A stretch of 64,000 nucleotides of DNA from Psychroflexus curvus (GTDB taxonomy: Bacteria; Bacteroidota; Bacteroidia; Flavobacteriales; Flavobacteriaceae), in contig NZ_JAIQZF010000003.1 of the NCBI RefSeq assembly GCF_020164585.1, forward strand, positions 62,001 through 126,000, written 5' to 3'. Shown here piece by piece: positions 1 to 64,000 of the stretch; the first letter of the stretch is position 1; each line of letters begins with the position of its first letter. Made by a program: the position numbers and the translations under genes. The notes under the pieces were generated by a model. That model did no database searches. It saw only the letters and a list, made by a program, of their open reading frames with translations, and was not told the origin of the DNA.

Positions 1-324
1 GACAAAAAAAATAAATCGACCATTTCTGCGGAAAGGAAAAACAAAAAGTCATGGCCACTTTGGGAAGTTTTCGTAAGAAGTAAAAATGGATTAGAGCACC
101 GCCACTTCGGGAGCTTACATGCTCCGGATGCCGATATGGCTCTTAAAAATGCACGGGATGTTTACACCAGACGCAGTGAAGGTGTGAGTATCTGGGTGGT
201 GGAATCCAAAAATATAAAAGCATCCAATCCGGATGATAATGGAGAGATGTTTGAGCCCGCAGCAGACAAAGCTTATCGCCATCCAACCTTTTACGAGTTA
301 CCTGATGATATCGAACATATGTAG
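1..324 (+). CDS. paaB: Phenylacetyl-CoA epoxidase subunit PaaB (5' end cut by window)
   Basis: PaaB is a small non-catalytic subunit of the PaaABCE multicomponent oxygenase that epoxidises phenylacetyl-CoA in the cytoplasm. The frame is open from base 1 for 107 codons. The PaaB signature PLWEVFVRSKNGLEHRHFG lies at visible residues 19-37, before the first in-frame ATG at 136, so that ATG cannot be the start; the true start lies upstream of the window. The lysine-rich stretch before the signature suggests that only a few codons are missing. paaA is expected immediately upstream and is not visible. The stop lies 39 bp before paaC. Family assignment is secure from the signature and the neighbours. 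Confidence 0.93.
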   Translation, partial: DKKNKSTISAERKNKKSWPLWEVFVRSKNGLEHRHFGSLHAPDADMALKNARDVYTRRSEGVSIWVVESKNIKASNPDDNGEMFEPAADKAYRHPTFYELPDDIEHM

Positions 325-363
325 TGGATGAACAGGCTGTTCTAATTTTAAAGATTTAAGTAC

Positions 364-1119
364 ATGACAAACGAAAATTTAATTCAGTATATCTACGGCA
401 TAGCCGATAATTCCCTGATTTTAGGTCAGCGAATTTCAGAACTCTGTGGTCACGGACCCACCCTGGAGACCGATATTGCCATGACCAATATGGCTCTGGA
501 TTTACTTGGTCAGACCCGAAGTTACTACCAGTACGTAGCCGAACTTTCTCCGAAAGCTATAACCGAAGATGATGTTGCTTTTTTAAGAACCGAGCGCGAA
601 TACAAAAATGTGCTTTTGGTCGAACAGCCCAACACAGACTTTGCGTATATCATCGTGAGACAGTACTTTTTTGATGTTTTCCATTTCATGTTTTTGAAAG
701 CTTTGGAAAACTCCAAAAACGTGAATTTTCAGGCTATTGCTAAAAAGAGCTTGAAGGAAGTGTCTTATCACAAACGTTTTTCCGGAGACTGGCTAAAAAG
801 GCTGGGTGATGGAACGGAAGAAAGCAAGCAAAAAGCTCAGCAAGCGGTTAATGATTTGTGGGTATATACCGACGAGATGTTCCATATGACCGAAAATGAT
901 AAAGTCGTTGCCAAAGCCGGATATGGTGTGGACACCACAAGTTTCAAAGACGAGTATTACGCTGTCATCACCGCGCTGCTCCAGGAATCGACGCTCGATA
1001 TTCCTGAAACAAAGTATTTCCAAAAGGGTGGTAAACATGGAATTCATACAGAACATATGGGCTTTATTTTATCTGACATGCAGTATATGCAACGGACTTA
1101 CCCGGATATGAAGTGGTAG
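364..1119 (+). CDS. paaC: Phenylacetyl-CoA epoxidase subunit PaaC
   Basis: PaaC is the ferritin-like structural partner of the di-iron subunit PaaA in the phenylacetyl-CoA epoxidase. The protein has 251 residues, the usual family length. Recognisable stretches are ETDIAMTNMALDLLGQTRSY near residue 40 and the C-terminal KHGIHTEHMGFILSDMQYM, close to the conserved PaaC terminus. It follows paaB by 39 bp and starts at an ATG; no Shine-Dalgarno is expected in this phylum. Downstream, a 124-bp region of short-word repeats separates it from paaD. I see nothing unusual in the coding sequence. The identification rests on motif recall and gene order. Confidence 0.95.
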   Translation: MTNENLIQYIYGIADNSLILGQRISELCGHGPTLETDIAMTNMALDLLGQTRSYYQYVAELSPKAITEDDVAFLRTEREYKNVLLVEQPNTDFAYIIVRQYFFDVFHFMFLKALENSKNVNFQAIAKKSLKEVSYHKRFSGDWLKRLGDGTEESKQKAQQAVNDLWVYTDEMFHMTENDKVVAKAGYGVDTTSFKDEYYAVITALLQESTLDIPETKYFQKGGKHGIHTEHMGFILSDMQYMQRTYPDMKW

Positions 1120-1243
1120 TGTAGAGGTGAGAAATTAGATATAAGATATTAGAAGTTCGATATTTCATACCAAAGAAATAGCCCTGGAATAATTGAGTTG
1201 TCAATAACAAACAACAAAAAAACTAACAACCAATACCTAACTT
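1120..1243 (+). repeat. Short-word array without a cargo gene, paaC-paaD gap
   Basis: The left half is a purine/T-rich array of short words (gaggtgagaaattagata, agatattagaagt). The right half has the complementary word character (aacaaacaac, aactaacaacc, aatacctaact) and runs to the paaD start codon. This is the arrangement that flanks the four-helix-bundle genes elsewhere in this operon, but here only about 40 bp lie between the halves and there is no gene. I infer an emptied or solo form of those elements. Apart from this the gap holds nothing I recognise. Confidence 0.5.
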
Positions 1244-1744
1244 ATGACGCAGGACGTAGACATAGATGTAGAGTTACATGAGATTCTGAAATCGGTTCCC
1301 GATCCTGAGATTCCTGTGTTGTCTATTATCGATTTAGGCGTTGTCCGTTCTGCAAAAGTATTGCCCAATAAAGAGGTGAAAGTGGAAATCACCCCTACTT
1401 ACAGCGGCTGTCCAGCCATGGATGTCATCGGTGACGATATCAAAACCGAGCTCACAAAACACGGCTATATCCCGCATGTTAAACTTATTTTGTCTCCTGC
1501 CTGGACGACAGACTGGATGACCGATGAAGGCAAAAAAGCACTCAAAGACTATGGCATTGCTCCGCCCATGGATGCGACGTCAGACAAAGACGCCCTGCTA
1601 GGTAACAAACGCGTCATTCCTTGCCCGCAATGCGAATCCAAAAACACAAGACTCGTAAGTCAGTTTGCTTCCACGGCCTGCAAGGCGATGTTTAAATGCG
1701 AGGACTGCGAAGAAACCTTCGATTATTTTAAATGTCTTATCTAA
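1244..1744 (+). CDS. paaD: Phenylacetyl-CoA epoxidase maturation protein PaaD
   Basis: PaaD is a DUF59/MIP18-family protein thought to assist Fe-S cluster or di-iron assembly of the PaaABCE oxygenase. It has 166 residues, equal to the usual PaaD length. The DUF59 core spans about residues 8-85 and includes VPDPEIPVLSIIDLGVVR and the YSGCPAMDVI cysteine motif. The C-terminal part has a cysteine cluster (CPQC, then three spaced cysteines, then a terminal YFKC) typical of PaaD and probably metal-binding. It starts at the ATG that ends the upstream word array. The following 257 bp contain palindromes and no gene. paaE is not present between paaD and paaG. Confidence 0.94.
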   Translation: MTQDVDIDVELHEILKSVPDPEIPVLSIIDLGVVRSAKVLPNKEVKVEITPTYSGCPAMDVIGDDIKTELTKHGYIPHVKLILSPAWTTDWMTDEGKKALKDYGIAPPMDATSDKDALLGNKRVIPCPQCESKNTRLVSQFASTACKAMFKCEDCEETFDYFKCLI

Positions 1745-2001
1745 GCTCATTTTGGCGGTTACCCCTCAAGGAACGCAGGCAGGCCTTTGGCAGTCGCTTT
1801 CTTCCGCATGCTATGGCTGCGGAAGAAGAGCTTCATCACATGCCTCAATCCCTAACCGGGGCTTACTCCAGGTTTTTGCTTTTTAAAATTTTAGGCAATG
1901 ATGATTTCAGTGGATCAAAGCTGAGTCAATCTCATTTCAAAAAGGTTTTACAACCTAATTTCGTAACTTTTCAACTTAAAAATCACTAAAAACATAAGCC
2001 T
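1745..2001. repeat. Palindrome-rich intergenic region after paaD
   Basis: This gap has no credible gene. It contains a hairpin at 1799-1827 with a perfect 10-bp stem, TTCTTCCGCA pairing with TGCGGAAGAA around a 9-nt loop, and a partial CCTGCC/GGCAGG-type palindrome near 1773-1790. There is no T-tract after the stem, so it does not look like an intrinsic terminator. I read it as one or more palindromic repeat units of the kind found after other genes of this cluster. Confidence 0.55.
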
Positions 2002-2784
2002 ATGGATTCCAGTATATTACTCACTGTTCAAAATCAGGTCGCTTACATCAGGTTTAACAGACCCAATAAATTCAACAGTTTTAACCGAGAAATGGCATTT
2101 GCTTTGCAGAAAACGCTTGACGATTGCATCCGAAACGAAGAGGTAAGAGCCATCGTTTTAACTGGTGAAGGGAAAGCTTTTTGTGCAGGTCAGGATATTC
2201 AGGAAATTACAGATCCGGAGCAACATCCGGGCTTTAAGCAAATCTTAGAGGATCATTACAATCCCATCATCACCAGAATTAGAAATATCGAAAAACCGGT
2301 CATCGCCGCTGTCAATGGTGTTGCCGCAGGTGCAGGAGCCAACATCGCCCTGTCTTGCGATATCGTTGTTGCCAGCGAACAGGCCAGTTTTATTCAGGCC
2401 TTTTCCAAAATCGGACTGATACCCGATTCGGCCGGAACTTTTTTCCTGCCCAGACTTATCGGTTTTCAGAGAGCCTCTGCTTTAGCCATGCTTGGGGATA
2501 AAGTGGATGCCGTGGAAGCAGAACGCATGGGGATGATTTATAAATATTTTTCAGCAGAAACCTACCAGGCTGAAGTAGAACAGTTAGCTGAAAAACTAGC
2601 CAAAATGCCAACCAAAGCTTTGGCTTATACCAAAAAAGCACTGAACAAGTCTTTCAACAATTCACTCGAAGAACAACTCGCTCTGGAATCTGAATACCAA
2701 ATCGCTGCCGCCAATACAGAAGATTATGAAGAAGGGGTCGCTGCGTTTATGGAGAAGAGGGAGGCGAAGTTTAAAGGACATTAA
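2002..2784 (+). CDS. paaG: 1,2-epoxyphenylacetyl-CoA isomerase PaaG
   Basis: PaaG, a crotonase-fold enzyme, isomerises ring-1,2-epoxyphenylacetyl-CoA to the seven-membered oxepin-CoA. The 260-residue protein shows the crotonase core: FNRPNKFNSFN (about residues 18-28), oxyanion-hole stretches GKAFCAGQDIQE and NGVAAGAGANIALSCD, then SKIGLIPDSAGTFFLPR. The Asp of LIPDSAG matches the position found in PaaG proteins rather than the Glu pair of ordinary enoyl-CoA hydratases. The N-terminus is a normal ATG after a repeat-rich gap. Its stop abuts the left arm of the first four-helix-bundle element. PaaG is favoured over PaaF by this motif. Confidence 0.87.
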   Translation: MDSSILLTVQNQVAYIRFNRPNKFNSFNREMAFALQKTLDDCIRNEEVRAIVLTGEGKAFCAGQDIQEITDPEQHPGFKQILEDHYNPIITRIRNIEKPVIAAVNGVAAGAGANIALSCDIVVASEQASFIQAFSKIGLIPDSAGTFFLPRLIGFQRASALAMLGDKVDAVEAERMGMIYKYFSAETYQAEVEQLAEKLAKMPTKALAYTKKALNKSFNNSLEEQLALESEYQIAAANTEDYEEGVAAFMEKREAKFKGH

Positions 2785-3248
2785 TTTCAAAATTTAAATT
2801 TTGGATTTTTTATTTCAAATTTGCAGTATCAACTCATGACATCCTTAGAATTAGAAAACAGATTGATAGATTTTGCTGCAGATTGTATCAAAACAGGGAG
2901 TAAAGCAAAGAAGTCATTTGCTTCAGACCATATGAGCAGTCAGTTGATAAGGTCATCTACAAGTGTAGCACTGAACTATTCGGAAGCACTAGCAGGCTCC
3001 TCTTTCAAAGATTATATATACAAAATGCAAATTTGTTTGAAGGAATTAAAAGAATCTAAAACTAATTTGCTTATTCAACAGAAATCTGAATTATATCAGG
3101 AAACTGAATCAATTAAAACTCTAATAGAAGAAGCTGAAGAACTAATTAAGATTTTCTCAAAAAGCATTGCTACTTCTAAAAAGAAAAATGGATTAAAATA
3201 AAAATCAATTTTAAGTAGCTTAAAAATTTGAAATAACAATTTTGAAAT
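2785..3248 (+). mobile_element. Candidate element 1: four-helix-bundle gene between inverted word arms
   Basis: The left arm (about 2785-2823) contains atttcaaaattt and ttatttcaaattt. The right arm (3224-3248), read on the other strand, gives ATTTCAAAATT followed by GTTATTTCAAATTT. The two arms are therefore inverted copies differing mainly by a central deletion, and they bracket a 121-codon gene exactly in the gap between paaG and paaH. Arm composition differs from that of the other two four-helix-bundle loci, so the words are locus-specific. No transposase is encoded. Mobility is inferred from the layout and from the repetition of the pattern. Confidence 0.55.
2836..3201 (+). CDS. Four-helix-bundle protein (S23 / 23S rRNA intervening-sequence family)
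   Basis: This is a 121-residue all-helical protein of the family first seen inside 23S rRNA intervening sequences (S23, related to the Avd accessory protein of diversity-generating retroelements). I chose the ATG at 2836 (MTSLELENRL); an in-frame TTG at 2821 is less likely. Diagnostic stretches are SSQLIRSSTSVALNYSEA near residue 40 and EAEELIKIFSKSIATSK at the C-terminus. The family has no proven enzymatic activity; the known bundle is pentameric and basic. It lies between paaG and paaH, to which it has no metabolic relation, and is flanked by inverted word arms. There is no reverse transcriptase nearby. Confidence 0.85.
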   Translation: MTSLELENRLIDFAADCIKTGSKAKKSFASDHMSSQLIRSSTSVALNYSEALAGSSFKDYIYKMQICLKELKESKTNLLIQQKSELYQETESIKTLIEEAEELIKIFSKSIATSKKKNGLK

Positions 3249-3266
3249 AATAAATATAAAATATTA

Positions 3267-4439
3267 ATGAAAGTAGCAATTATAGGAAGCGGAACCATGG
3301 GAAGCGGCATTGCGCAAGTTGCCGCAACCGCGGGTTGCCAGGTCCAACTTTACGATACCAAACGAGAAGCTTTAGATAAATCCAGACAGGCTCTGGAAAA
3401 AGTTCTCAACCGGCTGATTGAAAAAGGACGCATGGATGAAGCTGAAAAAACCAGAATTCAGTCCAACATTTCTTATGAGGATAATTTGAAATCCCTAGCC
3501 AAAGCTGACTTAACCATCGAAGCGATTATTGAACATCTGGAAATCAAGCAAAAGGTGTTTAAGGAGCTCGAAAGTTACCAAAGCAAAGAGGCTATCATAG
3601 CCAGTAATACGTCGTCCTTATCCATTGCTTCTATCGCCTCGGTCCTGGAACATCCCGAGCGCTGTATTGGCGTTCACTTTTTTAACCCGGCTCCACTGAT
3701 GCCTTTGGTAGAAATCGTACCTGCGGTGCAAACGTCTCAGGAGGTTTTTGATAAAGTATTCTCAAAGATTCAGGACTGGAAAAAAGTTCCTGTAAAAGCT
3801 CAGGATACACCAGGATTTATCGTGAATCGCGTCGCCAGACCGTTTTATGGAGAAGCGCTTAGAATTTACGAAGAGCGCTATGCCGGGGTGACCGAAGGTG
3901 AAGCTGGCTTCGCCACGATTGACTGGGCGATTAAGGAATTTGGCGGATTTAAAATGGGGCCTTTTCAATTGATGGATTTTATTGGAAACGATGTCAATTA
4001 TACCGTGACCGAAACCGTTTTTAAAGCTTTTTACTACGACCCAAGATATAAGCCGTCTTTTACTCAGAAACGCTTTGCGGAAGCGGGTTATTTAGGTCGA
4101 AAGTCCGGAAGGGGATTCTACAATTATAGCGAAGAGGCTCAAAAAGCAGCTCCAGTAAAAGACCGGGAAATGGGTCAGAAGATTTTTGACCGTGTATTGG
4201 TTATGCTCATCAATGAAGCTGCAGATGCTTTGTTTTTAAATATTGCTACAGCCAAAGACATTGATCTGGCGATGGCCAAAGGGGTGAATTATCCTAAGGG
4301 ACTTTTGAACTGGGCTAATGAGAAAGGAATCGACTGGTGCGTTGAACACATGGACCATCTTTACGATACGTACAGAGAAGACAGGTACCGTTGTAGTCCT
4401 TTGTTGAGGAAGATGAAAGAAATAGGTGATAGGTTTTAG
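3267..4439 (+). CDS. paaH: 3-hydroxyadipyl-CoA dehydrogenase PaaH
   Basis: PaaH oxidises 3-hydroxyadipyl-CoA to 3-oxoadipyl-CoA with NAD+. The protein has 390 residues. The N-terminal Rossmann motif is GSGTMGSGIAQVAATAG (residues 7-23), then IASNTSSLSI near 115 and CIGVHFFNPAPLMPLVEIV near 130, all typical of 3-hydroxyacyl-CoA dehydrogenases; two C-terminal HCDH domains follow. The last codons (IGDRF-stop) lie within the left word array of the second four-helix-bundle element, so the array begins inside this gene. It is shorter than E. coli PaaH (about 475) but close to single-unit bacterial enzymes. Confidence 0.92.
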   Translation: MKVAIIGSGTMGSGIAQVAATAGCQVQLYDTKREALDKSRQALEKVLNRLIEKGRMDEAEKTRIQSNISYEDNLKSLAKADLTIEAIIEHLEIKQKVFKELESYQSKEAIIASNTSSLSIASIASVLEHPERCIGVHFFNPAPLMPLVEIVPAVQTSQEVFDKVFSKIQDWKKVPVKAQDTPGFIVNRVARPFYGEALRIYEERYAGVTEGEAGFATIDWAIKEFGGFKMGPFQLMDFIGNDVNYTVTETVFKAFYYDPRYKPSFTQKRFAEAGYLGRKSGRGFYNYSEEAQKAAPVKDREMGQKIFDRVLVMLINEAADALFLNIATAKDIDLAMAKGVNYPKGLLNWANEKGIDWCVEHMDHLYDTYREDRYRCSPLLRKMKEIGDRF

Positions 4440-4936
4440 GTAGTAGGGTTTAGGTGGGAGGTTGTAGGAGATGGGTGTTAGATAGTAGGAAAAAATAGCT
4501 AAGAAATGAAGAATTCCAAGTATCATTTTAAATTTGAGGATTTGAAAATCTATCAAAAAGCAATGGAGTTTGGTGAAGTTGTTCATAAGCAAACAAAATG
4601 TTTTCCAAAAGAAGAGCAATTTGGATTGACTTCACAATTAAGAAGAGCTAGCGATTCTATCGCCTTAAATATTGCAGAAGGCTCAGCTGGAACAGATAAA
4701 CAGTTTCATAATTATCTTGGAAATGCTTATCATAGCTTACATGAATGTGTGTCTTGCAGTACAAAAGCTTTCCAAAGAAACTACATTAGTCAAGAGATAA
4801 ATGAAGCAAATCGAGAATACTTAGTTGAGTTGGCTAAAATGATTAGCAGCTTACGTGCTTCAATTTCTAAAAGAATAAGAAACAAATAAATGACCTAAAA
4901 CCTACAACCTATGTCCTACAACCTAATACCTAAAAA
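4424..4936 (+). mobile_element. Candidate element 2: four-helix-bundle gene between inverted word arms
   Basis: The left arm (about 4424-4490) is built of words such as ataggttttagg, tagtagggtttagg and aggttgtagg. The right arm (4891-4936) is built of the complementary words acctaaaacc, tacaacctatg, tacaacctaatacc. Read on the opposite strand the right arm gives tattaggttgtagg and ataggttgtaggttttagg, matching the left arm word by word. The arms flank a single 127-codon gene. The left arm overlaps the end of paaH and the right arm runs into the start of paaI. No transposase is visible. Confidence 0.6.
4506..4889 (+). CDS. Four-helix-bundle protein (S23 family)
   Basis: A 127-residue member of the S23 four-helix-bundle family. 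Family hallmarks are FEDLKIYQKAMEF near the N-terminus, FGLTSQLRRASDSIALNIAE near residue 40, and the FHNYLGNAYHSLHEC segment. It shares the SxQLxR-x-S-x-S-x-A-xN core with the genes at 2836 and 11925 but is not a close copy, so the three did not arise from one recent duplication. It sits between paaH and paaI inside inverted word arms. Function is unknown; a nucleic-acid-binding role is an inference from the basic character of the family. Confidence 0.88.
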   Translation: MKNSKYHFKFEDLKIYQKAMEFGEVVHKQTKCFPKEEQFGLTSQLRRASDSIALNIAEGSAGTDKQFHNYLGNAYHSLHECVSCSTKAFQRNYISQEINEANREYLVELAKMISSLRASISKRIRNK

Positions 4937-5327
4937 GATGCTCTCCCAAGATCCCTTCAGTACCTGGCTGGGAATTGAAATTCTGGAGGTGAGTTTAGGG
5001 AAATGCAAAGTGGGCTTGAAGATACGCCCGGAGATGCTCAATTCAATGCAAAAAGCGCATGGCGGCATTAGCTATGCTTTGGCAGACACCGCTTTTGGCT
5101 TTGCGGCTAATACCTATGGAAAATATGCGGTTTCGATAGAAACCTCCATCAATCATATCGAAGCCTTACATGTTGATGATTACATTACCGCAGAATCTAA
5201 GGTTGAGGTCACCAAAAACAGACTTGGCTTTCATTATGTAGAAGTAAAAAAAGAAGAAGAAATTGTTGCCCTTTTTAAGGGCGTAGTGTTTAGGACTTCC
5301 AAAGAGTGGGAATTAAATGATAATTAA
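4911..5327 (+). CDS. paaI: Phenylacetate-pathway thioesterase PaaI (hotdog fold)
   Basis: PaaI hydrolyses aromatic and dead-end acyl-CoA thioesters that would otherwise trap CoA in the paa pathway. The 138-residue hotdog protein shows MQKAHGGISYALADTAFGFA (about residues 45-64), the PaaI catalytic region. Two starts are possible: ATG 4911, whose first nine codons are made of the right word array of element 2, or ATG 4938 (MLSQDPFSTWLGIE). Family members usually have residues before the MLSQD-like stretch, so I keep 4911. In that case the repeat array has recoded the N-terminus. Confidence 0.88.
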   Translation: MSYNLIPKKMLSQDPFSTWLGIEILEVSLGKCKVGLKIRPEMLNSMQKAHGGISYALADTAFGFAANTYGKYAVSIETSINHIEALHVDDYITAESKVEVTKNRLGFHYVEVKKEEEIVALFKGVVFRTSKEWELNDN

Positions 5328-5360
5328 ATTTTATAAATTGAAAACGAATTTGCGTTAAGG

Positions 5361-5382
5361 ACCTGCCTGCCGGCAGGCAGGT
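5361..5382. repeat. Perfect 22-bp palindrome (CCTGCC-type) between paaI and paaJ
   Basis: Bases 5361-5382 (ACCTGCCTGCC followed by its exact reverse complement) form a perfect palindrome. It is followed at about 5411-5428 by a second hairpin, TCCCCAA pairing with TTGGGGA. The 149-bp gap between paaI and paaJ holds no gene. The first palindrome belongs to a type that recurs in Bacteroidetes genomes. No T-tract follows, so it is probably not a terminator. Confidence 0.75.
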
Positions 5383-5476
5383 TGTAGTGGAAAGCCCGCA
5401 GTCCCCAACCATTTGGGGAAGAGGACTTGAAACAAAAAGCCTGTAAACGCCCAAGATAAATAACAAAAAACGACAT

Positions 5477-6679
5477 ATGGATGCCTATATAATTGACGGG
5501 ATACGAACACCGATTGGTAACTACAAAGGTACGCTTTCGCCTGTCCGAGCAGATGATTTGGGAGCTCTGGTCATCAAAGAGATACTGAACAGAAATCCTT
5601 CCATACCCAAAGAAGCCTTTGACGATGTGATCCTGGGCTGCGCCAATCAGGCCGGGGAAGACAACCGAAACGTAGCCAGAATGTGCTCGCTTTTGGCAGG
5701 AATGCCCCATTCGGTGCCTGGTGAAACCGTGAATCGATTATGCAGCAGCGGACTTTCTGCCATCATTCACGCCAACCGAGCGATAAAGGCAGGGGACGGC
5801 GATTTGTTCATCGCTGGTGGAGTCGAGCACATGACTCGTGGACCTTATGCGATTGCAAAACCCTCCTCAGCTTACGGGAATGATGCCAAAATGTACGATA
5901 CGAGTTTCGGATGGCGATTTGTCAATCCCAAAATGGATGAGATGTTCGGCACCGATGGCATGGGAGTGACGGCAGAAAACCTGGTCGACATTCATAAAAT
6001 TTCGCGGGAAGACCAGGATGCATTCGCCTATCACTCGCAAATGAAAGCCAGTAAGGCTCAGGGAAATGGTCGTTTGGCGGAAGAAATTATTGCTGTACAT
6101 ATTCCAAGACGCAAGCAGGAGGATCTGATTTTTGCCCAGGATGAGTTTGTAAAACCTCAAACCAAACTGGATGTCTTAGGTAAACTGAGACCAGCCTTTA
6201 GGAAAGAGGGGAGTGTAACTGCCGGAAATTCCTCAGGGCTAAACGATGGCGCAGCCGCTACCATTGTAGCCTCGCAAAAGGCTATTGATACTTATAATTT
6301 GAAGCCCATGGCGAGGATTTTAAGTTCTGCTGTTGTGGGTGTAGAGCCAAGAATTATGGGCATCGGTCCCGTGGAGGCTTCCAATAAAGCTTTGGCAAAA
6401 GCAGGTTTGAAAATGGAAGATATGGATATCATCGAGTTGAATGAAGCTTTTGCAGCTCAATCTTTAGCCTGTATCAGGGCCTGGGGGTTGAAAGATGATG
6501 ACCCGCGAATCAACCCGAATGGCGGTGCAATTGCGATTGGTCATCCGCTGGGTGTGACCGGAACCCGATTAGCCCATACGGCAGCACTTCAGCTTCAGCT
6601 AACTGATAAAAAATATGCTTTAATTACAATGTGTGTTGGTGTTGGCCAAGGTTATGCAGCTGTGATAGAAAGAGTTTAA
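5477..6679 (+). CDS. paaJ: 3-oxoadipyl-CoA/acetyl-CoA thiolase PaaJ
   Basis: PaaJ cleaves 3-oxoadipyl-CoA to acetyl-CoA and succinyl-CoA, and a 2,3-didehydro intermediate earlier in the pathway. It has 400 residues, typical of thiolases. The nucleophilic cysteine lies in NRLCSSGLSA (near residue 90), GHPLGVTGTR carries the catalytic His, and the second cysteine is in CVGVGQG, 15 residues from the C-terminus. The start is ATG 5477. The gene is followed at once by three more copies of its own last 15-16 codons plus stop, each preceded by a palindromic insert. Expression presumably continues from the paa operon. Confidence 0.93.
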   Translation: MDAYIIDGIRTPIGNYKGTLSPVRADDLGALVIKEILNRNPSIPKEAFDDVILGCANQAGEDNRNVARMCSLLAGMPHSVPGETVNRLCSSGLSAIIHANRAIKAGDGDLFIAGGVEHMTRGPYAIAKPSSAYGNDAKMYDTSFGWRFVNPKMDEMFGTDGMGVTAENLVDIHKISREDQDAFAYHSQMKASKAQGNGRLAEEIIAVHIPRRKQEDLIFAQDEFVKPQTKLDVLGKLRPAFRKEGSVTAGNSSGLNDGAAATIVASQKAIDTYNLKPMARILSSAVVGVEPRIMGIGPVEASNKALAKAGLKMEDMDIIELNEAFAAQSLACIRAWGLKDDDPRINPNGGAIAIGHPLGVTGTRLAHTAALQLQLTDKKYALITMCVGVGQGYAAVIERV

Positions 6680-6973
6680 TATGCTGAGTAAACGAAGTCC
6701 CGAGAGCATTTGCGATTCGGGATGCGTTGGTGTTGGCCAAGGTTATGCAGCTGTAATAGAAAGAGTTTAATATGCTGAGTAAACGAAGTCCCGAGAGCAT
6801 TTGCGATTCGGGATGTGTTGGAGTAGGACAGGGTTACGCTGCTATTATTGAAAGAGTTTAGCCATGCTGAGTGCCGAGAATGTAATGATTCGATAAAGTC
6901 CCGAGTGCAACGCGATTCGGGATGCGTTGGCGTTGGACAGGGCTATGCTGCTGTGATTGAGAATGTGAGTTAA
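6680..6973 (+). repeat. Three displaced copies of the paaJ 3' terminus separated by palindromic inserts
   Basis: The inserts at 6680-6722 and 6771-6813 are identical 43-mers carrying the hairpin TCCCGA...TCGGGA; a longer relative lies at 6862-6922. After each comes a copy of the thiolase end: 6723-6770, 6814-6861 and 6923-6973. Each copy encodes CVGVGQGYAAVIE plus RV or NVS and a stop, beginning precisely at the catalytic Cys codon. The first copy is almost identical to the gene; the other two differ at most codons, nearly always synonymously. The copies follow stop codons and cannot be translated as part of PaaJ. Confidence 0.9.
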
Positions 6974-7045
6974 ATTAGTTTTTTTGTATTTATGTTTTAT
7001 AAATATGATCCGTAAATAATTATTATATTTGGTAAAACTTTGATT

Positions 7046-7306
7046 ATGACGACATTTACATCTTCACTTCCAGACAAATTGCTTCAAGATTTAGACAAAA
7101 CGTCTAAAGAGTTGAAACTTCCGAAAAACAAGTTGATAGAGAAGGCGCTTGAACTTTTTTTGGACGAAATCCAAAAAGCCAAGTATGCAAAATCATTCAA
7201 GCGTGCTGCAAAAGACAAGGATATCATGGCTATGGCGGAAGAAGGGATGGCAGATTATTATAAAATGTTACAAGATTTTGACAAAGAAATTGATGGAAAA
7301 AACTAG
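7046..7306 (+). CDS. MazE/ribbon-helix-helix-type antitoxin
   Basis: An 86-residue protein beginning MTTFTSSLPDKLLQDLD, with a short ribbon-helix-helix-like N-terminus (about residues 1-40) and an acidic helical tail (about 45-86) suited to binding a toxin. I start at ATG 7046; an in-frame TTG at 7040 is possible. The gene overlaps the toxin gene by 14 bp, so the two are translationally coupled. By family knowledge such antitoxins neutralise the partner ribonuclease and repress their own promoter. The pair lies between the thiolase and paaZ and has no metabolic link to them. Confidence 0.8.
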   Translation: MTTFTSSLPDKLLQDLDKTSKELKLPKNKLIEKALELFLDEIQKAKYAKSFKRAAKDKDIMAMAEEGMADYYKMLQDFDKEIDGKN

Positions 7307-7649
7307 TCAGGTTTCAATTTTACAGGGAGAAATTTGGCAAGTTTATCTGGACCCTATCAAGGGTAGCGAACAGGGCGGGAACCGTCCTCTTGTCGTAATT
7401 AGTGGAAATACTTTAAATACAAATCTTGGCGTTGTAATAGGTTGTCCACTTTCAAGTTCAATTCATAATTTTGAAGGTAATTTAGTTTTGAACCCCACTC
7501 AAATTAATGGATTGAAAACAACATCAGAAGTCATGGTTTTTCATATTCGTTCACTGGCTAAAGAACGCTTCAAAAAGAAACTCGGTAACATTAGCTCTTC
7601 ACAACTCGATCATCTAAAAAAGACATTAAACGACATTTTAAAATACTAA
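7293..7649 (+). CDS. MazF/PemK-family endoribonuclease toxin
   Basis: A 118-residue MazF/PemK-type toxin, a ribosome-independent mRNA interferase. The start is ATG 7293 (MEKTSQVSILQGEIWQVYLD); a longer upstream frame is out-of-frame antitoxin sequence. Family marks are GEIWQVYLDPIKGSEQGGNR near residues 12-31, PLVVISGN, VIGCPLSS and MVFHIRSLAKERF. The start overlaps the antitoxin by 14 bp, and the stop is 2 bp from the paaZ start codon. The TA pair therefore sits inside the operon with no room for a separate paaZ promoter, and would be co-transcribed with the pathway genes. Confidence 0.88.
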   Translation: MEKTSQVSILQGEIWQVYLDPIKGSEQGGNRPLVVISGNTLNTNLGVVIGCPLSSSIHNFEGNLVLNPTQINGLKTTSEVMVFHIRSLAKERFKKKLGNISSSQLDHLKKTLNDILKY

Positions 7650-7651
7650 AT

Positions 7652-10162
7652 ATGCAAACCACACAAAGTTATATACAAGGCCAATGGACTCAGGGAAAAG
7701 GTGAAGATCAGCCGATTTATGATTCCATTACCGGAGAACATTTCACTTCTATAAATGTAGACGGGTTCAATATTCCTGAAGTCCTTGCCTATGGTCGTGA
7801 AAAGGGAGATACACTCCGGAAAATGACTTTCCAGGAACGCGGTAATATGCTGAAATCCTTAGCCTTCTACCTTCAAAAGAAAAAAAGAGCCTTCTACGAA
7901 TTAAGTTACCGCACGGGAGCTACCAAGCGGGATTCCTGGTTTGATATCGACGGGGGTTTTGGAAATTTATTTGCCAATGCCTCGTTGAGAAAATTGTTTC
8001 CCAATCAGCCTTTTGATGTGGAAGGAGATCCTATCGATTTGTCGCACGGCGGACGCTTTATGGCCCATCATATTCTGGTGCCTAAAGAAGGGGTGGCGGT
8101 GCATATCAATGCCTTTAACTTCCCGGTGTGGGGTATGCTGGAGAAATGTGCGGTGAACTGGATGGCAGGTGTTCCTGCGGTGGTTCTGCCGGCGCCGCAG
8201 TCGGCTTACTTAACCGAAGCGGTGGTCAAAGAAATCATCGCATCCGGAATTTTACCGGAAGGAGCTTTGCAACTGATTTCAGGAACCGAGAAAACTATTC
8301 TAGACCATGTTGAATCTCAGGACATAGTAACCTTTACGGGTTCAGCAACTACAGGGCGACTATTGAAAAGCCACCCGAGACTGCTTGAGGAATCCGTTCC
8401 GTTCACCATGGAAGCGGACTCGTTGAATGCTTCAATTCTGGGAGAGGACGCCGTGCACGGAACAGCAGAATTTGATTTGTTCATTCGTGAGGTGCGAAAT
8501 GAAATGACGGTAAAATGCGGTCAGAAGTGTACGGCAATTCGTCGTGCTATCGTTCCGGCATCTTTAATTGAAGATGTTCAGATTGCGCTGGGTAAGGCTT
8601 TGGATAAAATTACACTAGGCGACCCAAGACTGAAGGAGGTTCGCATGGGAAGTCTGATCGATAGAAAACAGGTGGAAGCTGTTAAAAAAGCAGTTGGTGA
8701 AATTTCAAAAACAGCTGAACTAGTCTATGGCGATTTTAATAATGCAGAAACCCTCAATGCTGACTTCGAAAAAGGAGCTTTTATCAAACCGATTTTGATG
8801 CGCGAACACGAGCCTTTCAAAAATGAAGCGGCTCATGTGACTGAAGCTTTTGGTCCTGTAAGTACACTGATGCCATATACAACCTTAGAAGAAGCGATTC
8901 AGCTTTCCAAAAAAGGGAAGGGGTCTCTGGTGAGTTCCATATTCACCAATGACGATGCTATAGCGCGTGATTATACCCTCAAAGCAGCATCTCATCACGG
9001 AAGAATTATGTGCATCAACCGGGAATCTGCCAAACAAAGCACGGGGCATGGTTCGCCATTGCCAAATCTGGTCCATGGTGGTCCAGGAAGAGCAGGTGGT
9101 GGAGAAGAAATGGGAGGAAAACGCGGTATCAAACACTTTATGCAGCGTTGTGCCATCCAGGGAAGCCCGACGACCCTGACTGAAATCACAGGAATTTATC
9201 AGCCCAAAGCCGATTATAAAGAAACCGAGACGCATCCGTTTGCTTATCACTGGGAAGACATACAGCCGGGAATGTCCTTAAAAACCCATAACCGAACCTT
9301 GACCGATACCGATATCATCAATTTTGGAAACCTCACCTGGGACCATTTTTATGCGCACACTGATATTACGTCCTTAGAAGGCAGTATTTTTGAGCAGCGA
9401 ACCGCTCACGGTTATTTTATTATTTCGGCAGCTGCGGGATTGTTTGTTTACCCGAACAAAGGTCCGGTTGCAGCCAATTATGGCCTGGAAGAGATTCGGT
9501 TTTTGAGACCGCTGTATCACAACGATACGATTCATGTGCGACTGACTTGTAAAGAAAAGGTGGACAGAGATCAAAAAGGAAAGGAGCTCCCGAGCGGCAT
9601 TGTGAAATGGTACGTGGAGGTCTTCGATACGGAAGCCATCGAAGAAGACGATAAACTGGTCGCTATCGCTACCATTCTGACGATGGTCCAAAAGAAGCAG
9701 ACCACGTTTCATGACATAGACAGAGGTTTTATTGAAAGCAAGCTAAAAGCACTTTCAGAGGAACGTCAGCCTCAATGGGGAATGATGACTCCACAACATA
9801 TGCTGGAGCATTTGGAAATGACTTTAAAAATAGCCACTGGTGAAATCTCCAATTTTGAAGTGGCTACACCGGAGGAGTATCTCGAAAAGGTACAGGAAAC
9901 CTTGTACAATTACGAGAAAATGCCACAAGGCTACAAGATGCCTTTGATGAAAAAAGAAGGGCTGGAGGATTTCAAGCATGAGAATCTCGAAGAAGCTAAA
10001 AAAGCCCTGCTGGAAGCCTATGAAGCTTTTGTAGTGTTCTTTAGAGAGCATCCCGACGTCACTACTAAAAATGCTGTCTTTGGAGAGCTTACGGCTTTTG
10101 AATGGAAACTATTAAATCGAAAACATTTCAATCATCATTTTGAACAGTTTGGATTGATTTAG
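7652..10162 (+). CDS. paaZ: Bifunctional oxepin-CoA hydrolase/semialdehyde dehydrogenase PaaZ with C-terminal DUF1569-like domain
   Basis: PaaZ opens the oxepin-CoA ring and oxidises the resulting semialdehyde to 3-oxo-5,6-dehydrosuberyl-CoA with NADP+. The N-terminal ALDH domain (about 1-525) has a Glu in FTMEADS (254) and the catalytic Cys in GQKCTAIRR (293). The MaoC-like hydratase domain (about 535-680) has the Asp/His pair in WDHFYAHTD (564 and 569). The protein is 836 residues, about 150 longer than E. coli PaaZ. The extra tail, with PQWGMMTPQHMLEHLEMT and the terminal LLNRKHFNHHFEQFG, resembles DUF1569/DinB-like proteins. It starts 2 bp after the mazF stop. Confidence 0.92.
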   Translation: MQTTQSYIQGQWTQGKGEDQPIYDSITGEHFTSINVDGFNIPEVLAYGREKGDTLRKMTFQERGNMLKSLAFYLQKKKRAFYELSYRTGATKRDSWFDIDGGFGNLFANASLRKLFPNQPFDVEGDPIDLSHGGRFMAHHILVPKEGVAVHINAFNFPVWGMLEKCAVNWMAGVPAVVLPAPQSAYLTEAVVKEIIASGILPEGALQLISGTEKTILDHVESQDIVTFTGSATTGRLLKSHPRLLEESVPFTMEADSLNASILGEDAVHGTAEFDLFIREVRNEMTVKCGQKCTAIRRAIVPASLIEDVQIALGKALDKITLGDPRLKEVRMGSLIDRKQVEAVKKAVGEISKTAELVYGDFNNAETLNADFEKGAFIKPILMREHEPFKNEAAHVTEAFGPVSTLMPYTTLEEAIQLSKKGKGSLVSSIFTNDDAIARDYTLKAASHHGRIMCINRESAKQSTGHGSPLPNLVHGGPGRAGGGEEMGGKRGIKHFMQRCAIQGSPTTLTEITGIYQPKADYKETETHPFAYHWEDIQPGMSLKTHNRTLTDTDIINFGNLTWDHFYAHTDITSLEGSIFEQRTAHGYFIISAAAGLFVYPNKGPVAANYGLEEIRFLRPLYHNDTIHVRLTCKEKVDRDQKGKELPSGIVKWYVEVFDTEAIEEDDKLVAIATILTMVQKKQTTFHDIDRGFIESKLKALSEERQPQWGMMTPQHMLEHLEMTLKIATGEISNFEVATPEEYLEKVQETLYNYEKMPQGYKMPLMKKEGLEDFKHENLEEAKKALLEAYEAFVVFFREHPDVTTKNAVFGELTAFEWKLLNRKHFNHHFEQFGLI

Positions 10163-10175
10163 AAAAGAAAAGTGA

Positions 10176-10991
10176 CTAATTTTTCATGTAGAACACATAA
10201 AACATCATTTCACCTGCATAAGCTACATCGTCTTTTCTAGGGCTTAAAAATTCGGATTCTTGAAAAACTTTAGCGATATTTTCTTCAAAAATGGTATTTA
10301 ATTTTTCATTACTGGAAAGAGATGTGATTTTAGTCAACTCATCGTTTTGATTATAATCAATTTTAATTTCAAATAAGTTCATTCCTGGTTTCAAAAGTGA
10401 ATCAATCTGATTCGGATCAATAGTATTGAAAAGGAAGTTCAGTAAATAGTCGCTGGAACGTTTAAAATCTTTTTTACCCTCTTCATAAATACAGCCTATG
10501 ACAATTCTGGGAAAGATTTTTTCGTTGCCTGGATAATCATTTTTGTCTGTTATCTGACTCATCTTATGGTAAGCATAGACTCCAGTTGTTTTTGTGCCAA
10601 TGGTGATTGGTATATGGAGTGCCACTGAAATGGCCTCACCTTTCTGCATCGCAGGCTCCAAGATTTTCATTTTATTAAGCGTTCTCTCAAATTCTTTTTT
10701 TAGTGAAGGATTGAGGGAGTTCAAGTGAGTCAACTTGATAGTTTTATCATACTGAACTTCAAAAGTCAGATTGAATTTGTTTATTCCTGGATTTAGTTCA
10801 CTGATTAACCTTTTATTTTTACTGCGATTAAATAAATTGGATACTTGTTTTGAAAAACAATTCATTAATTCCGTGTTTCCCCCAACATTTCTGCATCCTC
10901 TAGCAATTATATAAGTTTCGTCATATTCTTGGGAGTAAAGGGAAGCCGTTAAAAGAAAAAATAAGGTAAATAGGACAGGGATGATTTTCAT
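10176..10991 (-). CDS. Hypothetical secreted protein
   Basis: I do not recognise this 271-residue protein. It starts with a clear signal peptide (MKIIPVLFTLFFLLTASLYS, cleavage probably after SLYS) and is thus exported. The mature part seems to hold two related halves: each has a GC-starting segment (ARGCRNVGG, VIGCIYEEG), a conserved NxFxxxI/V-D-Y pattern and a region ending in a lesion-like KxxEPA/ESEFLSP stretch. It lies on the opposite strand inside the paa cluster, splitting paaZ from the paaF-like gene, so it must have its own promoter. Its stop is 13 bp from the paaZ stop. Confidence 0.7.
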   Translation of the reverse strand: MKIIPVLFTLFFLLTASLYSQEYDETYIIARGCRNVGGNTELMNCFSKQVSNLFNRSKNKRLISELNPGINKFNLTFEVQYDKTIKLTHLNSLNPSLKKEFERTLNKMKILEPAMQKGEAISVALHIPITIGTKTTGVYAYHKMSQITDKNDYPGNEKIFPRIVIGCIYEEGKKDFKRSSDYLLNFLFNTIDPNQIDSLLKPGMNLFEIKIDYNQNDELTKITSLSSNEKLNTIFEENIAKVFQESEFLSPRKDDVAYAGEMMFYVFYMKN

Positions 10992-11119
10992 TTTAAAAAA
11001 TTAAGCTGATTAGTTATTTATTCCAAAACTACTAAATTTAAACTATTGTAATTGCTTATCATACTAACAATCATTAGTTTTGAAGAACATTCGAAATCGA
11101 TTGAGAAATACACTAAATT

Positions 11120-11875
11120 ATGACAAAACCCTACGTTAAAAAAGATATTCAGGACAGGATAGCAACGATAGAATTCTTTCATCCGGCGCATAATTCACTG
11201 CCCAGTGATATATTAGCTAAGTTAGCTGGTACTATCACTCAAGTCGGTCAGGATGATGAAGTTTTAGTGATTATTTTAAAGTCTGGCGGAGACCGCACGT
11301 TTTGTGCCGGTGCCAGCTTTAAGGAATTGATTTCTATTGAAGACGAAAAAACCGGAGAGCAATTCTTCAGTGGTTTTGCGAATGTCATCAACGCCATGCG
11401 TAAATGTCCTAAATTCATTATTGGTCGTGTGCAGGGAAAAACCGTTGGCGGTGGCGTAGGCCTCGCGTCTTCAATGGATTATTGCTTGGCCACCAAATTC
11501 GCCTCCATCAAGCTGAGTGAGCTCAATTTAGGCATAGGCCCGTTTGTAGTGGGTCCGGCTGTGGAGCGAAAGCTGGGTGTGAGCGGTATGTCACAGATTG
11601 CTATAGACGCCAACACCTTTTATCCGGCTGAATGGGCCAGGGATAAAGGCTTGTTTGCAAACGTTTATGAGACTACTGAAGCCCTGGATATTGCGGTTTC
11701 AGAATTCGCTAAAAATCTATGTGAATATAACCCCGAAGCGGTAAAGCATATGAAACAGATGTTTTGGAGAGGAACCGAAGACTGGGATGAGTTATTGATA
11801 GAACGCGCAAAAATCAGCGGTAAGCTGGTGCTGAGCTCGTTTACGAAAGAGAAGCTGAAGAGGTTTAAGGATTAA
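11120..11875 (+). CDS. Enoyl-CoA hydratase/isomerase family protein, PaaF-like
   Basis: A 251-residue crotonase-fold protein, placed where the paa pathway needs a 2,3-dehydroadipyl-CoA hydratase. Visible oxyanion-hole segments are RTFCAGASFKEL and GKTVGGGVGLASSMDY; the catalytic-region stretch is KLSELNLGIGPFVVGPAVER. The second catalytic Glu (SELNLG) is present, whereas the first Glu position (GGGCE in classical hydratases) is Gly here. The KLSELxxGIGPFV pattern also occurs in methylglutaconyl-CoA hydratases, so the exact substrate is not settled by sequence. Context favours PaaF. A four-helix-bundle element follows. Confidence 0.75.
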   Translation: MTKPYVKKDIQDRIATIEFFHPAHNSLPSDILAKLAGTITQVGQDDEVLVIILKSGGDRTFCAGASFKELISIEDEKTGEQFFSGFANVINAMRKCPKFIIGRVQGKTVGGGVGLASSMDYCLATKFASIKLSELNLGIGPFVVGPAVERKLGVSGMSQIAIDANTFYPAEWARDKGLFANVYETTEALDIAVSEFAKNLCEYNPEAVKHMKQMFWRGTEDWDELLIERAKISGKLVLSSFTKEKLKRFKD

Positions 11876-12338
11876 TACAAAGAAGAAGTAGATATGACTA
11901 ATTGAAGAAAGGACAAAAAGATAAATGATGGCATTAAAGCATAATTTTAGGAAATTGACGATTTGGCAAGAGGCTAGAAGTTTAGTAAGTGAAACATATA
12001 GTATTACAGAGAAATTCCCTAAAACTGAAGTTTATGGTCTATCAAACCAATTACGACGATGTTCAGTTTCAATTGCTTCAAATATTGCAGAAGGCTCTGC
12101 AAGAGATTCAAATAAACATTTTGTTCAGTATTTAGAAACAGCCTTGGGATCTTCATTTGAATGGGAAACACAATTAATTTGCGCATTCGACTTAAATTAT
12201 ATTAGTGAAACAACATTCAATCAATACGTAGAAAAAATCTAAAAAATACAAGCAATGATTTCAAATTTTAAAAATACCTTGAATTAATCAATTATGTCTT
12301 TTCGTCTGATACCATTTTTACTTATTAATTTTCCTCAA
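11876..12338 (+). mobile_element. Candidate element 3: decayed four-helix-bundle gene with weak inverted arms
   Basis: This is the third four-helix-bundle locus of the cluster, between the paaF-like gene and paaY. The left flank has attgaagaaaggacaaaaag. The right flank, read on the other strand, gives ATTGAGGAAAATTAATAAG and GACGAAAAGACATAATTGA. The arms are much less regular than at the other two loci, in keeping with the inactivated gene inside. The assignment as an element rests mainly on the shared gene family and position. Confidence 0.4.
11925..12287 (+). pseudogene. Four-helix-bundle protein gene (S23 family) with an in-frame stop
   Basis: The reading frame encodes 105 residues (FRKLTIWQEARSLVSETY near the start, VYGLSNQLRRCSVSIASNIA near residue 40) and then meets a TAA at 12240-12242. 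Reading on in the same frame gives KIQAMISNFKNTLN and a second stop at 12285-12287, which is exactly the helical C-terminus expected in the family (EKIQKMI-like). A single A-to-T change of a lysine codon therefore explains the truncation. The shortened protein lacks half of helix 4. Either of the tandem ATGs at 11925 and 11928 could start it. Confidence 0.8.
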
Positions 12339-12339
12339 T

Positions 12340-12942
12340 ATGATCTACAAATTCAAAAACCACATCCCCGTCGTTCACGAATCCAGTTTCGTGCACCCAC
12401 AGGCAGCGGTCACCGGAAATGTGATTATTGGTAAAGACTGTTATATAGGGCCGGGGGCAGCCATCCGGGGAGACTGGGGTGAGATTATACTGGAAGACGG
12501 TGTGAATGTTCAGGAGAATTGTACCGTTCATATGTTCCCCGGGAAGTCGATCGTATTGAAAACAGGGGCTCACGTAGGACATGGAGCTATCATTCATGGG
12601 GCCAACTTAGGTAAGAATTGTCTGATCGGAATGAATTCAGTAATCATGGACGATGCTGAAATTGGTGATGAATGTATTGTGGGTGCGATGACTTTCGTCA
12701 AAGCAGAAGCCATAATCCCCAGGCGAAGTTTGGTGGTAGGTAACCCCGCTAAAATCATAAAAGAGGTGTCCGATGAGATGATCGCCTGGAAAACTGCCGG
12801 AACTCGATTATATCAGCAGTTGCCTGCCGATTGTCATGACAGTTTGGAAGCCGTGGAGCCGCTTCGGGAACGTCCTGAACATAGACCAGAACAGGAAGAT
12901 TTTTACAAGACATTGAATGAGTTTAAGCATGGTAATGAATAG
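12340..12942 (+). CDS. paaY: PaaY, gamma-carbonic-anhydrase-like hexapeptide thioesterase
   Basis: PaaY is a left-handed beta-helix protein that hydrolyses side-product CoA thioesters in phenylacetate degradation. It has 200 residues. Hexapeptide repeats run from about residue 10 to 140 (VTGNVIIGKDCYIGPGAAIRG and onward; also IGMNSVIMDDAEIGDECIVG). The metal-ligand histidines of the gamma-CA family are visible in NCTVHMF and HVGHGAIIHGA. A C-terminal helical tail of about 45 residues follows, as in other PaaY proteins. The start ATG at 12340 is also the end of the preceding element. Downstream lies another word-repeat region. Confidence 0.9.
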   Translation: MIYKFKNHIPVVHESSFVHPQAAVTGNVIIGKDCYIGPGAAIRGDWGEIILEDGVNVQENCTVHMFPGKSIVLKTGAHVGHGAIIHGANLGKNCLIGMNSVIMDDAEIGDECIVGAMTFVKAEAIIPRRSLVVGNPAKIIKEVSDEMIAWKTAGTRLYQQLPADCHDSLEAVEPLRERPEHRPEQEDFYKTLNEFKHGNE

Positions 12943-13173
12943 AGGGTAGTAAGGAGAGGTTAGTGTGTAGTGATGAGAAGTTAGACAATAGAGAAAAGAC
13001 AATAGAACATACTGTAAGAACTTTGTGTCAGATCAATACTATTTAGATGAGCTGAGATGTGAGTTATTAGAATACAGAAAAATTAGCGACTTGGCGTGAA
13101 ATTAGAAAAGAGAAGAACCTGAAACCTCAGTATTCTTTACGATTTTGGGGTAGATAGCGAGAAAATATAAAAT
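12943..13173. repeat. Word-array remnant between paaY and the E2 gene
   Basis: The first 70 bases are short words of the same style as the left arms above (agagggtagtaagg, agaggttagtgtgtag, agaagttagacaatagag). Toward the right end a complementary-type word occurs (gaacctgaaacctcag). No four-helix-bundle gene remains between them, and no open frame of interest exists. I read it as a decayed or emptied copy. There is no obvious promoter for the E2 gene. Confidence 0.45.
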
Positions 13174-14688
13174 ATGAATAACAATAATAACACCTCAGAA
13201 ACATTAGAATTCAAGCTGCCCAAAATGGGAGAAAGCATTACAGAAGGCACTATTTTGAACTGGATGATCCATGAAGGGGATAGTTTTCAGGAAGGCGATA
13301 TCCTCGTTGAGGTAGGAACAGATAAGGTCGATAACGAAGTGCCTGCGCCATGTTCGGGACGGCTTATTGAAATCAGGTTTGAAGCTAAGGAAATAGTTAA
13401 AATTGGCGAAGTTATTGCGATTCTGGAATCCTCACCCCCAACCTCTCTCCAAAGGAAAGGGGAGCAAAAAACCACTGCTCAAACTCCTCAACAAAAGAGA
13501 GAGAAAGGGGAAGTTTCTCCCCTTGAGGGAGACAGAAGAGGGGAATCCTCACCCCCAGCCCCTCTCCAAAGGAAAGGGGAGCAAAAAGCTACTGCTCAAA
13601 CTCCTCTACAAAAGAGAGGGAAACAGAAAGTTTCTCCCCTTGGGGGAGACGGAAGAGGGGAATCCTCACCCCCAACCCCTCTCCAAAGGAAAGGGGAGCA
13701 AAAAACCACTGCTCAAACTCCTCAACAAAAGAGAGAGAAAGGAGAAGTTTCTCCCCTTGGGGGAGACGGAAGAGGGGCTCATTCGTCTTTTTATTCTCCT
13801 TTGGTTGAAAAAATTGCCAGAGATTACCACATCAGCTACGAAGAACTGGCCAGGATTCCGGCTTCCGGAGCCGATGACCGATTGAAAAAATCTGATATCT
13901 ATAAATACTTAGAAGACGGAAGACCGGCTCAGTTTGTTCAGACAGAGCCTGAGTCGTCCTCAGGTTTTCAGGTGCCTGATTTACAATTTGACAAAGGAAA
14001 AGGCAAGATTGTGGAGATGGACAGGATGCGACAGATGATTGCCGATCATATGGTGTTTTCCAAACACACTTCGCCGCATGTCACGGCTTATGTAGAAGCA
14101 GATATGACCAAACTGGTCAACTGGAGAAACGAAAACAAGACTAAATTTCAGGAAGAAACCGGTGAGAAATTAACTTACACTCCACTTTTCATTCAGGCAG
14201 TCACAAAGGCCATTCAGGATTTTCCGATGATTAATTCCTCACTGGACGGAAATAACATCATTGTAAAGGAGGATATCAACATCGGAATGGCAACCGCCTT
14301 GCCAAGTGGAAATCTGATTGTCCCTGTGGTTAAGAATTCCGATCAAAAAGATTTGAAAACCTTAGCCAAAGAGGTTAATGCTCTCGTGGCAAAAGCCAGG
14401 GATAACAAACTCACCAGTGATGATACGCGGGGAAGTACGTTTACCATCTCCAATGTGGGGACTTTCGGGAGTTTGATGGGAACACCCATTATCAACCAGC
14501 CGGAGGCAGCCATATTAGCTACGGGAATTATAAAGAAAAGAGCTGAGGTTATAGAATACGAAGACGGAGATCAAATAGAAATCAGGCAGATGATGTATTT
14601 ATCCTTGTCCTTTGATCATCGTATTGTCGACGGTTATTTGGCGGGAAGTTTTTTAAGAAGAATTGCGGATTATTTGGAGTACTCTTAA
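13174..14688 (+). CDS. Dihydrolipoyl acyltransferase (E2) of a 2-oxoacid dehydrogenase, linker made of 117-bp repeats
   Basis: E2 carries acyl groups from E1 to CoA on a swinging lipoyl arm. The 504-residue protein has a lipoyl domain (about 12-85; lysine in VGTDKVDNEV), a peripheral-subunit-binding domain (about 205-250; FYSPLVEKIARDYHISYEEL) and a catalytic core (about 275-504) with the canonical SFDHRIVDG motif. The first linker (about residues 86-202) consists of three tandem 39-residue repeats of the SSPPTPLQRKGEQ and VSPLGGDGRG kind. They are encoded by palindromic repeat DNA and are unlike the usual Ala/Pro linkers. It lies downstream of paaY and pairs with the fused E1 downstream. Substrate is not proven; branched-chain or aryl 2-oxoacids are likely. 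Confidence 0.88.
   Translation: MNNNNNTSETLEFKLPKMGESITEGTILNWMIHEGDSFQEGDILVEVGTDKVDNEVPAPCSGRLIEIRFEAKEIVKIGEVIAILESSPPTSLQRKGEQKTTAQTPQQKREKGEVSPLEGDRRGESSPPAPLQRKGEQKATAQTPLQKRGKQKVSPLGGDGRGESSPPTPLQRKGEQKTTAQTPQQKREKGEVSPLGGDGRGAHSSFYSPLVEKIARDYHISYEELARIPASGADDRLKKSDIYKYLEDGRPAQFVQTEPESSSGFQVPDLQFDKGKGKIVEMDRMRQMIADHMVFSKHTSPHVTAYVEADMTKLVNWRNENKTKFQEETGEKLTYTPLFIQAVTKAIQDFPMINSSLDGNNIIVKEDINIGMATALPSGNLIVPVVKNSDQKDLKTLAKEVNALVAKARDNKLTSDDTRGSTFTISNVGTFGSLMGTPIINQPEAAILATGIIKKRAEVIEYEDGDQIEIRQMMYLSLSFDHRIVDGYLAGSFLRRIADYLEYS
13429..13779 (+). repeat. Three in-frame tandem 117-bp repeats inside the E2 gene
   Basis: Units start at 13429, 13546 and 13663 and are 117 bp each, exactly 39 codons, so the reading frame is kept. 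Each begins tcctcacccccaacccctct, contains the inverted pair ctctccaaaggaaagggg, and ends with ctccccttgggggagac and ggaagagggg. Units 1 and 3 are nearly identical; unit 2 differs at several sites. The sequence class is a palindromic repeat found between genes in Bacteroidetes; here it has been taken into coding sequence. Confidence 0.92.
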
Positions 14689-14823
14689 AACCTCACGCAA
14701 AGTCGTTAAGACGCAAAATAGAGTGAACAGTGAATGGAATGAGATTCAATTATCAAAAATTAAGGATTGCAGATTATTTGGAGGATTCTAAAATTACACG
14801 CAAAGTCGCTAAGCCGCAGAAAA
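14655..14823 (+). repeat. Diverged tandem duplication of E2 3' end, CGCAAAGTCG words and a GxxExxY 5' fragment
   Basis: The stretch 14655-14718 (E2 end attgcggattatttgga, stop, then acgcaaagtcgttaagacgc) recurs at about 14757-14823 as attgcagattatttgga followed by acgcaaagtcgctaagccgc. Between them, 14734-14762 matches the first 29 bases of the GxxExxY gene (atgga...tgaga..caattatc.aaaatta). The unit is thus about 103 bp and includes a gene end, the word repeat and the start of the next gene. The second unit has the complete GxxExxY gene attached. Confidence 0.75.
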
Positions 14824-14841
14824 CAATAAAAGGGGTGCAAC

Positions 14842-15225
14842 ATGGATGAGAACCAATTATCGAAAATTATTGTGAATACAGCTTATCAAATTCACACTCA
14901 GTTGGGTCCAGGTCTTTTAGAATCTGTTTATGAAGAAATCATGTATTTTGAACTGAGAAAACTAAACTTAAATGTCGATCGCCAGAAACCTATTCCAGTT
15001 ATATGGGATGACTTAAAAATGCAATTGGGTTTTCGAGCAGATTTAATTGTAAATAATAAAGTTATTATTGAATTAAAATCAGTCGAAAGCATCGCTCCTG
15101 TTCATCCAAAACAAGTTTTGACCTATTTAAAATTGACTAACTTAAAGCTAGGCTTACTAATCAATTTTAATGAATCGCTTATTAAAAATGGAATCACACG
15201 AATCGTCAATAATCTAAAGATATAG
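14842..15225 (+). CDS. GxxExxY family protein (PD-(D/E)XK-like)
   Basis: A 127-residue protein with the name-giving motif GPGLLESVYEEIMYFELRK (about residues 22-40). A later stretch, FRADLIVNNKVIIELKSVES (about 73-92), has the D...E-x-K spacing of the PD-(D/E)XK nuclease fold. The family is widespread in Bacteroidetes and its function is unknown; nuclease activity is an inference. Upstream are two CGCAAAGTCG-type words, and downstream (15235-15252) the inverted word cacctttgcgactttgag. The gene sits between E2 and E1 of one enzyme complex and has no evident connection to it. Confidence 0.85.
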   Translation: MDENQLSKIIVNTAYQIHTQLGPGLLESVYEEIMYFELRKLNLNVDRQKPIPVIWDDLKMQLGFRADLIVNNKVIIELKSVESIAPVHPKQVLTYLKLTNLKLGLLINFNESLIKNGITRIVNNLKI

Positions 15226-15327
15226 TAAGCTTAGCACCTTTGCGACTTTGAGAGAGATAAAAAGACATATGCGTATAAATTTGAAAGATTCAAAACGTCG
15301 TGATTCCTGATTCTAAAAAAAAGAACA

Positions 15328-17424
15328 ATGAACAAAAACATATTCAAAAAAGCCTTTAAAAATTTAGTCACTGCCAAAGCGATGACAGAACTCTTTGAGG
15401 ATAATTTTAAGGTGGTTTCCAAATACGTACACGCCACCTCTCGCGGGCATGAAGTCATACAAACCGCGGTAGGCATGCAGCTTTTGCCTCAGGATTATGC
15501 GTATCCCTATTATAGAGATGATTCGATTTTGCTGGCTATTGGCATGCAGCCCAAAGATTTGATGCTTCAGCTTCTGGCTAAAAAGGACGATCCCTTTTCC
15601 GCAGGTCGAACCTATTATTCACACCCCAGCCTTAAAGATGATGACAAACCCAAAATTCCGCACCAAAGTTCTGCCACAGGGATGCAGGCCATTCCTGCCA
15701 CGGGGGCGGCATTAGGGATGAAGTACAAAGAAGAGGGTCTATCCCATTCAGAAGCGTCGGGACTTTCCAAAGGAAAGGACTTAAACTTTGAGGTTCCCCC
15801 TTTGGGGGCTAGGGGGATTGTGCTATGCTCGCTTGGTGATGCTTCCGTCACCGAAGGCGAAATTGCAGAAGCTTTCCAAATGGCTGCCTTGAAGCAGTTG
15901 CCAATTATTTATGTAGTACAGGACAATGGCTGGGATATTTCAGCCAATGCCAAAGAAACCCGGGCGCAGAACGCCTTCGACTATGCTAAAGGTTTTCACG
16001 GTCTGGAAGCTATAAGCATTGACGGGACCGATTTTGAAGAATCGTATACAGCATTTGAAAAGGTTCTGGAGACAGTGAGGAAAGAAAGACGACCATTTTT
16101 GGTACATGCCCGGTGTCCGTTGCTCAATCACCATACCTCCGGCGTTCGAATGGAATTTTACAGAGACGATCTCGAAGAATCCAAAACCAGAGATCCGTAC
16201 CCCAAATTAAAACAGCAGCTTCTGGATAACGGATTTACTGTAGATGAGCTTCAGGCCATCGAAAAAGCTGCTCAGGCAGTGGTAGAAAAAGGATACCGGG
16301 AAGCTTTGCAGGCTGAAGACCCCAGGCCAGAGGATTTATTCACCCATGATTTTGCTCCCACACCCATTACCGAGGAGCAGGGCGAACGCTCTCCAGAAGG
16401 AGCCGAAAAGGTGGTGATGGTGGATTGTGCTCTATTTGCCATCGAAGAGTTGATGGCGAAACACAAGGAATGCCTGCTTTATGGACAGGATGTAGGAGGC
16501 AGGCTGGGAGGTGTGTTTCGAGAAGCCGCAACCCTGGCTCAGAAATTTGGTGACCATCGGGTGTTCAATACACCTATACAGGAAGCCTTTATCGTAGGGT
16601 CTACGGTGGGCATGTCTGCCGTGGGTCTCAGGCCTATCGTGGAGGTCCAGTTTGCAGATTACATCTGGCCCGGACTCAATCAACTGTTCACCGAAGTGAG
16701 TCGAAGCTGCTATTTATCCAATGGAAAATGGCCGGTCTCCATGGTTTTACGCGTGCCTATTGGGGCTTATGGAAGTGGAGGTCCATACCATTCGTCCTCT
16801 GTTGAAAGTGTGGTTGCCAATATTCGCGGACTCAAAATCGTGTATCCGAGTAATGGGGCAGACCTCAAAGGGCTTATGAAAGCGGCATATTATGATCCCA
16901 ATCCGGTAGTAATTTTTGAGCACAAAGGTTTGTATTGGAGCAAGGTACCCGGAACCAAAGGCGCAACCAGCGTAGAGCCGGCAGAGGATTACGTGCTTCC
17001 CCTGGGAAAAGCCTGGGTTTTACAGGAGATATGGCCGCAGGATAACGAGGAAACCCTGAGTATCATCACTTACGGAATGGGTGTGCACTGGGCGATGAAT
17101 GCCTCTCAGGAACTTGGATTGCAGGACCGAATTGAAATTGTAGACCTGAGAACGCTTCATCCCCTGGACGAAGAAACCATCATGAAATCGGTTAAAAAAT
17201 GCAAAAAATGTTTAGTGGTCACCGAGGAACCTTCAGACAATACCTTTGCCAGAGCACTCAGTGGCAAAATTCAAGAGCAGTGTTTCCAGTACCTGGATGC
17301 TCCTGTAATGACCATCGGATCCGAAAATATGCCTGCTATTCCGCTGAATTCCATTTTGGAAGAAACCATGATTCCAAGTACCGAAAAAGTAAAAGTGAAA
17401 ATTCAGGACTTACTGGATTATTAA
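15328..17424 (+). CDS. 2-oxoacid dehydrogenase E1, fused alpha and beta subunits
   Basis: This thiamine-diphosphate enzyme decarboxylates a 2-oxoacid and passes the acyl group to the E2 lipoyl arm. In 698 residues it joins an E1-alpha domain (about 1-350; ThDP motif GDASVTEGE near residue 171) to an E1-beta domain (about 360-698; LYGQDVGGRLGGVFR, VEVQFADYIWPGLNQ, PIGAYGSGGPYHSSS). Fused E1 proteins of this type are usual in Flavobacteria. An unusual segment, residues about 138-165 (GLSKGKDLNFEVPPLGARG), interrupts the alpha domain just before the ThDP motif and is encoded by a palindromic repeat. It partners the E2 at 13174. No E3 gene is present here. Confidence 0.9.
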   Translation: MNKNIFKKAFKNLVTAKAMTELFEDNFKVVSKYVHATSRGHEVIQTAVGMQLLPQDYAYPYYRDDSILLAIGMQPKDLMLQLLAKKDDPFSAGRTYYSHPSLKDDDKPKIPHQSSATGMQAIPATGAALGMKYKEEGLSHSEASGLSKGKDLNFEVPPLGARGIVLCSLGDASVTEGEIAEAFQMAALKQLPIIYVVQDNGWDISANAKETRAQNAFDYAKGFHGLEAISIDGTDFEESYTAFEKVLETVRKERRPFLVHARCPLLNHHTSGVRMEFYRDDLEESKTRDPYPKLKQQLLDNGFTVDELQAIEKAAQAVVEKGYREALQAEDPRPEDLFTHDFAPTPITEEQGERSPEGAEKVVMVDCALFAIEELMAKHKECLLYGQDVGGRLGGVFREAATLAQKFGDHRVFNTPIQEAFIVGSTVGMSAVGLRPIVEVQFADYIWPGLNQLFTEVSRSCYLSNGKWPVSMVLRVPIGAYGSGGPYHSSSVESVVANIRGLKIVYPSNGADLKGLMKAAYYDPNPVVIFEHKGLYWSKVPGTKGATSVEPAEDYVLPLGKAWVLQEIWPQDNEETLSIITYGMGVHWAMNASQELGLQDRIEIVDLRTLHPLDEETIMKSVKKCKKCLVVTEEPSDNTFARALSGKIQEQCFQYLDAPVMTIGSENMPAIPLNSILEETMIPSTEKVKVKIQDLLDY

Positions 17425-17427
17425 TAA

Positions 17428-17550
17428 CTAGGGCGTGCCCCTCCCCAAATCCGATGGCTTTGGGTAGGGTCGGTCTGCCCGTTTCAATTCCTCCCCCAAA
17501 GCTTTGGGGGCTGCGGGATTTCCACTCGCATACCTCACGCGAGGGGGCGA
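17428..17550. repeat. GGGCGTGCC-type palindromic element after the E1 gene
   Basis: Directly after the E1 stop begins ctagggcgtgcccctccc, followed by gggtagggtcggtctgcccg, a perfect palindrome of CCCCCAAAG with its complement at 17493-17510, and finally cctcacgcgagggggc. This series (GGGCGTGCC, then GGGTCGG, then a tail near CTCACGC) is a recurrent intergenic type in this phylum as I remember it; its role is unknown. It separates the convergent E1 and desaturase-like genes and could also stop transcription. Confidence 0.6.
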
Positions 17551-17554
17551 AGAA

Positions 17555-18397
17555 TCATTCCGGGTTTGAATAGAATCCTGTTCCAGGATTTTGTTTGCCA
17601 CTTCTGTTAAAAGGAATCTTTAGCTGGTAGAAAACATCTTCATCCCTGACTTCATCTGCGATATCTAAACCATATTTGATCTTGGTATGATCAGCATATA
17701 CGAAGGTGCCAAAGAGTCTGTCCCAGATAGAAAGCATGTTTCCAAAGTTGGTATCTGTCCAGGGCATTTCGTGGTGATGGTGAAATTTATGCATTTTAGG
17801 AGTCACAACTACATAACTTAGGGCCTTGTCTAAGCGTCCTAAATCAATATTGGCATGTGTAAAATAGGTAAAGAATACACTTACTATTCTATAGAATAAG
17901 TAATAAGCAATCGGCATTCCCATAAGCATTACAGTCATCAGGGCAACTGTTTCCCTGATGGTGAAATCCAGGGGATGATGTCTTGTTCCTGTGGTTACAT
18001 CTACTTTGGTATCACTGTGGTGAACGATGTGCAGGCGCCACATCCACTTGACTTTATGGAGGAAATAATGAACCCCATATTGAGCGATAAGATCTAAGGT
18101 CAAAATCGCTAAGAGCAGTTCTGCAACAGGAGGTAAGTCGATGAGGTGCAAAAGCCCAAACTGATTGGATTCGATCCAAAAAAACACACCTAAGGTAAGC
18201 GCTCCAAACCCCACATTGATCAGCATGGTAAAGAATAAGAAAATGAAATTAACCCCTGCATGTTGTACTTTTTTATAGGTCATTACAGTCAATCTGTAAT
18301 AACCTTCCAGTATCCAGAAAAGGGCCAAAACACCAATTACCCAAGCCAGTTTCATCCAAATTGGCATTTCTTCAAAAAAGGCGAGAAAATCAATCAA
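17555..18397 (-). CDS. Sterol desaturase / fatty acid hydroxylase superfamily membrane protein
   Basis: A 280-residue integral membrane di-iron oxygenase. Transmembrane segments are visible at about 15-35, 48-72 and 85-105, with another pair near 150-185. The histidine clusters that bind the irons are HYFLHKVKWMWRLHIVHHSD (about 111-130), RHHPLD, and MHKFHHHHEMPWTDTNFG (about 207-224). Such enzymes hydroxylate or desaturate lipids or carotenoids; the substrate cannot be told from sequence. The stop codon touches the palindromic element after E1. The start is followed upstream by about 100 bp of AT-rich DNA before the divergent gene at 18504. Confidence 0.87.
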   Translation of the reverse strand: MIDFLAFFEEMPIWMKLAWVIGVLALFWILEGYYRLTVMTYKKVQHAGVNFIFLFFTMLINVGFGALTLGVFFWIESNQFGLLHLIDLPPVAELLLAILTLDLIAQYGVHYFLHKVKWMWRLHIVHHSDTKVDVTTGTRHHPLDFTIRETVALMTVMLMGMPIAYYLFYRIVSVFFTYFTHANIDLGRLDKALSYVVVTPKMHKFHHHHEMPWTDTNFGNMLSIWDRLFGTFVYADHTKIKYGLDIADEVRDEDVFYQLKIPFNRSGKQNPGTGFYSNPE

Positions 18398-18503
18398 AGT
18401 CTACATATTTATGCTCCTAAAATTACAAAATCTTACTAAAAAATTCAGATTTGTTTTTTATAGCTGTAAGTCATAAATTTATTTAAAGTTAAAGTTAGTA
18501 AAA

Positions 18504-18941
18504 ATGAAAGACATACATTTTGGTAATTTATATGCCAGGAGGTATTTTATGCCAGTTTTGCTGGGCTTAACGATATTTCTTATTTTATATTTAATATTTG
18601 AAGATACTGGACATGCAAAGTTTTTTAATCTAATATTAAATTTTGTTGCTTTGATTTTGTTATCTCGTATGTTTTGGTACAAAGCACATGTTCAATACAA
18701 TACAAGCAGGATTTCGATAAAAATAATTAGCAGATCTCATATCAATATAAAGTATGATGATATCACCCATATTGATTATGCAGAAACAAAGCTAATCATT
18801 AAAGAAAATACAAAGACCCATACTATTAACTTAGAAGGTGTCAATCCTAAAGATATTCAGCGGTTGGTTAGTTTAATGGTTGAGCGTTCTGACGCCTTCT
18901 ATACAGATTCATCAAAACTAAACTGTTATGAAAAGAATTAA
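18504..18941 (+). CDS. Hypothetical membrane protein
   Basis: I do not recognise this 145-residue protein. Two hydrophobic helices are visible at about residues 13-33 and 40-57; a soluble C-terminal domain follows with alternating beta-type segments (YNTSRISIKIISRS, INIKYDDITHIDYAET, TKTHTINLEGVNPKDIQRL). That layout resembles bacterial PH-like membrane proteins, which is only an inference. It overlaps the next gene by 14 bp, and the two share the terminal (V/I)xPKD(I/V)xRL pattern, so they are probably ancient paralogues translated together. Confidence 0.7.
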   Translation: MKDIHFGNLYARRYFMPVLLGLTIFLILYLIFEDTGHAKFFNLILNFVALILLSRMFWYKAHVQYNTSRISIKIISRSHINIKYDDITHIDYAETKLIIKENTKTHTINLEGVNPKDIQRLVSLMVERSDAFYTDSSKLNCYEKN

Positions 18942-19335
18942 ATTTATCTATGAAACCAGGTCAAAACGTATTTTTATGTCAGTTCTGTCAGCTTGCATTT
19001 TGATTTTTTCAGCTATAGGTCTTCTAGTTGATAAGGATAGTAGTGGTTTTTTCTTTGGAGTTGCTTTTGGTGGGGTATTGTATGATTTGTTAGAATTTAT
19101 AGGCTTATTCCTTTATAAACACTTTGTGTTCTTGGGGAATGAATACGCGTTAATAAGAATCAATTCCTTTTTCTTCAAAAGAGTGCTTTTAGATCAACTT
19201 GATTATGTAGAAATTATTGAAAACACTCTTCGAATTCATCTGTCTCATAAAGCTATAGATATCAATATCAAAGGAATCAGTCCAAAAGATGTCAACCGAC
19301 TCCAAATGTTCATGTCTACATCTGCAAAAGCCTAA
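18928..19335 (+). CDS. Hypothetical membrane protein, paralogue of the upstream gene
   Basis: A 135-residue protein with hydrophobic segments at about 13-35 and 42-68 and a C-terminal beta-rich part (YALIRINSFFFKRVLLDQLD, IENTLRIHLSHKAIDINIKG). The final ISPKDVNRLQMFM pattern matches VNPKDIQRLVSLM in the upstream protein. The ATG lies 14 bp inside the upstream gene, so coupling is likely. Function is unknown. A bidirectional terminator at 19367-19395 ends the pair. Confidence 0.7.
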   Translation: MKRIKFIYETRSKRIFMSVLSACILIFSAIGLLVDKDSSGFFFGVAFGGVLYDLLEFIGLFLYKHFVFLGNEYALIRINSFFFKRVLLDQLDYVEIIENTLRIHLSHKAIDINIKGISPKDVNRLQMFMSTSAKA

Positions 19336-19366
19336 CATCATTTTTTATTAAAATAGTTTTGAGCAA

Positions 19367-19395
19367 AAAATGCCTTGCAAATTTCAAGGCATTTT
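19367..19395. terminator. Bidirectional intrinsic terminator
   Basis: The stem AAAATGCCTTG pairs perfectly with CAAGGCATTTT around a 7-nt loop, with A-rich sequence before and T-rich sequence after. It lies between the convergent genes ending at 19335 (+) and 19418 (-), so it can serve both. Confidence 0.85.
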
Positions 19396-19417
19396 GCTTT
19401 TCTTTGAAGTCTTTTAA

Positions 19418-20080
19418 TTATTCTTCAAGGATAATATTATCATCGTCTACACCTATATCTTTTAGATCTTTGACAACGTTTTCTATCATGGGTGGTGGAC
19501 CGCAGACGTAAAATTTCTGATCTAACTTGAGGATATGATCTTTTAAAAAATCTTTATCGATATGACCATGTGGGTAGTCATCTGTATTCTCTTCAGAAAG
19601 AATATTCACAAACTGATCGCCCAGCATGTTTTCGAGTTCCTCTTTCAAAATGATATCTCCTTTGGTTTTATTGGAAAAGATGAGTTTGTTGTCTTCATTT
19701 TCTCCATGCTTGTCCCGGTCTCTTAAGATGGCAATAAGTGGCGTTAATCCGGCACCTCCGGCGATGAATGTTCCTTTCCCTCTAAAGTAAATGTTACCGA
19801 AAACTTCATTCTGAAGCAGCTCATCTCCTTCATTAAGGTCCAATAACTGTTCAGTAACGCCATTGTGATCCGGATAGGTTTTGATGACAAATTCAAGGTC
19901 TTTGTCTTCAGGGAGACTTGTGAAGGTGAAAGGTCTGCCTTCTTCCTTCCAGCCTTCTTTATTGATAAAAAGTTCAGTGGCTTGCCCAGGCTTAAACTCT
20001 AGGTTTGAAGGCTTATTGGTTTTGACTTGTAAAACGTCATGGGTTATTTTTTCAATGGACTTAATCTTTAAAGTATTCAT
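19418..20080 (-). CDS. Ferredoxin/flavodoxin reductase-like FAD/NAD(P)-binding oxidoreductase
   Basis: A 220-residue oxidoreductase of the ferredoxin-NADP reductase superfamily. The FAD-binding barrel occupies about residues 1-95 (GRPFTFTSLPEDKDLEF carries the RxF(T/S) flavin motif, here RPFTFT), and the nucleotide-binding domain about 100-220 (GTFIAGGAGLTPLIAILRD and the terminal FYVCGPPPMIENVVKDL). There is no 2Fe-2S domain. Such single-unit proteins transfer electrons between NAD(P)H and a partner that cannot be named here. It is monocistronic, ending at the shared terminator. Confidence 0.85.
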   Translation of the reverse strand: MNTLKIKSIEKITHDVLQVKTNKPSNLEFKPGQATELFINKEGWKEEGRPFTFTSLPEDKDLEFVIKTYPDHNGVTEQLLDLNEGDELLQNEVFGNIYFRGKGTFIAGGAGLTPLIAILRDRDKHGENEDNKLIFSNKTKGDIILKEELENMLGDQFVNILSEENTDDYPHGHIDKDFLKDHILKLDQKFYVCGPPPMIENVVKDLKDIGVDDDNIILEE

Positions 20081-20225
20081 TTTTTGTTTTGAAATTAAAA
20101 AAGTTATAGGTTTTATCTATTAAAATTAAGAAATAAGACGGTTTTTTTTAACAATCTGAAACTATTCAGTAAAACCTTCAGAATATGAGTTTTAATAATT
20201 ACCTTATTCCAAAATAAATTTTGAT

Positions 20226-21083
20226 ATGGACACTTCATTTCTTGACACACTTAAAAATTATTTACAAGAAATTCTTGTCTCTATCGGACCAGAACTGATT
20301 TATTCAATAGTAGCATTTGTATTTGGAATCCTCATTATCAAGATAGTAATGAGGATGTTGAAAGCGGCTTTAAAGAAATCGAAAGTAGAATTATCCTTAA
20401 GAACCTTTGTAGAAAGCTTATCAATATTTGTTTTATATGGTTTGCTGTTTACTCTTATTGGATCTATTTTAGGCATAAAAGCGACCTCTTTCTTAGCCAT
20501 TTTTGGGGCTGCCGGTATTGCCATTGGTTTAGCTTTACAAGGAAGTTTAGCCAATTTTGCGGGGGGAGTTTTGATTTTGGTGTTCAAGCCCTTTAAAGTT
20601 GGAGATTTAATAAGCGTGAATTCCAGCACAGGTTTTGTCACTAATATTGATATTCTTTACACAAGAATTGAAACCTTCGACGGCAGGATTATCACCATGC
20701 CCAACGGGAATGTAGCCAACAGTGATGTGGATAACAGGACCATGAATCCGTTACGAAGGGTAGATTTGAGTCTGAAATTTGCGTTTGACATCAAAATGGA
20801 AACGATTCGGCCTATAATTCTTGAGGCTATGAAAGCGCATCCCATTATAGAAAAAGAGCCTGAACCCGATGTCTGGCTGGAAGAAATTGGTGAGTCAGAA
20901 ATTCGTGTGACGGCAAGAAGCTGGGTAGAATCTGTTCATTACTGGCCTACTTTCTGGGAACAACTGGAAGCTGTCAAAAAAGCATTAGATGCCCATGGTA
21001 TTGAAACCCCTATTCCAAGAAGAATCGTTTATCAAGGTGGAGAGTATAAGTCTTCAGAGTCTCTGCCTGAACGAAAAGATTAG
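20226..21083 (+). CDS. Small-conductance mechanosensitive channel, MscS family
   Basis: A 285-residue MscS-type channel that releases solutes on hypo-osmotic shock from the inner membrane. Three transmembrane helices lie at about 20-42, 62-82 and 85-115; TM3 carries the glycine/alanine pattern AAGIAIGLALQGSLANFAGG, followed by FKPFKVGD leading into the beta domain. The cytoplasmic beta and alpha/beta domains fill about 125-270. Length and layout match MscS itself rather than larger MscK-like members. The stop lies 2 bp from the stop of the convergent aminotransferase gene. Confidence 0.93.
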   Translation: MDTSFLDTLKNYLQEILVSIGPELIYSIVAFVFGILIIKIVMRMLKAALKKSKVELSLRTFVESLSIFVLYGLLFTLIGSILGIKATSFLAIFGAAGIAIGLALQGSLANFAGGVLILVFKPFKVGDLISVNSSTGFVTNIDILYTRIETFDGRIITMPNGNVANSDVDNRTMNPLRRVDLSLKFAFDIKMETIRPIILEAMKAHPIIEKEPEPDVWLEEIGESEIRVTARSWVESVHYWPTFWEQLEAVKKALDAHGIETPIPRRIVYQGGEYKSSESLPERKD

Positions 21084-21084
21084 A

Positions 21085-22269
21085 CTAGCTTAATGATTTT
21101 TTAATTCTTTCCATAGCTTCTTCAATGTTGGCTTCGCTGGCAGCATAAGAAATCCTGACGCAGTTGGGGTTTCCGAAAGCTTCACCTGTCACTGTGGCCA
21201 CATTTGCCACTTCTAATAAAAACATGGAAAAATCGGTAGCATTTTCAATTTTCTTACCGCCGTAGGTGCTTCCGAAGAAGGAGGAAACGTTTGGAAAAAC
21301 ATAAAAGGCTCCTTTTGGCTCGTTACACTCAAACCCAGGGATGGTTTCAATTAAATCTAAAATCAATTTTCTTCTCGATTTAAATTTATCGACCATAAAC
21401 TGTATTTTGTCTACAGGTGCTTCAAGAGCAGTAATAACAGCCCTTTGAGCAATACAATTTGCACCACTGGTCACCTGACCCTGTAATTTTTTGCAGGCAT
21501 TAGCTATTTTTTCTGGACCGCCTATATAACCTATTCTCCAGCCTGTCATTGCAAAAGCTTTTGAAACACCGTTCACCGTGACAGTTCTATCATACATATC
21601 AGGTATTTCTGCCATAGAAAATCGCCCTACACCAAAATTGATGTGCTCATAAATTTCATCACTTACGACAATGATATCTGGGTAATCTTCCAGGACTTCA
21701 GCTAAGGCTTTTAATTCTTCTTTAGTATAAACAGAACCGCTTGGATTGCAGGGAGAACTGTACCAAAGCATTTTTGTTTTTGGTGTTATAGCAGATTTTA
21801 ATTGCTCTGGTGTCATTTTAAAATCCTGTTCAATATCAGTTTGAACCTCTACCGGAACACCGCCATTTAATTTTACAATATCACTGTAACTCACCCAGTA
21901 TGGACAGGGAAGGATCACTTCATCACCAGGATTCAACACAACAGAGGCTATGTTATAAAGGGATTGTTTTGCTCCTGTGGAAACTACAATCTGATTTAAA
22001 TTGTACGAAAGATTATTATCTCTTTTGAATTTGTGCTGAACAGCTTTTTTTAGGTCTTCATATCCGTCTACAGGCGTATATGAATTGTAATTATCATTTA
22101 TAGCCTGTATAGCAGCCTCTTTGATGAAATCAGGCGTATTGAAGTCAGGCTCCCCCAAGCTAAGGCCTATTATATCTTTTCCTTCAGCTTTAAGTTCTCT
22201 TGCCTTAGCAGCCATAGCTAATGTGGCTGAGGTTTCTAGCTTTTGGATTTTATCAGAAAGTTGAATCAT
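21085..22269 (-). CDS. Pyridoxal-phosphate aminotransferase, aspartate aminotransferase type
   Basis: A 394-residue class I/II aminotransferase. Visible marks are LGEPDFNTPDFIKEAA (about 40-55), NSYTPVDGYEDLK, WYSSPCNPSGSVY (170s), VSDEIYEHI (about 203), and the PLP lysine in VNGVSKAFAMTGWRIGYIGG (about 232-251). The two arginine-containing segments of the aspartate type are present (GWRIGY; NCVRISYA near 377). It probably transaminates aspartate and glutamate, with possible activity on aromatic amino acids, which would feed phenylpyruvate to the paa cluster (inference). It may be co-transcribed with the desaturase gene, 11 bp away. Confidence 0.9.
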   Translation of the reverse strand: MIQLSDKIQKLETSATLAMAAKARELKAEGKDIIGLSLGEPDFNTPDFIKEAAIQAINDNYNSYTPVDGYEDLKKAVQHKFKRDNNLSYNLNQIVVSTGAKQSLYNIASVVLNPGDEVILPCPYWVSYSDIVKLNGGVPVEVQTDIEQDFKMTPEQLKSAITPKTKMLWYSSPCNPSGSVYTKEELKALAEVLEDYPDIIVVSDEIYEHINFGVGRFSMAEIPDMYDRTVTVNGVSKAFAMTGWRIGYIGGPEKIANACKKLQGQVTSGANCIAQRAVITALEAPVDKIQFMVDKFKSRRKLILDLIETIPGFECNEPKGAFYVFPNVSSFFGSTYGGKKIENATDFSMFLLEVANVATVTGEAFGNPNCVRISYAASEANIEEAMERIKKSLS

Positions 22270-22279
22270 AGTGATTGGA

Positions 22280-23374
22280 TTAAGATAATTGTGGTTCGCT
22301 TCCTAGAGTACGTAAATGTCTGAAATGAGATTTTACAGCATCTTTAGTAGATTCATATTCATTATAAGGAAGATTAAATTCTAAAGCAGTTTCTTTTACA
22401 ATCTCACTTATTTTATCGTAATGGATATGGCTTATATTTGGAAATATGTGGTGTTCCACCTGGTGGTTTAGTCCTCCGCTAAACCAATTCATAAGCTTGC
22501 TGTTGGTTGCAAAATTCGCAGTTGTAAACAATTGATGTATAGCCCAGGTATTTTTCATTTCACCAACTTCATTGGGCATAGGCATGTCATTGTCCTCTAC
22601 CATATGTGCCAATTGAAAAATAACACTCAAAATTAATCCTGCTGTATAGTGCATAACAAAAAATCCTAGAAGAACTTTCCACCATACAATTCCAATCAAG
22701 ATAGGTATAACAATCCAAATGGAAAGGTATAAAACTTTTGTTATCGCAAGCATGCTCCATTGTTTCCACTGACTTGGCATTTTACCATAAGAAAGCTGGC
22801 GTTTTAAGTAGCGTTTGGTTTGCTTAAAATCAGAGGTTAACGCCCAGTTGAAGGTTAATAAACCATATAAAAAAACAGAATATATATGTTGAAATTTATG
22901 AAAACGTTTCCATTTAGCATGTTTAGAAAATCTAATAATCCCACCAGCATCTATATCTTCATCATGCCCGTGTATGTTGGTATAAGTGTGGTGAAGGACA
23001 TTATGTTGTACCTGCCAGTTGTAAACATTACCAGCCAAAATATAAATTGAGCTTCCCATAAATTTATTCACCCATTTCTTTTTTGAATAGGTTCCATGAT
23101 TTCCATCATGCATCACATTCATTCCTACACCAGCCATGCCAATTCCCATCAGAACGGTGAATAACAATTTCCACCAGCCTGAAATATCTAGAAATAGTAT
23201 CAGAAAATAAGGGCTTAAAAACAAGCCAAACATGACAATTGTTTTTAAGTGCAATTTCCAGTTACCTGTTTTTTTGATATTATTTTCGTTAAAGTATTCG
23301 TTAACCCTCTTATTTAGGGTTCTAAAAAACTTCTGCGGGTCTTTTCTAGAAAATTTGATTGTTGGATTCGTCAT
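22280..23374 (-). CDS. Membrane fatty acid desaturase
   Basis: A 364-residue membrane-bound acyl desaturase (di-iron). The three histidine boxes are HDGNHG (about 109-114), HNVLHHTYTNIHGHDED (about 144-160) and GLNHQVEHHIFPNISH (about 302-317). Two pairs of hydrophobic helices lie at about 50-95 and 205-255. The family (front-end/linoleoyl-CoA type) uses a cytochrome-b5-like or ferredoxin electron donor that is not fused here. The gene introduces double bonds into membrane lipids, plausibly in the cold. It begins shortly downstream of a TATATTTG box at 23392-23399. Confidence 0.9.
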   Translation of the reverse strand: MTNPTIKFSRKDPQKFFRTLNKRVNEYFNENNIKKTGNWKLHLKTIVMFGLFLSPYFLILFLDISGWWKLLFTVLMGIGMAGVGMNVMHDGNHGTYSKKKWVNKFMGSSIYILAGNVYNWQVQHNVLHHTYTNIHGHDEDIDAGGIIRFSKHAKWKRFHKFQHIYSVFLYGLLTFNWALTSDFKQTKRYLKRQLSYGKMPSQWKQWSMLAITKVLYLSIWIVIPILIGIVWWKVLLGFFVMHYTAGLILSVIFQLAHMVEDNDMPMPNEVGEMKNTWAIHQLFTTANFATNSKLMNWFSGGLNHQVEHHIFPNISHIHYDKISEIVKETALEFNLPYNEYESTKDAVKSHFRHLRTLGSEPQLS

Positions 23375-23391
23375 TACTCATGTATATGAGA

Positions 23392-23399
23392 CAAATATA
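23392..23399 (-). promoter_or_regulatory. Probable -7 box (TATATTTG) of the desaturase gene
   Basis: On the minus strand the sequence reads TATATTTG, matching the Bacteroidetes -7 consensus TAnnTTTG, about 18 bp before the desaturase ATG. I do not find a convincing TTG at the ideal spacing upstream, so this is a partial match. Confidence 0.4.
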
Positions 23400-23563
23400 A
23401 AAATTAATCTATCACATGGCTTTGAACAAATAACAATTGTGCTCGATTTATAAGTGTTTTATAAGTAAATAATGATCTACTTGAAATATGGCTTCTTAAT
23501 CAATCTAAATTTAAAGCATATATCATCCTAAGAACTGCTATTTTTGCTAAAAAACTAAATAAT

Positions 23564-24193
23564 TTGAAATTAATAAAGCAGTATTTTCCAGATCTAGATG
23601 AAGTTCAAATAAGACAATTTGAAGCTATTGCCGATGTTTATAAAGATTGGAACCAGAAAATAAATGTGGTTTCTAGAAAGGATATTGATGAAATCTATAT
23701 CCGCCATGTTTTACACAGTTTGGGAATTGCTAAAGTTCAAGAATTCCTGCCAGGCTCAAAAGTACTGGACGTAGGCACAGGTGGAGGTTTTCCTGGTATA
23801 CCTTTGGCCATTTTATTTCCACATACGCAATTTACCTTAGTAGATAGCATTGGCAAAAAAATAAAAGTAGTTGAGGAGGTTGTTGATGCGCTTGGACTCA
23901 AAAATGTGAAGGCTGTAAATGATAGAGTGGAGAATATCTCTGGGGAATTTGATTTTATTGTGAGCAGGGCAGTTGCTGTGATGCCTAGTTTTGTTCATTG
24001 GGTGAAAGGCAAAATTGCTAAAGAATCTAGACACGATAGAAAAAATGGAATTCTTTACCTTAAGGGAGGTGACTTATCCGAAGAATTAAAACCTTACCGA
24101 ACGGTTGAAATTTTTGAACTTTCAGAACTCTTTAAAGAAGACTTTTTCGACACCAAAAAAGTGGTTTATCTTCCGATGAAATATAAGGGCTAA
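23564..24193 (+). CDS. rsmG: 16S rRNA (guanine-527 N7)-methyltransferase RsmG
   Basis: RsmG methylates N7 of G527 in 16S rRNA using S-adenosylmethionine. The 209-residue protein shows LIKQYFPDLDEVQIRQFEAI at the start and the SAM-binding motif KVLDVGTGGGFPGIPLAILF (about 66-85), then the conserved FDFIVSRAVA (about 129-138). The start appears to be TTG at 23564, since the protein begins at the conserved N-terminus there and no ATG is available in frame nearby. A strong bidirectional terminator follows. Confidence 0.93.
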   Translation: MKLIKQYFPDLDEVQIRQFEAIADVYKDWNQKINVVSRKDIDEIYIRHVLHSLGIAKVQEFLPGSKVLDVGTGGGFPGIPLAILFPHTQFTLVDSIGKKIKVVEEVVDALGLKNVKAVNDRVENISGEFDFIVSRAVAVMPSFVHWVKGKIAKESRHDRKNGILYLKGGDLSEELKPYRTVEIFELSELFKEDFFDTKKVVYLPMKYKG

Positions 24194-24225
24194 TTTTATC
24201 TCGGGAGAGATAATAAATAGTGTAA

Positions 24226-24260
24226 AAAACCCCCTCAAAATTCAATTTTGAGGGGGTTTT
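24226..24260. terminator. Bidirectional terminator between rsmG and pruA
   Basis: AAAACCCCCTCAAAATT pairs perfectly with AATTTTGAGGGGGTTTT around a one-base centre (loop opens to a few bases), with A and T tracts on both sides. It lies between convergent genes and serves both. Confidence 0.93.
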
Positions 24261-24282
24261 TACTTTTTAAATGGATTGCTGA

Positions 24283-25908
24283 TTATCCCATATGTGGATA
24301 CGTATAATCAGTTGCTGGAACAAAAGTTTCTTTGATTAATCTTGGAGAAGACCATCTTAATAAGTTAAACTTAGATCCTGCTTTATCGTTAGTACCACTG
24401 TTTCTGGCACCACCAAATGGCTGGCGACCTACAACAGCACCTGTACACTTGTCATTGATATAGAAATTACCAGCAGAATTTTGCAGGATATCAGTAGCTA
24501 CTGAAGCTGCATAACGATCTGTAGCAATGATAGAACCTGTTAATCCATACTGACTTGTGTTATCTACAACATGTAAAGTTTCTTCATATTTATCATCATC
24601 ATAAACATAAAGGGTCAAAACTGGTCCAAATAATTCTTCGACCATCGTTTCATATTTTGGGTTAGTAGTCACAATTACCGTTGGTTCTACAAAATAACCT
24701 TTAGATTTATCGCAATTACCACCTACTATAATTTCAGCTTCGTTACTTTTCTTAGCTCTTTCAATGTATTCAGATAATTTATCGAAAGACTGCTCATGAA
24801 TGACGGCCCCAATGAAATTGCTTAAATCTCCAGTTGGTCCCATTTTGATAGACTTTACATCCTTAACGAGTTTTTCTTTGACACTAGGCCACAGACTACT
24901 TGAAACGTAAGATCTTGATGCTGCACTACATTTTTGTCCTTGAAATTCGAAAGCGCCTCTCAATAATGCTGTAGCAACTACCTGTGCGTCAGCAGATTTG
25001 TGAGCTACGATGAAATCTTTACCGCCAGTCTCACCAACTATTCTAGGGTAAGTATTGTAATTGTGAATGTTTTCACCAATTTTAGACCAGATGCCTTTGA
25101 ACACATTGGTACTTCCAGTAAAGTGAATACCAGCAAACTCTTTTCTGGCTAAAATTCTATCTGTTATCATTACTGGGTCACCAATAATCATATTGATTAC
25201 TCCATCTGGTAAACCAGCTTCCTTAAATACTTCCATAATTACTTGAGCAGAAAGCATTTGGCTATCACTTGGCTTCCAAACGGCTACGTTACCCATAAGA
25301 GCTGCACTTGAAGGCAGGTTACCGGCAATGGCAGTAAAGTTGAAAGGAGTAATAGCATACACAAAACCTTCTAGTGGTCTGTGCTCTATTCTGTTCCACT
25401 CATTATCTGCAGATTCTGGTTGTTCTCTGTAGATTTCCGTCATATATTCCACATTAAATCTTAAGAAATCACAGATTTCGCATGCGGAATCAATTTCAGC
25501 TTGAAAAACAGTTTTTGACTGACCAATCATAGTCGTTGCATTCATTTTATCTCTGTAAGGTCCTGCAATTAAATCAGCTGCCTTCAAAAACACAGCCGCT
25601 CTTTGTTCCCAAGGAAGTTTAGCCCATTTTTTTCTAGCTTCAAGAGCAGTATCAATTGCATCGTCAACGTGTTTTTCTTCAGCATTGTGATAAACACCTA
25701 CTTCATGTTGATGATCATGTGGAGGTCTTATGCTTTTAGTATGGCCAGTTTTAATTTCTTTATCTCCAATATATAAAGGAACTTCAGCCTTTTCGTTGTA
25801 TATCTTTTTATACATCTTTTCTATAGAATCCCTCTCTGGTGAGCCGGGTGCATAGGTTTTGATTGGTTCATTTATTGCGGTTGGCACTTGAAAATATCCT
25901 TTTCCCAT
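24283..25908 (-). CDS. pruA: L-glutamate gamma-semialdehyde dehydrogenase
   Basis: PruA oxidises glutamate-5-semialdehyde to glutamate, the second step of proline catabolism. The 541-residue stand-alone enzyme (no proline dehydrogenase domain) shows the ALDH pattern: PFNFTAIAGNLPSSAALMGN (about 189-208), IVGETGGKDFIVAHKSAD with the catalytic Glu near 289, and the nucleophilic cysteine in FQGQKCSAASR (near 325). The length matches the monofunctional eukaryote/Bacteroidetes type. A minus-strand TATATTTG box lies at 25949-25956, about 40 bp before the ATG. Confidence 0.94.
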   Translation of the reverse strand: MGKGYFQVPTAINEPIKTYAPGSPERDSIEKMYKKIYNEKAEVPLYIGDKEIKTGHTKSIRPPHDHQHEVGVYHNAEEKHVDDAIDTALEARKKWAKLPWEQRAAVFLKAADLIAGPYRDKMNATTMIGQSKTVFQAEIDSACEICDFLRFNVEYMTEIYREQPESADNEWNRIEHRPLEGFVYAITPFNFTAIAGNLPSSAALMGNVAVWKPSDSQMLSAQVIMEVFKEAGLPDGVINMIIGDPVMITDRILARKEFAGIHFTGSTNVFKGIWSKIGENIHNYNTYPRIVGETGGKDFIVAHKSADAQVVATALLRGAFEFQGQKCSAASRSYVSSSLWPSVKEKLVKDVKSIKMGPTGDLSNFIGAVIHEQSFDKLSEYIERAKKSNEAEIIVGGNCDKSKGYFVEPTVIVTTNPKYETMVEELFGPVLTLYVYDDDKYEETLHVVDNTSQYGLTGSIIATDRYAASVATDILQNSAGNFYINDKCTGAVVGRQPFGGARNSGTNDKAGSKFNLLRWSSPRLIKETFVPATDYTYPHMG

Positions 25909-25948
25909 AATTTTATTGATTTTTATTATTTTACTTTAATCATTTTCA

Positions 25949-25956
25949 CAAATATA
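25949..25956 (-). promoter_or_regulatory. Probable -7 box (TATATTTG) of pruA
   Basis: The minus strand reads TATATTTG here, a full match to TAnnTTTG, 41 bp upstream of the pruA start. No clear TTG is present at the ideal 19-nt spacing, so only half the promoter is supported. Confidence 0.4.
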
Positions 25957-26019
25957 GCTTATAAAGATTATTTTGGAAATTATAGATGATAAGCTTTTAT
26001 TAATACCTGTTAATAAGCC

Positions 26020-27309
26020 TTAATTGATAATAGTTTCACCATTACCAAATCCAGTTCCAACAACTCTATCGTATCTGGCTCCTATATCTCTATAATAAAC
26101 AATTACCTGGTACTCGTTTTCAGTAATTTCATGATTGCCACTTATAAACCCCTCTATGAAATCACCGTTTTTGTTTAAATACACATATTTAAAATTGTAA
26201 AACCCCTGTTTCAAAATCAATTCATTAGTGAATATGTTTTTCTTAGTTTCATCTTGTGTCATCATGGTGCTGTCATCCAGCACGTAATTATTAAACCTTC
26301 CGTAAAGATGTATTTCCCCTCCTTCTAAATCTTTGTAGTTTTGAAGTGTAAAGTGTACTCTGGCGTACTCTGATTCAGTATTGATATCATCCCCTTGTAT
26401 GGTGTTAATTCTAAATGCTCCATTTAAATCTGGATAAAAAGTATAGGGTCTTCCATCCCTAACGAAATTGGGGAATAAGTATGAGTTATATAAGTCATGA
26501 AGTTCAACTTTTTGAATTCTTAACGTCCCTTGTCTGATATCTTTATTATCAAAATTTAAGTACTCATTGCCTCCCCAGAACGAAGATTTTTTATCATATC
26601 TGTAAATCAGTCTGTTACCCTGGGTAAATTGAGGTTTGAGATCGGAAATAGCTGTAGTGAAGTCGTTGTTTTTAACAACAACGGTTTTGACGGTCTGATC
26701 TGGATTTCGAAAAAAGAAATCCTCTCTGCCTATTTCGAAATTTACGACCTGTTTTTTATCAATAAACTCTAGTTCTCTGGACCTTTTGATGGTTATGTCT
26801 ACATCAACTAAATTTTCATAAACAATAAATTTTCTCGAAAAAATAATTTGTTTGTCAGCATTGAATATTTTGAGCATGTAATTGCCACTTACTTTTAAAC
26901 GACGGGTATTTTGATTTGGTAATTTTAATTGATAGTGTGTATAGGGCTGTAAAGTTGTAAAGGAATTTTTATAATCAAATAACCGGATATTATCAAAACC
27001 TTCTAAAAATTCATTTTTTGAAAGTTTAGAGGGAGTCCAGTCAAAATTATAATGTTCGATTTCGTAGTAATAATCATTTTCAGCTGCTGTTAAATCGTCA
27101 AACTTGAGCGAAACAGACCCATTCAAAGGTATGACGGGAGTTCCGCTGAATTCGCTATTTGATCCATAAAACTCAATTGTTTTAATAAAATCCGGAGGCA
27201 AAGTCTCGTAAACTTGTTGTGCTTTTAAGGAGGAACTAACAAAAGTTAATAAAATAGCAGAAATTAATTTTATAAAAAAAGGTTTAAGTCTTGATTTTAT
27301 TGAAGTCAT
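26020..27309 (-). CDS. Type IX secretion system plug protein (DUF5103)
   Basis: DUF5103 proteins plug the SprA translocon of the type IX secretion system and are exported. The 429-residue protein has a basic N-terminus and hydrophobic signal segment (about 10-30, ending SSLKAQQ). The recognisable family core is YYYEIEHYNFDWTPSKLSKN (about 81-100) followed by EFLEGFDNIRLFDYKNSFTT, then a long beta-rich body with IHLYGRFNNYVLD and a VIVYYRDIGARYDRVVG terminus. It is divergent from nqrA. Its presence implies that the organism has a T9SS and possibly gliding motility. Confidence 0.88.
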   Translation of the reverse strand: MTSIKSRLKPFFIKLISAILLTFVSSSLKAQQVYETLPPDFIKTIEFYGSNSEFSGTPVIPLNGSVSLKFDDLTAAENDYYYEIEHYNFDWTPSKLSKNEFLEGFDNIRLFDYKNSFTTLQPYTHYQLKLPNQNTRRLKVSGNYMLKIFNADKQIIFSRKFIVYENLVDVDITIKRSRELEFIDKKQVVNFEIGREDFFFRNPDQTVKTVVVKNNDFTTAISDLKPQFTQGNRLIYRYDKKSSFWGGNEYLNFDNKDIRQGTLRIQKVELHDLYNSYLFPNFVRDGRPYTFYPDLNGAFRINTIQGDDINTESEYARVHFTLQNYKDLEGGEIHLYGRFNNYVLDDSTMMTQDETKKNIFTNELILKQGFYNFKYVYLNKNGDFIEGFISGNHEITENEYQVIVYYRDIGARYDRVVGTGFGNGETIIN

Positions 27310-27381
27310 TCCGTTGTTTAGATTTAATATAAATAATAGAACTATAAGATTTGTTTGCTTAGAGATTGTAAGTTAAATTAT

Positions 27382-27389
27382 TAAATTTG
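27382..27389 (+). promoter_or_regulatory. Possible -7 box of the nqr operon
   Basis: TAAATTTG matches TAnnTTTG 27 bp before the nqrA ATG. A TTTG lies at 27354-27357, but the spacing is 24 nt, longer than the preferred 17-23, so the promoter is only tentative. Confidence 0.4.
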
Positions 27390-27415
27390 CAATCCAAATA
27401 AAATTTTATTTACAG

Positions 27416-28759
27416 ATGCCCATAGACATAAAAATTAAAAAGGGTTTAACGCTAAAGCTAAAAGGTGAAGCAGAAAATTCTATTGAGCAAGCTCAGAAAT
27501 CGAAAACTGTTGCTTTAAGACCTTCAAATTTTCATTCTTTGGTACCAAAAATGGTCGTAAAGGAAGGCGCTAAATTAAAAGCTGGGGACGAAGTATTTTT
27601 CTCAAAATATTCTGACAAGACAAAAATTGTATCACCTGTAAGTGGTACGCTTAAGGAGATTAAGCGTGGTGCTAAAAGAAAAATTCTGGACGTCATTATA
27701 GAGGCAGATGATGAAGTAAATTACAAGGATTTTGGGGCCATGGATCCTTTTAAATCAGATTCATCTGAAGTAAAGGATAGAATATTTTCTACTGGATTAG
27801 GTATTTTTTTAAATCAAAGACCTTACAACATTCCAGCTAATGCTGAAGTGACGCCAAAAGCGATTTACATTTCTGCATATGATACCGCTCCTTTATCAGC
27901 TTCATTTGAAGTAATTTTGAAAGATAAAGTTGAATTTTTTCAAAATGGAATTAATGCCTTAACCAAATTGACGGGTGGCAAGGTTTACTTAGGAGTTGAT
28001 AAGCAATCTGCAAGTTTCCTTAAAGATATTGAAAATGTCGAGTTAATTACAATTTCTGGTCCGCATCCCGCGGGTAATGTAGGTACATTGATTCATGAAA
28101 CAGAGCCGATGAATAGAGGCGAGCATGTGTGGACAATCAATCCAGAGGATGTCGCTATAATTGGTGAGCAATTCAAAACTGGTAAATTTAATGCAGAACG
28201 TACTGTTGTTGTAACAGGTACAGCTGCAAAACATAGAAAATATTTCAAAACCATTATTGGTGCTGAAGTTTCTTCAATTTTGAAAGATCACGAAGATAAT
28301 TCAAGAATAATTAGCGGTAATGTTCTGACTGGAGAGAAAATTGAAGAGGAGGGATATATCAATTTCTTTGCAAACACCTTAACCGTCATTCCTGAGGGAA
28401 ATGAATATAGAATGTTTGGATGGTTGCCTTTTAAAGATAATGACATTCATTCAGCTTCCAAAACTTCTTTATCCTGGTTGTTTCCAAACAAAAAATACGA
28501 AGTCAACACCAATTTGAATGGTGAAGAAAGAGCTTTGGTAGTTACAGGTGAAATGGAAGAAGTCATGCCTTTAAATATTTTGCCAATGCAACTTCTTAAG
28601 GCCTGTATGGCTGGAGATATCGAGAAAATGGAAAATTTAGGAATATATGAAGTGGTTCCGGAAGATTTCGCACTAGTAGAATACACAAATACCTCTAAAA
28701 TCGAAGCGCAAGAAATTATTCGCAATGGTTTAGATATAATGATAACTGAAGTAGGATAA
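27416..28759 (+). CDS. nqrA: Na+-translocating NADH:quinone reductase subunit A
   Basis: NqrA is the cytoplasmic, quinone-interacting subunit of the Na+-NQR respiratory pump. The protein has 447 residues, the normal length, starting MPIDIKIKKGLTLKLKGEAE. Marks are the N-terminal biotinyl/lipoyl-like segment VSPVSGTLKEIKRGAKRK (about 77-94), the ISGPHPAGNVGTLIH stretch (about 212-226) and GDIEKMENLGIYEVVPEDFA near the C-terminus. It is the first gene of nqrABCDEF, 18 bp before nqrB. The complex couples NADH oxidation to Na+ export. Confidence 0.96.
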   Translation: MPIDIKIKKGLTLKLKGEAENSIEQAQKSKTVALRPSNFHSLVPKMVVKEGAKLKAGDEVFFSKYSDKTKIVSPVSGTLKEIKRGAKRKILDVIIEADDEVNYKDFGAMDPFKSDSSEVKDRIFSTGLGIFLNQRPYNIPANAEVTPKAIYISAYDTAPLSASFEVILKDKVEFFQNGINALTKLTGGKVYLGVDKQSASFLKDIENVELITISGPHPAGNVGTLIHETEPMNRGEHVWTINPEDVAIIGEQFKTGKFNAERTVVVTGTAAKHRKYFKTIIGAEVSSILKDHEDNSRIISGNVLTGEKIEEEGYINFFANTLTVIPEGNEYRMFGWLPFKDNDIHSASKTSLSWLFPNKKYEVNTNLNGEERALVVTGEMEEVMPLNILPMQLLKACMAGDIEKMENLGIYEVVPEDFALVEYTNTSKIEAQEIIRNGLDIMITEVG

Positions 28760-28777
28760 ATTTATTTAACTATAAAT

Positions 28778-29950
28778 ATGAATTGGATTAGACAGAAAAT
28801 TGACCAAATTAAAGAGCCTTTCGAGCCTGGTAATAAGCTTGAAAAGTATCGCCCAGCAGTTAATGCACTAGACACTTTCTTATTTGTGCCAGACCATACT
28901 ACCAAAAAAGGCGCACACATAAGAGATGCAGTTGATTTGAAGAGGACAATGATAACCGTTGTGTTAGCCTTGATACCTGCTTTAATTTTTGGAATGTGGA
29001 ATGCTGGATACCAGCATTATACTCAGCTCGGAGAGAATCCTGCATTCCTTGAAGCATTTCTTCATGGAGCATACAAAATAGTCCCTATGATAGTGGTGTC
29101 TTATGCAGTAGGACTTGGATTGGAATTTGCCTTTGCTATCATGAGAGGACATGAAGTAAACGAAGGTTACCTTGTAACAGGTTTACTTATTCCTATGATT
29201 ATGCCAGTTGATATTCCTTTATGGATGGTTGCATTGTCAGTAATATTTGCCGTATTAATTGGTAAAGAGGCTTTCGGAGGTACTGGGATGAATATTCTTA
29301 ACCCTGCACTTACTGCAAGAGCTTTTGCGTTTTTTGCATACCCTACTTATATGTCTGGTAACAAGATTTGGGTTAGTGAAGCTTCAAACGTAGACTCCAT
29401 TTCAGGTGAAACTATCTTAGGTTCTCTGGCAGCCAACAAAGAAGTTGGTTATAATGCTGCTGAAATGTTTACAGGAATTATTCCGGGGTCTATCGCAGAA
29501 ACTTCAACATTATGTATTGTTGCTGGTGCCTTAATTTTAATCTTGACTAAAGTTGGGAGCTGGAGAATTATACTGAGTGGTATTCTCGGTGCTGCAGCTA
29601 TGGGATTATTATTAAATGCTCTACCGTCTATGGGAGTAGAAGGAAACGGATTGACAAATTTCCCATGGTATAATCACCTGATAGTTGGTGGCTTTGCTTT
29701 TGGTATTGTGTTCATGGCTACAGATCCTGTAAGTGCTGCTCAGACAATGAAAGGGAAATGGATTTATGGAGCTCTCATTGGTTTAACAGCCATTTTAATC
29801 CGTACTTTGAATCCGGCCTACCCTGAAGGTATTATGCTGTCTATATTACTCTTGAACGTTTTTGCTCCAACTATAGATCATTATGTGATAGAAGGTAATA
29901 TTAAGAAAAGGAAAAAACGTTTAGAAACCAAAACTGTAAAAACAGCTTAA
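28778..29950 (+). CDS. nqrB: Na+-NQR subunit B
   Basis: NqrB is a polytopic membrane subunit that binds riboflavin and a covalently attached FMN. It has 390 residues with about ten hydrophobic helices. The FMN-attachment threonine should be T212 in the SISGETILG motif, the equivalent of the SGAT site of other NqrB proteins. GKEAFGGTGMNILNPALTAR and FAFGIVFMATDPVSAAQT are diagnostic. The ApbE transferase needed for flavinylation is encoded downstream at 33779. The stop is 2 bp from the nqrC start. Confidence 0.96.
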   Translation: MNWIRQKIDQIKEPFEPGNKLEKYRPAVNALDTFLFVPDHTTKKGAHIRDAVDLKRTMITVVLALIPALIFGMWNAGYQHYTQLGENPAFLEAFLHGAYKIVPMIVVSYAVGLGLEFAFAIMRGHEVNEGYLVTGLLIPMIMPVDIPLWMVALSVIFAVLIGKEAFGGTGMNILNPALTARAFAFFAYPTYMSGNKIWVSEASNVDSISGETILGSLAANKEVGYNAAEMFTGIIPGSIAETSTLCIVAGALILILTKVGSWRIILSGILGAAAMGLLLNALPSMGVEGNGLTNFPWYNHLIVGGFAFGIVFMATDPVSAAQTMKGKWIYGALIGLTAILIRTLNPAYPEGIMLSILLLNVFAPTIDHYVIEGNIKKRKKRLETKTVKTA

Positions 29951-29952
29951 TC

Positions 29953-30678
29953 ATGAATAAAAACAGTAACGCATATACATTTATTTTTGCTATAATAATG
30001 GTCATTGTAGTAGCAGTAACGCTTTCTTTTACTGCAACCTCCTTAGGTCCATTGCAAAAAGAAAATGTTCGTAAAGAAAAAATGCAAAATATTTTGTTGA
30101 CTATTGGTATTGAAACTGATAGAGAAAATGCTGAAGAATTATTCGATAAGTACATTTCTCAACAACTATCTCTGAATTCTCAAGGAGAAAAAAAAGAGGG
30201 AGTAAATGCTTTTGAAGTCGATTTAGCTAAAGAATTATCAAAGCCTGATGAAGAACAGACTTACCCTATATATATTGCAAATTATGAAGGCTCAGAATAT
30301 TACATTGCCCCTTTAAGAGGTAGTGGGTTGTGGGATGCGATCTGGGGTTACATTGCTTTAGAAGATGATGCAAACACCGTTAAAGGCGTTGTTTTTGACC
30401 ACAAAGGTGAAACTGCTGGTCTTGGAGCAGAGATTACCACAGATTGGTTTCAGCAACGTTTCGTAGATGAGAAAATCTTCAATGACAAAGGAGAGCTCGT
30501 TGGTGTGAATGTTGTGAAAGGCTACAGTGGTGGAAATGATAAGGATGATAATAAAGTTGATTCTATTTCGGGTGCAACAATCACAAGTGATGGTGTATCT
30601 GAAATGATTGAAAAACGATTGAAAAACTATTTACCATTTTTCAAAAAGCGTCAAGATATTAAAGTTGTAACAAGATAA
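29953..30678 (+). CDS. nqrC: Na+-NQR subunit C
   Basis: NqrC has one N-terminal membrane helix (about residues 8-30) and a periplasmic FMN-binding domain. The 241-residue protein ends the domain with [17 protein letters not shown], in which T209 is the predicted FMN-phosphothreonine site for Apb[16 protein letters not shown] and [20 protein letters not shown] are conserved. It lies 2 bp after nqrB and 2 bp before nqrD, so the operon is tightly packed. Confidence 0.96.
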
Positions 30679-30680
30679 AT

Positions 30681-31430
30681 ATGAGCTTAGAAACAAATCA
30701 AAAGCCTCAAACTGAAGAAGAAAAGAAGAAAAGCGAAATGCTTCTCTTTTTATCAAGTTCTGATGAGAAAGAACATTTTCTTTCGAAGGCTAATCGAAAA
30801 ATTTTAAAAGATCCTTTAGATGACAACAATCCTATTACAGTTCAGGTTTTAGGAATATGTTCCGCTTTAGCGATTACGGTCCAACTGAAACCCGCAATTG
30901 TGATGTCACTTGCCGTTGTTTTTGTTATGGCATTTAGTAACGTGATCATCTCAATTTTAAGAAATTCAATCCCAAGTAGAATCAGGATTATTGTGCAACT
31001 TGTAGTTGTTGCTTCCTTGGTAATACTCGTTGACCAGATTTTAAAAGCTTATGCTTTTGATGTGAGTAAACAACTTTCCATCTTTATCGGTTTGATTATA
31101 ACCAACTGTATCATCATGGGGCGTCTTGAAGCTTTTGCCTTAGGCAATGGTGTATACAAGTCTTTTCTTGACGGAATTGGTAATGCTGCTGGATACGGAC
31201 TTATACTCATAATTGTTGCCTTTTTCAGAGAGCTATTCGGCTCGGGGAAACTGCTTGGATATGAAATATTAGGTCATAAAGGTGTGACTTTGGCAGAATC
31301 TACTGGATTGTATGCTTTGGGTTATGAAGACAATGGATTTTTCCTTTTGTCTCCAATGGCTCTTATCGTCGTCGGTGTCCTCATTTGGGTACAGCGAGCT
31401 AGAAACAGAAAATTAATTGAAGAAAATTAA
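30681..31430 (+). CDS. nqrD: Na+-NQR subunit D
   Basis: NqrD is a six-helix membrane subunit that with NqrE holds an intramembrane 2Fe-2S centre. It has 249 residues, about 40 more than V. cholerae NqrD, because of a charged N-terminal extension ([18 protein letters not shown]). The conserved pattern [20 protein letters not shown] (about 50-69) and [20 protein letters not shown] (about 137-156) includes the cysteines expected for the cluster (GICSAL and TNCIIMGR). Confidence 0.95.
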
Positions 31431-31444
31431 ATAAAACCTCATAG

Positions 31445-32059
31445 ATGGATTTAATAAACTTATTTGTAAAAAGTATTTTCATAGAAAACATGATTTTCGC
31501 CTATTTTTTGGGCATGTGTTCTTATTTGGCAGTATCTAAAACAGTGAAAACCGCTGTTGGTCTTGGGCTTGCAGTCATATTTGTACTTTTAATAACAGTG
31601 CCTGTCAATTACCTTTTGGATAATTACCTGCTTCAAGCTGGAGCACTTAGCTGGTTAGGATCAGAATTTGCTAGTGTAGATTTGAGTTTTCTCAGCTTTA
31701 TCATGTTTATAGCAGTTATTGCTTCAATGGTTCAATTAGTGGAAATGGTTGTTGAAAAATTTGCTCCTGCACTTTACGGTTCACTTGGTATCTTTTTACC
31801 GCTTATCGCTGTAAACTGTGCTATTTTAGGGGGGTCTTTATTTATGCAGCAAAAAGATTTCAGCGGCATCGAAGGAGCAGCTGTGTATGGTCTTGGTAGT
31901 GGAATAGGCTGGTTTTTAGCCATACTTGCTATTGCAGCAATTAGAGAGAAAATAGCTTATTCAAATGTCCCAGCTCCGCTCAAAGGGCTTGGTATTACCT
32001 TTATTATTACAGGATTGATGGCTATCGGATTTATGAGTTTCATGGGAATTAAATTATAA
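31445..32059 (+). CDS. nqrE: Na+-NQR subunit E
   Basis: NqrE pairs with NqrD in the membrane in inverted topology. The 204-residue protein has six hydrophobic helices and the family stretches [20 protein letters not shown] (about 12-31) and [16 protein letters not shown] (about 119-134). Each includes one of the cysteine pairs (GMCSY, VNCAIL) that ligate the shared Fe-S cluster. It lies 14 bp after nqrD and 12 bp before nqrF. Confidence 0.96.
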
Positions 32060-32071
32060 ACAGAGAAGATT

Positions 32072-33361
32072 ATGACAGTTATATTAGCGAGTGTTGCAGT
32101 ATTCTTAACTCTTATTTTGTTGTTGGTTATCATATTATTATCAGCCAAAGCAAAATTGTCGCCTTCGGGGCCAGTTAAGATCAATGTGAATGGTGAAGAA
32201 GATTTAGAAGTAGATTCAGGTTCTACTTTGTTAACAACCCTGAGTGATAACAAATTGTTTTTACCATCTGCTTGTGGAGGTGGTGGTACATGTGTACAGT
32301 GTAAATGTATCGTTAAAGATGGTGGTGGAGCTATTCTGCCAACAGAAGAACCTCACTTTACAAGAAAAGAAATTGCTGAAGGCTGGAGATTGGGTTGCCA
32401 GGTAAAAGTGAAACAAGACATGAAAATTGAGATTCCTGAAGAAGTTTTTGGAATCAAAAAATGGCAGGCTACTGTTGTTTCAAATTATAACGTGGCTTCT
32501 TTTATCAAGGAATTTATTGTTGAAATTCCTGAAGATATGGACTACAAGGCAGGGGGGTATATTCAGATTGAGGTTCCTCCATGTGAAGTGAAATTTGAAG
32601 ATATGGATATCACTGCTCACCCAGAAGAACATCCAGGTGAGAAAGATAAATTTCAAACCGAATGGGATAACTTTAAGTTATGGCCGCTGGTTATGAAAAA
32701 TAATGAGTCCGTAGAAAGAGCTTATTCTATGGCTTCTTACCCAGCAGAAGGTAAACGAGTGATGTTGAATGTGCGTATTGCAACGCCTCCTTTCGACAGA
32801 GCTAAAGGGGACTGGATGGATGTGAACCCTGGTGTTGCTTCGTCTTATATTTTTGGATGTAAAGCAGGTGATAAAGTCACAATTTCCGGACCTTATGGTG
32901 AATTCTTTATCAACGAAAGTGAAGCTGAAATGCTTTATGTTGGTGGTGGTGCCGGTATGGCTCCAATGCGTTCTCACTTATATCATTTATTCAGAACTTT
33001 GAAAACTGGAAGAAAAGTGACCTTCTGGTATGGAGGACGTTCTAAACGCGAGCTGTTTTATACAGAACACTTTAGAGCTCTTGAAAGAGATTTTCCAAAC
33101 TTTAAATTCTATTTAGCTTTATCTGAACCTCAGGAAGAAGACAATTGGAAAGAAAAAGATGGAATTGATGGTGAAGGAGATGGCTTTGTAGGATTTATCC
33201 ACCAGTGTGTGATAGATAATTATCTAAATCATCATGAAGAACCAGAAGATATCGAACTGTATTTTTGTGGACCACCTTTGATGAACCAAGCTGTTCAGAA
33301 AATGGGTGAAGACTTTGGAATCCCCGATGAAAACATCAGATTTGATGACTTTGGCGGATAA
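32072..33361 (+). CDS. nqrF: Na+-NQR subunit F (NADH dehydrogenase)
   Basis: NqrF accepts electrons from NADH. In 429 residues it has an N-terminal membrane helix (about 3-25), a 2Fe-2S ferredoxin domain with cysteines in [15 protein letters not shown] (about 66-80) and GCQ (near 110), an FAD domain (RAYSMASYP near 216) and an NADH domain ([17 protein letters not shown]; terminal [12 protein letters not shown]). The gene ends the nqr core and is followed by a strong terminator at 33379-33410. Confidence 0.96.
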
Positions 33362-33378
33362 AATTAAATAAATAATTA

Positions 33379-33410
33379 AAACCCAAACAAAATTTTGTTT
33401 GGGTTTTTTT
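33379..33410. terminator. Intrinsic terminator after nqrF
   Basis: AAACCCAAACAAAA and TTTTGTTTGGGTTT form a perfect 28-nt palindrome followed by more T residues. It lies 17 bp after the nqrF stop and 12 bp before the next ATG, so the downstream pair of genes depends on readthrough or another promoter. Confidence 0.9.
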
Positions 33411-33422
33411 AGCTCTAATTTC

Positions 33423-33782
33423 ATGAGTTTACTTACAGAACAACAACTACATAACCTTGCCATGAATCTTGTAGGCAAAGATTTGGAAGAAATGGGTTAC
33501 GAGTTTTTGGCCATCAACAGCAAAAAGTCCAAAAACCCACAGTTTGTTGCTACAAAGGATAAAAAATTAATTTTTGTAGTGGTTAGAGCAGTGAAGTATC
33601 CCGAAAATCCTGTTCTATATGATGAGCAACTTATGCAAAAAATCGCCAAACATGCCGTTACTTTTGAAGCTAAAACTTTTTATGCTGGTGTTGGTATCGC
33701 AAATTCAGTGAATTATGACCTTCCGGTGGATTCAGAGGAAGATTATGTTTTAAATTATTCAGGTTTAATCGAAATCAAATGA
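33423..33782 (+). CDS. Small nqr-linked protein, possibly a degenerate nuclease-like fold
   Basis: A 119-residue soluble protein; I start at ATG 33423 because an earlier in-frame TTG lies inside the terminator. It begins MSLLTEQQLHNLAMNLVGKD. The stretch GYEFLAINSKKSKNPQFVAT followed by KKLIFVVVRAV looks like the core of YraN-type PD-(D/E)XK proteins (GYxIL, ExDLIA, LVFVEVK), but the catalytic acids are absent; this is an inference. Its stop overlaps the apbE start by 4 bp, so it is coupled to Na+-NQR maturation. Confidence 0.65.
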   Translation: MSLLTEQQLHNLAMNLVGKDLEEMGYEFLAINSKKSKNPQFVATKDKKLIFVVVRAVKYPENPVLYDEQLMQKIAKHAVTFEAKTFYAGVGIANSVNYDLPVDSEEDYVLNYSGLIEIK

Positions 33783-34780
33783 AATATTTATTGGTATTAT
33801 TTGGTCTACTCATCATCTCCTGTGAAGAGTCAACTTCAGTAAGAACCTTGCAGGGGAATGCGCTGGGCACCACCTATTCTTTGCAATATTTTTCAGAAGA
33901 TGTTGACATACAGTCTTCCAAAATTGATTCACTCTTAAAGGTGATCAATACATCTATGAGCACATATATAGATGATTCGGATATATCTAAAATCAATTCT
34001 GGCAACGCATCCATTAGTGTTGATTCTCACTTCCAAAAAGTATTTAAAGACTCTAAACGGATTTTTAAAGATACAGATGCTTATTTCGATCCAAGTGTCG
34101 GCTTTCTAGTGAATGCCTATGGTTTTGGTCCAGGTGGCTATTCTGAATCTGTTACAGAGCATGATATTGATTCACTCTATCAGTATGTAGGTTTCGATAA
34201 AATTCAACTGACTGAAGAAAATACAATCACATCAACAACATCTCATTTGTATCTTGATTTCAATGCCATTGCCAAAGGATACACGGTGGATGTGTTTGGT
34301 GATTATTTGGAATCTAAAGGACTTGAAAATTATTTAGTTGAAATTGGAGGGGAAGTTAAAGTTTCAGGGAAAAACCTGGACAATACTAAGCCCTGGAAAA
34401 TTGGAATTGAAATGCCATTGGAAGATGGTTCCAGAGAATTGAAATATGGTGTCAATTTGTATGACGAGTCCTTAGCTACTTCCGGGAATTACAGAAAATT
34501 TAGAATCGATGAGGAGACTGGTCAAAAATATGTACACACTATAAATCCGAAAACAGGAAAATCGCAAAAAACAGATATTCTTTCTGCTTCTGTTATCGCC
34601 CAAACCTGTGCAGATGCAGATGCGTATGCTACCGCCTTTATGGCGATGGGATTTGAAAAATCAATGAATTTTTTATATTCAAATGAGAGTCTGAAGGTCG
34701 TTTTTATCTATAGCGATAAAGAAGGAAACCAAAAAACGTATATATCTGATGAGCTTAAAGATTCTATTGAAAAATTCTAA
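33779..34780 (+). CDS. apbE: FAD:protein FMN transferase ApbE
   Basis: ApbE attaches FMN from FAD to threonines of NqrB and NqrC. The 333-residue protein starts with a lipoprotein signal (LVLFGLLIISCEES, lipobox Cys near residue 15), so it is periplasm-facing. Marks include MSTYIDDSDISKINSG (about 60-75), YLDFNAIAKGYTVDVFGDYL (about 158-177), VEIGGEVKVSGKN and the Mg2+-site region SASVIAQTCADADAYATAFM (about 271-290). Overlap by 4 bp with the preceding gene and position after nqrF support its role. Confidence 0.94.
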   Translation: MKYLLVLFGLLIISCEESTSVRTLQGNALGTTYSLQYFSEDVDIQSSKIDSLLKVINTSMSTYIDDSDISKINSGNASISVDSHFQKVFKDSKRIFKDTDAYFDPSVGFLVNAYGFGPGGYSESVTEHDIDSLYQYVGFDKIQLTEENTITSTTSHLYLDFNAIAKGYTVDVFGDYLESKGLENYLVEIGGEVKVSGKNLDNTKPWKIGIEMPLEDGSRELKYGVNLYDESLATSGNYRKFRIDEETGQKYVHTINPKTGKSQKTDILSASVIAQTCADADAYATAFMAMGFEKSMNFLYSNESLKVVFIYSDKEGNQKTYISDELKDSIEKF

Positions 34781-35547
34781 GCAGGTTTAAAGCACACAGG
34801 AATGATTTCTCCCTTGGCCAGGCGGTAATAATCGATTTCAGAATCCCTCAGTTCTGAAGTTAAATCGACTTCTTCTACATCAAAACCAATGGATCTTAAT
34901 TTGTCAAAAAAGTCTCGGCCATAAATTCTTAGGTGGTCGTACTGCCCAAATATTTTAGCTCTCTCTTTTTGATCCACTATAGAATCATCTTCAAACGTTG
35001 CTGCTCTGCTAAGATCCTGAGGGATTTGAAGGATAGCCATCCCGCCAGGCTTAAGTATCCTGTATAGCTCTTTCATGGCTTTTTCATCGTCCTCAATGTG
35101 TTCCAGGACGTGATTACAAATGATGCTGTCGAAACTATTAGTTTCGAAGGGCAAATCACATATATCTGCTTTTACATCGGCAATAGGAGAATTGAGATCC
35201 GTAGTTGTGTAATCGAGGTGTTTTAAGCTTTTGAACCGCTTGTAAAACGCCTGTTCTGGAGCAAAATGAAGTATTTTTTGGGGTTGAGTAAAGAAATTAG
35301 TTTTTTGCTTGAGATAAAGCCAAAGCAAGCGGTGTCTTTCCAGAGAAAGGGTAGAAGGACTTAATACATTAGGCCTTTGTTTTTCATAACCGTAGGGTAA
35401 AAACTTCGAAAAGGTCTTCCCGTCAATTGGATCTTTATATGTTTTGCCTTTGTAGGCAAAAACGAGCAATGGTCTTAAGAGCAAACTTATTTGAATCAAA
35501 AAAGGTCTTGGAAATAAGTTGAGTAGTACTTGAAAAGGGGATTTCAA
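34777..35547 (-). CDS. Class I SAM-dependent methyltransferase
   Basis: A 256-residue methyltransferase. The hydrophobic N-terminus (about 3-30) may be membrane-associated. The SAM-binding core is not fully canonical: KILHFAPEQAFYKRFKSL (about 91-108) occupies motif I, while FDSIICNHVLEHIEDDEKAM (about 139-158) and YRILKPGGMAILQIPQDL (about 162-179) are clear motifs II/III. The substrate is unknown; similar genes often lie in lipid or cell-surface clusters. It overlaps the end of apbE by 4 bp on the opposite strand. Confidence 0.82.
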   Translation of the reverse strand: MKSPFQVLLNLFPRPFLIQISLLLRPLLVFAYKGKTYKDPIDGKTFSKFLPYGYEKQRPNVLSPSTLSLERHRLLWLYLKQKTNFFTQPQKILHFAPEQAFYKRFKSLKHLDYTTTDLNSPIADVKADICDLPFETNSFDSIICNHVLEHIEDDEKAMKELYRILKPGGMAILQIPQDLSRAATFEDDSIVDQKERAKIFGQYDHLRIYGRDFFDKLRSIGFDVEEVDLTSELRDSEIDYYRLAKGEIIPVCFKPA

Positions 35548-35653
35548 AATAGTCTAGATATGAAATTTGTTGATTGAAATAAATTTTTAATCACCCGGTT
35601 TTAGCCTATTATCTTCAGCCTTCCAGGTGAAAAAGTATACAAAAGAAATAATT

Positions 35654-35854
35654 TTAATGTTTTATCTTCTGTTTTCTTCCGATAAAAAAATATAAAACCG
35701 CACCCAGGAAGTTGGTAAATAAAACGATTAACACCCAAACGACTTTGTTGTTTCCGGAAAATTCACTTCTTGCGATGTCTATCAAAGCCCATAAAGTGAT
35801 TATTAAAACAATTATGAATGTTATGATTATAATGGCCTGCCATGTTCCTATCAT
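35654..35854 (-). CDS. Small membrane protein with PLD-nuclease N-terminal (PLDc_N) domain
   Basis: A 66-residue two-helix membrane protein starting MIGTWQAIIIITFI; an in-frame ATG at 35875 would add seven residues. The pattern ALIDIARSEFSGNNKVVWVL, then a second helix with LGAVLYFFIGRKQ, is the PLDc_N domain found alone or before phospholipase D domains. No PLD domain follows. Function is unknown. Confidence 0.72.
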   Translation of the reverse strand: MIGTWQAIIIITFIIVLIITLWALIDIARSEFSGNNKVVWVLIVLFTNFLGAVLYFFIGRKQKIKH

Positions 35855-35956
35855 TTTCTTATATTTTAATACCATGTTCGGTTATTTATGTCTGCAGATA
35901 ACTTTTAATGTAAAAGCCAACTTATCGCTCTATCATTAAAATTACAGTTTATTTTC

Positions 35957-36640
35957 CTAAATCGCAGAAAAAGTTTCGCCATTTGGACCGTCATTTTCGA
36001 TCAGGACAGGCTGGAGGGCTCCGGGCAAAACCTCTTCTACAGAGTGGTCTGCAAACTCACCCCCCAAATCTGTGGATATCCATTGCGGATCGAGAGAATT
36101 AATCCGAACCCCAGTACCATCTAATTTTACAGCAAGGTCTATAGTTATTTTAGACGCAGCCCATTTTGAAGTACTATAGGGTAACAATTCGGGTTGGTCT
36201 TTAATTCCAGAAACCAGATTAACCACTCTGCCAAAGCCATTGTCTATCATTGCAGGAATAAATGCGCTACTCAGCTTGTAAACGCTCAAAACATTGGTCT
36301 TCATGCTTTCCATCCATTCCTCCCAGCTGTGACTCCAAAAGTCTTCTTTATAACTCGTCATTATTGCAGCATTGTTATATAAGATATCTATGCTGATGTT
36401 TAAGTCTTTCACCTGCTTTATCACGGTAGTTATACTTTCTTCTTCAGACAATTCGCCGTGCACAGCATGGACTTTTACATCATAGGCTTTAAGAAGTTCC
36501 AGTGTGTTGTTGCAATTTTCCTGTTTTCTGCCATGTACGATAACATTGCAACCTTTGGCTGCTAGTCCAAGAACTATTTTCTGTCCTATACCTCGACTAG
36601 AGCCTGTAACTAGCGCGTTTTTATTTTTTATGTCAATCAT
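35957..36640 (-). CDS. Short-chain dehydrogenase/reductase
   Basis: A 227-residue SDR. The cofactor motif TGSSRGIGQK (about 13-22) and HGRKQ suggest NADP preference; NNAAIMTS (about 88-95) and the catalytic YSTSKWA (about 154-160, Tyr and Lys) are present, with VNLVSG supplying the Ser. The SLDPQWISTDLGG segment after the active site is typical. The substrate is not predictable. Upstream is a long AT-rich gap without genes. Confidence 0.85.
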   Translation of the reverse strand: MIDIKNKNALVTGSSRGIGQKIVLGLAAKGCNVIVHGRKQENCNNTLELLKAYDVKVHAVHGELSEEESITTVIKQVKDLNISIDILYNNAAIMTSYKEDFWSHSWEEWMESMKTNVLSVYKLSSAFIPAMIDNGFGRVVNLVSGIKDQPELLPYSTSKWAASKITIDLAVKLDGTGVRINSLDPQWISTDLGGEFADHSVEEVLPGALQPVLIENDGPNGETFSAI

Positions 36641-37366
36641 GCTTTTAGGTTTTAAAAGAAATTAAAGTCAATTATGATAACCAACTTTTATGAAAGCAAC
36701 TCAAATTATAATTGAATTTTGCTTTTAAATTTAGATACCTCTAAAGTAATAGTTTTAAAATGTAATATCCATTTATTGAGCGTAAAGTTATTCGACTTCG
36801 ATCCTCTCTTGCTATTTATTTTTTATTTGTTTTAATGCTTGGTATTTAATACAACTAATCATTTATGATTATAAATCTCACATTATCAGAAAATCGCAGA
36901 GTTAATAAAAGGGATGATAATTACTAAAATAAGTTTTTAACTTGAACAGGTCACTATATGCTTCTTCATAAAGCAAACAGCGGTCTAAAATATTATTTTG
37001 ACACTCCTTTTTATTAAGACGCTCTGTGTACTTATATCACGTCTACTTATTGCATATGAATTTGTATAAACCACCTTTTTATTTTAAAAGCAGCCATATA
37101 ATTCAGAATAAGCAATTTTCCTAATTTTCATTAAACTTGTTTAATATTTATTTTTATTGTGGTAAATTTGTTTTAAGCAAAATTCTGTCTATTTTACTTT
37201 CAATATTGTCTAATTCTGCATTACTTTTTATAACCAAACTGGTTGAGTTGATTCACATCAAAGCTTAGAGAATCGCTTTCTACTTCAAGCTAAAATCCTA
37301 TTTATGATTTGCGCCTCCCTAAGAAATACTGATAAATAATAATAAATAAAAAACTTAAAAATATAC
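36641..37366. other. 726-bp AT-rich gap without a gene
   Basis: I find no open frame of interest, tRNA, or strong hairpin in this gap between the divergent SDR and RsbQ-like genes. It may hold promoters for both. Nothing more can be supported. Confidence 0.6.
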
Positions 37367-38182
37367 ATGCTAAATATGAATAAAGAGATAATGCTTAGAA
37401 ATAATATACATATTTCAGGTAAGGGATCTCAAGCCATTGTTTTTGCTCATGGCTTCGGTTGTGATCAGAATATGTGGCGATTTATCACTCCTGCTTTTGA
37501 AAAGGATCATCGGATTATTTTGTTTGACCATGTAGGTTCAGGGAAATCAGACCAAAGCGCCTATGATTTTGAAAAATATAACTCTCTGGAAGGCTACGCT
37601 GAGGATCTAATTAAAATTTGCGAAGAGCTAAATCTTGAGAATGTAATTTTTGTAGGCCATTCGGTAGGCAGTATAATAGGAGCTATAGCTTCTTTAGAAA
37701 GGCCCGATATTTTTAAAAAATTAATTATGATTGGTCCTTCCCCTTGTTACACCAATAAGAATGGATATTTTGGTGGATTTTCAAAGGAGGATATAGATGA
37801 GTTGATAGAAACTTTAGAAAGTAATTACCTTGGCTGGTCAAATTATATAACTCCTGTGATCATTGGGAATCCCGACAAACCAGAGTTTTCTGAAGAACTT
37901 AAAAACAGTTTTTGCAGTATGAACCCTAAAATTGCCAAACACTTCGCTAAAGTGACTTTCTTAAGCGATAATAGAGATGATTTATCCCGAGTTTTGACTC
38001 CCTCCTTAATCATTCAATGCCACCCGGATGTAATTGCTCCGCTAAAAGTTGGGGAGTTTGTTCATGAAAGCAAGCCGAAAAGCTGGTATAAACTTTTAGA
38101 TACTTCGGGCCATTGCCCACATCTTACAGCTCCCGATCAGGTCATTACCGCTATGAAAAACTTCTTAAATACCGACTTATGA
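37367..38182 (+). CDS. RsbQ-like alpha/beta hydrolase
   Basis: A 271-residue hydrolase with strong similarity to RsbQ, the partner of the PAS-domain phosphatase RsbP in Bacillus energy-stress signalling. Shared stretches are HGFGCDQNMW (about 29-38), FDHVGSGKSDQSAYD, GHSVGS with the nucleophilic Ser (near 99), MIGPSPCYTN and the catalytic His in TSGHCPHL (near 250). ATG 37376 is an alternative start. Its stop overlaps the start of a PAS histidine kinase (ATGA), so the pair is translationally coupled. It probably produces or binds a small ligand sensed by that kinase (inference from RsbQ/P). Confidence 0.88.
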   Translation: MLNMNKEIMLRNNIHISGKGSQAIVFAHGFGCDQNMWRFITPAFEKDHRIILFDHVGSGKSDQSAYDFEKYNSLEGYAEDLIKICEELNLENVIFVGHSVGSIIGAIASLERPDIFKKLIMIGPSPCYTNKNGYFGGFSKEDIDELIETLESNYLGWSNYITPVIIGNPDKPEFSEELKNSFCSMNPKIAKHFAKVTFLSDNRDDLSRVLTPSLIIQCHPDVIAPLKVGEFVHESKPKSWYKLLDTSGHCPHLTAPDQVITAMKNFLNTDL

Positions 38183-39297
38183 ACACTCAGACTCAACCCG
38201 AAAGCGCAGAAGACCTATACCAAAATGCACCATTTGGGTATTTATCCATGCGGAATGACGGACTAATTGTAAATATAAATGCCACCTTGTTGAAGTGGTT
38301 AGGCTATGCTTCAGATGAAATCATCATGCAAAAATCATTTCATGAACTATTAACTGTAGGTGGAAAGATGTACTTTGAAACACACATGAGGCCCCTGCTG
38401 GAAATGCAGAGTGAGGTTTCAGAAATAAATATAGAGTTTAAAACAGCAACATTGACCAGGTTGCCCACTTTAGTCAATGCAAAACTTACTGCTACAGGCC
38501 TAGATTCAAAGCCAGTTTATCGTTTATCCGTGTTGGATATTACCCAGCGTAAGCAATATGAATTAGAGATGAAGATAGCCAGAGAAAAGGCAGAGCAATC
38601 TGTTCAACGTTTAAAACAGATTAATAAGGAGCTGGAGCAATTTGCTTATACGGCCTCTCATGATTTGCAGGCTCCATTAAACAACATAACTGGATTGATG
38701 AGTTTGTTGGAAAACAATACTCATGACTCAGCTGAAAGTGAAGAGCAAGAGTATTATTCATTGATTAGGAGCAATACTCAAAGTATGAAAATGATGATTA
38801 AAGACCTGCTTGACTATTCAAGGATTGATAGTACAGAAACAAATTTTGATAAGGTTTCTTTAAACGATGTCTGCGAATCTGCTAAAGAGCTTATTGGCGA
38901 TGAAATAAACAGGAACAATGCTAGTTTTCAAATAGCTGATTTGCCAGAAGTATATGGGGATAGAATTAAATTGGTAAGGCTTTTTCTGAACATTTTCAGC
39001 AATGCTATTAAATATAGATCAGAGGATGACCCACTGATAAAGGTGGACATTGATGTGAAAGGAAATGAAGTAAAAATATTTGTTAAAGACAACGGGATGG
39101 GTTTTAAAATGGATAAGGCCGAGCAGATATTTGGATTTATGAAAAGGCTTCATGGTCATAGCAGTATACCTGGCACAGGAATTGGACTTTCAGCTTGCAA
39201 ACGCATCGTAGAAATACACCGAGGAACAATTGGTGTACAATCAGAGCCTGGAAAGGGTAGCACCTTTTATTTTACACTAATGCAGAAGGAAGTTTAG
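38179..39297 (+). CDS. PAS-domain sensor histidine kinase
   Basis: A 372-residue soluble kinase. I start at ATG 38179, inside the ATGA overlap; the longer upstream frame is the hydrolase gene in another frame. A PAS domain covers about 8-120 (LYQNAPFGYLSMRNDGLIVN), a short coiled coil about 125-155, the phospho-acceptor is H161 in YTASHDLQAPLNN, and the HATPase domain has NIFSNAIKYRS, KDNGMGFKM and GTGIGLSACKRIVEIH. There are no membrane helices, so it senses an internal signal, plausibly the product of the RsbQ-like hydrolase. No response regulator is adjacent. Confidence 0.88.
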   Translation: MNTQTQPESAEDLYQNAPFGYLSMRNDGLIVNINATLLKWLGYASDEIIMQKSFHELLTVGGKMYFETHMRPLLEMQSEVSEINIEFKTATLTRLPTLVNAKLTATGLDSKPVYRLSVLDITQRKQYELEMKIAREKAEQSVQRLKQINKELEQFAYTASHDLQAPLNNITGLMSLLENNTHDSAESEEQEYYSLIRSNTQSMKMMIKDLLDYSRIDSTETNFDKVSLNDVCESAKELIGDEINRNNASFQIADLPEVYGDRIKLVRLFLNIFSNAIKYRSEDDPLIKVDIDVKGNEVKIFVKDNGMGFKMDKAEQIFGFMKRLHGHSSIPGTGIGLSACKRIVEIHRGTIGVQSEPGKGSTFYFTLMQKEV

Positions 39298-39496
39298 AAA
39301 ATATGTAATCCTTTTCTATATTTCTAGTCTCAGCTGGCTTGTAATCGATGTAAGAAATCCTTTCGTGTGGAGATTGATTTTTTTGAAGTGTTTGGATTTT
39401 TTTTAGCCTTTGAGCCAAAACAAGCGTTGCACTGTGACACAAAGGTGACACATAAAATAAAACTGATAAGTCGCTTACTTTCAGTATCTAATAGAG

Positions 39497-39581
39497 TGCC
39501 CAGAGCGGGAGTCGAACCCGCACGCCCTAATGGACACATGGCCCTCAACCATGCCTGTCTACCAGTTCCAGCACCTGGGCA
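39497..39581 (-). tRNA. tRNA-Leu(GAG)
   Basis: The minus strand folds into an 85-nt class II tRNA: acceptor TGCCCAG pairs with CTGGGCA, anticodon stem CATGG/CCATG with loop TTGAGGG (anticodon GAG), a variable arm, and the T-arm with GGTTCGACTCC. A TATATTTG -7 box lies just upstream on the minus strand (39591-39598). Confidence 0.95.
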
Positions 39582-39668
39582 TTATGATTGCAAATATAAA
39601 CTTTAATGGCTTATCTAGTGAAAAAGTGATAACTGAAAGTTTATAAATGCTTAGGAAGTAATTAAAAA

Positions 39669-39713
39669 TGATCTGGCTGCCCGCCCGGATAACTCCGTTC
39701 GGACGGGGGGCTC
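39669..39713 (-). other. tRNA-Lys 3' fragment split by a palindromic insert
   Basis: On the plus strand tgatctggctg (39669-39679) and gggctc (39708-39713) together equal the first 17 bases of the tRNA-Lys genes as seen on this strand, that is, the tRNA 3' end. They are separated by a 28-bp hairpin (39680-39707) in which CCCGCCCG pairs with CGGACGGG at 7 of 8 positions. After gggctc the sequence no longer resembles tRNA. The fragment is a remnant of a third tRNA-Lys copy or of an insertion. Confidence 0.75.
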
Positions 39714-39792
39714 ACTGCGATTCCGACAACTATCAGGAATTAGTATGTCCCTATACTTTGAGACTCACCCAACTAGATTTTATTTTTATTAG

Positions 39793-39865
39793 TGATCTGG
39801 CTGGGGCTCGAACCCAGGACCCTCTCCTTAAAAGGGAGATGCTCTACCAACTGAGCTACCAGATC
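39793..39865 (-). tRNA. tRNA-Lys(TTT), copy 2
   Basis: A 73-nt tRNA on the minus strand: acceptor GATCTGG pairs with CCAGATC, anticodon stem TCTCC/GGAGA with loop CTTTTAA (anticodon TTT). It is identical to the copy at 39925. Between the two lies a hairpin, ATTCCCGTG with its complement. Confidence 0.96.
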
Positions 39866-39924
39866 TTAGTATACTTAAGAACTTGACTTTAATAAGATTC
39901 CCGTGACAAGCACGGGAATTTGAG

Positions 39925-39997
39925 TGATCTGGCTGGGGCTCGAACCCAGGACCCTCTCCTTAAAAGGGAGATGCTCTACCAACTGAGCTACCAGATC
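39925..39997 (-). tRNA. tRNA-Lys(TTT), copy 1
   Basis: Identical in sequence to the copy at 39793, with the same acceptor and TTT anticodon. It is the promoter-proximal copy: a perfect TTG-N19-TATATTTG promoter lies just upstream on the minus strand. Confidence 0.96.
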
Positions 39998-40018
39998 TAA
40001 TGCGTCTTTTTGCGGGTG

Positions 40019-40048
40019 CAAATATAATACCTTCCTTTGTTTTATCAA
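40019..40048 (-). promoter_or_regulatory. Promoter of the tRNA-Lys genes
   Basis: On the minus strand TTG (40046-40048), a 19-nt spacer and TATATTTG (40019-40026) exactly fit the Bacteroidetes consensus. Transcription would start about 15 bp before the first tRNA-Lys. It overlaps the divergent aroK promoter. Confidence 0.85.
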
Positions 40049-40068
40049 GTAAAAATAAATTAAATTTG
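40036..40068 (+). promoter_or_regulatory. Promoter of aroK
   Basis: TTTG (40036-40039), a 21-nt spacer and TAAATTTG (40061-40068) lie 33 bp before the aroK ATG and fit the Bacteroidetes consensus. The -33 box overlaps the tRNA-Lys promoter on the other strand. Confidence 0.7.
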
Positions 40069-40101
40069 AAACATTTTTAATTTGTTCAAAAGAGGAAGTG
40101 T

Positions 40102-40632
40102 ATGAAGGTTGTTTTATTAGGATATATGGGGGTAGGAAAGTCAACTTTAGGTCGGCTTTTAGCCGAGACTTTTCAGCAGAGATTTATCGATCTCGATGCT
40201 TACATCGAAAGCAAAGAACAATTAAAAATTCCTGAACTGTTTCAACAAAAAGGTGAAATCTATTTCAGAAAAGCAGAATCACTTGCTTTGCAGGAGATTA
40301 TTTCAAAAGAGGATGATTTTGTTTTGTCCCTGGGTGGTGGAACTCCTGTTTATGGGAGTAATATGAAGGACGTCATAGAAGCTTCAGGGATCACGTCTGT
40401 TTACCTTAAGCTTAATATAGAGGCTCTAGTGGATAGATTGTTTTTGGAGAGAGCCTCTAGACCAATGATCTCGCATTATACTGATAAAATTGAATTTGAA
40501 GAATTTGTTCGTAAACACCTTTTTGAAAGGCAGCAATTTTATTACATGGCAGACCATATTCTTGACGTTACAGGCAAGGAGGCTACTGAAAGCCTACAGG
40601 ATTTGATAAAATTATTTAACCAAAATACTTAA
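40102..40632 (+). CDS. aroK: Shikimate kinase
   Basis: AroK phosphorylates shikimate in aromatic amino acid synthesis. The 176-residue protein has the P-loop GYMGVGKSTLGR (about 6-17), the shikimate-binding DLDAYIE (about 30-36), FRKAE (R near 58), GGGTP (about 78-82) and the lid arginines ERASRPM (about 117-123). The last 4 bp overlap the stop of the convergent phosphoribosyltransferase gene. Confidence 0.95.
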   Translation: MKVVLLGYMGVGKSTLGRLLAETFQQRFIDLDAYIESKEQLKIPELFQQKGEIYFRKAESLALQEIISKEDDFVLSLGGGTPVYGSNMKDVIEASGITSVYLKLNIEALVDRLFLERASRPMISHYTDKIEFEEFVRKHLFERQQFYYMADHILDVTGKEATESLQDLIKLFNQNT

Positions 40633-41129
40633 ACCAGTTCTGCTCTGGCGGGACTTTCAAAATTTACTTCAACTCTTTCATTGAGTGAAGTTGATAAAGA
40701 AATACCTTTAAAGTCAGCTTTTATAGGATAGTTTTTGTGATTTCTATCTACCAAAACAGCCGTTTTGAACTGCTTCAAAGGAACCTCAAGGAAATGCTTT
40801 GCTGCAAACATCAAGGTAGAACCGGTATTCAAAACATCGTCTATCAAAATTAAACTCTTATTCTCATAGGCAGAAGACTCCAGAGAAACTTCAATCGATT
40901 GTAAAGGGTTTTTTTTGTCGAGTTTAACCCTGACAGGAACAATAGTCTGGTCAGATAATTTTTTTATCTCTTCAGAAATCAATGTGGCCAGTGTAGCACC
41001 GTTTTTCTCTATTCCAGCTATGACTATGCTTTCATCTTCCAGACAAGTTTCCAGTATCTGTAAGGCGATGCGTTTGATTTTAATTTTGATATCCTCTTCA
41101 GATAAGATTAAAGTTGGTTCTGTTTTCAT
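40629..41129 (-). CDS. Phosphoribosyltransferase, PyrR-like
   Basis: A 166-residue type I phosphoribosyltransferase. The PRPP loop is LILIDDVLNTGSTLMFAA (about 94-111), and ESIVIAGIEKNGATLATLI (about 33-51) resembles PyrR. It may be a uracil PRTase/regulator, but the RNA-binding residues cannot be judged, so the function stays open. The start is 1 bp from the stop of the S4-domain gene, with which it probably forms an operon. Confidence 0.8.
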   Translation of the reverse strand: MKTEPTLILSEEDIKIKIKRIALQILETCLEDESIVIAGIEKNGATLATLISEEIKKLSDQTIVPVRVKLDKKNPLQSIEVSLESSAYENKSLILIDDVLNTGSTLMFAAKHFLEVPLKQFKTAVLVDRNHKNYPIKADFKGISLSTSLNERVEVNFESPARAELV

Positions 41130-41130
41130 G

Positions 41131-41517
41131 CTATTCTTCTATATCGTCTTTCGTGTTTTCTTTAAGGTCATCAAGTTCTCTTCTGTCTTTTTTGGTAGGT
41201 CTGCCAGCTCCTTTTTTTCTATAATAATCTTGAGAATACTTGAGTAATTCAAGTTTTTCTAAGTTTTCTTTTGGAGTGATATCCACACAATAGATATTTA
41301 CCAGTTTTGCTCCAACTCGTGACTTAGGCAGGTCTAGGACTTCAATTTGGTAATTGATTTGGTTTTTTCTGATTTCAATTTTATCTGTCGGATACACATT
41401 TCTTGAAGGCTTTATAGATTCCCCTCCTATTTTAATGTGACCTTTCTTGCACGCGTTGGTGGCAATGCTTCTTGTTTTGAAGTACCTCACCGCCCATAAA
41501 TATTTATCAACTCTCAT
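41131..41517 (-). CDS. S4-domain RNA-binding protein, Hsp15-like
   Basis: A 128-residue protein starting MRVDKYLWAVRYFKTRSIAT; an ATG five codons upstream is less likely since homologues begin with MR(V/I)DK. The S4 domain (about 1-65) includes ACKKGHIKIGGESIKPSRNV. A basic C-terminus (YYRKKGAGRPTKKDRREL) follows, as in HslR/Hsp15, which binds free 50S subunits carrying peptidyl-tRNA. The acidic tail ends at the PRTase gene. Confidence 0.87.
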   Translation of the reverse strand: MRVDKYLWAVRYFKTRSIATNACKKGHIKIGGESIKPSRNVYPTDKIEIRKNQINYQIEVLDLPKSRVGAKLVNIYCVDITPKENLEKLELLKYSQDYYRKKGAGRPTKKDRRELDDLKENTKDDIEE

Positions 41518-41591
41518 CAAAATCAAAATCAAAATTTAATACTCAACAAAAATATAAGAAAATCGTATCTTGCGGCAAAAATTACAGTTAA

Positions 41592-42497
41592 ATGAAAATA
41601 CAAAATCTAGTTTTAATTTTTACCCTATTCTTAATCGTTTCTTGTAGTTCTGATGATGAAGAAGCTCCGGAAGTAGTCTTAAGAGACGTCGAGGAAGTTA
41701 AAACTGAAAACATGCTACAAATTGAAAATTTTCTGCAAACCCATTATTATGAGCTTGTTGACAATCCTCAAAATTCAAATTTTCAAAACATAGTCTATAA
41801 AGAAATCGGTGAAAATGATACAGACAAAGAGCCAGTGATGGAGTCTGAGTTTTTGAAGTCAAAAACTGTAACTCAATTTGAAACAGAGTATACGCTCTAT
41901 TATCTTCAATTAAGGGAAGGTGCAGAGTCTGTCAGAAAGCCAACGTTTGCAGATTCAGTTTTGGTTACCTATAGTGGGTTTTCGCTTACAGATCAGGACG
42001 TTTTCGATAGTTCACCTAATCCTACCTGGTTTGATTTAAGAAATAATATTGTAGGGTTTTATGAAGTTATGGATGAATTCAGAGGGTCTACAGGAGTTGT
42101 AGAAAATCCTGACGGTACTGTCACTTTTGATGATAATTTTGGGATAGGATCTGTTTTTATACCTTCCGGGATTGCTTATTTTTCTTCACCACCACAGGGA
42201 TCTGGGATTTCTCCTTACGAGCCTATCGTTTTTAATATTCAACTCTATAAATCTTTAGAAACAGATCACGATGGTGACGGAGTTCCATCCTGGATGGAAG
42301 ATGTGAATGATAATAGACGTCTCAACGATGATGATACAGATGAGGACAGAGTTCCAAATTTTGGAGATCCAGATGACGATGGCGACGGTGTTCCAACCCG
42401 GGAAGAAATAGAGTTTGACACTAATGGAAATCTAGTTCTTCCAGATTCCAACGGAAACGGTACTCCAGATTACTTAGATCCCACCTTTCCAGAATAA
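41592..42497 (+). CDS. Lipoprotein with FKBP-like domain and Ca-binding aspartate repeats
   Basis: A 301-residue lipoprotein with signal MKIQNLVLIFTLFLIVSCSS (lipobox Cys18). Residues about 100-235 resemble an FKBP-type prolyl isomerase domain (ADSVLVTYSGFSL, DVFDSS, IPSGIAYFSSPPQGSGI, PIVFNIQLY), similar to gliding-associated FKBP lipoproteins of Flavobacteria. The C-terminal 65 residues are aspartate-rich thrombospondin-type-3-like repeats (DHDGDGVPSWMED, DPDDDGDGVPTREE, DSNGNGTPDYLDP) expected to bind Ca2+. Isomerase activity is not certain. A terminator follows. Confidence 0.8.
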   Translation: MKIQNLVLIFTLFLIVSCSSDDEEAPEVVLRDVEEVKTENMLQIENFLQTHYYELVDNPQNSNFQNIVYKEIGENDTDKEPVMESEFLKSKTVTQFETEYTLYYLQLREGAESVRKPTFADSVLVTYSGFSLTDQDVFDSSPNPTWFDLRNNIVGFYEVMDEFRGSTGVVENPDGTVTFDDNFGIGSVFIPSGIAYFSSPPQGSGISPYEPIVFNIQLYKSLETDHDGDGVPSWMEDVNDNRRLNDDDTDEDRVPNFGDPDDDGDGVPTREEIEFDTNGNLVLPDSNGNGTPDYLDPTFPE

Positions 42498-42519
42498 AGT
42501 ATACTAGACTATCACAATC

Positions 42520-42556
42520 AAAAAAGCCCCTAAAACAAAGTTTTAAGGGCTTTTTT
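42520..42556. terminator. Bidirectional terminator
   Basis: AAAAAAGCCCCTAAAAC pairs with GTTTTAAGGGCTTTTTT (one mismatch) around a 3-nt loop, between the convergent lipoprotein and E2 genes. Confidence 0.9.
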
Positions 42557-42575
42557 AGTTTAAACTTATGATGGA

Positions 42576-43928
42576 TTAGATACTTCTCTCAGTATCGAAA
42601 TCTTCTAAATATTCTTTCATTCGCTGTATGAACTGTCCTCCTAGAGCACCATTCACCACTCGGTGGTCATAACTGTGCGATAAAAACATCTTGTGGCGTA
42701 TACCTATAAAATCACCTTCCGGAGTTTCTATAACCGCTGGTACTTTTCTAATAGCACCTAAAGCCAAAATACCGACTTGTGGTTGATTGATGATAGGTGT
42801 TCCCATGACACTGCCAAACGTACCTACGTTGGTTACTGTGTAAGTTCCTCCCTGGGTCTCATCGGGTTTCAATTTTCCATTTCTAGCTCGTCCGGCAAGG
42901 TCATTTACCTTCTTAGCCATACCCAATAAATTGAGTTGATCCGCATCTCTTATAACCGGCACAATCAAATTACCGTCGGGTAAAGCTGCTGCCATCCCTA
43001 AGTTGATGTGTTTTTTCATTATAATTCTGTCTCCATCAACTGAAATATTGATTTTTGGAAAATCTTTGATGGTTTTGGCAACTGCTTCCATGAAGATAGG
43101 AGTGAAGGTTAATTTTTCACCTTCTCTTTTTTGAAATGCATCCTTATGTTTGTTTCTCCAATTCCAAATATCTGTTACATCTACTTCAATGAAAGACTGA
43201 ACATGCGCAGAAGTTTGAGTACTAGCAATCATGTGGCTAGAAATCAATTTGCCCATTCTGTTCATTTCTATAACTTCATCTTCAGCATTGACATTTACGG
43301 GTGTACTTACCTGTGGAGCAGGGGCAGCTTTTGCTTGAGGAGTAGGAGTCTTCTCTTTTGTAGATGTTTTAGGTTTGCTCTGCTTAGAGGTTACTTTACC
43401 TTCTTTTTTATCTTTGACGTAAGCAAGAATATCATCTTTAGTTACTCTTTCATCAAGACCTGTACCTTTTATGTTCTCCAGTTCGTCTAAAGTAACGTTT
43501 TCTTTACTTGCAATATTTTTGACTAGCGGGGAGTAGAACCTTGAAGAATCTGAGTAGTTGGAAGTGCTTTCAGCAGTTGTTTTTGCGTGTGTTAGACTTT
43601 GTTCAACTTCAGCAGCAGCTTCTTCAACTTCTTCGGTTTGAGCGCCTTCTTCTGATTCTGTCTCTTCAGTTGAGTCATCATCTTCACCATCTACCTCGAT
43701 GATAGCGACCACTTCTCCAACTTTTACAACAGCATCTACTTCATGCAATTTTTCAACCAAAACTCCATCGTATTCACTAGGAACTTCAGAGTCTACCTTA
43801 TCTGTAGCAATTTCTAGAACTGCTTCATCCGCCTCAATAGTGTCGCCGACTTCTTTTAACCAACTGGTAATGGTTGCTTCCGCAACACTCTCTCCCATTT
43901 TGGGTAATTTTAATTCTTTTTTTGCCAT
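42576..43928 (-). CDS. Dihydrolipoyl acyltransferase (E2), second copy
   Basis: A 450-residue E2 with a lipoyl domain (about 3-77; lysine in EIATDKVDSEV), an E3-binding domain (about 132-175; FYSPLVKNIASKENVTLDEL) and a catalytic core (about 220-450). The linkers are ordinary Glu- and Lys/Pro/Ala-rich sequences, unlike the repeat-built linker of the E2 at 13174. The core motif reads SYDHRVVNG, with Asn where most E2s have Asp (DHRVVDG). Its E1 is not adjacent. It is probably the general branched-chain/pyruvate-type E2 of the cell. Confidence 0.9.
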   Translation of the reverse strand: MAKKELKLPKMGESVAEATITSWLKEVGDTIEADEAVLEIATDKVDSEVPSEYDGVLVEKLHEVDAVVKVGEVVAIIEVDGEDDDSTEETESEEGAQTEEVEEAAAEVEQSLTHAKTTAESTSNYSDSSRFYSPLVKNIASKENVTLDELENIKGTGLDERVTKDDILAYVKDKKEGKVTSKQSKPKTSTKEKTPTPQAKAAPAPQVSTPVNVNAEDEVIEMNRMGKLISSHMIASTQTSAHVQSFIEVDVTDIWNWRNKHKDAFQKREGEKLTFTPIFMEAVAKTIKDFPKINISVDGDRIIMKKHINLGMAAALPDGNLIVPVIRDADQLNLLGMAKKVNDLAGRARNGKLKPDETQGGTYTVTNVGTFGSVMGTPIINQPQVGILALGAIRKVPAVIETPEGDFIGIRHKMFLSHSYDHRVVNGALGGQFIQRMKEYLEDFDTERSI

Positions 43929-44012
43929 ATATATAACCTAAAAGGTATTTTTCAATTTGAGATTGCAAATTTAATAAAATTAAGCCAATTATATTCCTGA
44001 ATTGTCATCTTC

Positions 44013-45128
44013 TTAACTAAGGCCAATGACTTCACCTTTTATGTATTTGCTATCGCTTCCTATGATAAAATTGTAATTTCTGGGTTTGATTCTGAATACA
44101 TTAGTTTTGGATTTCAGACCAGTGATAATTTCAATACAGTCTTTATATCGGATGTGATTGGCGTCCATAACAATTAACGCGTCCTTTAGTTCTGAATCTA
44201 TTTTCGACATTAGATTGACATTAGAGTTTAACTTGGCTTTTAAGTGAGCTAACAAATCCGTGTCTTCTGAAATTAAATATACATCTTTAAACTCAGGACT
44301 CTGGATTTTAGCGGACTTGAGTTTTAATTTTTCTATAAATCTCCTGATATTAAGGCTTTGCCTGATAAGCCTAAAAGATGTCCCATAAGTTTTGAAATGC
44401 TTTTTATAAAAAATAGACATCGCATTAAAAAAATGTTGGAGATACACCTGGTCTTTGGTAGTGCTTTCTCCTTTAAAATGTAAAACTTGTGATTTGCCGA
44501 AATAGTAATTTTGAAAACCAGCCTTTATGATTCTAAAACTGAAATCAATATCTTCTCCATACATAAAATAGTCTTCATCAAATCCACCAATACTAAGGTA
44601 TACATCGGTTTTTAAAAACATAAACGCACCTACAAGAATGGCTGTAGGTCCATTTTCATCTTTATTTAAATCAAAATTGTAATAGGAGGAAGGCTTGCCA
44701 AGTAGTTTTTTTAAAGCTACCCGAGGAGTTGGAACATTGCGTTTGCTTTCCTGTAAAAACTCACCCGAACCATCTATCAGTTGAACCCCAATGGCTCCGG
44801 TATTTTCGAGCTCCATATGATAATTCAATAATTCACTAAAACAATCTTCGGGTACAACTGTGTCTGGGTTCAAAATGCACAAATACTCCCCTTTTGCCTC
44901 TTCGGCCCCTTTATTATTTCCTTTAGAAAACCCAGAGTTTTCAGTGTTTTTAACCAGATTGACCTTTGGAAAGTTTTGCTTAACCAGGTCACAGCTTTCA
45001 TCTTCAGAATTATTATCTACAACTATGATCTCAGCATCTATGTGTTCTATAGCTTTTGTCACACTGTCCAGGCATAACATTAAATGATGAGGAACTTTGT
45101 AGCTTAAAATGACAACAGAAAGTTTCAA
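44013..45128 (-). CDS. Family 2 glycosyltransferase
   Basis: A 371-residue GT2 enzyme. The N-terminal GT-A domain (about 1-250) begins KLSVVILSYKVPHHL and contains IIVVDNNSEDESCDLV, GEYLCILNPDTVVPED (the DxD region; here NPDT) and GGFDEDYFMYGEDIDFSFR. The last 110 residues form an extra domain of unknown role. It probably adds sugars to lipopolysaccharide or a capsule. The start lies 5 bp from the recR stop. Confidence 0.87.
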   Translation of the reverse strand: MKLSVVILSYKVPHHLMLCLDSVTKAIEHIDAEIIVVDNNSEDESCDLVKQNFPKVNLVKNTENSGFSKGNNKGAEEAKGEYLCILNPDTVVPEDCFSELLNYHMELENTGAIGVQLIDGSGEFLQESKRNVPTPRVALKKLLGKPSSYYNFDLNKDENGPTAILVGAFMFLKTDVYLSIGGFDEDYFMYGEDIDFSFRIIKAGFQNYYFGKSQVLHFKGESTTKDQVYLQHFFNAMSIFYKKHFKTYGTSFRLIRQSLNIRRFIEKLKLKSAKIQSPEFKDVYLISEDTDLLAHLKAKLNSNVNLMSKIDSELKDALIVMDANHIRYKDCIEIITGLKSKTNVFRIKPRNYNFIIGSDSKYIKGEVIGLS

Positions 45129-45133
45129 CGAGT

Positions 45134-45757
45134 TTAGTTTTTTAGTGAATTTTCAAAAGGCACACGCTGTATTATACTTCTTCCCAAAGTAATTTCATCT
45201 GCATATTCCAATTCGTCACCAATAGAAATCCCTCTTGCAATGGTAGAGGTTTTTAGGGCATGTTGAGAAGCTTGTATCTGTTTGTAAATATAGAAATTGG
45301 TGGTGTCACCTTCCATGGTGCTGCTAAGGGCAAAAATAATTTCGTTAACTTCACCGGCTTTTATTTTGGTCGCCAAACTCTCTATGTTGAGTTGTTGAGG
45401 GCCAACACCGTCCATCGGGCTTATTTTGCCACCCAAAACGTGGTAGATGCCTTTGTATTGCTCTGTGTTTTCAATAGCCATCACATCTCTTATGTCCTCA
45501 ACCACACAGATAATGGAGTGGTCTCTGGACTGGTCTTTGCAAATACCACAGATGTCCTGGTCAGAAATGTTATGACAGCTCTTACATTGCTTGACTTTGG
45601 TTTTCAAATCTACCAATGCAGTGGCAAGGTCTGTGGTTTGCGATTGTGGTTGTTTTAATAAATGCAGGGCCAGGCGAAGCGCCGTTCGTTTGCCAATTCC
45701 TGGTAATAAGGCGATTTCTTCTATTGCCTTTTCAAGATATTTTGATGAAAATTCCAT
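45134..45757 (-). CDS. recR: Recombination protein RecR
   Basis: RecR acts with RecO and RecF in loading RecA at gaps. The 207-residue protein shows the HhH motif [17 protein letters not shown] (about 18-34), the zinc finger [16 protein letters not shown] (about 57-72) and a Toprim domain ([15 protein letters not shown] about 83-97; [16 protein letters not shown] near the end). All are canonical. Confidence 0.96.
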
Positions 45758-45840
45758 ACCGGGCTAAAATACAATTTTGAGTTTTCTTTTTATTAAAATC
45801 TTAGGGAAACATTTGTATTTTCGCCAGCCAAACATCAACT

Positions 45841-47295
45841 ATGCAAGCTTATCAAATTCTACTTCTGGTTCTGGCTTATTTTGTGGTTCTCATTCTTATT
45901 TCATTCCTGACCAACAAAAGTGGAAGTAATTCTGAATTCTTCCAGGCCAATAAGCAGTCTCCCTGGTATTTAGTAGCCTTTGGGATGATTGGCGCTTCGC
46001 TTAGCGGAGTCACTTTTATCTCCATTCCGGGAACAGTAGCCTTTAGCAGTTTTAGTTATTTCCAGGTTGTGCTTGGATACACTATTGGTTATGCGGTCAT
46101 AAGCCTTGTCCTTATGCCACTCTACTATAGATTGAATTTGACTTCCATATACACCTATTTGGGTACGCGATTTGGTAACCGCGCCTATAAAACAGGAGCT
46201 TCCTATTTTATCCTTTCTAGAGTCGTTGGTGCTAGTTTTAGATTATTCTTAGTTGCCAATGTCCTTCAGCTGATTGTTTTTGATGCTTTAGGCATCCCTT
46301 ATTATGCCACGGTGAGTATCACAATTTTACTGATTTGGCTTTACACCTTCAGAAGTGGGATCAAAACCATTGTGTGGACAGATACGCTGCAGACGCTGTT
46401 TATGCTCATCGCTTTGGGTATCTCGATTTATTTTATTTCAGATGCACTTCAGATAGACAGCCTGTGGAACTATCTTGGAAGTCATGATAATTTCCAGATT
46501 TTCTTTTTTGAAGATTATAAAAGTTCAGATTTCTTTTTCAAACAATTTATTTCAGGAATGTTTATCGCCATCGTGATGACGGGTCTCGATCAGGATATGA
46601 TGCAGAAAAACCTGACCTGCAGGACGCTTGAAGACGCTCAAAAAAATATTTTTTGGTTTACCCTGGTGCTTACCGTTGTCAACTTTTTGTTTTTACTCTT
46701 AGGCCTGTTGTTAACCGATTATGCTGATCTAGTGGGAATAACAGAAACCAGAGACGATTTATTTCCTGCTGTAGCCACTTCCGGCGTTTTAGGAATAGCA
46801 GTAGCGGTAACTTTTATTTTGGGTTTAATTGCTGCAGCCTATTCGAGCGCAGACAGCGCGCTTACGTCACTCACCACGTCTATTAGCATCGATATTTTAA
46901 GTATTCAGGATCGGTATTCAGAAGCCTCTCAAACCAAAGTCAGAAAATACATCCACGTCCTTATTTCTCTTGTGCTTATCGCGGTAATGATGATTTTTAA
47001 ATATGCTATTGCAGATAAGAGCGTCATCAATAAATTATTCGAGTTTGCCGGCTATACCTACGGTCCCCTTTTAGGGCTTTATGCCTTTGGTTTGTTTACG
47101 AAGTGGAAAGTAAAAGATTACTGGATACCACTGGTTGCGATCCTCTCTCCGGTCTTGTCCTACATTATAAGTACTTTAAGCTTAACTTATCTAAACTTTG
47201 AATTCGGTTTCTTTATTCTGATTTTAAACGGATTTTTAACCTTTCTAGGCTTAATATTGATCCGTAGCCAGAAGCACCAAAGTACAGGCGTTTAA
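45841..47295 (+). CDS. Sodium:solute symporter (SSS family)
   Basis: A 484-residue integral membrane protein with about 13 hydrophobic helices. Family stretches are IGASLSGVTFISIPGTVAFS (about 54-73), GTRFGNRAYKTGASYFILSR and AAAYSSADSALTSLTTS (about 337-353), which holds the Na+-site serine pattern. The substrate is not evident. The 3' end overlaps the convergent CoA-binding gene by 45 bp. Confidence 0.9.
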   Translation: MQAYQILLLVLAYFVVLILISFLTNKSGSNSEFFQANKQSPWYLVAFGMIGASLSGVTFISIPGTVAFSSFSYFQVVLGYTIGYAVISLVLMPLYYRLNLTSIYTYLGTRFGNRAYKTGASYFILSRVVGASFRLFLVANVLQLIVFDALGIPYYATVSITILLIWLYTFRSGIKTIVWTDTLQTLFMLIALGISIYFISDALQIDSLWNYLGSHDNFQIFFFEDYKSSDFFFKQFISGMFIAIVMTGLDQDMMQKNLTCRTLEDAQKNIFWFTLVLTVVNFLFLLLGLLLTDYADLVGITETRDDLFPAVATSGVLGIAVAVTFILGLIAAAYSSADSALTSLTTSISIDILSIQDRYSEASQTKVRKYIHVLISLVLIAVMMIFKYAIADKSVINKLFEFAGYTYGPLLGLYAFGLFTKWKVKDYWIPLVAILSPVLSYIISTLSLTYLNFEFGFFILILNGFLTFLGLILIRSQKHQSTGV

Positions 47296-47613
47296 GGTTT
47301 CTATTCTAGCCTTATCGAGCTGATGTTGAAGATCTGGGTTTTCAGTTCCCGGATTGAAAATGACTCGTCTGGGATTTAATTCAATCAAAAAAGTCGTGTA
47401 ATGCTTTTGATGCTGAGGGTTGATGTATAGCGTCACTGTATCTACCTTAAGATTTGCAGAAACTTCAGTCTGAATCTCGACACTTTCAACCTGTCCCTTT
47501 TGTTTGCTAAGGCCAATTACCTCATGGCCTTTTTGCAATAATGCATGAATGGCTTTATTGGCATACCTGGCGGGATGTTCTGACGCACCAATAACTAAAG
47601 TTTTGTTTTTCAT
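47251..47613 (-). CDS. CoA-binding (YccU-like) domain protein
   Basis: A 120-residue Rossmann-fold protein with VIGASEHPARYANKAIHALL (about 6-25) and NPGTENPDLQHQLDKARIET near the end, typical of the small CoA-binding family. The role is unknown. It overlaps the 3' end of the symporter by 45 bp on the opposite strand. Confidence 0.87.
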   Translation of the reverse strand: MKNKTLVIGASEHPARYANKAIHALLQKGHEVIGLSKQKGQVESVEIQTEVSANLKVDTVTLYINPQHQKHYTTFLIELNPRRVIFNPGTENPDLQHQLDKARIETLNACTLVLLATDQY

Positions 47614-47759
47614 AATCGTATAGGTTTTTGTTGAAGTGAATTGATGATGTGATTATAAATACGTTAAAATATGTTAATAATCGTAACAAATAAGCTTTTC
47701 ACTCGTTATTATATAAAGCATTCTTATTTGGATTAGCCTCTAACAAAATGGTTTTGATT

Positions 47760-47788
47760 AAAAAGGTAGTCAACTGGATTACCTTTTT
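47760..47788. terminator. Terminator after the DUF192 gene
   Basis: AAAAAGGTA pairs with TACCTTTTT around an 11-nt loop, immediately downstream (minus strand) of the stop codon at 47789. The stem is short and AU-rich, so strength is moderate. Confidence 0.6.
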
Positions 47789-48271
47789 TTAATTTAAAAT
47801 AACCTGATCACCTTCGTTAAGCTTTAGCTGATTTACGCTAACGGCATTTACTTCCAAAACATAACGGGATAGAGCTTCAGATGGAATTAATTCTTCTGAA
47901 AAAGGAATAGTATTCAAATAGAAATCTACGATTTTCATATGTTTACCCAAATAAATCAAGTCTAAAGGAATATGCGTATTCTTCATATAAAATGAAGGCC
48001 GAGTAGCTTCAATATCGTATATGAAAAGCATGCCTTGATCTGGTTTCATTTCTTTTCTATGCATTAATCCAGTTTCTTTTTCGTAATCAGATTCAGCTAA
48101 TTCTATTTCAAAACGAGTAGTTAAAGTGTCCTTATCCTGGATAAACCTCAGAAGCGTGTCATTTTTAAATTCAAAATCCTGGGTAAGGTCTCTATTTTGA
48201 TTCTGTTTAGACTGACAAGACATTATAAAAAGTGTAAGGTTCAAGACCAAAACTAGTTTAAGCAGTTTCAC
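47789..48271 (-). CDS. DUF192 lipoprotein
   Basis: A 160-residue exported lipoprotein. I choose a GTG start at 48271, giving the clean signal MKLLKLVLVLNLTLFIMSCQ; a TTG at 48310 gives 13 more residues but adds a non-signal stretch. The DUF192 core is visible as ETGLMHRKEMKPDQGMLFIY (about 80-99), then FYMKNTHIPLDLIYL and the terminal VNAVSVNQLKLNEGDQV. Function is unknown. With this start it overlaps lgt by 14 bp, implying coupling. Confidence 0.82.
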   Translation of the reverse strand: MKLLKLVLVLNLTLFIMSCQSKQNQNRDLTQDFEFKNDTLLRFIQDKDTLTTRFEIELAESDYEKETGLMHRKEMKPDQGMLFIYDIEATRPSFYMKNTHIPLDLIYLGKHMKIVDFYLNTIPFSEELIPSEALSRYVLEVNAVSVNQLKLNEGDQVILN

Positions 48272-49088
48272 TGGTTTTAGCTTTTTTGTTTGAAAAATAG
48301 ATGATGCCAAGTCCTATCAAAATCATAGGTATACTTAGCAATTGCCCTGTATTGAAAAGCCAGTCAGCCCTTTCAGCCACCTGAGGTTCCTTTACATATT
48401 CAACGATAAAACGTATCGTCCAAAGCAAGGTGAAGAAAATTCCGAAGAGCACTCCTTTTTTCTGTTTCACACTTGTCTTCCAAAAAATAAGCGATAAAAT
48501 TCCGAAGAGAATTAAATAGCAAACAGACTCATACAATTGAGCCGGGTGTCTTGGGAAGCTTTCTCCTAATTGGACAAAAACAACTCCAAAGTCTGAACTG
48601 GTAGCTTTACCAACAATTTCAGAGTTCAAAAAGTTTCCTATTCTTACAAAAACAGCACCGAAAGCCACTGGCATCGTTATGCGGTCCAGGATCCAAAAAA
48701 TAGATTTTTTAGTCACCTTTTTGCTGTAGTAATACATTCCAATCGCGATACCTATAGCTGCGCCATGACTTGCCAAGCCTCTGAAGCCTGTAAACTCAAT
48801 TTCTGGAACAAAGCTTACCGGTAAAAAAACCGAAAGGGGATCTTCTACAAATAATTCTGGCTGGTAGAAAATCACATGACCTAATCTTGCACCAATCAAG
48901 GTTGAAAGTATCGTATAAATGAGAAGTTTGTCTAGCTTTTCTAAAGAAACACCTTCGGATATGAAAATACGCTTAGTGATGTAAAAACCAGAACCAAAGG
49001 CGATTAGGAACATTAAACTATAGTACCTGAGTGTGAAGATTCCGAGATCGATTCCTAGTGAGGGATCCCATTGAATAGCTTGGAACAT
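48258..49088 (-). CDS. lgt: Prolipoprotein diacylglyceryl transferase
   Basis: Lgt transfers diacylglycerol from phosphatidylglycerol to the lipobox cysteine of prelipoproteins in the inner membrane. The 276-residue protein has about seven hydrophobic helices; the Lgt signature region is RIGNFLNSEIVGKATS (about 147-162), with HPAQLYES (about 178-185) and RFIVEYVKEPQ (about 222-232) carrying conserved arginines and glutamates. GLASHGAAIGI holds the essential His. The many lipoproteins in this window depend on it. Confidence 0.95.
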   Translation of the reverse strand: MFQAIQWDPSLGIDLGIFTLRYYSLMFLIAFGSGFYITKRIFISEGVSLEKLDKLLIYTILSTLIGARLGHVIFYQPELFVEDPLSVFLPVSFVPEIEFTGFRGLASHGAAIGIAIGMYYYSKKVTKKSIFWILDRITMPVAFGAVFVRIGNFLNSEIVGKATSSDFGVVFVQLGESFPRHPAQLYESVCYLILFGILSLIFWKTSVKQKKGVLFGIFFTLLWTIRFIVEYVKEPQVAERADWLFNTGQLLSIPMILIGLGIIYFSNKKAKTSETA

Positions 49089-49130
49089 GCTTAAATTATT
49101 TGTTGGCTAATATACAGATTATTGAAACGA

Positions 49131-49385
49131 TTAGTTCTCATCTGAATGTTTTTTAGGCTCAGGGACTGGATCGTATCCAGATTTTCCCCAGGGATGGCAT
49201 TTTGATATTCGGACGATACTTAAATAAAACCCCTTGAGGACACCGTGAGTTTTGAATGCTTCTAAAGCGTAATGGGAACAGGTCGGCTGAAATCTACAAC
49301 TTGGCCCGAGGAGTGGAGAAATGACCCATTGGTATACGTTGATGAGTATTACAAAGGGAAAAATCAATACTTTACGCCACATCAC
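49131..49385 (-). CDS. yidD: Membrane protein insertion efficiency factor YidD
   Basis: An 84-residue amphipathic protein assisting YidC-dependent membrane insertion. The family pattern is complete: [20 protein letters not shown] (about 18-37), HYALEAF, and [15 protein letters not shown] (about 61-75), including its conserved cysteines. It lies 1 bp after the cysS stop (minus strand), so the two are probably co-transcribed. Confidence 0.95.
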
Positions 49386-50879
49386 TTACGAATGAATCTG
49401 AAAAGTTGTGCCTTCTTTGCTGTCTTTTAGCTCAACCTTCATTTCTGAGAGTTTATCTCTTATTTTGTCACTGGTGTCAAAATCTTTATTAAGACGGGCA
49501 TGATTTCTCATATCGATCAAAAACTGAATGAGCTCCTCAAAATCATTGGTATTGTCGTTAGATTTGGAATCATCTTCCACATCTTCAAGCCCCATGACTT
49601 CAAAAATGAAATCTTTCATAGTCGTATTCAGTAAATCAATACTTTTTTGACTTAATTGAAGTTTGTCAGCTTTAGCTAAATTGATCTGCTTCACAGCTTC
49701 AAATAAATGAGCAATGAGAATAGGGCTGTTGAAGTCATCATTCATCGCATCATAGCACTTATCTCTCCAGGCAGAAACATCAAAGTCAGAAGATTTTGAT
49801 GCCCTGATAGTTTGAAGTGTAGCCAGACTGTCCATCAACTTATTAAATCCTTTTTCTGCAGCAGATAAGGCTTCATCAGAAAAGTCAAGAATACTTCTAT
49901 AGTTGGCCTGGAGCATAAAAAACCTGACGACAGTAGCGGTATAGGATTTTGATAAATTTTCATTTTCGCCAGTAAAAAGTTCTCTAGGCAGAATATTGTT
50001 GCCAGTACTTTTGGACATTTTTTTGCCATTCAGCGTCAACATGTTGGCATGCATCCAATAATTGACGGGATCTTTACCATTTGAAGCATGGCCCTGAGCA
50101 ATTTCGCATTCGTGGTGCGGGAACTTTAAATCCATTCCCCCGCCGTGAATATCGAATTGGTCCCCAAGGTATTTGGAACTCATCACCGTACATTCCAGAT
50201 GCCATCCGGGGAAACCAACACCCCAGGGTGATGGCCAGCGCATGATGTGTTGAGGTTCAGCTTTTTTCCAAAGTGCGAAATCCTGAGGGTTTTTCTTGTC
50301 AGACTGCCCGGCAAGTTCTCTGGTATTGGAAATAAGGTCTTCAATTTTTCTTCCGCTCAGCTTTCCATAATGTTGAGATTCATTGTATTTCATGACATCA
50401 AAATACACATTACCATCAACTTCGTAAGCCAGGCCTTTGTCTAGGATGGTCTTTATAGTTTCAATCTGCTCAATGATATGACCAGTTGCCGTAGGCTCAA
50501 TACTAGGCGGCAGGTTATTGAATTTTTCAAGGATTTGATGAAAATCTACACTGTATTTTTGAACCACTTCCATAGGTTCAATCTCCATCAGTTTAGCTTT
50601 TTTAGCTATTCTGTCTTCTCCCTCTTCGCCGTCGTTTTCTAAATGACCAGCATCTGTAATGTTTCTAACGTATCTAATTTTGTATCCCAAGTGCTTTAAA
50701 TATCGAAATACCAAATCGAAAGAAATAAAAGTTCTACAATTTCCCAGATGTACATTGCTGTAGACTGTAGGCCCACAGACATACATACCAACATACCCCT
50801 CTGTAAGTGGCTGGAAGTTTTCTTTTTCTCCAGAAATAGAATTGTAAATCTTTAAGGATTGGTTTTCGTATAAAGGCAT
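49386..50879 (-). CDS. cysS: Cysteinyl-tRNA synthetase
   Basis: CysS charges tRNA-Cys. The 497-residue class I synthetase has [20 protein letters not shown] (about 27-46), in which HLGN replaces the usual HIGH signature (H-x-G-N/H), the zinc ligands [13 protein letters not shown] and HHECEIAQ, and KMSKSTGN (about 276-283). An insertion of acidic residues (near 425-450) precedes the C-terminal domain. Length is slightly above the E. coli enzyme. Confidence 0.95.
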
Positions 50880-50882
50880 TGA

Positions 50883-51560
50883 TTAAAATTTAGTATCCAT
50901 ATTTACATAGTTGAGAAGTTCTTTTCTCACATTTTCATCTTTAAATTTGCCACCAAATTCACTGGTTACCGTACTGCTTTCGATGTCATTGATGCCACGG
51001 CTATTCACGCAAAGGTGTTTGGCATCTATAATGCAGGCCACGTCTTCTGTATCCAGAGCATTTTGAAGCTCTTTTACGATTTGCATGGTGAGTCTTTCCT
51101 GAACCTGAGGTCGGTTTGCATAATAATTGACGATCCGGTTCATTTTGGAGAGTCCGACAACCCTGCCGCTGGAGATATAAGCTACATGAGCTCTCCCTAC
51201 GATGGGCAACAGGTGGTGTTCGCAGGTAGAATAGACCGTAATGTTCTTTTCTACAAGCATCTCGCCATATTTATAGTTGTTTTCAAAAGTAGAAGCCTTT
51301 GGTTTTTTCTCATGATCGAGACCGCCAAAAATTTCGTTTACATACATCTTAGCAACGCGATTGGGAGTGCCCATCAGGCTATCGTCTGTCATATCCATAC
51401 CTAACGTATGCAAGATTTCGTGAACGTGTCCTTTTATTTTCTCAATTTTTTCATCATTTGTCATATCAAAAGCGTCCTCTCTTACGGGATTTTCGTAAGA
51501 TGTAGCAATATGATTATCACCGACTTCATCAATCAGCTTCTTTTGTTTTTGTTCGCACAT
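50883..51560 (-). CDS. folE: GTP cyclohydrolase I
   Basis: FolE converts GTP to dihydroneopterin triphosphate for folate synthesis. The 225-residue protein has a variable N-terminus (about 1-35) and the catalytic core with TVYSTCEHHLLPIVGRAHVA (about 107-126), the zinc Cys and His residues, and VVGLSKMNRIVNYYANRPQV (about 132-151). The second Cys ligand is in AKHLCVNSRG near 184. It lies 3 bp from cysS. Confidence 0.95.
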   Translation of the reverse strand: MCEQKQKKLIDEVGDNHIATSYENPVREDAFDMTNDEKIEKIKGHVHEILHTLGMDMTDDSLMGTPNRVAKMYVNEIFGGLDHEKKPKASTFENNYKYGEMLVEKNITVYSTCEHHLLPIVGRAHVAYISSGRVVGLSKMNRIVNYYANRPQVQERLTMQIVKELQNALDTEDVACIIDAKHLCVNSRGINDIESSTVTSEFGGKFKDENVRKELLNYVNMDTKF

Positions 51561-51687
51561 TTCTTAAAAAATTAGTGGCAGCAAAGATAGCTTTTTTACG
51601 CTTTTTGCTACTGTAAGTTTGTTCTTTATCAATTTTTCACAGATAAATTAACGAAGCTTTTGTATTTATTTTGAAATTGAATTCGTT

Positions 51688-52200
51688 TTAGTAATGAAGC
51701 AGCGAATTTACCTTGTCTTTAGGAAGATGTTTTCGACCTTCAAGAACATCCAACTCGATGATAAAGTTAACCTGGGTGATTTCTCCACCCAATTTATCGA
51801 TAAGTTGACAAGCTGCTGCTGCGGTACCTCCCGTTGCCAGCAAATCATCGTGGAGCAGGATGCGGTCTCCTTTTTGGACATCGTCTTCGTGAATCTCGAT
51901 GGTATCGCTGCCATACTCAAGATCGTAGGATTGAGAAATTGTTTTTCCGGGAAGTTTTTTAGGTTTTCGAATAGGAATAAACCCCACTCCAAGAGCTTTG
52001 GCTAAAAGCATCCCAAACAGAAATCCGCGGGATTCTATACCGACTACTTTGTCGACAGGTTTATTATCGAGTCCTTTAATAAATTCTGAAACAGCAAATT
52101 CGCAAGCCTCAGGGTTTAAAAGTAGGGGAGTGATGTCTTTGTAGGAGATGCCTTGCTTAGGAAAATCGGGGATGGTTCTGATATAATCTGTAAGTTGCAT
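51688..52200 (-). CDS. apt: Adenine phosphoribosyltransferase
   Basis: Apt salvages adenine to AMP using PRPP. I start at ATG 52200 (MQLTDYIRTIPDFPKQGISY), giving 170 residues, the family length; the open frame upstream of it merely runs through tRNA-fragment sequence. The PRPP loop is ILLHDDLLATGGTAAAA (about 119-135), and IESRGFLFGMLLAKALGVGF is the substrate region. The gene diverges from the tRNA-Arg promoter. Confidence 0.95.
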   Translation of the reverse strand: MQLTDYIRTIPDFPKQGISYKDITPLLLNPEACEFAVSEFIKGLDNKPVDKVVGIESRGFLFGMLLAKALGVGFIPIRKPKKLPGKTISQSYDLEYGSDTIEIHEDDVQKGDRILLHDDLLATGGTAAAACQLIDKLGGEITQVNFIIELDVLEGRKHLPKDKVNSLLHY

Positions 52201-52218
52201 GATATTTGTGATTTTATA

Positions 52219-52249
52219 TTTGGTAAAAGTATAAAAAGAAATATATTTG
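52219..52249 (+). promoter_or_regulatory. Promoter of the tRNA-Arg/GIY-YIG array
   Basis: TTTG (52219-52222), a 19-nt spacer and TATATTTG (52242-52249) match the consensus exactly. The start point would fall about 6 bases before the first tRNA-Arg fragment at 52262. No comparable promoter is seen before the intact tRNA-Arg 1.1 kb downstream, so this looks like its displaced original promoter. Confidence 0.8.
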
Positions 52250-52368
52250 CACTCCCAAAAAGGCCTCGTGGCCTGCCCGCCTGAAATTTCAGGCGGGCGC
52301 AACTGAATACCCGCCCGAGCCGAACGGAAGTTAGTCTCGTTCGGGCGGGGCGCATAGAATTTTTAGAC

Positions 52369-52625
52369 ATGTTTTATGTTTACGTTCTTTATAGTTTTAA
52401 ATTTGACAGATACTATGTTGGAATGACAGTACGCCTAAAATAAAGATTGTCTGAACATAATCAGGGAAACACAAAATCGACTAAAGCTTTTGTTCCCAGG
52501 ATCATAGTTCATCAAGAAGTTTTTGAAACACGCCTTTTAGCTAGGTCGAGAGAAAAATTTCTCAAATCAGCTGCTGGAAGGAGATGGATAAAAAACACAT
52601 ACGGCCTTGTGGCTTGCCCGAATGA
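52369..52625 (+). pseudogene. GIY-YIG endonuclease gene, unit 1, inactivated
   Basis: Aligned with the intact copies at 52736 and 53104, this copy has a GAA-to-TAA change after CVG..AVR..LK-equivalent residue 24 (codon following cta aaa), a nearby GAA-to-GTA change, and a one-base deletion in the A-run before the C-terminus. The rest is almost identical. It is the promoter-proximal copy and also carries the simpler hairpin insert, so it may be the oldest unit. Confidence 0.88.
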
Positions 52626-52735
52626 ATGTTCAAGCGGGCTTGCCCGAATGAATGTTCAGGCGGGCGCAACTGAATACCCGCCCGAGCCGAACGGAAGTTA
52701 GTCTCGTTCGGGCAGGGCGCATAGAATTTTTAGAC

Positions 52736-52993
52736 ATGTTTTATGTTTACGTTCTTTATAGTTTTAAATTTGACAGGTACTATGTTGGAATGACAGAACG
52801 CCTAAAAGAAAGATTGTCTGAACATAATCAGGGAAACACAAAATCGACTAAAGCTTTTGTTCCCTGGATCATAGTTCATCAAGAAGTTTTTGAAACACGC
52901 CTTTTAGCTAGGTCGAGAGAAAAATATCTCAAATCAGCTGCTGGAAGGAGATGGAGAAAAAAACACATACGGCCTCCTGGCTTGCCCGAATGA
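52736..52993 (+). CDS. GIY-YIG nuclease domain protein, unit 2
   Basis: An 85-residue single-domain GIY-YIG protein. The start is ATG 52736 (MFYVYVLYSFKFDRYYVGMT), where VYVLY and YYVG are the GIY and YIG motifs; the catalytic Arg is probably in TERLKERLSEHNQG, and the motif-3 Glu may be in VHQEVFETR. The domain is of the UvrC N-terminal/UPF0213 type. The last codons (RPPGLPE) are read from the tRNA-Arg fragment and hairpin of the next unit. The upstream in-frame extension through the tRNA fragment is not a real start. Function in target cleavage is inferred. Confidence 0.85.
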   Translation: MFYVYVLYSFKFDRYYVGMTERLKERLSEHNQGNTKSTKAFVPWIIVHQEVFETRLLARSREKYLKSAAGRRWRKKHIRPPGLPE

Positions 52994-53103
52994 ATGTTCA
53001 GGCGGGCTTGCCCGAATGAATGTTCAGGCGGGCGCAACTGAATACCCGCCCGAGCCGAACGGAAGTTAGTCTCTTTCGGGCAGGGCGCATAGAATTTTTA
53101 GAC

Positions 53104-53361
53104 ATGTTTTATGTTTACGTTCTTTATAGTTTTAAATTTGACAGGTACTATGTTGGAATGACAGAACGCCTAAAAGAAAGATTGTCAGAACATAATCAAG
53201 GAAACACAAAATCGACTAAAGCTTTTGTTCCCTGGATCATAGTTCATCAAGAAGTTTTTGAAACACGCCTTTTAGCTAGGTCGAGAGAAAAATATCTCAA
53301 ATCAGCTGCTGGAAGGAGATGGAGAAAAAAACACATACGGCCTCGTGGCGCAACTGAATAG
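53104..53361 (+). CDS. GIY-YIG nuclease domain protein, unit 3, ending inside tRNA-Arg
   Basis: Identical to unit 2 up to residue 79 as far as I can read. The final codons (cgg cct cgt ggc gca act gaa tag) lie inside the intact tRNA-Arg gene, so gene and tRNA overlap by 23 bp and the tRNA D-loop provides the stop codon. As in the other units, the coding start lies 14 bp after the third tRNA fragment piece. A short endonuclease gene linked to a tRNA it interrupts suggests homing-type spread; this is an inference. Confidence 0.86.
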   Translation: MFYVYVLYSFKFDRYYVGMTERLKERLSEHNQGNTKSTKAFVPWIIVHQEVFETRLLARSREKYLKSAAGRRWRKKHIRPRGATE

Positions 53362-53412
53362 CGCATCTGATTACGGCTCAGAAGGTTGCAGGTTTGAATC
53401 CTGCCGAGGTCA
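53339..53412 (+). tRNA. tRNA-Arg(ACG), intact
   Basis: A 74-nt tRNA: acceptor GGCCTCG pairs with CGAGGTC (one G-U), D-stem GCGC/GCGC, anticodon stem TCTGA/TCAGA with loop TTACGGC (anticodon ACG), T-stem GCAGG/CCTGC. It has no visible promoter of its own and lies at the end of the GIY-YIG array. Its 5' 23 bp also encode the end of the unit-3 GIY-YIG protein. A terminator follows 14 bp later. Confidence 0.96.
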
Positions 53413-53426
53413 CAAAATTACTACTT

Positions 53427-53452
53427 AAACCCCTGTAAACCAGGGGTTTTTT
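53427..53452 (+). terminator. Terminator after tRNA-Arg
   Basis: AAACCCCTG pairs with CAGGGGTTT around a 5-nt loop, followed by T residues. It would end transcription of the array and tRNA-Arg. Beyond it, gaggcgtgcc occurs twice (53458-53482), a possible trace of integration. Confidence 0.88.
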
Positions 53453-53533
53453 ATTTAGAGGCGTGCCTTGAGGCGTGCCCGATTTGGATATTTGCTCTTA
53501 GAACCAAATAAAATAAACAACAATAAAATTCCT

Positions 53534-54478
53534 TCAAACCTCCTTTAAATACATCGAAAGGCAGTAGTCAGCAATATCAAAATCCCTTTCTTTTTCTTCT
53601 TTTGTCGATTTTAAGTGAAGCAAATCCGAAATTTCATAAAAATTTGAAGTAGGCAGATTCTGAATTTTTGACCTCCATAATTCATATTTACCCGCATCTG
53701 GAAACAGGATAATGTCTCTGTTTTTAATCTCAGAAAGCATTTTGTAAGTCAAATTTTGGCAACTACCGATAGCTAGCCATAAGAAATCAGGCATAAACGT
53801 AGACATTAAACAGGCTGTTTTCTCGCTTTCAACTATTGCAATTTTTTTGGATCTGTAATCTCTCAATAGATGCAGCCCGAAGGGGACTTGTTTTAAGTTG
53901 AAATTATCTTTATTGTTAATTGAGTGATACCAATTTTGCATTTTAGGTAACCTTTTCCCCGTCTTTTGATCATATTTCATGATCTTACCTGTTCTCACTC
54001 TTAGGTTCTGATCTACTTGCCAAAAGATGGTGCTACCTTTTAAGTATCCTTTATTATAGGTTCCCAGATTATATAGTTCTATCCACTTATTTACTTCATT
54101 ACGGCCAAGGAGCTTACTAAAGAAGATTAGAAATTTGTTGTCGTAAAAATTGGTCTTATATTTTGTGATTAGGTCTGTATGGTAATGACTTATCTTATCT
54201 TCTTGATTTTTGACTTGCTTTAAATCAATATCAGGCTGTTTAGGTTCTTGTCTTTTACCTTGTGTGGTTTGTCTGATATTATCTCTAAAATACTCTCTTG
54301 GAGGGTAGTGGTAACCACATTTATTTGTGTTGTTACATATTCCAACATTTTCAGCAATATGACGCTGGGTATGTAAATCTACATATCTTGTAAATTCATT
54401 TTTTTTTTTACATCCTGGACATCTGTATCTTGTATTATCACCCTTATAAGGCTCTAATGTATATCTGTAATTATTCAT
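53534..54478 (-). CDS. Zinc-finger/Toprim primase-like protein (DUF6371-type)
   Basis: A 314-residue protein with an N-terminal zinc-binding region (YRCPGCKKKNEF about 18-29 and NVGICNNTNKCGYH about 44-57, four cysteines) and a Toprim-like C-terminal part (KIAIVESEKTACLMSTF about 210-226; DIILFPDAGKYELW about 253-266, with the DxG-type acid). Such proteins are primase-like components of Bacteroidetes plasmids and integrative elements. It is the last gene of the minus-strand island and follows the P4-type helicase gene, across a gap with an inverted repeat. Confidence 0.8.
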   Translation of the reverse strand: MNNYRYTLEPYKGDNTRYRCPGCKKKNEFTRYVDLHTQRHIAENVGICNNTNKCGYHYPPREYFRDNIRQTTQGKRQEPKQPDIDLKQVKNQEDKISHYHTDLITKYKTNFYDNKFLIFFSKLLGRNEVNKWIELYNLGTYNKGYLKGSTIFWQVDQNLRVRTGKIMKYDQKTGKRLPKMQNWYHSINNKDNFNLKQVPFGLHLLRDYRSKKIAIVESEKTACLMSTFMPDFLWLAIGSCQNLTYKMLSEIKNRDIILFPDAGKYELWRSKIQNLPTSNFYEISDLLHLKSTKEEKERDFDIADYCLSMYLKEV

Positions 54479-54497
54479 TTTAAAAAGTTTTGTTTTT

Positions 54498-54545
54498 AAC
54501 TACATTATCTACACGGTCGACCTAAATAATGTAGGATATGTAGTT
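54498..54545. repeat. Inverted repeat with central GGTCGACC: candidate origin or operator
   Basis: AACTACATTATCTACA on the left and, on the other strand from the right, AACTACATATCCTACA form an imperfect inverted repeat. It is centred near the perfect 8-bp palindrome GGTCGACC (54515-54522). Several CTACAT/ATGTAG units occur in it. It lies between two replication genes, where an origin or autoregulatory site is expected. Confidence 0.5.
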
Positions 54546-54557
54546 TATATTAAACTT

Positions 54558-56009
54558 TTATTTTTTTTGGATATAAAAGGACATGCCAGCTGATTGCCGT
54601 ATGTTTTCATACCCAAGTCCTTTCAATCTTTTTGATAATGTGATCTTAGAACATACCTTATAGCCATTGGATAGACAGTAATTTTTAAAATTTAAAAATA
54701 TATCCATAAGGCTCATAAGGTCAACTGACTTTTCATATTGACATTCCTGTAAAAACATCTTTACCGAATCACTATCCAATTCAAATTCATCAGAAGCTTT
54801 TTGAGATTTTTCACTGTAAGTAAATTCCTTATTCGCATAAAGTCTTAGCATCCCATTAATAATCCAGTTCAAAACACCTGACAATTCATTATTTATTATC
54901 TTTTGAGCCAATCTCTTATCCTGATCTTTCTTTGCAATTGTCTTTTCAAATGGGATGATTAGATAACGTCTGAAATAACCATTCGTATATTCGTTTTTTT
55001 TGGGTAAATCATTACAGTTGAACATTAATTTCGCATAATTTTTTATCTCATATACGTCTTTATAAAGTAATCGAGAGTCCACTGGCTCCCTAGATACAAG
55101 CTTTTTGAAAATATCAAAAGAGCCTATTTCTCCTGCTTCACTTGAAAAATTTAGGAGTTTGTCCTTAATTTTAGCTCTTGTATTAGGGTTTGTAGTTAAA
55201 TCCTGAACTGGATAGCTCGAGAAATTAATAGACCCTAGCAAGGCTTGTATGACTTCAAAAATGACACTTTTTCCATTGGATCCTCCTCCATACAAGAACA
55301 AGGCCTTCTCAAATTTTATATCGTTTGAATTGATAAAAATACTTCCCAAGTATTCACTGATGATTTTTTGAAGTGTTTGATCTGGAAGAACTTCATCCAA
55401 AAATTCCTGGAAAATTGGCGAGTCCGCTTCAGGCGCAAAATCAAAGTCCAATTGGTATAATAAAAAATCTTCTTTATCAAAAGCTCTTAATTTTAAATCT
55501 TTATTATCTATCTCTAATGTCCCATTTCTCAAGTTGATTAAGTTTTTCTTCGTTTCTGTACTTGAAACTGAAATAGTTCTAGTCTTAAATTGTTTTAAAA
55601 GGTCTTCGGAGAATTTAAAGTATTGAGATTTAGTTTTTTTAATACCAGTTATTTTAGCACCTTCAGTCAAAAAAATCATTAATTCGTCAATACATAGTTC
55701 AGACCAGTAACATCTGTTGAATACGTAAAGCTTATCCTGAAAATTTCTAAAGTCAAATTCTAGATCTTTTGATTTCTTGAGAATCGTATTTACAACTATA
55801 ACCTTGTACTCATATTGTTTTATATATTTCTCTTCCGAAACAGCTGCCTCAGTCACAAAACTTATCGGATCAAGATTATCTAGAATTTTATCAAGGATTT
55901 GAGAATTTGTTTTCGATTGTCCTGAAAATTTCACTTCTTCTGAAACTAAACTATCTAAATCAACTTTGGAGTTTTCTGGCAAAATATTCTTTTTGTTTTC
56001 TCTATCCAT
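54558..56009 (-). CDS. P4-type primase/helicase (phage/plasmid DNA replication, SF3)
   Basis: A 483-residue protein related to the D5/P4-alpha helicases of phages and plasmids. Residues about 85-200 form the D5 N-terminal-like domain; the SF3 helicase has Walker A in FLYGGGSNGKSVIFEVIQAL (about 235-254), LLNFSSEAGEIGSFDIFKKL (about 280s) as B/B' region, and AKLMFNCNDLP with sensor Asn (about 325-335). RRYLIIPFEKTI is the arginine-finger region. It would start replication of the element; the primase active site may be in the Toprim partner. Confidence 0.88.
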   Translation of the reverse strand: MDRENKKNILPENSKVDLDSLVSEEVKFSGQSKTNSQILDKILDNLDPISFVTEAAVSEEKYIKQYEYKVIVVNTILKKSKDLEFDFRNFQDKLYVFNRCYWSELCIDELMIFLTEGAKITGIKKTKSQYFKFSEDLLKQFKTRTISVSSTETKKNLINLRNGTLEIDNKDLKLRAFDKEDFLLYQLDFDFAPEADSPIFQEFLDEVLPDQTLQKIISEYLGSIFINSNDIKFEKALFLYGGGSNGKSVIFEVIQALLGSINFSSYPVQDLTTNPNTRAKIKDKLLNFSSEAGEIGSFDIFKKLVSREPVDSRLLYKDVYEIKNYAKLMFNCNDLPKKNEYTNGYFRRYLIIPFEKTIAKKDQDKRLAQKIINNELSGVLNWIINGMLRLYANKEFTYSEKSQKASDEFELDSDSVKMFLQECQYEKSVDLMSLMDIFLNFKNYCLSNGYKVCSKITLSKRLKGLGYENIRQSAGMSFYIQKK

Positions 56010-56014
56010 AGCCT

Positions 56015-56284
56015 CTATTTATAAAAAGATTGAACATCCGCTAATTTGTATCTTACGACTCCACCCTGTTTGTGTGCCATTAACTTACCTGACACATTCC
56101 AGTTGTGAAGCGTTTGCTTAGTGACACCCAGCCTTTCAGAGGCTTCATCTCTTGTTAACCAAACGGTTTGAGGCTTTGGCTTGATTTTTTTAACTAAGTT
56201 GGCGAGCTCTTGTTTGATCTCTTGAAGTAGCTCATGCTTCAACTCTTCGATGGTTGCATCAATGATGCGTTTTGGTTCTGACAT
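56015..56284 (-). CDS. Helix-turn-helix (MerR/excisionase-like) protein
   Basis: An 89-residue DNA-binding protein. An N-terminal coiled-coil stretch (ATIEELKHELLQEIKQELAN) precedes an HTH_17-type winged helix (VWLTRDEASERLGVTKQTLH about 42-61, then VVRYKLADVQSFY). It starts the replication gene set, 5 bp before the helicase gene. Such proteins act as excisionases or replication regulators in Bacteroidetes elements. Confidence 0.85.
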   Translation of the reverse strand: MSEPKRIIDATIEELKHELLQEIKQELANLVKKIKPKPQTVWLTRDEASERLGVTKQTLHNWNVSGKLMAHKQGGVVRYKLADVQSFYK

Positions 56285-56356
56285 AATTAATTTGTTTAAA
56301 ATTATCTGATGCCAAAACTATTTAGAATGTGAGCCTTTATGAAGTGCTAGATCGTG

Positions 56357-57370
56357 CTACTTCTGAAACTGGCGTTTCATTAATTTGATATTTAGAGACT
56401 TATGATTAATTAATTTCTTGAAATCTTCTAAGTCTGATTCAAATTCTTTGGTAATATAAACTTCTGAAGTATACTTATATTCACTACCAGTGAACTTACT
56501 TACAATATTTTTAAAGATAGATGTCGATGCTTTATTTTTTTTCATCAAGACTTCATTTTTGTATGTTGAATATCTTAGAATTATTCTTAGCCTACTAAAA
56601 AATGAATTGATATAATCATCTTCCAAAGAGACTTTTAAAATATGATTATATATTAAGTCAGGAATTTCATTTTGGTTATTAAATATCTTGGAGAAATCAG
56701 AATCAGGTTCAAACAATGTAAAATCACCTATTCTGTTCTTTTTAGCTTCCTTACTTTCATAAATAGATATTGCTTGTTCAATACCTAAAAGATTATAGCG
56801 GTTGTGAAGAAGTTTTATAAACTTTTCGTAGGCTTCAGGAAACGCACCGAGCAAGTCAAAAAAATGTTTAGGTACTAGCTTGCCTTCAACGTAGTCAGCT
56901 TTATTTGACTCTACTTCTATAAAGTATTTAAATTTTTCAAATCTAAAATTCTCAATGGAGTCGATGAAAACATTAATTAAAATTATAAAATCTAATGATT
57001 TGTTATTCCTATTAAATGAAAATCTTTCAATGCCAGGAAAACTCATGTCTTTAATAATCTTCTTTTCGAAATTATTTTTCAATTCATCTCTAAAATCATA
57101 AATACTCTTTTCATTATTTGTGTTGATAAACCCAGTAAGAACCTCATTAAACTTATTTCCATGACTATAGTCAATTTCAAATTCTAAATGAATTAATTGA
57201 AAAATGTTATGTGCTAAAATTTGATAATACAGCGGCTTTTTATTAAGCTGTTCTTGTATCTGAGGCTTAAGAATTAGTCCTTTATCACTATCCAAAATAC
57301 TATCTAAAGACTCATAGAGCTTATCTCTGACAGCTTCTAAAATATCATCAAATCTAAAAATACTTTTCAT
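56357..57370 (-). CDS. Unknown protein A of the island (337 aa)
   Basis: I do not recognise it. The protein has 337 residues, lacks a signal peptide or membrane helix, and is rich in charged and aromatic residues. Alternating helical segments dominate, with the stretch LGAFPEAYEKFIKLLHNRYN (about 183-202) and a basic tail (NHKSLNIKLMKRQ). Its start overlaps the end of the next upstream gene by 17 bp, so the two form a coupled pair. It is very AT-rich compared with the core genome. Position next to restriction genes suggests defence or a passenger role (inference). Confidence 0.7.
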   Translation of the reverse strand: MKSIFRFDDILEAVRDKLYESLDSILDSDKGLILKPQIQEQLNKKPLYYQILAHNIFQLIHLEFEIDYSHGNKFNEVLTGFINTNNEKSIYDFRDELKNNFEKKIIKDMSFPGIERFSFNRNNKSLDFIILINVFIDSIENFRFEKFKYFIEVESNKADYVEGKLVPKHFFDLLGAFPEAYEKFIKLLHNRYNLLGIEQAISIYESKEAKKNRIGDFTLFEPDSDFSKIFNNQNEIPDLIYNHILKVSLEDDYINSFFSRLRIILRYSTYKNEVLMKKNKASTSIFKNIVSKFTGSEYKYTSEVYITKEFESDLEDFKKLINHKSLNIKLMKRQFQK

Positions 57371-58292
57371 AATAACATTTATAACACAATGTTTGATCTG
57401 TTATGTGCAATTTTTGTTTCATATTTTCAAAATCTGCTGGCCAACCACAGATTTCACACGTCCAGGAATATTTAGTTTTCTTTGCGCTAGTAGATATCAT
57501 CATGATTTCTGGATATATATTATCTAAATAATCATAATTATTTTTATAAAAATATTTCCATTTCTCAAGATGCTTCTGAGTGTATTCATCATCTGATCTT
57601 GTTGTATTAAGCCTGCTATTTTTTAAACTATAATAGTTCTTGAAACTACCATACATCTTAATTTTAAAATCAAATCCAGCAATTATTTGTTTCCAATTCG
57701 CATCATTTATCCGTTTGCCTCTGACTACCATCAGTGGTGGAATAGGTAAGGTGTTATATTCTTTAAAAAAGGAAATAATGTATTTAAGTAAAGACTCTTT
57801 CTGCATACCTGAATTGACAGAAACATCTTTTATTAAACTCTTGTAAAATTTTAAGTTTTCAATTTTTTCCAAATTGATTTTCAGAAGATTTTCGTACTTA
57901 TCGTAGACAAGTTCAAGAAGTACAGGGTGAATATCTTTAAACCTTTCCTCAGTTGAAGCAAACAGGCTTAGATAAGCTTTATAATAGACTATCTGATCTA
58001 TAATTTCTTCAAAGGAATTTGACTTTAACCAATCATATAAAACCTTTGGTATTTCGTAAATAAAAACCCTATAATAATCTACTTCAAGTTCTGAAGTATG
58101 GATAAAACGCCAAAGCTTTCTTAGTTCATCAAATTCACTTCTTGTAGCAATAAAAAATGTAAGATTATGATTTACGACTTGTAATCTCTTAATGTTATCT
58201 AGGTAATCAATCACCTCTTGTCTACTCGGTTGATCTTCCAGTACGTTCTCTACATGCTTATTAATCAAGAGTACAGTTTCTGTTTCTTTCAT
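57354..58292 (-). CDS. Unknown protein B of the island with C-terminal zinc-ribbon-like motif (312 aa)
   Basis: I do not recognise this 312-residue protein. It is mostly helical, and its last 40 residues carry two CxxC pairs, WTCEICGWPADF (about 276) and LCYKCYYEKYF at the very end, which look like a zinc ribbon. There is no signal peptide or membrane helix. It overlaps the gene for protein A by 17 bp and follows the HTH-containing gene by 60 bp. Co-transcription with hsdR is possible because gaps are small. Low GC matches the rest of the island. Confidence 0.7.
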   Translation of the reverse strand: MKETETVLLINKHVENVLEDQPSRQEVIDYLDNIKRLQVVNHNLTFFIATRSEFDELRKLWRFIHTSELEVDYYRVFIYEIPKVLYDWLKSNSFEEIIDQIVYYKAYLSLFASTEERFKDIHPVLLELVYDKYENLLKINLEKIENLKFYKSLIKDVSVNSGMQKESLLKYIISFFKEYNTLPIPPLMVVRGKRINDANWKQIIAGFDFKIKMYGSFKNYYSLKNSRLNTTRSDDEYTQKHLEKWKYFYKNNYDYLDNIYPEIMMISTSAKKTKYSWTCEICGWPADFENMKQKLHITDQTLCYKCYYEKYF

Positions 58293-58352
58293 AAATCATT
58301 TTTCATATTGTACAAGTTAATTAATTAGGTATAATTTACACAGGCCTATATA

Positions 58353-59486
58353 CTACCAATAACTTTTCTTTATAGGCTTCAAGGTATCTCTATCAATGTC
58401 ATTTAGCAGCTCGACCTCTTTTTCAATAAATGGGTCATACCAATCTGCTTTTTCTTTAGCCCATTGGATCCATTTTTCTTTCTTAGCATCTAATGTGTTT
58501 GTATTTTTGGTGTATTGTTCAAATTCTTTGATATAATTTCTAAGGTATTGAGACTTGTGCCAGCGTGAAGCATCATTCAAAATAGTATTGAATTTCTCTA
58601 ACTCTTCATCTTTCAATTTTTGTAATGCTTCTTCTTTTTTGCGTATTTCTTCTCTCTCCTTCCTTCTAATTTCACGTTGTATTTCAGCTTCATAATCTTC
58701 CTTCGATCTTAATTCTAACCAAGCTATTATGTTTATAAGCTTTTCTTCAATGGGCTTAGTCTTGGTATCATTCCATTCCTTCTTGGGATAACCAGAATCC
58801 ATCTTTAGGCATAAAAATCCAGTTGGCTCAAGATCATATTCTGGCCAAGAATATTTGCTTTCCTTTTTGATACGCTTATTTTTTTCGATAAGTCTTAGTG
58901 AGTAATCTTGGTTTAATTTGGAGATTTTAGTCTCTCTTTCAGCACTAATCTCAAAGCCTCTTTTTTCTAAAACTTTAATTAATGTATCCATGAACCTTAT
59001 CCCTCTATTGAAAATAGTGTCAGAAACATTTATGCTTATAGAATTTTTAGAGTCTAAATTTCTAGTATAATCTCGAGTACGTTTACGTCTTTTTAGTTCT
59101 CTGTGATACTCTATTGTAGCTTTAATAAATTTGTGCGGTTTGGTTAGTTTATCTGGAACTACTAATTCTGATTCCTGGTTTTCGTAAATGTCTTTTTTGA
59201 AAAAAGCCAGCTCGGTTAAGGTTTCATTCCCCCCTTGAATTAGAGGGTTAGTTTTTTCCAGTGAAATTTTAGGATTATCATCTTGTTTAGGTAGTTTTTC
59301 CTTCACAACCTTTTTTTTGAACTTCAATTTAGACCAGTACCCATTTTTAGGTAAGGGAATATTATGCTTTTTGCAGATTTTACGGATGCCATTATCGGAA
59401 AATCCATAGTCTTTTGCAATATGAACCACTGGCTTAGTCCAGACTAAGTCGTACAATTCTTTCCTCGTTATAGATTTATTTGCCAT
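58353..59486 (-). CDS. Protein with N-terminal HTH-like domain, otherwise unknown (377 aa)
   Basis: The N-terminus, SITRKELYDLVWTKPVVHIA then DYGFSDNGIRKICKKHNIPL and PKNGYWSKL, is a pattern I know from many uncharacterised proteins of mobile elements and probably forms a DNA-binding HTH. The middle part (about 120-260) is unknown; residues about 265-305 (EIQREIRRKEREEIRKKEEA) are a strongly charged coiled coil. The gene starts 24 bp after the hsdR stop, so it may belong to the restriction operon. Function is unknown. Confidence 0.75.
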   Translation of the reverse strand: MANKSITRKELYDLVWTKPVVHIAKDYGFSDNGIRKICKKHNIPLPKNGYWSKLKFKKKVVKEKLPKQDDNPKISLEKTNPLIQGGNETLTELAFFKKDIYENQESELVVPDKLTKPHKFIKATIEYHRELKRRKRTRDYTRNLDSKNSISINVSDTIFNRGIRFMDTLIKVLEKRGFEISAERETKISKLNQDYSLRLIEKNKRIKKESKYSWPEYDLEPTGFLCLKMDSGYPKKEWNDTKTKPIEEKLINIIAWLELRSKEDYEAEIQREIRRKEREEIRKKEEALQKLKDEELEKFNTILNDASRWHKSQYLRNYIKEFEQYTKNTNTLDAKKEKWIQWAKEKADWYDPFIEKEVELLNDIDRDTLKPIKKSYW

Positions 59487-59510
59487 GAGATTGAATGACT
59501 TTATGATTGT

Positions 59511-62363
59511 TTATATCTCCACCCCATTTATAAAAGTTTCCACAAAATTGACGACCTTTTTGTTTAATCGATCACCTATTTCTTTTCGTTTTAAAACAGA
59601 CGGTTGCTTACCGTTGATCAACGCCAGAAGTTCATCTCTTAGCGGTTCTCTTTCAGCAAAAAGATAATTTTCAATTAGCCTTTTGGTTTTATCTTTGTCT
59701 AAGTTCTCTTTTTCTACAAGTTGATCAAATGCTTTTCGCTGCTCTTCACTCCAAAACTTCTCAAATTCCTGGGGAATAGTTTCTGTTTCGATAACTAAGG
59801 GCAGGTTTTCTTCAATGAACTTTTCAATGAGTAGTCGTTTACTTCTCAGGTTAGCCTCTCCAGCTATTAAATCAACGACTTCTTTCTTTTTCTTCTGTTT
59901 TTCAGATTCACTTGTATCTTTAATCTCAGCCAGTAATTTCAGAATATAGGTGACATTTATTTCGTCTCGGTGAATTAATTCCAGTTCAAAATCAACATCC
60001 TCCAGAATAGAAACTTTTTGTTTTCCATGATCCTCTTTGACTTTGTCATGAAGATCAAGGTATTTACTTCTGTAATCATTAAAAATTTGTTCTTCTATCA
60101 TTAAATCTTCCCAGTCAAAATCGGCGAAGGACCCCATTGTGTTTTTGAGTCGCATCACTTCTCTGAAAGCTTTTATAAATTCCAATTCATCTTCCTCACT
60201 TACCAGATCATTGACACTGTCAACCGTTGGTGCTACCTCCAGTAATTTTTTAAACGCATCGTTAGACTTAGCTACATAATCTTCATAAGGCTCCATGATG
60301 ATCACCTCAATAGCATCTTTATTACTAAACAAGGTTATAGCTTCATCGGTTGCTTTTTTGAGGTTACGAAACACCACGATTTCACCTTGCGACTTTTGTT
60401 CGTTTAATATCCTATTTGTTCGCGAATATGCTTGAATCAAGCCATGAAACCTAAGATTTTTATCAACATACAAGGTATTAAGCGGTGGACTATCAAATCC
60501 AGTTAAAAACATATTGACCACCAAAAGAATATCTATTTTTTTCTCTTTTACTTTTTTGGATATGTCATTGTAGTAGTTATAAAATGACTGACTGTCTTTT
60601 GTTGAAAAGTTAGTACCATACATTTTATTGTAGTCACCAATATAGCTCTCTAGTTTATCTCGCTTATGTTGGTGCAAACCATATAAAGCTGGCGACTCTT
60701 CAACTACAGAAACTTCTTCTGGAATAAATCCAGTGGCATCGGCATCCTCTTCGTTGGCTACATAACTAAATATAGTTGCTACTTTGAGATTATGTTCGCC
60801 ATTATCCTTTTTTCTTTTGAAACTATCATAATACTTCACCAGCATGTCTGTACTGCTGACGCAAAACATGGCTGTAAATTCTCTGCTGTGTGTTTTCCTG
60901 TTGTGGTTGGCAATAATATAATCTACTATTTTTTCAACTCTATCAGTAGATTCCATCAACTCCTTACGGTCTATATCTTCAACTTCAATATCGATTTCCG
61001 TTGCAGTGTCCTTACGTTTGAAATTACCAACGTATTCAACCGCAAATTTTAATACATTTTCATCTTTGATGGCATCAGTAATGACGTATTTGTGCAAACA
61101 TTCTCCGAACAAGTCTTTAGTGGTTCGTTTTCCTAAATCATTTTTTGCAGCATTGTCAGCGAAAATTGGCGTCCCCGTGAAACCAAACATTTGATGGTTG
61201 TCGAAAAAATCCTTTATTCTGTTATGTGTATCCCCAAACTGACTGCGGTGACATTCATCAAAAATGAAAACGATACGTTCGTTTTGTAAGGGCTTCATTT
61301 TTTCCAAATACCTTTTTTTGCTGATAGCTGTATTCAACTTCTGAATGGTGGTTACAATCAATTTCGTATCATCTTCAAATTGCTTAACCAGAGCTTTTGT
61401 GTTGTCAGTACCACCAATACTACCTTTAGAGAAACTATTAAATTCCTTGGTGGTTTGATAATCTAAGTCCTTACGATCTACTACAAATACCACTTTTTTT
61501 ACTTGTGGCATCTGAGTAATAATCTGACTTGCTTTAAAAGAGGTAAGCGTTTTACCAGAACCAGTGGTGTGCCAGATGTAGCCGTTATGATTGCTATTTT
61601 TGACTTTATCAATCATTGCTTCCACAGCATAAAATTGATAGGGTCTGAGTACCATCAATATTTTATTGGTTTCGTTTAAAACGATGTATTTACAAATCAT
61701 TTTGGAAACATGGCAAGGCTCTAAAAACTCACTTGTAAACCCATTTAAAATATTGGTTAGGCGATTATTGCTTTTATCTGACCAATAAAAAGTCTGTTTG
61801 AATGATTGATATCTGTTATTGGCGTAATATTTTGTATTGACACCGTTACTAATTACAAATATTTGAACATACTGGAATAGGGCAGAGTTGCTTCCAAAGG
61901 AATGTCTTTGATAACGGTTCACCTGGTTAAAGGCTTCCTTCATTTCTAAGCCACGCCTTTTCAATTCAATTTGCACCAAGGGTAAACCGTTGACGAGTAA
62001 GGTAACGTCATACCTGTTTTTATAACTTCCCTCTATGGTGACTTGCTGTGTAACTTGGTAAAGGTTCTGGCACCAATGCTCCGTATTTAAAAACTCAAAG
62101 TAAAGATTGTCGCCATTATCTCTTATAAGGTGTTGTTTTTCTCTGAGTGTTTTTGCTTTTTCAAATACAGATCCTTTACTTAGAATATTGATGACTTTTT
62201 TAAACTCATCTGCTGAAAAAGTAACACCGTTGTGTTTTTCTAGCTGAACTTTTAAGTTAGCTAATAAAGCTTCTTCATTTGGTACAGAAACCTTGGAATA
62301 GCCTAAAGATTGTAATTGCTGGACTAATTTATTTTCTAATATTTGTTCGGATTCAGTTGGCAT
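59511..62363 (-). CDS. hsdR: Type I restriction endonuclease, HsdR subunit
   Basis: HsdR is the motor and nuclease of type I restriction. In 950 residues it has an N-terminal PD-(D/E)XK nuclease (NRYDVTLLVNGLPLVQIELK, about 116-135) and an SF2 motor: Walker A in WHTTGSGKTLTSFKAS (near 265), DECH in FIFDECHRSQFG (near 370) and FGFTGTPIF. LTGFDSPPLNTLYVD and QAYSRTNR are later helicase motifs. The C-terminal third is helical. hsdM and hsdS are not in view and should lie beyond the right edge, since genes run right to left. Length fits the family. Confidence 0.93.
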   Translation of the reverse strand: MPTESEQILENKLVQQLQSLGYSKVSVPNEEALLANLKVQLEKHNGVTFSADEFKKVINILSKGSVFEKAKTLREKQHLIRDNGDNLYFEFLNTEHWCQNLYQVTQQVTIEGSYKNRYDVTLLVNGLPLVQIELKRRGLEMKEAFNQVNRYQRHSFGSNSALFQYVQIFVISNGVNTKYYANNRYQSFKQTFYWSDKSNNRLTNILNGFTSEFLEPCHVSKMICKYIVLNETNKILMVLRPYQFYAVEAMIDKVKNSNHNGYIWHTTGSGKTLTSFKASQIITQMPQVKKVVFVVDRKDLDYQTTKEFNSFSKGSIGGTDNTKALVKQFEDDTKLIVTTIQKLNTAISKKRYLEKMKPLQNERIVFIFDECHRSQFGDTHNRIKDFFDNHQMFGFTGTPIFADNAAKNDLGKRTTKDLFGECLHKYVITDAIKDENVLKFAVEYVGNFKRKDTATEIDIEVEDIDRKELMESTDRVEKIVDYIIANHNRKTHSREFTAMFCVSSTDMLVKYYDSFKRKKDNGEHNLKVATIFSYVANEEDADATGFIPEEVSVVEESPALYGLHQHKRDKLESYIGDYNKMYGTNFSTKDSQSFYNYYNDISKKVKEKKIDILLVVNMFLTGFDSPPLNTLYVDKNLRFHGLIQAYSRTNRILNEQKSQGEIVVFRNLKKATDEAITLFSNKDAIEVIIMEPYEDYVAKSNDAFKKLLEVAPTVDSVNDLVSEEDELEFIKAFREVMRLKNTMGSFADFDWEDLMIEEQIFNDYRSKYLDLHDKVKEDHGKQKVSILEDVDFELELIHRDEINVTYILKLLAEIKDTSESEKQKKKKEVVDLIAGEANLRSKRLLIEKFIEENLPLVIETETIPQEFEKFWSEEQRKAFDQLVEKENLDKDKTKRLIENYLFAEREPLRDELLALINGKQPSVLKRKEIGDRLNKKVVNFVETFINGVEI

Positions 62364-62463
62364 TAGCTTAGTTACTTACTCATTACATTCAAAAGTACTT
62401 ATTTTAAGGGAGTTTTGAGCTATTACTAATAGTAAGTCAATTATAATTTTTTACTTCGCTATA

Positions 62464-62605
62464 AAAAAGAAAACCTTCCCAGTGTGCATTGTAAAGAGGC
62501 AGGGAAGGTGTATTAATTCTTGTAATGTTTATTTGTAAAAGCAAAAGACACACCCTGGGACGCTGATCTAACGGGTAGCGTGATGTGTACTGTCATTTGC
62601 AAAAG
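62464..62605 (-). ncRNA. Two-hairpin structured region between the TA pair and hsdR
   Basis: On the minus strand, the first hairpin has ACACA pairing with TGTGT and ACGCT with AGCGT, with ACCCG and CCCAGGGT segments that could pair alternatively. The second has ACCTTCCC pairing with GGGAAGGT, followed by TTTTCTTTTTT. The second is a good intrinsic terminator for the toxin-antitoxin transcript. The first could be a separate structured RNA. No gene lies in this 254-bp gap. Confidence 0.5.
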
Positions 62606-62617
62606 TATGATTTTTAA

Positions 62618-62959
62618 TCAATTGGTTTCTAAATCTAAAATAATTTCTTCTTCTGTGCTGTTTTGAATAGAAGAGGCTAAAATTGAAATACCTAAGGTTT
62701 TTTCTAATTTTACAATAGTCTCTAAGGTGAGGTTTTCTTTTCCACTCACTATTTTGGTGATTTGTTGAGCTGAAACTTCCATTTGCTTTGCTAAATCTTT
62801 TTGTTTCCAGCCTAAATCATCAAGCTTACCGAGTACTTTTAAAGCAATATCTTGAGAAGCTCTTAATCGATTTCTATTTTTGATACGAGCCTTGTTTTTA
62901 GCGGCAATGCCAGTATGCTGCTCAGTAACTAATTTTTTAAACTTATCTCTATTTTTCAT
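62618..62959 (-). CDS. XRE-family HTH antitoxin, HigA-like
   Basis: A 113-residue protein with a basic N-terminus (about 1-35) and an XRE helix-turn-helix (LGWKQKDLAKQMEVSAQQIT, about 49-68, then KIVSGKENLTLETIVKLEKT). A short acidic tail follows. Its start overlaps the upstream gene by 11 bp, giving the toxin-first order of HigBA systems. It would bind the operator of the pair and neutralise the toxin. Confidence 0.85.
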   Translation of the reverse strand: MKNRDKFKKLVTEQHTGIAAKNKARIKNRNRLRASQDIALKVLGKLDDLGWKQKDLAKQMEVSAQQITKIVSGKENLTLETIVKLEKTLGISILASSIQNSTEEEIILDLETN

Positions 62960-63503
62960 TTTCCATGTCTATAAGAAGTTCGTAAAAAGAATCTTCATCT
63001 GCAATTCCTTCAGTTTGAAGATAGGATTTCACGTTTTCTATTTTTTTCATTTCTTCACGTGTATCAGGATGATCGTCGTTTTTTAAACTCATCTTGATAG
63101 CACCACCAGTGATTAAAAAACAATTGGTATCAATTTTAATGGCATATAGTCTGAGTCCATCTATTTTTGATGTTTTACCTTTTCTCAGTGAAAGTACCTT
63201 TACGCCTGTTTCATTATTATTGAGTTGATGAAAATAGCGGTCTAGTGGTTCTCCGTTCTCAAGTATCTCATCTATAAAATCTTCAATTTTTTCAGCATCT
63301 CTAAGTCGTTTCCTGACAAAATCATTTATGTGTTTGACATTGTTGTTTTTTGCATAATTTCTCAGGTATTCAACATTTGTCCATAAGTCTAATAACTTTT
63401 CATATTCAGAACTGCCATAATTTCCTTTTTCATTAGCATATACTACCGAAAACAACTGTTCACGATAATCTAATTCTTCTGCAAATATATCAACAAACTT
63501 CAT
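62949..63503 (-). CDS. Putative toxin of a HigBA-like pair
   Basis: A 184-residue protein, longer than RelE/HigB toxins (about 100). The helical N-terminal half (about 1-80) is followed by a region with GVKVLSLRKGKTSKIDGLRL and YAIKIDTNCFLITGGAIKMS (about 118-137), a pattern often seen in proteins encoded just before XRE antitoxins. The toxin role is inferred from the 11-bp overlap and gene order. No catalytic residues can be named. Confidence 0.7.
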   Translation of the reverse strand: MKFVDIFAEELDYREQLFSVVYANEKGNYGSSEYEKLLDLWTNVEYLRNYAKNNNVKHINDFVRKRLRDAEKIEDFIDEILENGEPLDRYFHQLNNNETGVKVLSLRKGKTSKIDGLRLYAIKIDTNCFLITGGAIKMSLKNDDHPDTREEMKKIENVKSYLQTEGIADEDSFYELLIDMENEK

Positions 63504-63564
63504 AAAATCAACCTATAGGTTTATTTTTAACTTTTTAATATCAGAACTGTTCATAATTAGCTGC

Positions 63565-64000
63565 TTATTTATATTTCCTAAATGCTTGAATTAGTTGATA
63601 AATACCAAAACCAATAGAAATCTTAGCAAGGAAATAGACAATATAAAGTTCAGTCGAATCTACCTCTTCATAAAAACTAAAATCTGTTATGTTGATTAAC
63701 TTAATAAGTTTTATAAAATCATCAAATTCATAGTTTTTTGAAATACTCAAAAAACTATGAGAAATAAACGCAACGCTCAAAGTGAAAATAAAAGCATAAA
63801 GCCAGCTTGTCTTGAAATTATTCGAATATTTATTCAATTTAAGCACAAAATAATCTGAAAGCAATATTTTAAAAGTTTTCAAAACATCATCTTCATATAT
63901 GGCATCCAGATTTTTTTCTTCTAATAAAGTTTGCTTCTCCAACTTTCCATACTTCTCAGCTTCTATAATATTATTTTGTTGGAGTAGTTGATCTTTAATT
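63565..64000 (-). CDS. Hypothetical membrane protein (5' end cut by window)
   Basis: The frame is open through the right edge; a TTG at 63942 is not a convincing start because the sequence continues as a charged helix (QNNIIEAEKYGKLEKQTLLE). Visible are about 144 residues with two hydrophobic helices near the C-terminus, TSWLYAFIFTLSVAFISHSF and LYIVYFLAKISIGFGIYQLI. I do not recognise the family. It may belong to the restriction locus or the island. Confidence 0.6.
   Translation of the reverse strand, partial: IKDQLLQQNNIIEAEKYGKLEKQTLLEEKNLDAIYEDDVLKTFKILLSDYFVLKLNKYSNNFKTSWLYAFIFTLSVAFISHSFLSISKNYEFDDFIKLIKLINITDFSFYEEVDSTELYIVYFLAKISIGFGIYQLIQAFRKYK

Follow-up and report, generated by a model that had tools for sequence, protein, structure and literature searches.

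Hairpin-broken tRNA copies and tandem GIY-YIG genes at a Psychroflexus tRNA-Arg gene: an apparently undescribed family of putative selfish elements that home to tRNA genes

The tRNA-Arg(acg) gene of Psychroflexus curvus stands at the end of a row of short GIY-YIG genes, each preceded by a piece of that same tRNA, and the locus raises the question of whether such a row is a local accident or the trace of an element that homes to tRNA genes and leaves a working tRNA behind. In what follows, the window is the whole 64,000-nucleotide stretch of DNA that was analysed, and the array features lie on its forward strand. The array holds three units, spaced at 367/368 bp, that run into the intact tRNA-Arg(acg) (53339..53413, from a tRNA call). 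Among its ~300-nt repeats, two copies have 85% and 98% identity to the third, far above chance, in agreement with an earlier sequence-only reading that had described near-identical units, at 368-bp spacing for two of the three. That reading had taken each unit to be the first 28 bases of tRNA-Arg, a 14-bp leader and a GIY-YIG gene; the array and the complete tRNA at its end stand, but the copy is not contiguous and the leader is 13 bp long (52356-52368 in unit 1, with equivalents in units 2 and 3). Each unit consists of a broken copy of tRNA-Arg(acg) nt 1-28, the leader, an ATG (52369, 52736 and 53104) and a GIY-YIG gene, and two palindrome-bearing inserts, one following nt ~11 and the other separating nt 22 from nt 23, split the copy into 11, 11 and 6 nt. 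The 94-bp copy block of unit 1 (52262..52355) has a predicted fold with two strong hairpins (-55.5 kcal/mol, z -5.56), and the gene that follows (52369..52596) is a pseudogene, as had been proposed, with a stop after 24 codons. Repeat comparison placed the 120-bp copy blocks of units 2 and 3 at 52603..52722 and 52971..53090, the latter overlapping the end of the unit 2 ORF. The ORFs of these two units (52736..52993 and 53104..53361) encode 85 aa each and match PF01541 at ~1e-12 in both cases; that of unit 3 reaches 23 nt into tRNA-Arg, which supplies its last codons and stop. No ORF other than GIY was found inside the window units, and tRNA-Arg(acg) has one other match in the source genome, a 79% identical tRNA.

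We take TAnnTTTG to be the promoter consensus. Two such boxes, TATATTTG at 52242..52249 and another at 52215-52222, lie within 60 nt upstream of unit 1, and none was found in the 100 nt upstream of the window's intact tRNA-Arg. From this distribution of boxes, the window tRNA-Arg probably depends on transcription that reads through the GIY genes from upstream of them. Such dependence would not be general across loci in which the copies precede the tRNA, and a box was present before the intact tRNA in 5 of the 13 other loci of this kind that were examined (both Cys loci, L118, L115 and L008). Directly 3' of tRNA-Arg, at 53534-56009, the window carries genes of a type found in integrated elements (DUF6371/Zn ribbon; D5_N/DUF5906).

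The sequence-only reading predicted that related genomes would show an empty site with a promoter directly before tRNA-Arg, and sites of this kind, promoter-like box included, were found in sister species. In one sister genome (G004), the apt-tRNA-Arg locus lacks a GIY gene. The 40 nt preceding the tRNA are identical to those of the window, and the likeness continues to tRNA nt ~11, which is the start of the window's first palindrome; many differences appear farther left, in apt. The first 300 bp 3' of tRNA-Arg are nearly identical in the two genomes, the opposite flank being far more divergent. Filled and empty sites coexist in the genus at three tRNA genes. The 25 Arg-acg loci comprise 3 with GIY, 17 clean empty sites, 2 empty sites at contig ends, 1 carrying just a 3'-end piece and 2 without an acg tRNA, and a TAnnTTTG box lies at most 60 nt upstream of the tRNA in 17 of the 18 usable empty Arg loci. 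At Phe (25 loci) we counted 7 with GIY, 3 with GIY remnants, 6 with the copy only, 5 clean empty and 4 empty at contig ends; at Asn (22 loci) there were 8 with GIY, 9 clean empty, 1 at a contig end and 4 with the copy only, two of which rest on 11-12-nt copies that are possibly due to chance. For Arg-acg, Asn and Phe, filled genomes carry the same intact tRNA sequence as empty ones. Near two tRNA-Arg(acg) genes of the genus (L073:1575-1700 and L077) lie 17 nt that repeat the 3' end of tRNA-Arg (t59-75) and resemble an attachment site of an integrase-type element.

How widespread are these arrangements? Homologues of the window protein were present in 36 of 60 relatives, and a manual count found a tRNA near the GIY gene in 29 of 40 stretches hand-picked from the homologue list. 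A profile, A1, matched 196 of 295 class genomes at 1e-8; it was built mainly from tRNA-linked relatives of the window protein, so that the linkage percentages given here are rates for the best-ranked relatives and not for all GIY-YIG genes. The class set consists of 70 best-ranked loci from 69 of the 196 matching genomes, the window's own among them, the numbers differing because one array of genome G166 was entered twice (L123, as a miss, and L180, as a match). A same-strand tRNA gene lies within 500 bp in 59 of the 70 loci, 56 of which additionally carry a partial copy (at least 13 nt) of that tRNA. The set spans 19 anticodons, not 20, since the twentieth ('Phe', L128) was a false call on a tRNA-Ala copy and was dropped. 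ARAGORN calls within 500 bp of the class loci were on the same strand in 70 cases and on the opposite strand in 2, some of these calls being hairpin-bearing copies. In the control, for which the top-scoring PF00589 (tyrosine-recombinase) loci in 30 class genomes were taken, 0 of 30 were near a tRNA on either strand. In view of the 59 linked loci, the 19 anticodons and the control, the window array is no local accident. The proposal that short GIY-YIG genes be sought next to other tRNAs thus found many, with partial tRNA copies, and unit number proved variable as well, ranging between loci from 1 to 10; the longest arrays have 8 units in the source genome (C34) and 10 in G166.

The linkage extends beyond the class. 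A genome of 0.8 Mb (L219) has the window architecture at tRNA-Gln, i.e., hairpin-broken 5' copies, a GIY gene and the tRNA. In its phylum, which has small genomes and which we infer to be Patescibacteria, 105 of 145 genomes gave a match, and 23 of the 29 best-ranked loci had a same-strand tRNA within 500 bp (strands 26:0), 15 of the 23 with pieces of at least 13 nt. Same-strand tRNAs within 500 bp were lacking in 11 of the 70 class loci and 6 of the 29 second-phylum loci, some of which are at contig ends. A scan with the Met-type alignment yielded 17 loci. Six of its eight Bacteroidota loci adjoin tRNA-Met(cat), three of them in genomes new to the set, one adjoins tRNA-Pro, and one, a short 33-residue match, adjoins no tRNA. 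Of eight loci from Acidobacteria, Verrucomicrobia and Omnitrophica, four have a tRNA at 100-275 bp and four have none within 500 bp; no tRNA pieces of at least 11 nt were found at the four that adjoin a tRNA. Rfam, applied to 12 loci, reported two ordinary tRNAs and nothing further at gathering scores.

The elements occur in two polarities. In the 5' type, copies of the 5' part precede the intact tRNA, as in the window; this type is found at Arg, Cys and some Leu genes, and in the second phylum also at Ser, Gln, Pro, Ile and others. In the 3' type, the order is the intact tRNA with its terminator, the GIY gene and then a copy with the exact tRNA 3' part; Asn, Val, Met, Phe, Ala, Asp and other tRNAs are occupied in this way, and 63 of the 84 rows of the GIY tree are labelled 3'. 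The sequence-only reading held that the element brings its own copy of the tRNA 5' part and thereby leaves an intact tRNA at the junction. A carried tRNA part is supported, but the 5' end is not the only side, and the copies are hairpin-broken. They match the host's own tRNA, and those of the 3' type often hold a copy of the host's own terminator: the 40 nt beyond the copy are at least 80% identical to the host terminator region in 28 of 49 loci (a set that includes one wrong reference, L120, and one sequence with N, L166), whereas comparison with other loci that have the same tRNA gave means of 0.44-0.72. Copy length ranges from nearly the whole tRNA to short ends, and several GIY ORFs terminate inside tRNA sequence.

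Several loci depart from these two plans. At L118, tRNA-Arg(acg) is flanked on both sides by hairpin-broken copies with the hairpin at 22|23 in each. Tandem hairpin-broken copies with no GIY gene between them occur upstream of tRNA-Asn (L043:463-711, 83-bp units) and tRNA-Met (L048, reverse, 248-1134, and L101:484-1030; 127-bp and ~110-120-bp units), and these are perhaps non-autonomous relics. In the window's own genome, eight GIY units (G000:C34:6890-9830, L031) begin at the 3' half of tRNA-Met without its 5' half, and the intact tRNA-Met is on another contig (L101), as though a break at the anticodon loop had been followed by relocation of the tRNA. ARAGORN labels some hairpin-bearing copies tRNA-SeC or tRNA-Phe (L058, L059, L128), which makes them a source of false tRNA annotation.

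We examined the hairpins in 52 clearly interrupted copies, i.e., those in which a script found two collinear pieces. A stem of at least 6 bp was present in 45 of the 52, compared with 20% of shuffles. For several tRNA kinds, the place of the hairpin recurs across genera (22|23 in 5'-type Arg, 25|36 in Asn, after CATA in Met and in the T-loop of Phe and Cys), while the palindrome itself differs between species. Asn has two hairpin places, matching two separate GIY clades, and Ala, Asp and Arg-tct have two or more each. In sets of hairpin strings picked and trimmed by hand, 56 of 60 pairs in Val and 65 of 66 in Met were Watson-Crick, values reached by 7 and 2 of 2000 shuffles, respectively, and two-sided changes keep the pairing in both sets; the Asn and Arg sets were uninformative on pairing (226 and 1302 of 2000 shuffles). 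The Val copies keep the anticodon-arm fold despite changed letters. The palindromes were also considered as marks unique to the element, an idea ruled out because one of them, CCGCCTGAGGCGGA, occurs at 15 listed places in the window's genome that include terminator-like and repeat stretches as well as tRNA copies.

The GIY tree followed the kind of tRNA: 41 changes of tRNA kind were needed, compared with a mean of 64.9 after shuffling, and 0 of 200 shuffles was as low, in a tree with few columns, 41 open forks and target changes within clades. (The tree omits one row labelled Phe(aaa), treats two 'SeC' calls of ARAGORN as Val, and retains the wrong label of L128.) Eighteen of 20 CAT-anticodon rows form one clade, and 5 of the 6 Leu rows form another that includes both polarities; the Ala, Asp, His and Cys rows do not cluster. 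The GIY protein is under purifying selection, with dN/dS of 0.06-0.24 in the five divergent pairs that yielded a dS value. Three pairs yielded none, and a near-identical pair of Val genes within a single genome gave 0.69 on very few changes. In one pair of genomes, G001 and G008, spread has gone beyond host divergence: a 255-nt stretch of the Asn GIY gene shows zero differences, compared with 78% identity in the upstream 600 bp and 80% in apt, which argues for recent transfer of the element. The intact tRNA and the T-arm of the copy are host-type in both genomes, so that the shared block falls short of the whole donor tract that simple homing predicts.

The tRNA genes are the main places where such elements reside but not the only ones, because a sister GIY clade, flanked by 12-13-bp inverted repeats (L037, L068), sits inside protein genes. 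The L037 gene interrupts a 23S_rRNA_IVP gene at profile position ~45|48, and the L068 gene interrupts a gene with a HATPase_c_4 domain. By eye, L021 and L022 resemble these two, and related GIY genes ending in RLKSYFTG, KNYLTG or TNYLKG, with inverted repeats at their ends, occur at L037, L021, L022, L068 and L052.

Taken together, these findings point to an apparently undescribed family of selfish elements homing to tRNA genes, and we consider it probable that the elements home by break repair, inserting at a tRNA gene and restoring the tRNA as they do so. This reading is based on the anatomy of the loci, empty and filled sites, remnants, clades that follow the target, purifying selection, an identical element in divergent hosts and recurrent hairpin places. 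Features of homing elements that are present here include a nuclease ORF with conserved residues under purifying selection, empty and filled alleles, and target-specific lineages. With respect to loss of the recognition site on insertion, the leftover copies are hairpin-broken and the intact tRNA is unchanged at Arg-acg, Asn and Phe. The cutting, the cut position, the manner in which the copy is regenerated and the role of the hairpins are inferred parts, for which one could envisage the following. A stand-alone GIY-YIG domain of about 80-100 aa would cut a set region of one kind of tRNA in an element-free gene; at the empty tRNA-Arg locus, a candidate position is in the D-arm, near CAACTGAATA|GCGC. 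Recombination repair from an element-bearing copy would then insert the leader and the GIY gene. Since parts of that tRNA border the element (the 5' part in the window; elsewhere the 3' part, often with the terminator), one junction would regenerate an intact tRNA and the other would leave a partial copy. The palindrome in that copy may mark the former cut site and may make the copy poor to cut or recombine, and unequal recombination between direct repeats would add further units. Unlike in classical homing, the supposed target would not be destroyed, since the intact tRNA of filled genomes equals that of empty ones. The same identity rules out a recoded, cut-resistant tRNA, so that protection of the intact gene must come from context, low expression or repair.

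The nature of the protein bears on the most serious alternative. AlphaFold2 modelled the window protein (unit 3) as a single GIY-YIG domain with a mean pLDDT of 93, the tRNA-encoded tail scoring low, and the model has no separate DNA-binding domain. Y, Y, R, H and E, the catalytic residues of this fold, do not vary in the A1 alignment. With a single domain of about 80-100 aa, the proteins are UPF0213-like, similar to BH0048, which is the nearest solved relative by profile (2.5e-14), followed by SLX1 (8.7e-7); by fold, 1zg2 (UPF0213; E 1.1e-3) and SLX1 rank above I-TevI, with no match reaching E 0.001. One could therefore envisage a structure-specific nuclease of the SLX1/UPF0213 kind that cuts the hairpins or cruciforms of the copies and in this way drives array expansion and spread, specificity residing in the flanking homology and not in the protein. 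The ranking of BH0048 and SLX1 ahead of I-TevI, the single domain, and the presence of hairpins with conserved pairing in most interrupted copies all accord with such an enzyme. Protein clades track the kind of tRNA, though, which points to sequence recognition, and the tRNA of an empty site offers no starting palindrome, so that we regard this explanation as unlikely.

A role at the RNA level is more doubtful still. The GIY protein might act on, or be controlled by, the tRNA or its tRNA-like copies, either as a toxin with a decoy RNA or through RNase P/Z processing of a shared transcript. The termination of several GIY ORFs within a tRNA, the lack of a promoter-like box in the 100 nt upstream of the window tRNA, and the anticodon-arm fold retained with changed letters in the Val copies would suit this idea. 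Against it, the copies differ widely in extent, some being nearly whole tRNAs and others short ends; mobility better explains the empty sites and the element unchanged across two species; and GIY-YIG domains of known activity cut DNA. Two further alternatives have very little to recommend them. Plain tandem duplication of a chance neighbour of tRNA-Arg agrees with the near-identical units and their constant spacing, and amplification by unequal recombination probably does happen in the array, but as the whole explanation it is refuted by the 19 anticodons of the class set, the second phylum, the empty sites and the 0/30 controls. Finally, that the units are passengers of integrase islands using tRNA genes as attachment sites is scarcely credible, given that the window units are ~0.37 kb long with GIY as the only ORF, that one polarity sits at the tRNA 5' side and that the units here lie outside islands, even though D5_N/DUF5906 and DUF6371 genes follow the window tRNA-Arg.

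Returning to break-repair homing, we tentatively consider a stronger version in which the elements are natural bacterial 'home-and-rescue' gene drives. The element would cut an essential tRNA gene and carry the missing piece, so that only converted cells keep a working tRNA; the hairpin copies would be armoured, uncuttable targets whose shape is kept by selection, and the system would extend to most tRNA kinds in at least two phyla. If the elements do home to tRNA genes by break repair, the tRNA genes of many bacteria house the smallest autonomous homing elements known to us (a gene of ~0.25-0.3 kb plus tRNA pieces), which would explain the presence of numerous short 'GIY-YIG nuclease family' genes as well as of degenerate tRNA arrays. 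The SegB story, considered below, would then reach from phages to chromosomes, and the elements could serve as models, taken from nature, of gene drives of the rescue type and of very small nucleases that target tRNA genes.

How do these elements compare with known systems? Tyrosine-recombinase elements that target tRNA genes regenerate the tRNA from a carried partial copy. The units described here share this property, but they have no recombinase, occur at either tRNA end and are hundreds of bp long; their ORFs are GIY only, and a search of the rest of the window for att-like sequence, meaning exact copies of 13-21 nt from the 3' end of the tRNA, found none. UPF0213 and SLX1 provide the nearest solved sequences and folds, and UPF0213 is likewise single-domain, but we know of no UPF0213/SLX1-type nuclease that is mobile or tRNA-linked. 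No paper naming two of GIY-YIG, UPF0213 and YhbQ was found in the open full-text literature. NCBIfam and PHROGs (0.01) offered no family for two tested members (83-85 aa). Phage carriage was considered and rejected: the window protein had no match among phage sequences, and a viral_contigs scan with A2 confirmed 0 of 25 candidate stretches. The Met-type protein matched 8 distant, unannotated phage records (33-38% identity) and 6 distant 'plasmid' records.

The sequence-only reading knew of no described element of this type. Among the matches listed from the open full-text literature (preprints and most subscription papers lie outside it), we likewise found no description of chromosomal tRNA-linked GIY-YIG elements; the idea stands less alone than that reading supposed, though, in that tRNA genes are cut by a phage GIY-YIG enzyme, SegB (PMC13096335). 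The closest precedents are SegB and the fungal mitochondrial mORFs. In the account cited, SegB of phages T4/T6 is a free-standing homing endonuclease whose cuts fall within tRNA genes; it is found alongside tRNAs of many isotypes, drives tandem repeats of tRNA and segB, and has the motif RAWTSGAAC; microhomology exists between the tRNA 5' end and the segB 3' end, and its authors pose the same question of how an intact tRNA survives (PMC13096335). By our own reading, this motif corresponds to the T-loop complement; since the Phe and Cys hairpins lie in the T-loop, this would fit hairpins that mark a former cut site. A GIY-YIG gene joined to a tRNA, many isotypes and tandem tRNA-nuclease repeats are common to both systems. 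SegB is a phage gene, whereas the elements here are chromosomal; the two tested proteins are 83-85 aa long without a PHROGs match, and the clades follow tRNA kind. Palindrome-broken tRNA copies are characteristic of the present elements and do not figure in the cited passages on SegB (PMC13096335). Searches of phage families and phage records, rather than a head-to-head comparison with SegB, did not place the elements in its sequence family. The mORFs occur in Allomyces atp6 and in Glomus atp6, atp9, cox2 and nad3; each is an endonuclease ORF inserted in a gene together with its own copy of the gene end, which gives a working gene and leaves the native end behind. They are described as homing to protein genes through double-strand break repair that restores the gene, and one mORF endonuclease is GIY-YIG (PMC3630166). 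Here too, a partial duplicate of the target gene flanks the nuclease ORF and an intact copy is present, its function as a tRNA being presumed. The mORFs reside in mitochondrial protein genes, in contrast to the elements described here, which occupy bacterial tRNA genes, at either end, and carry palindromes in the leftover copy.
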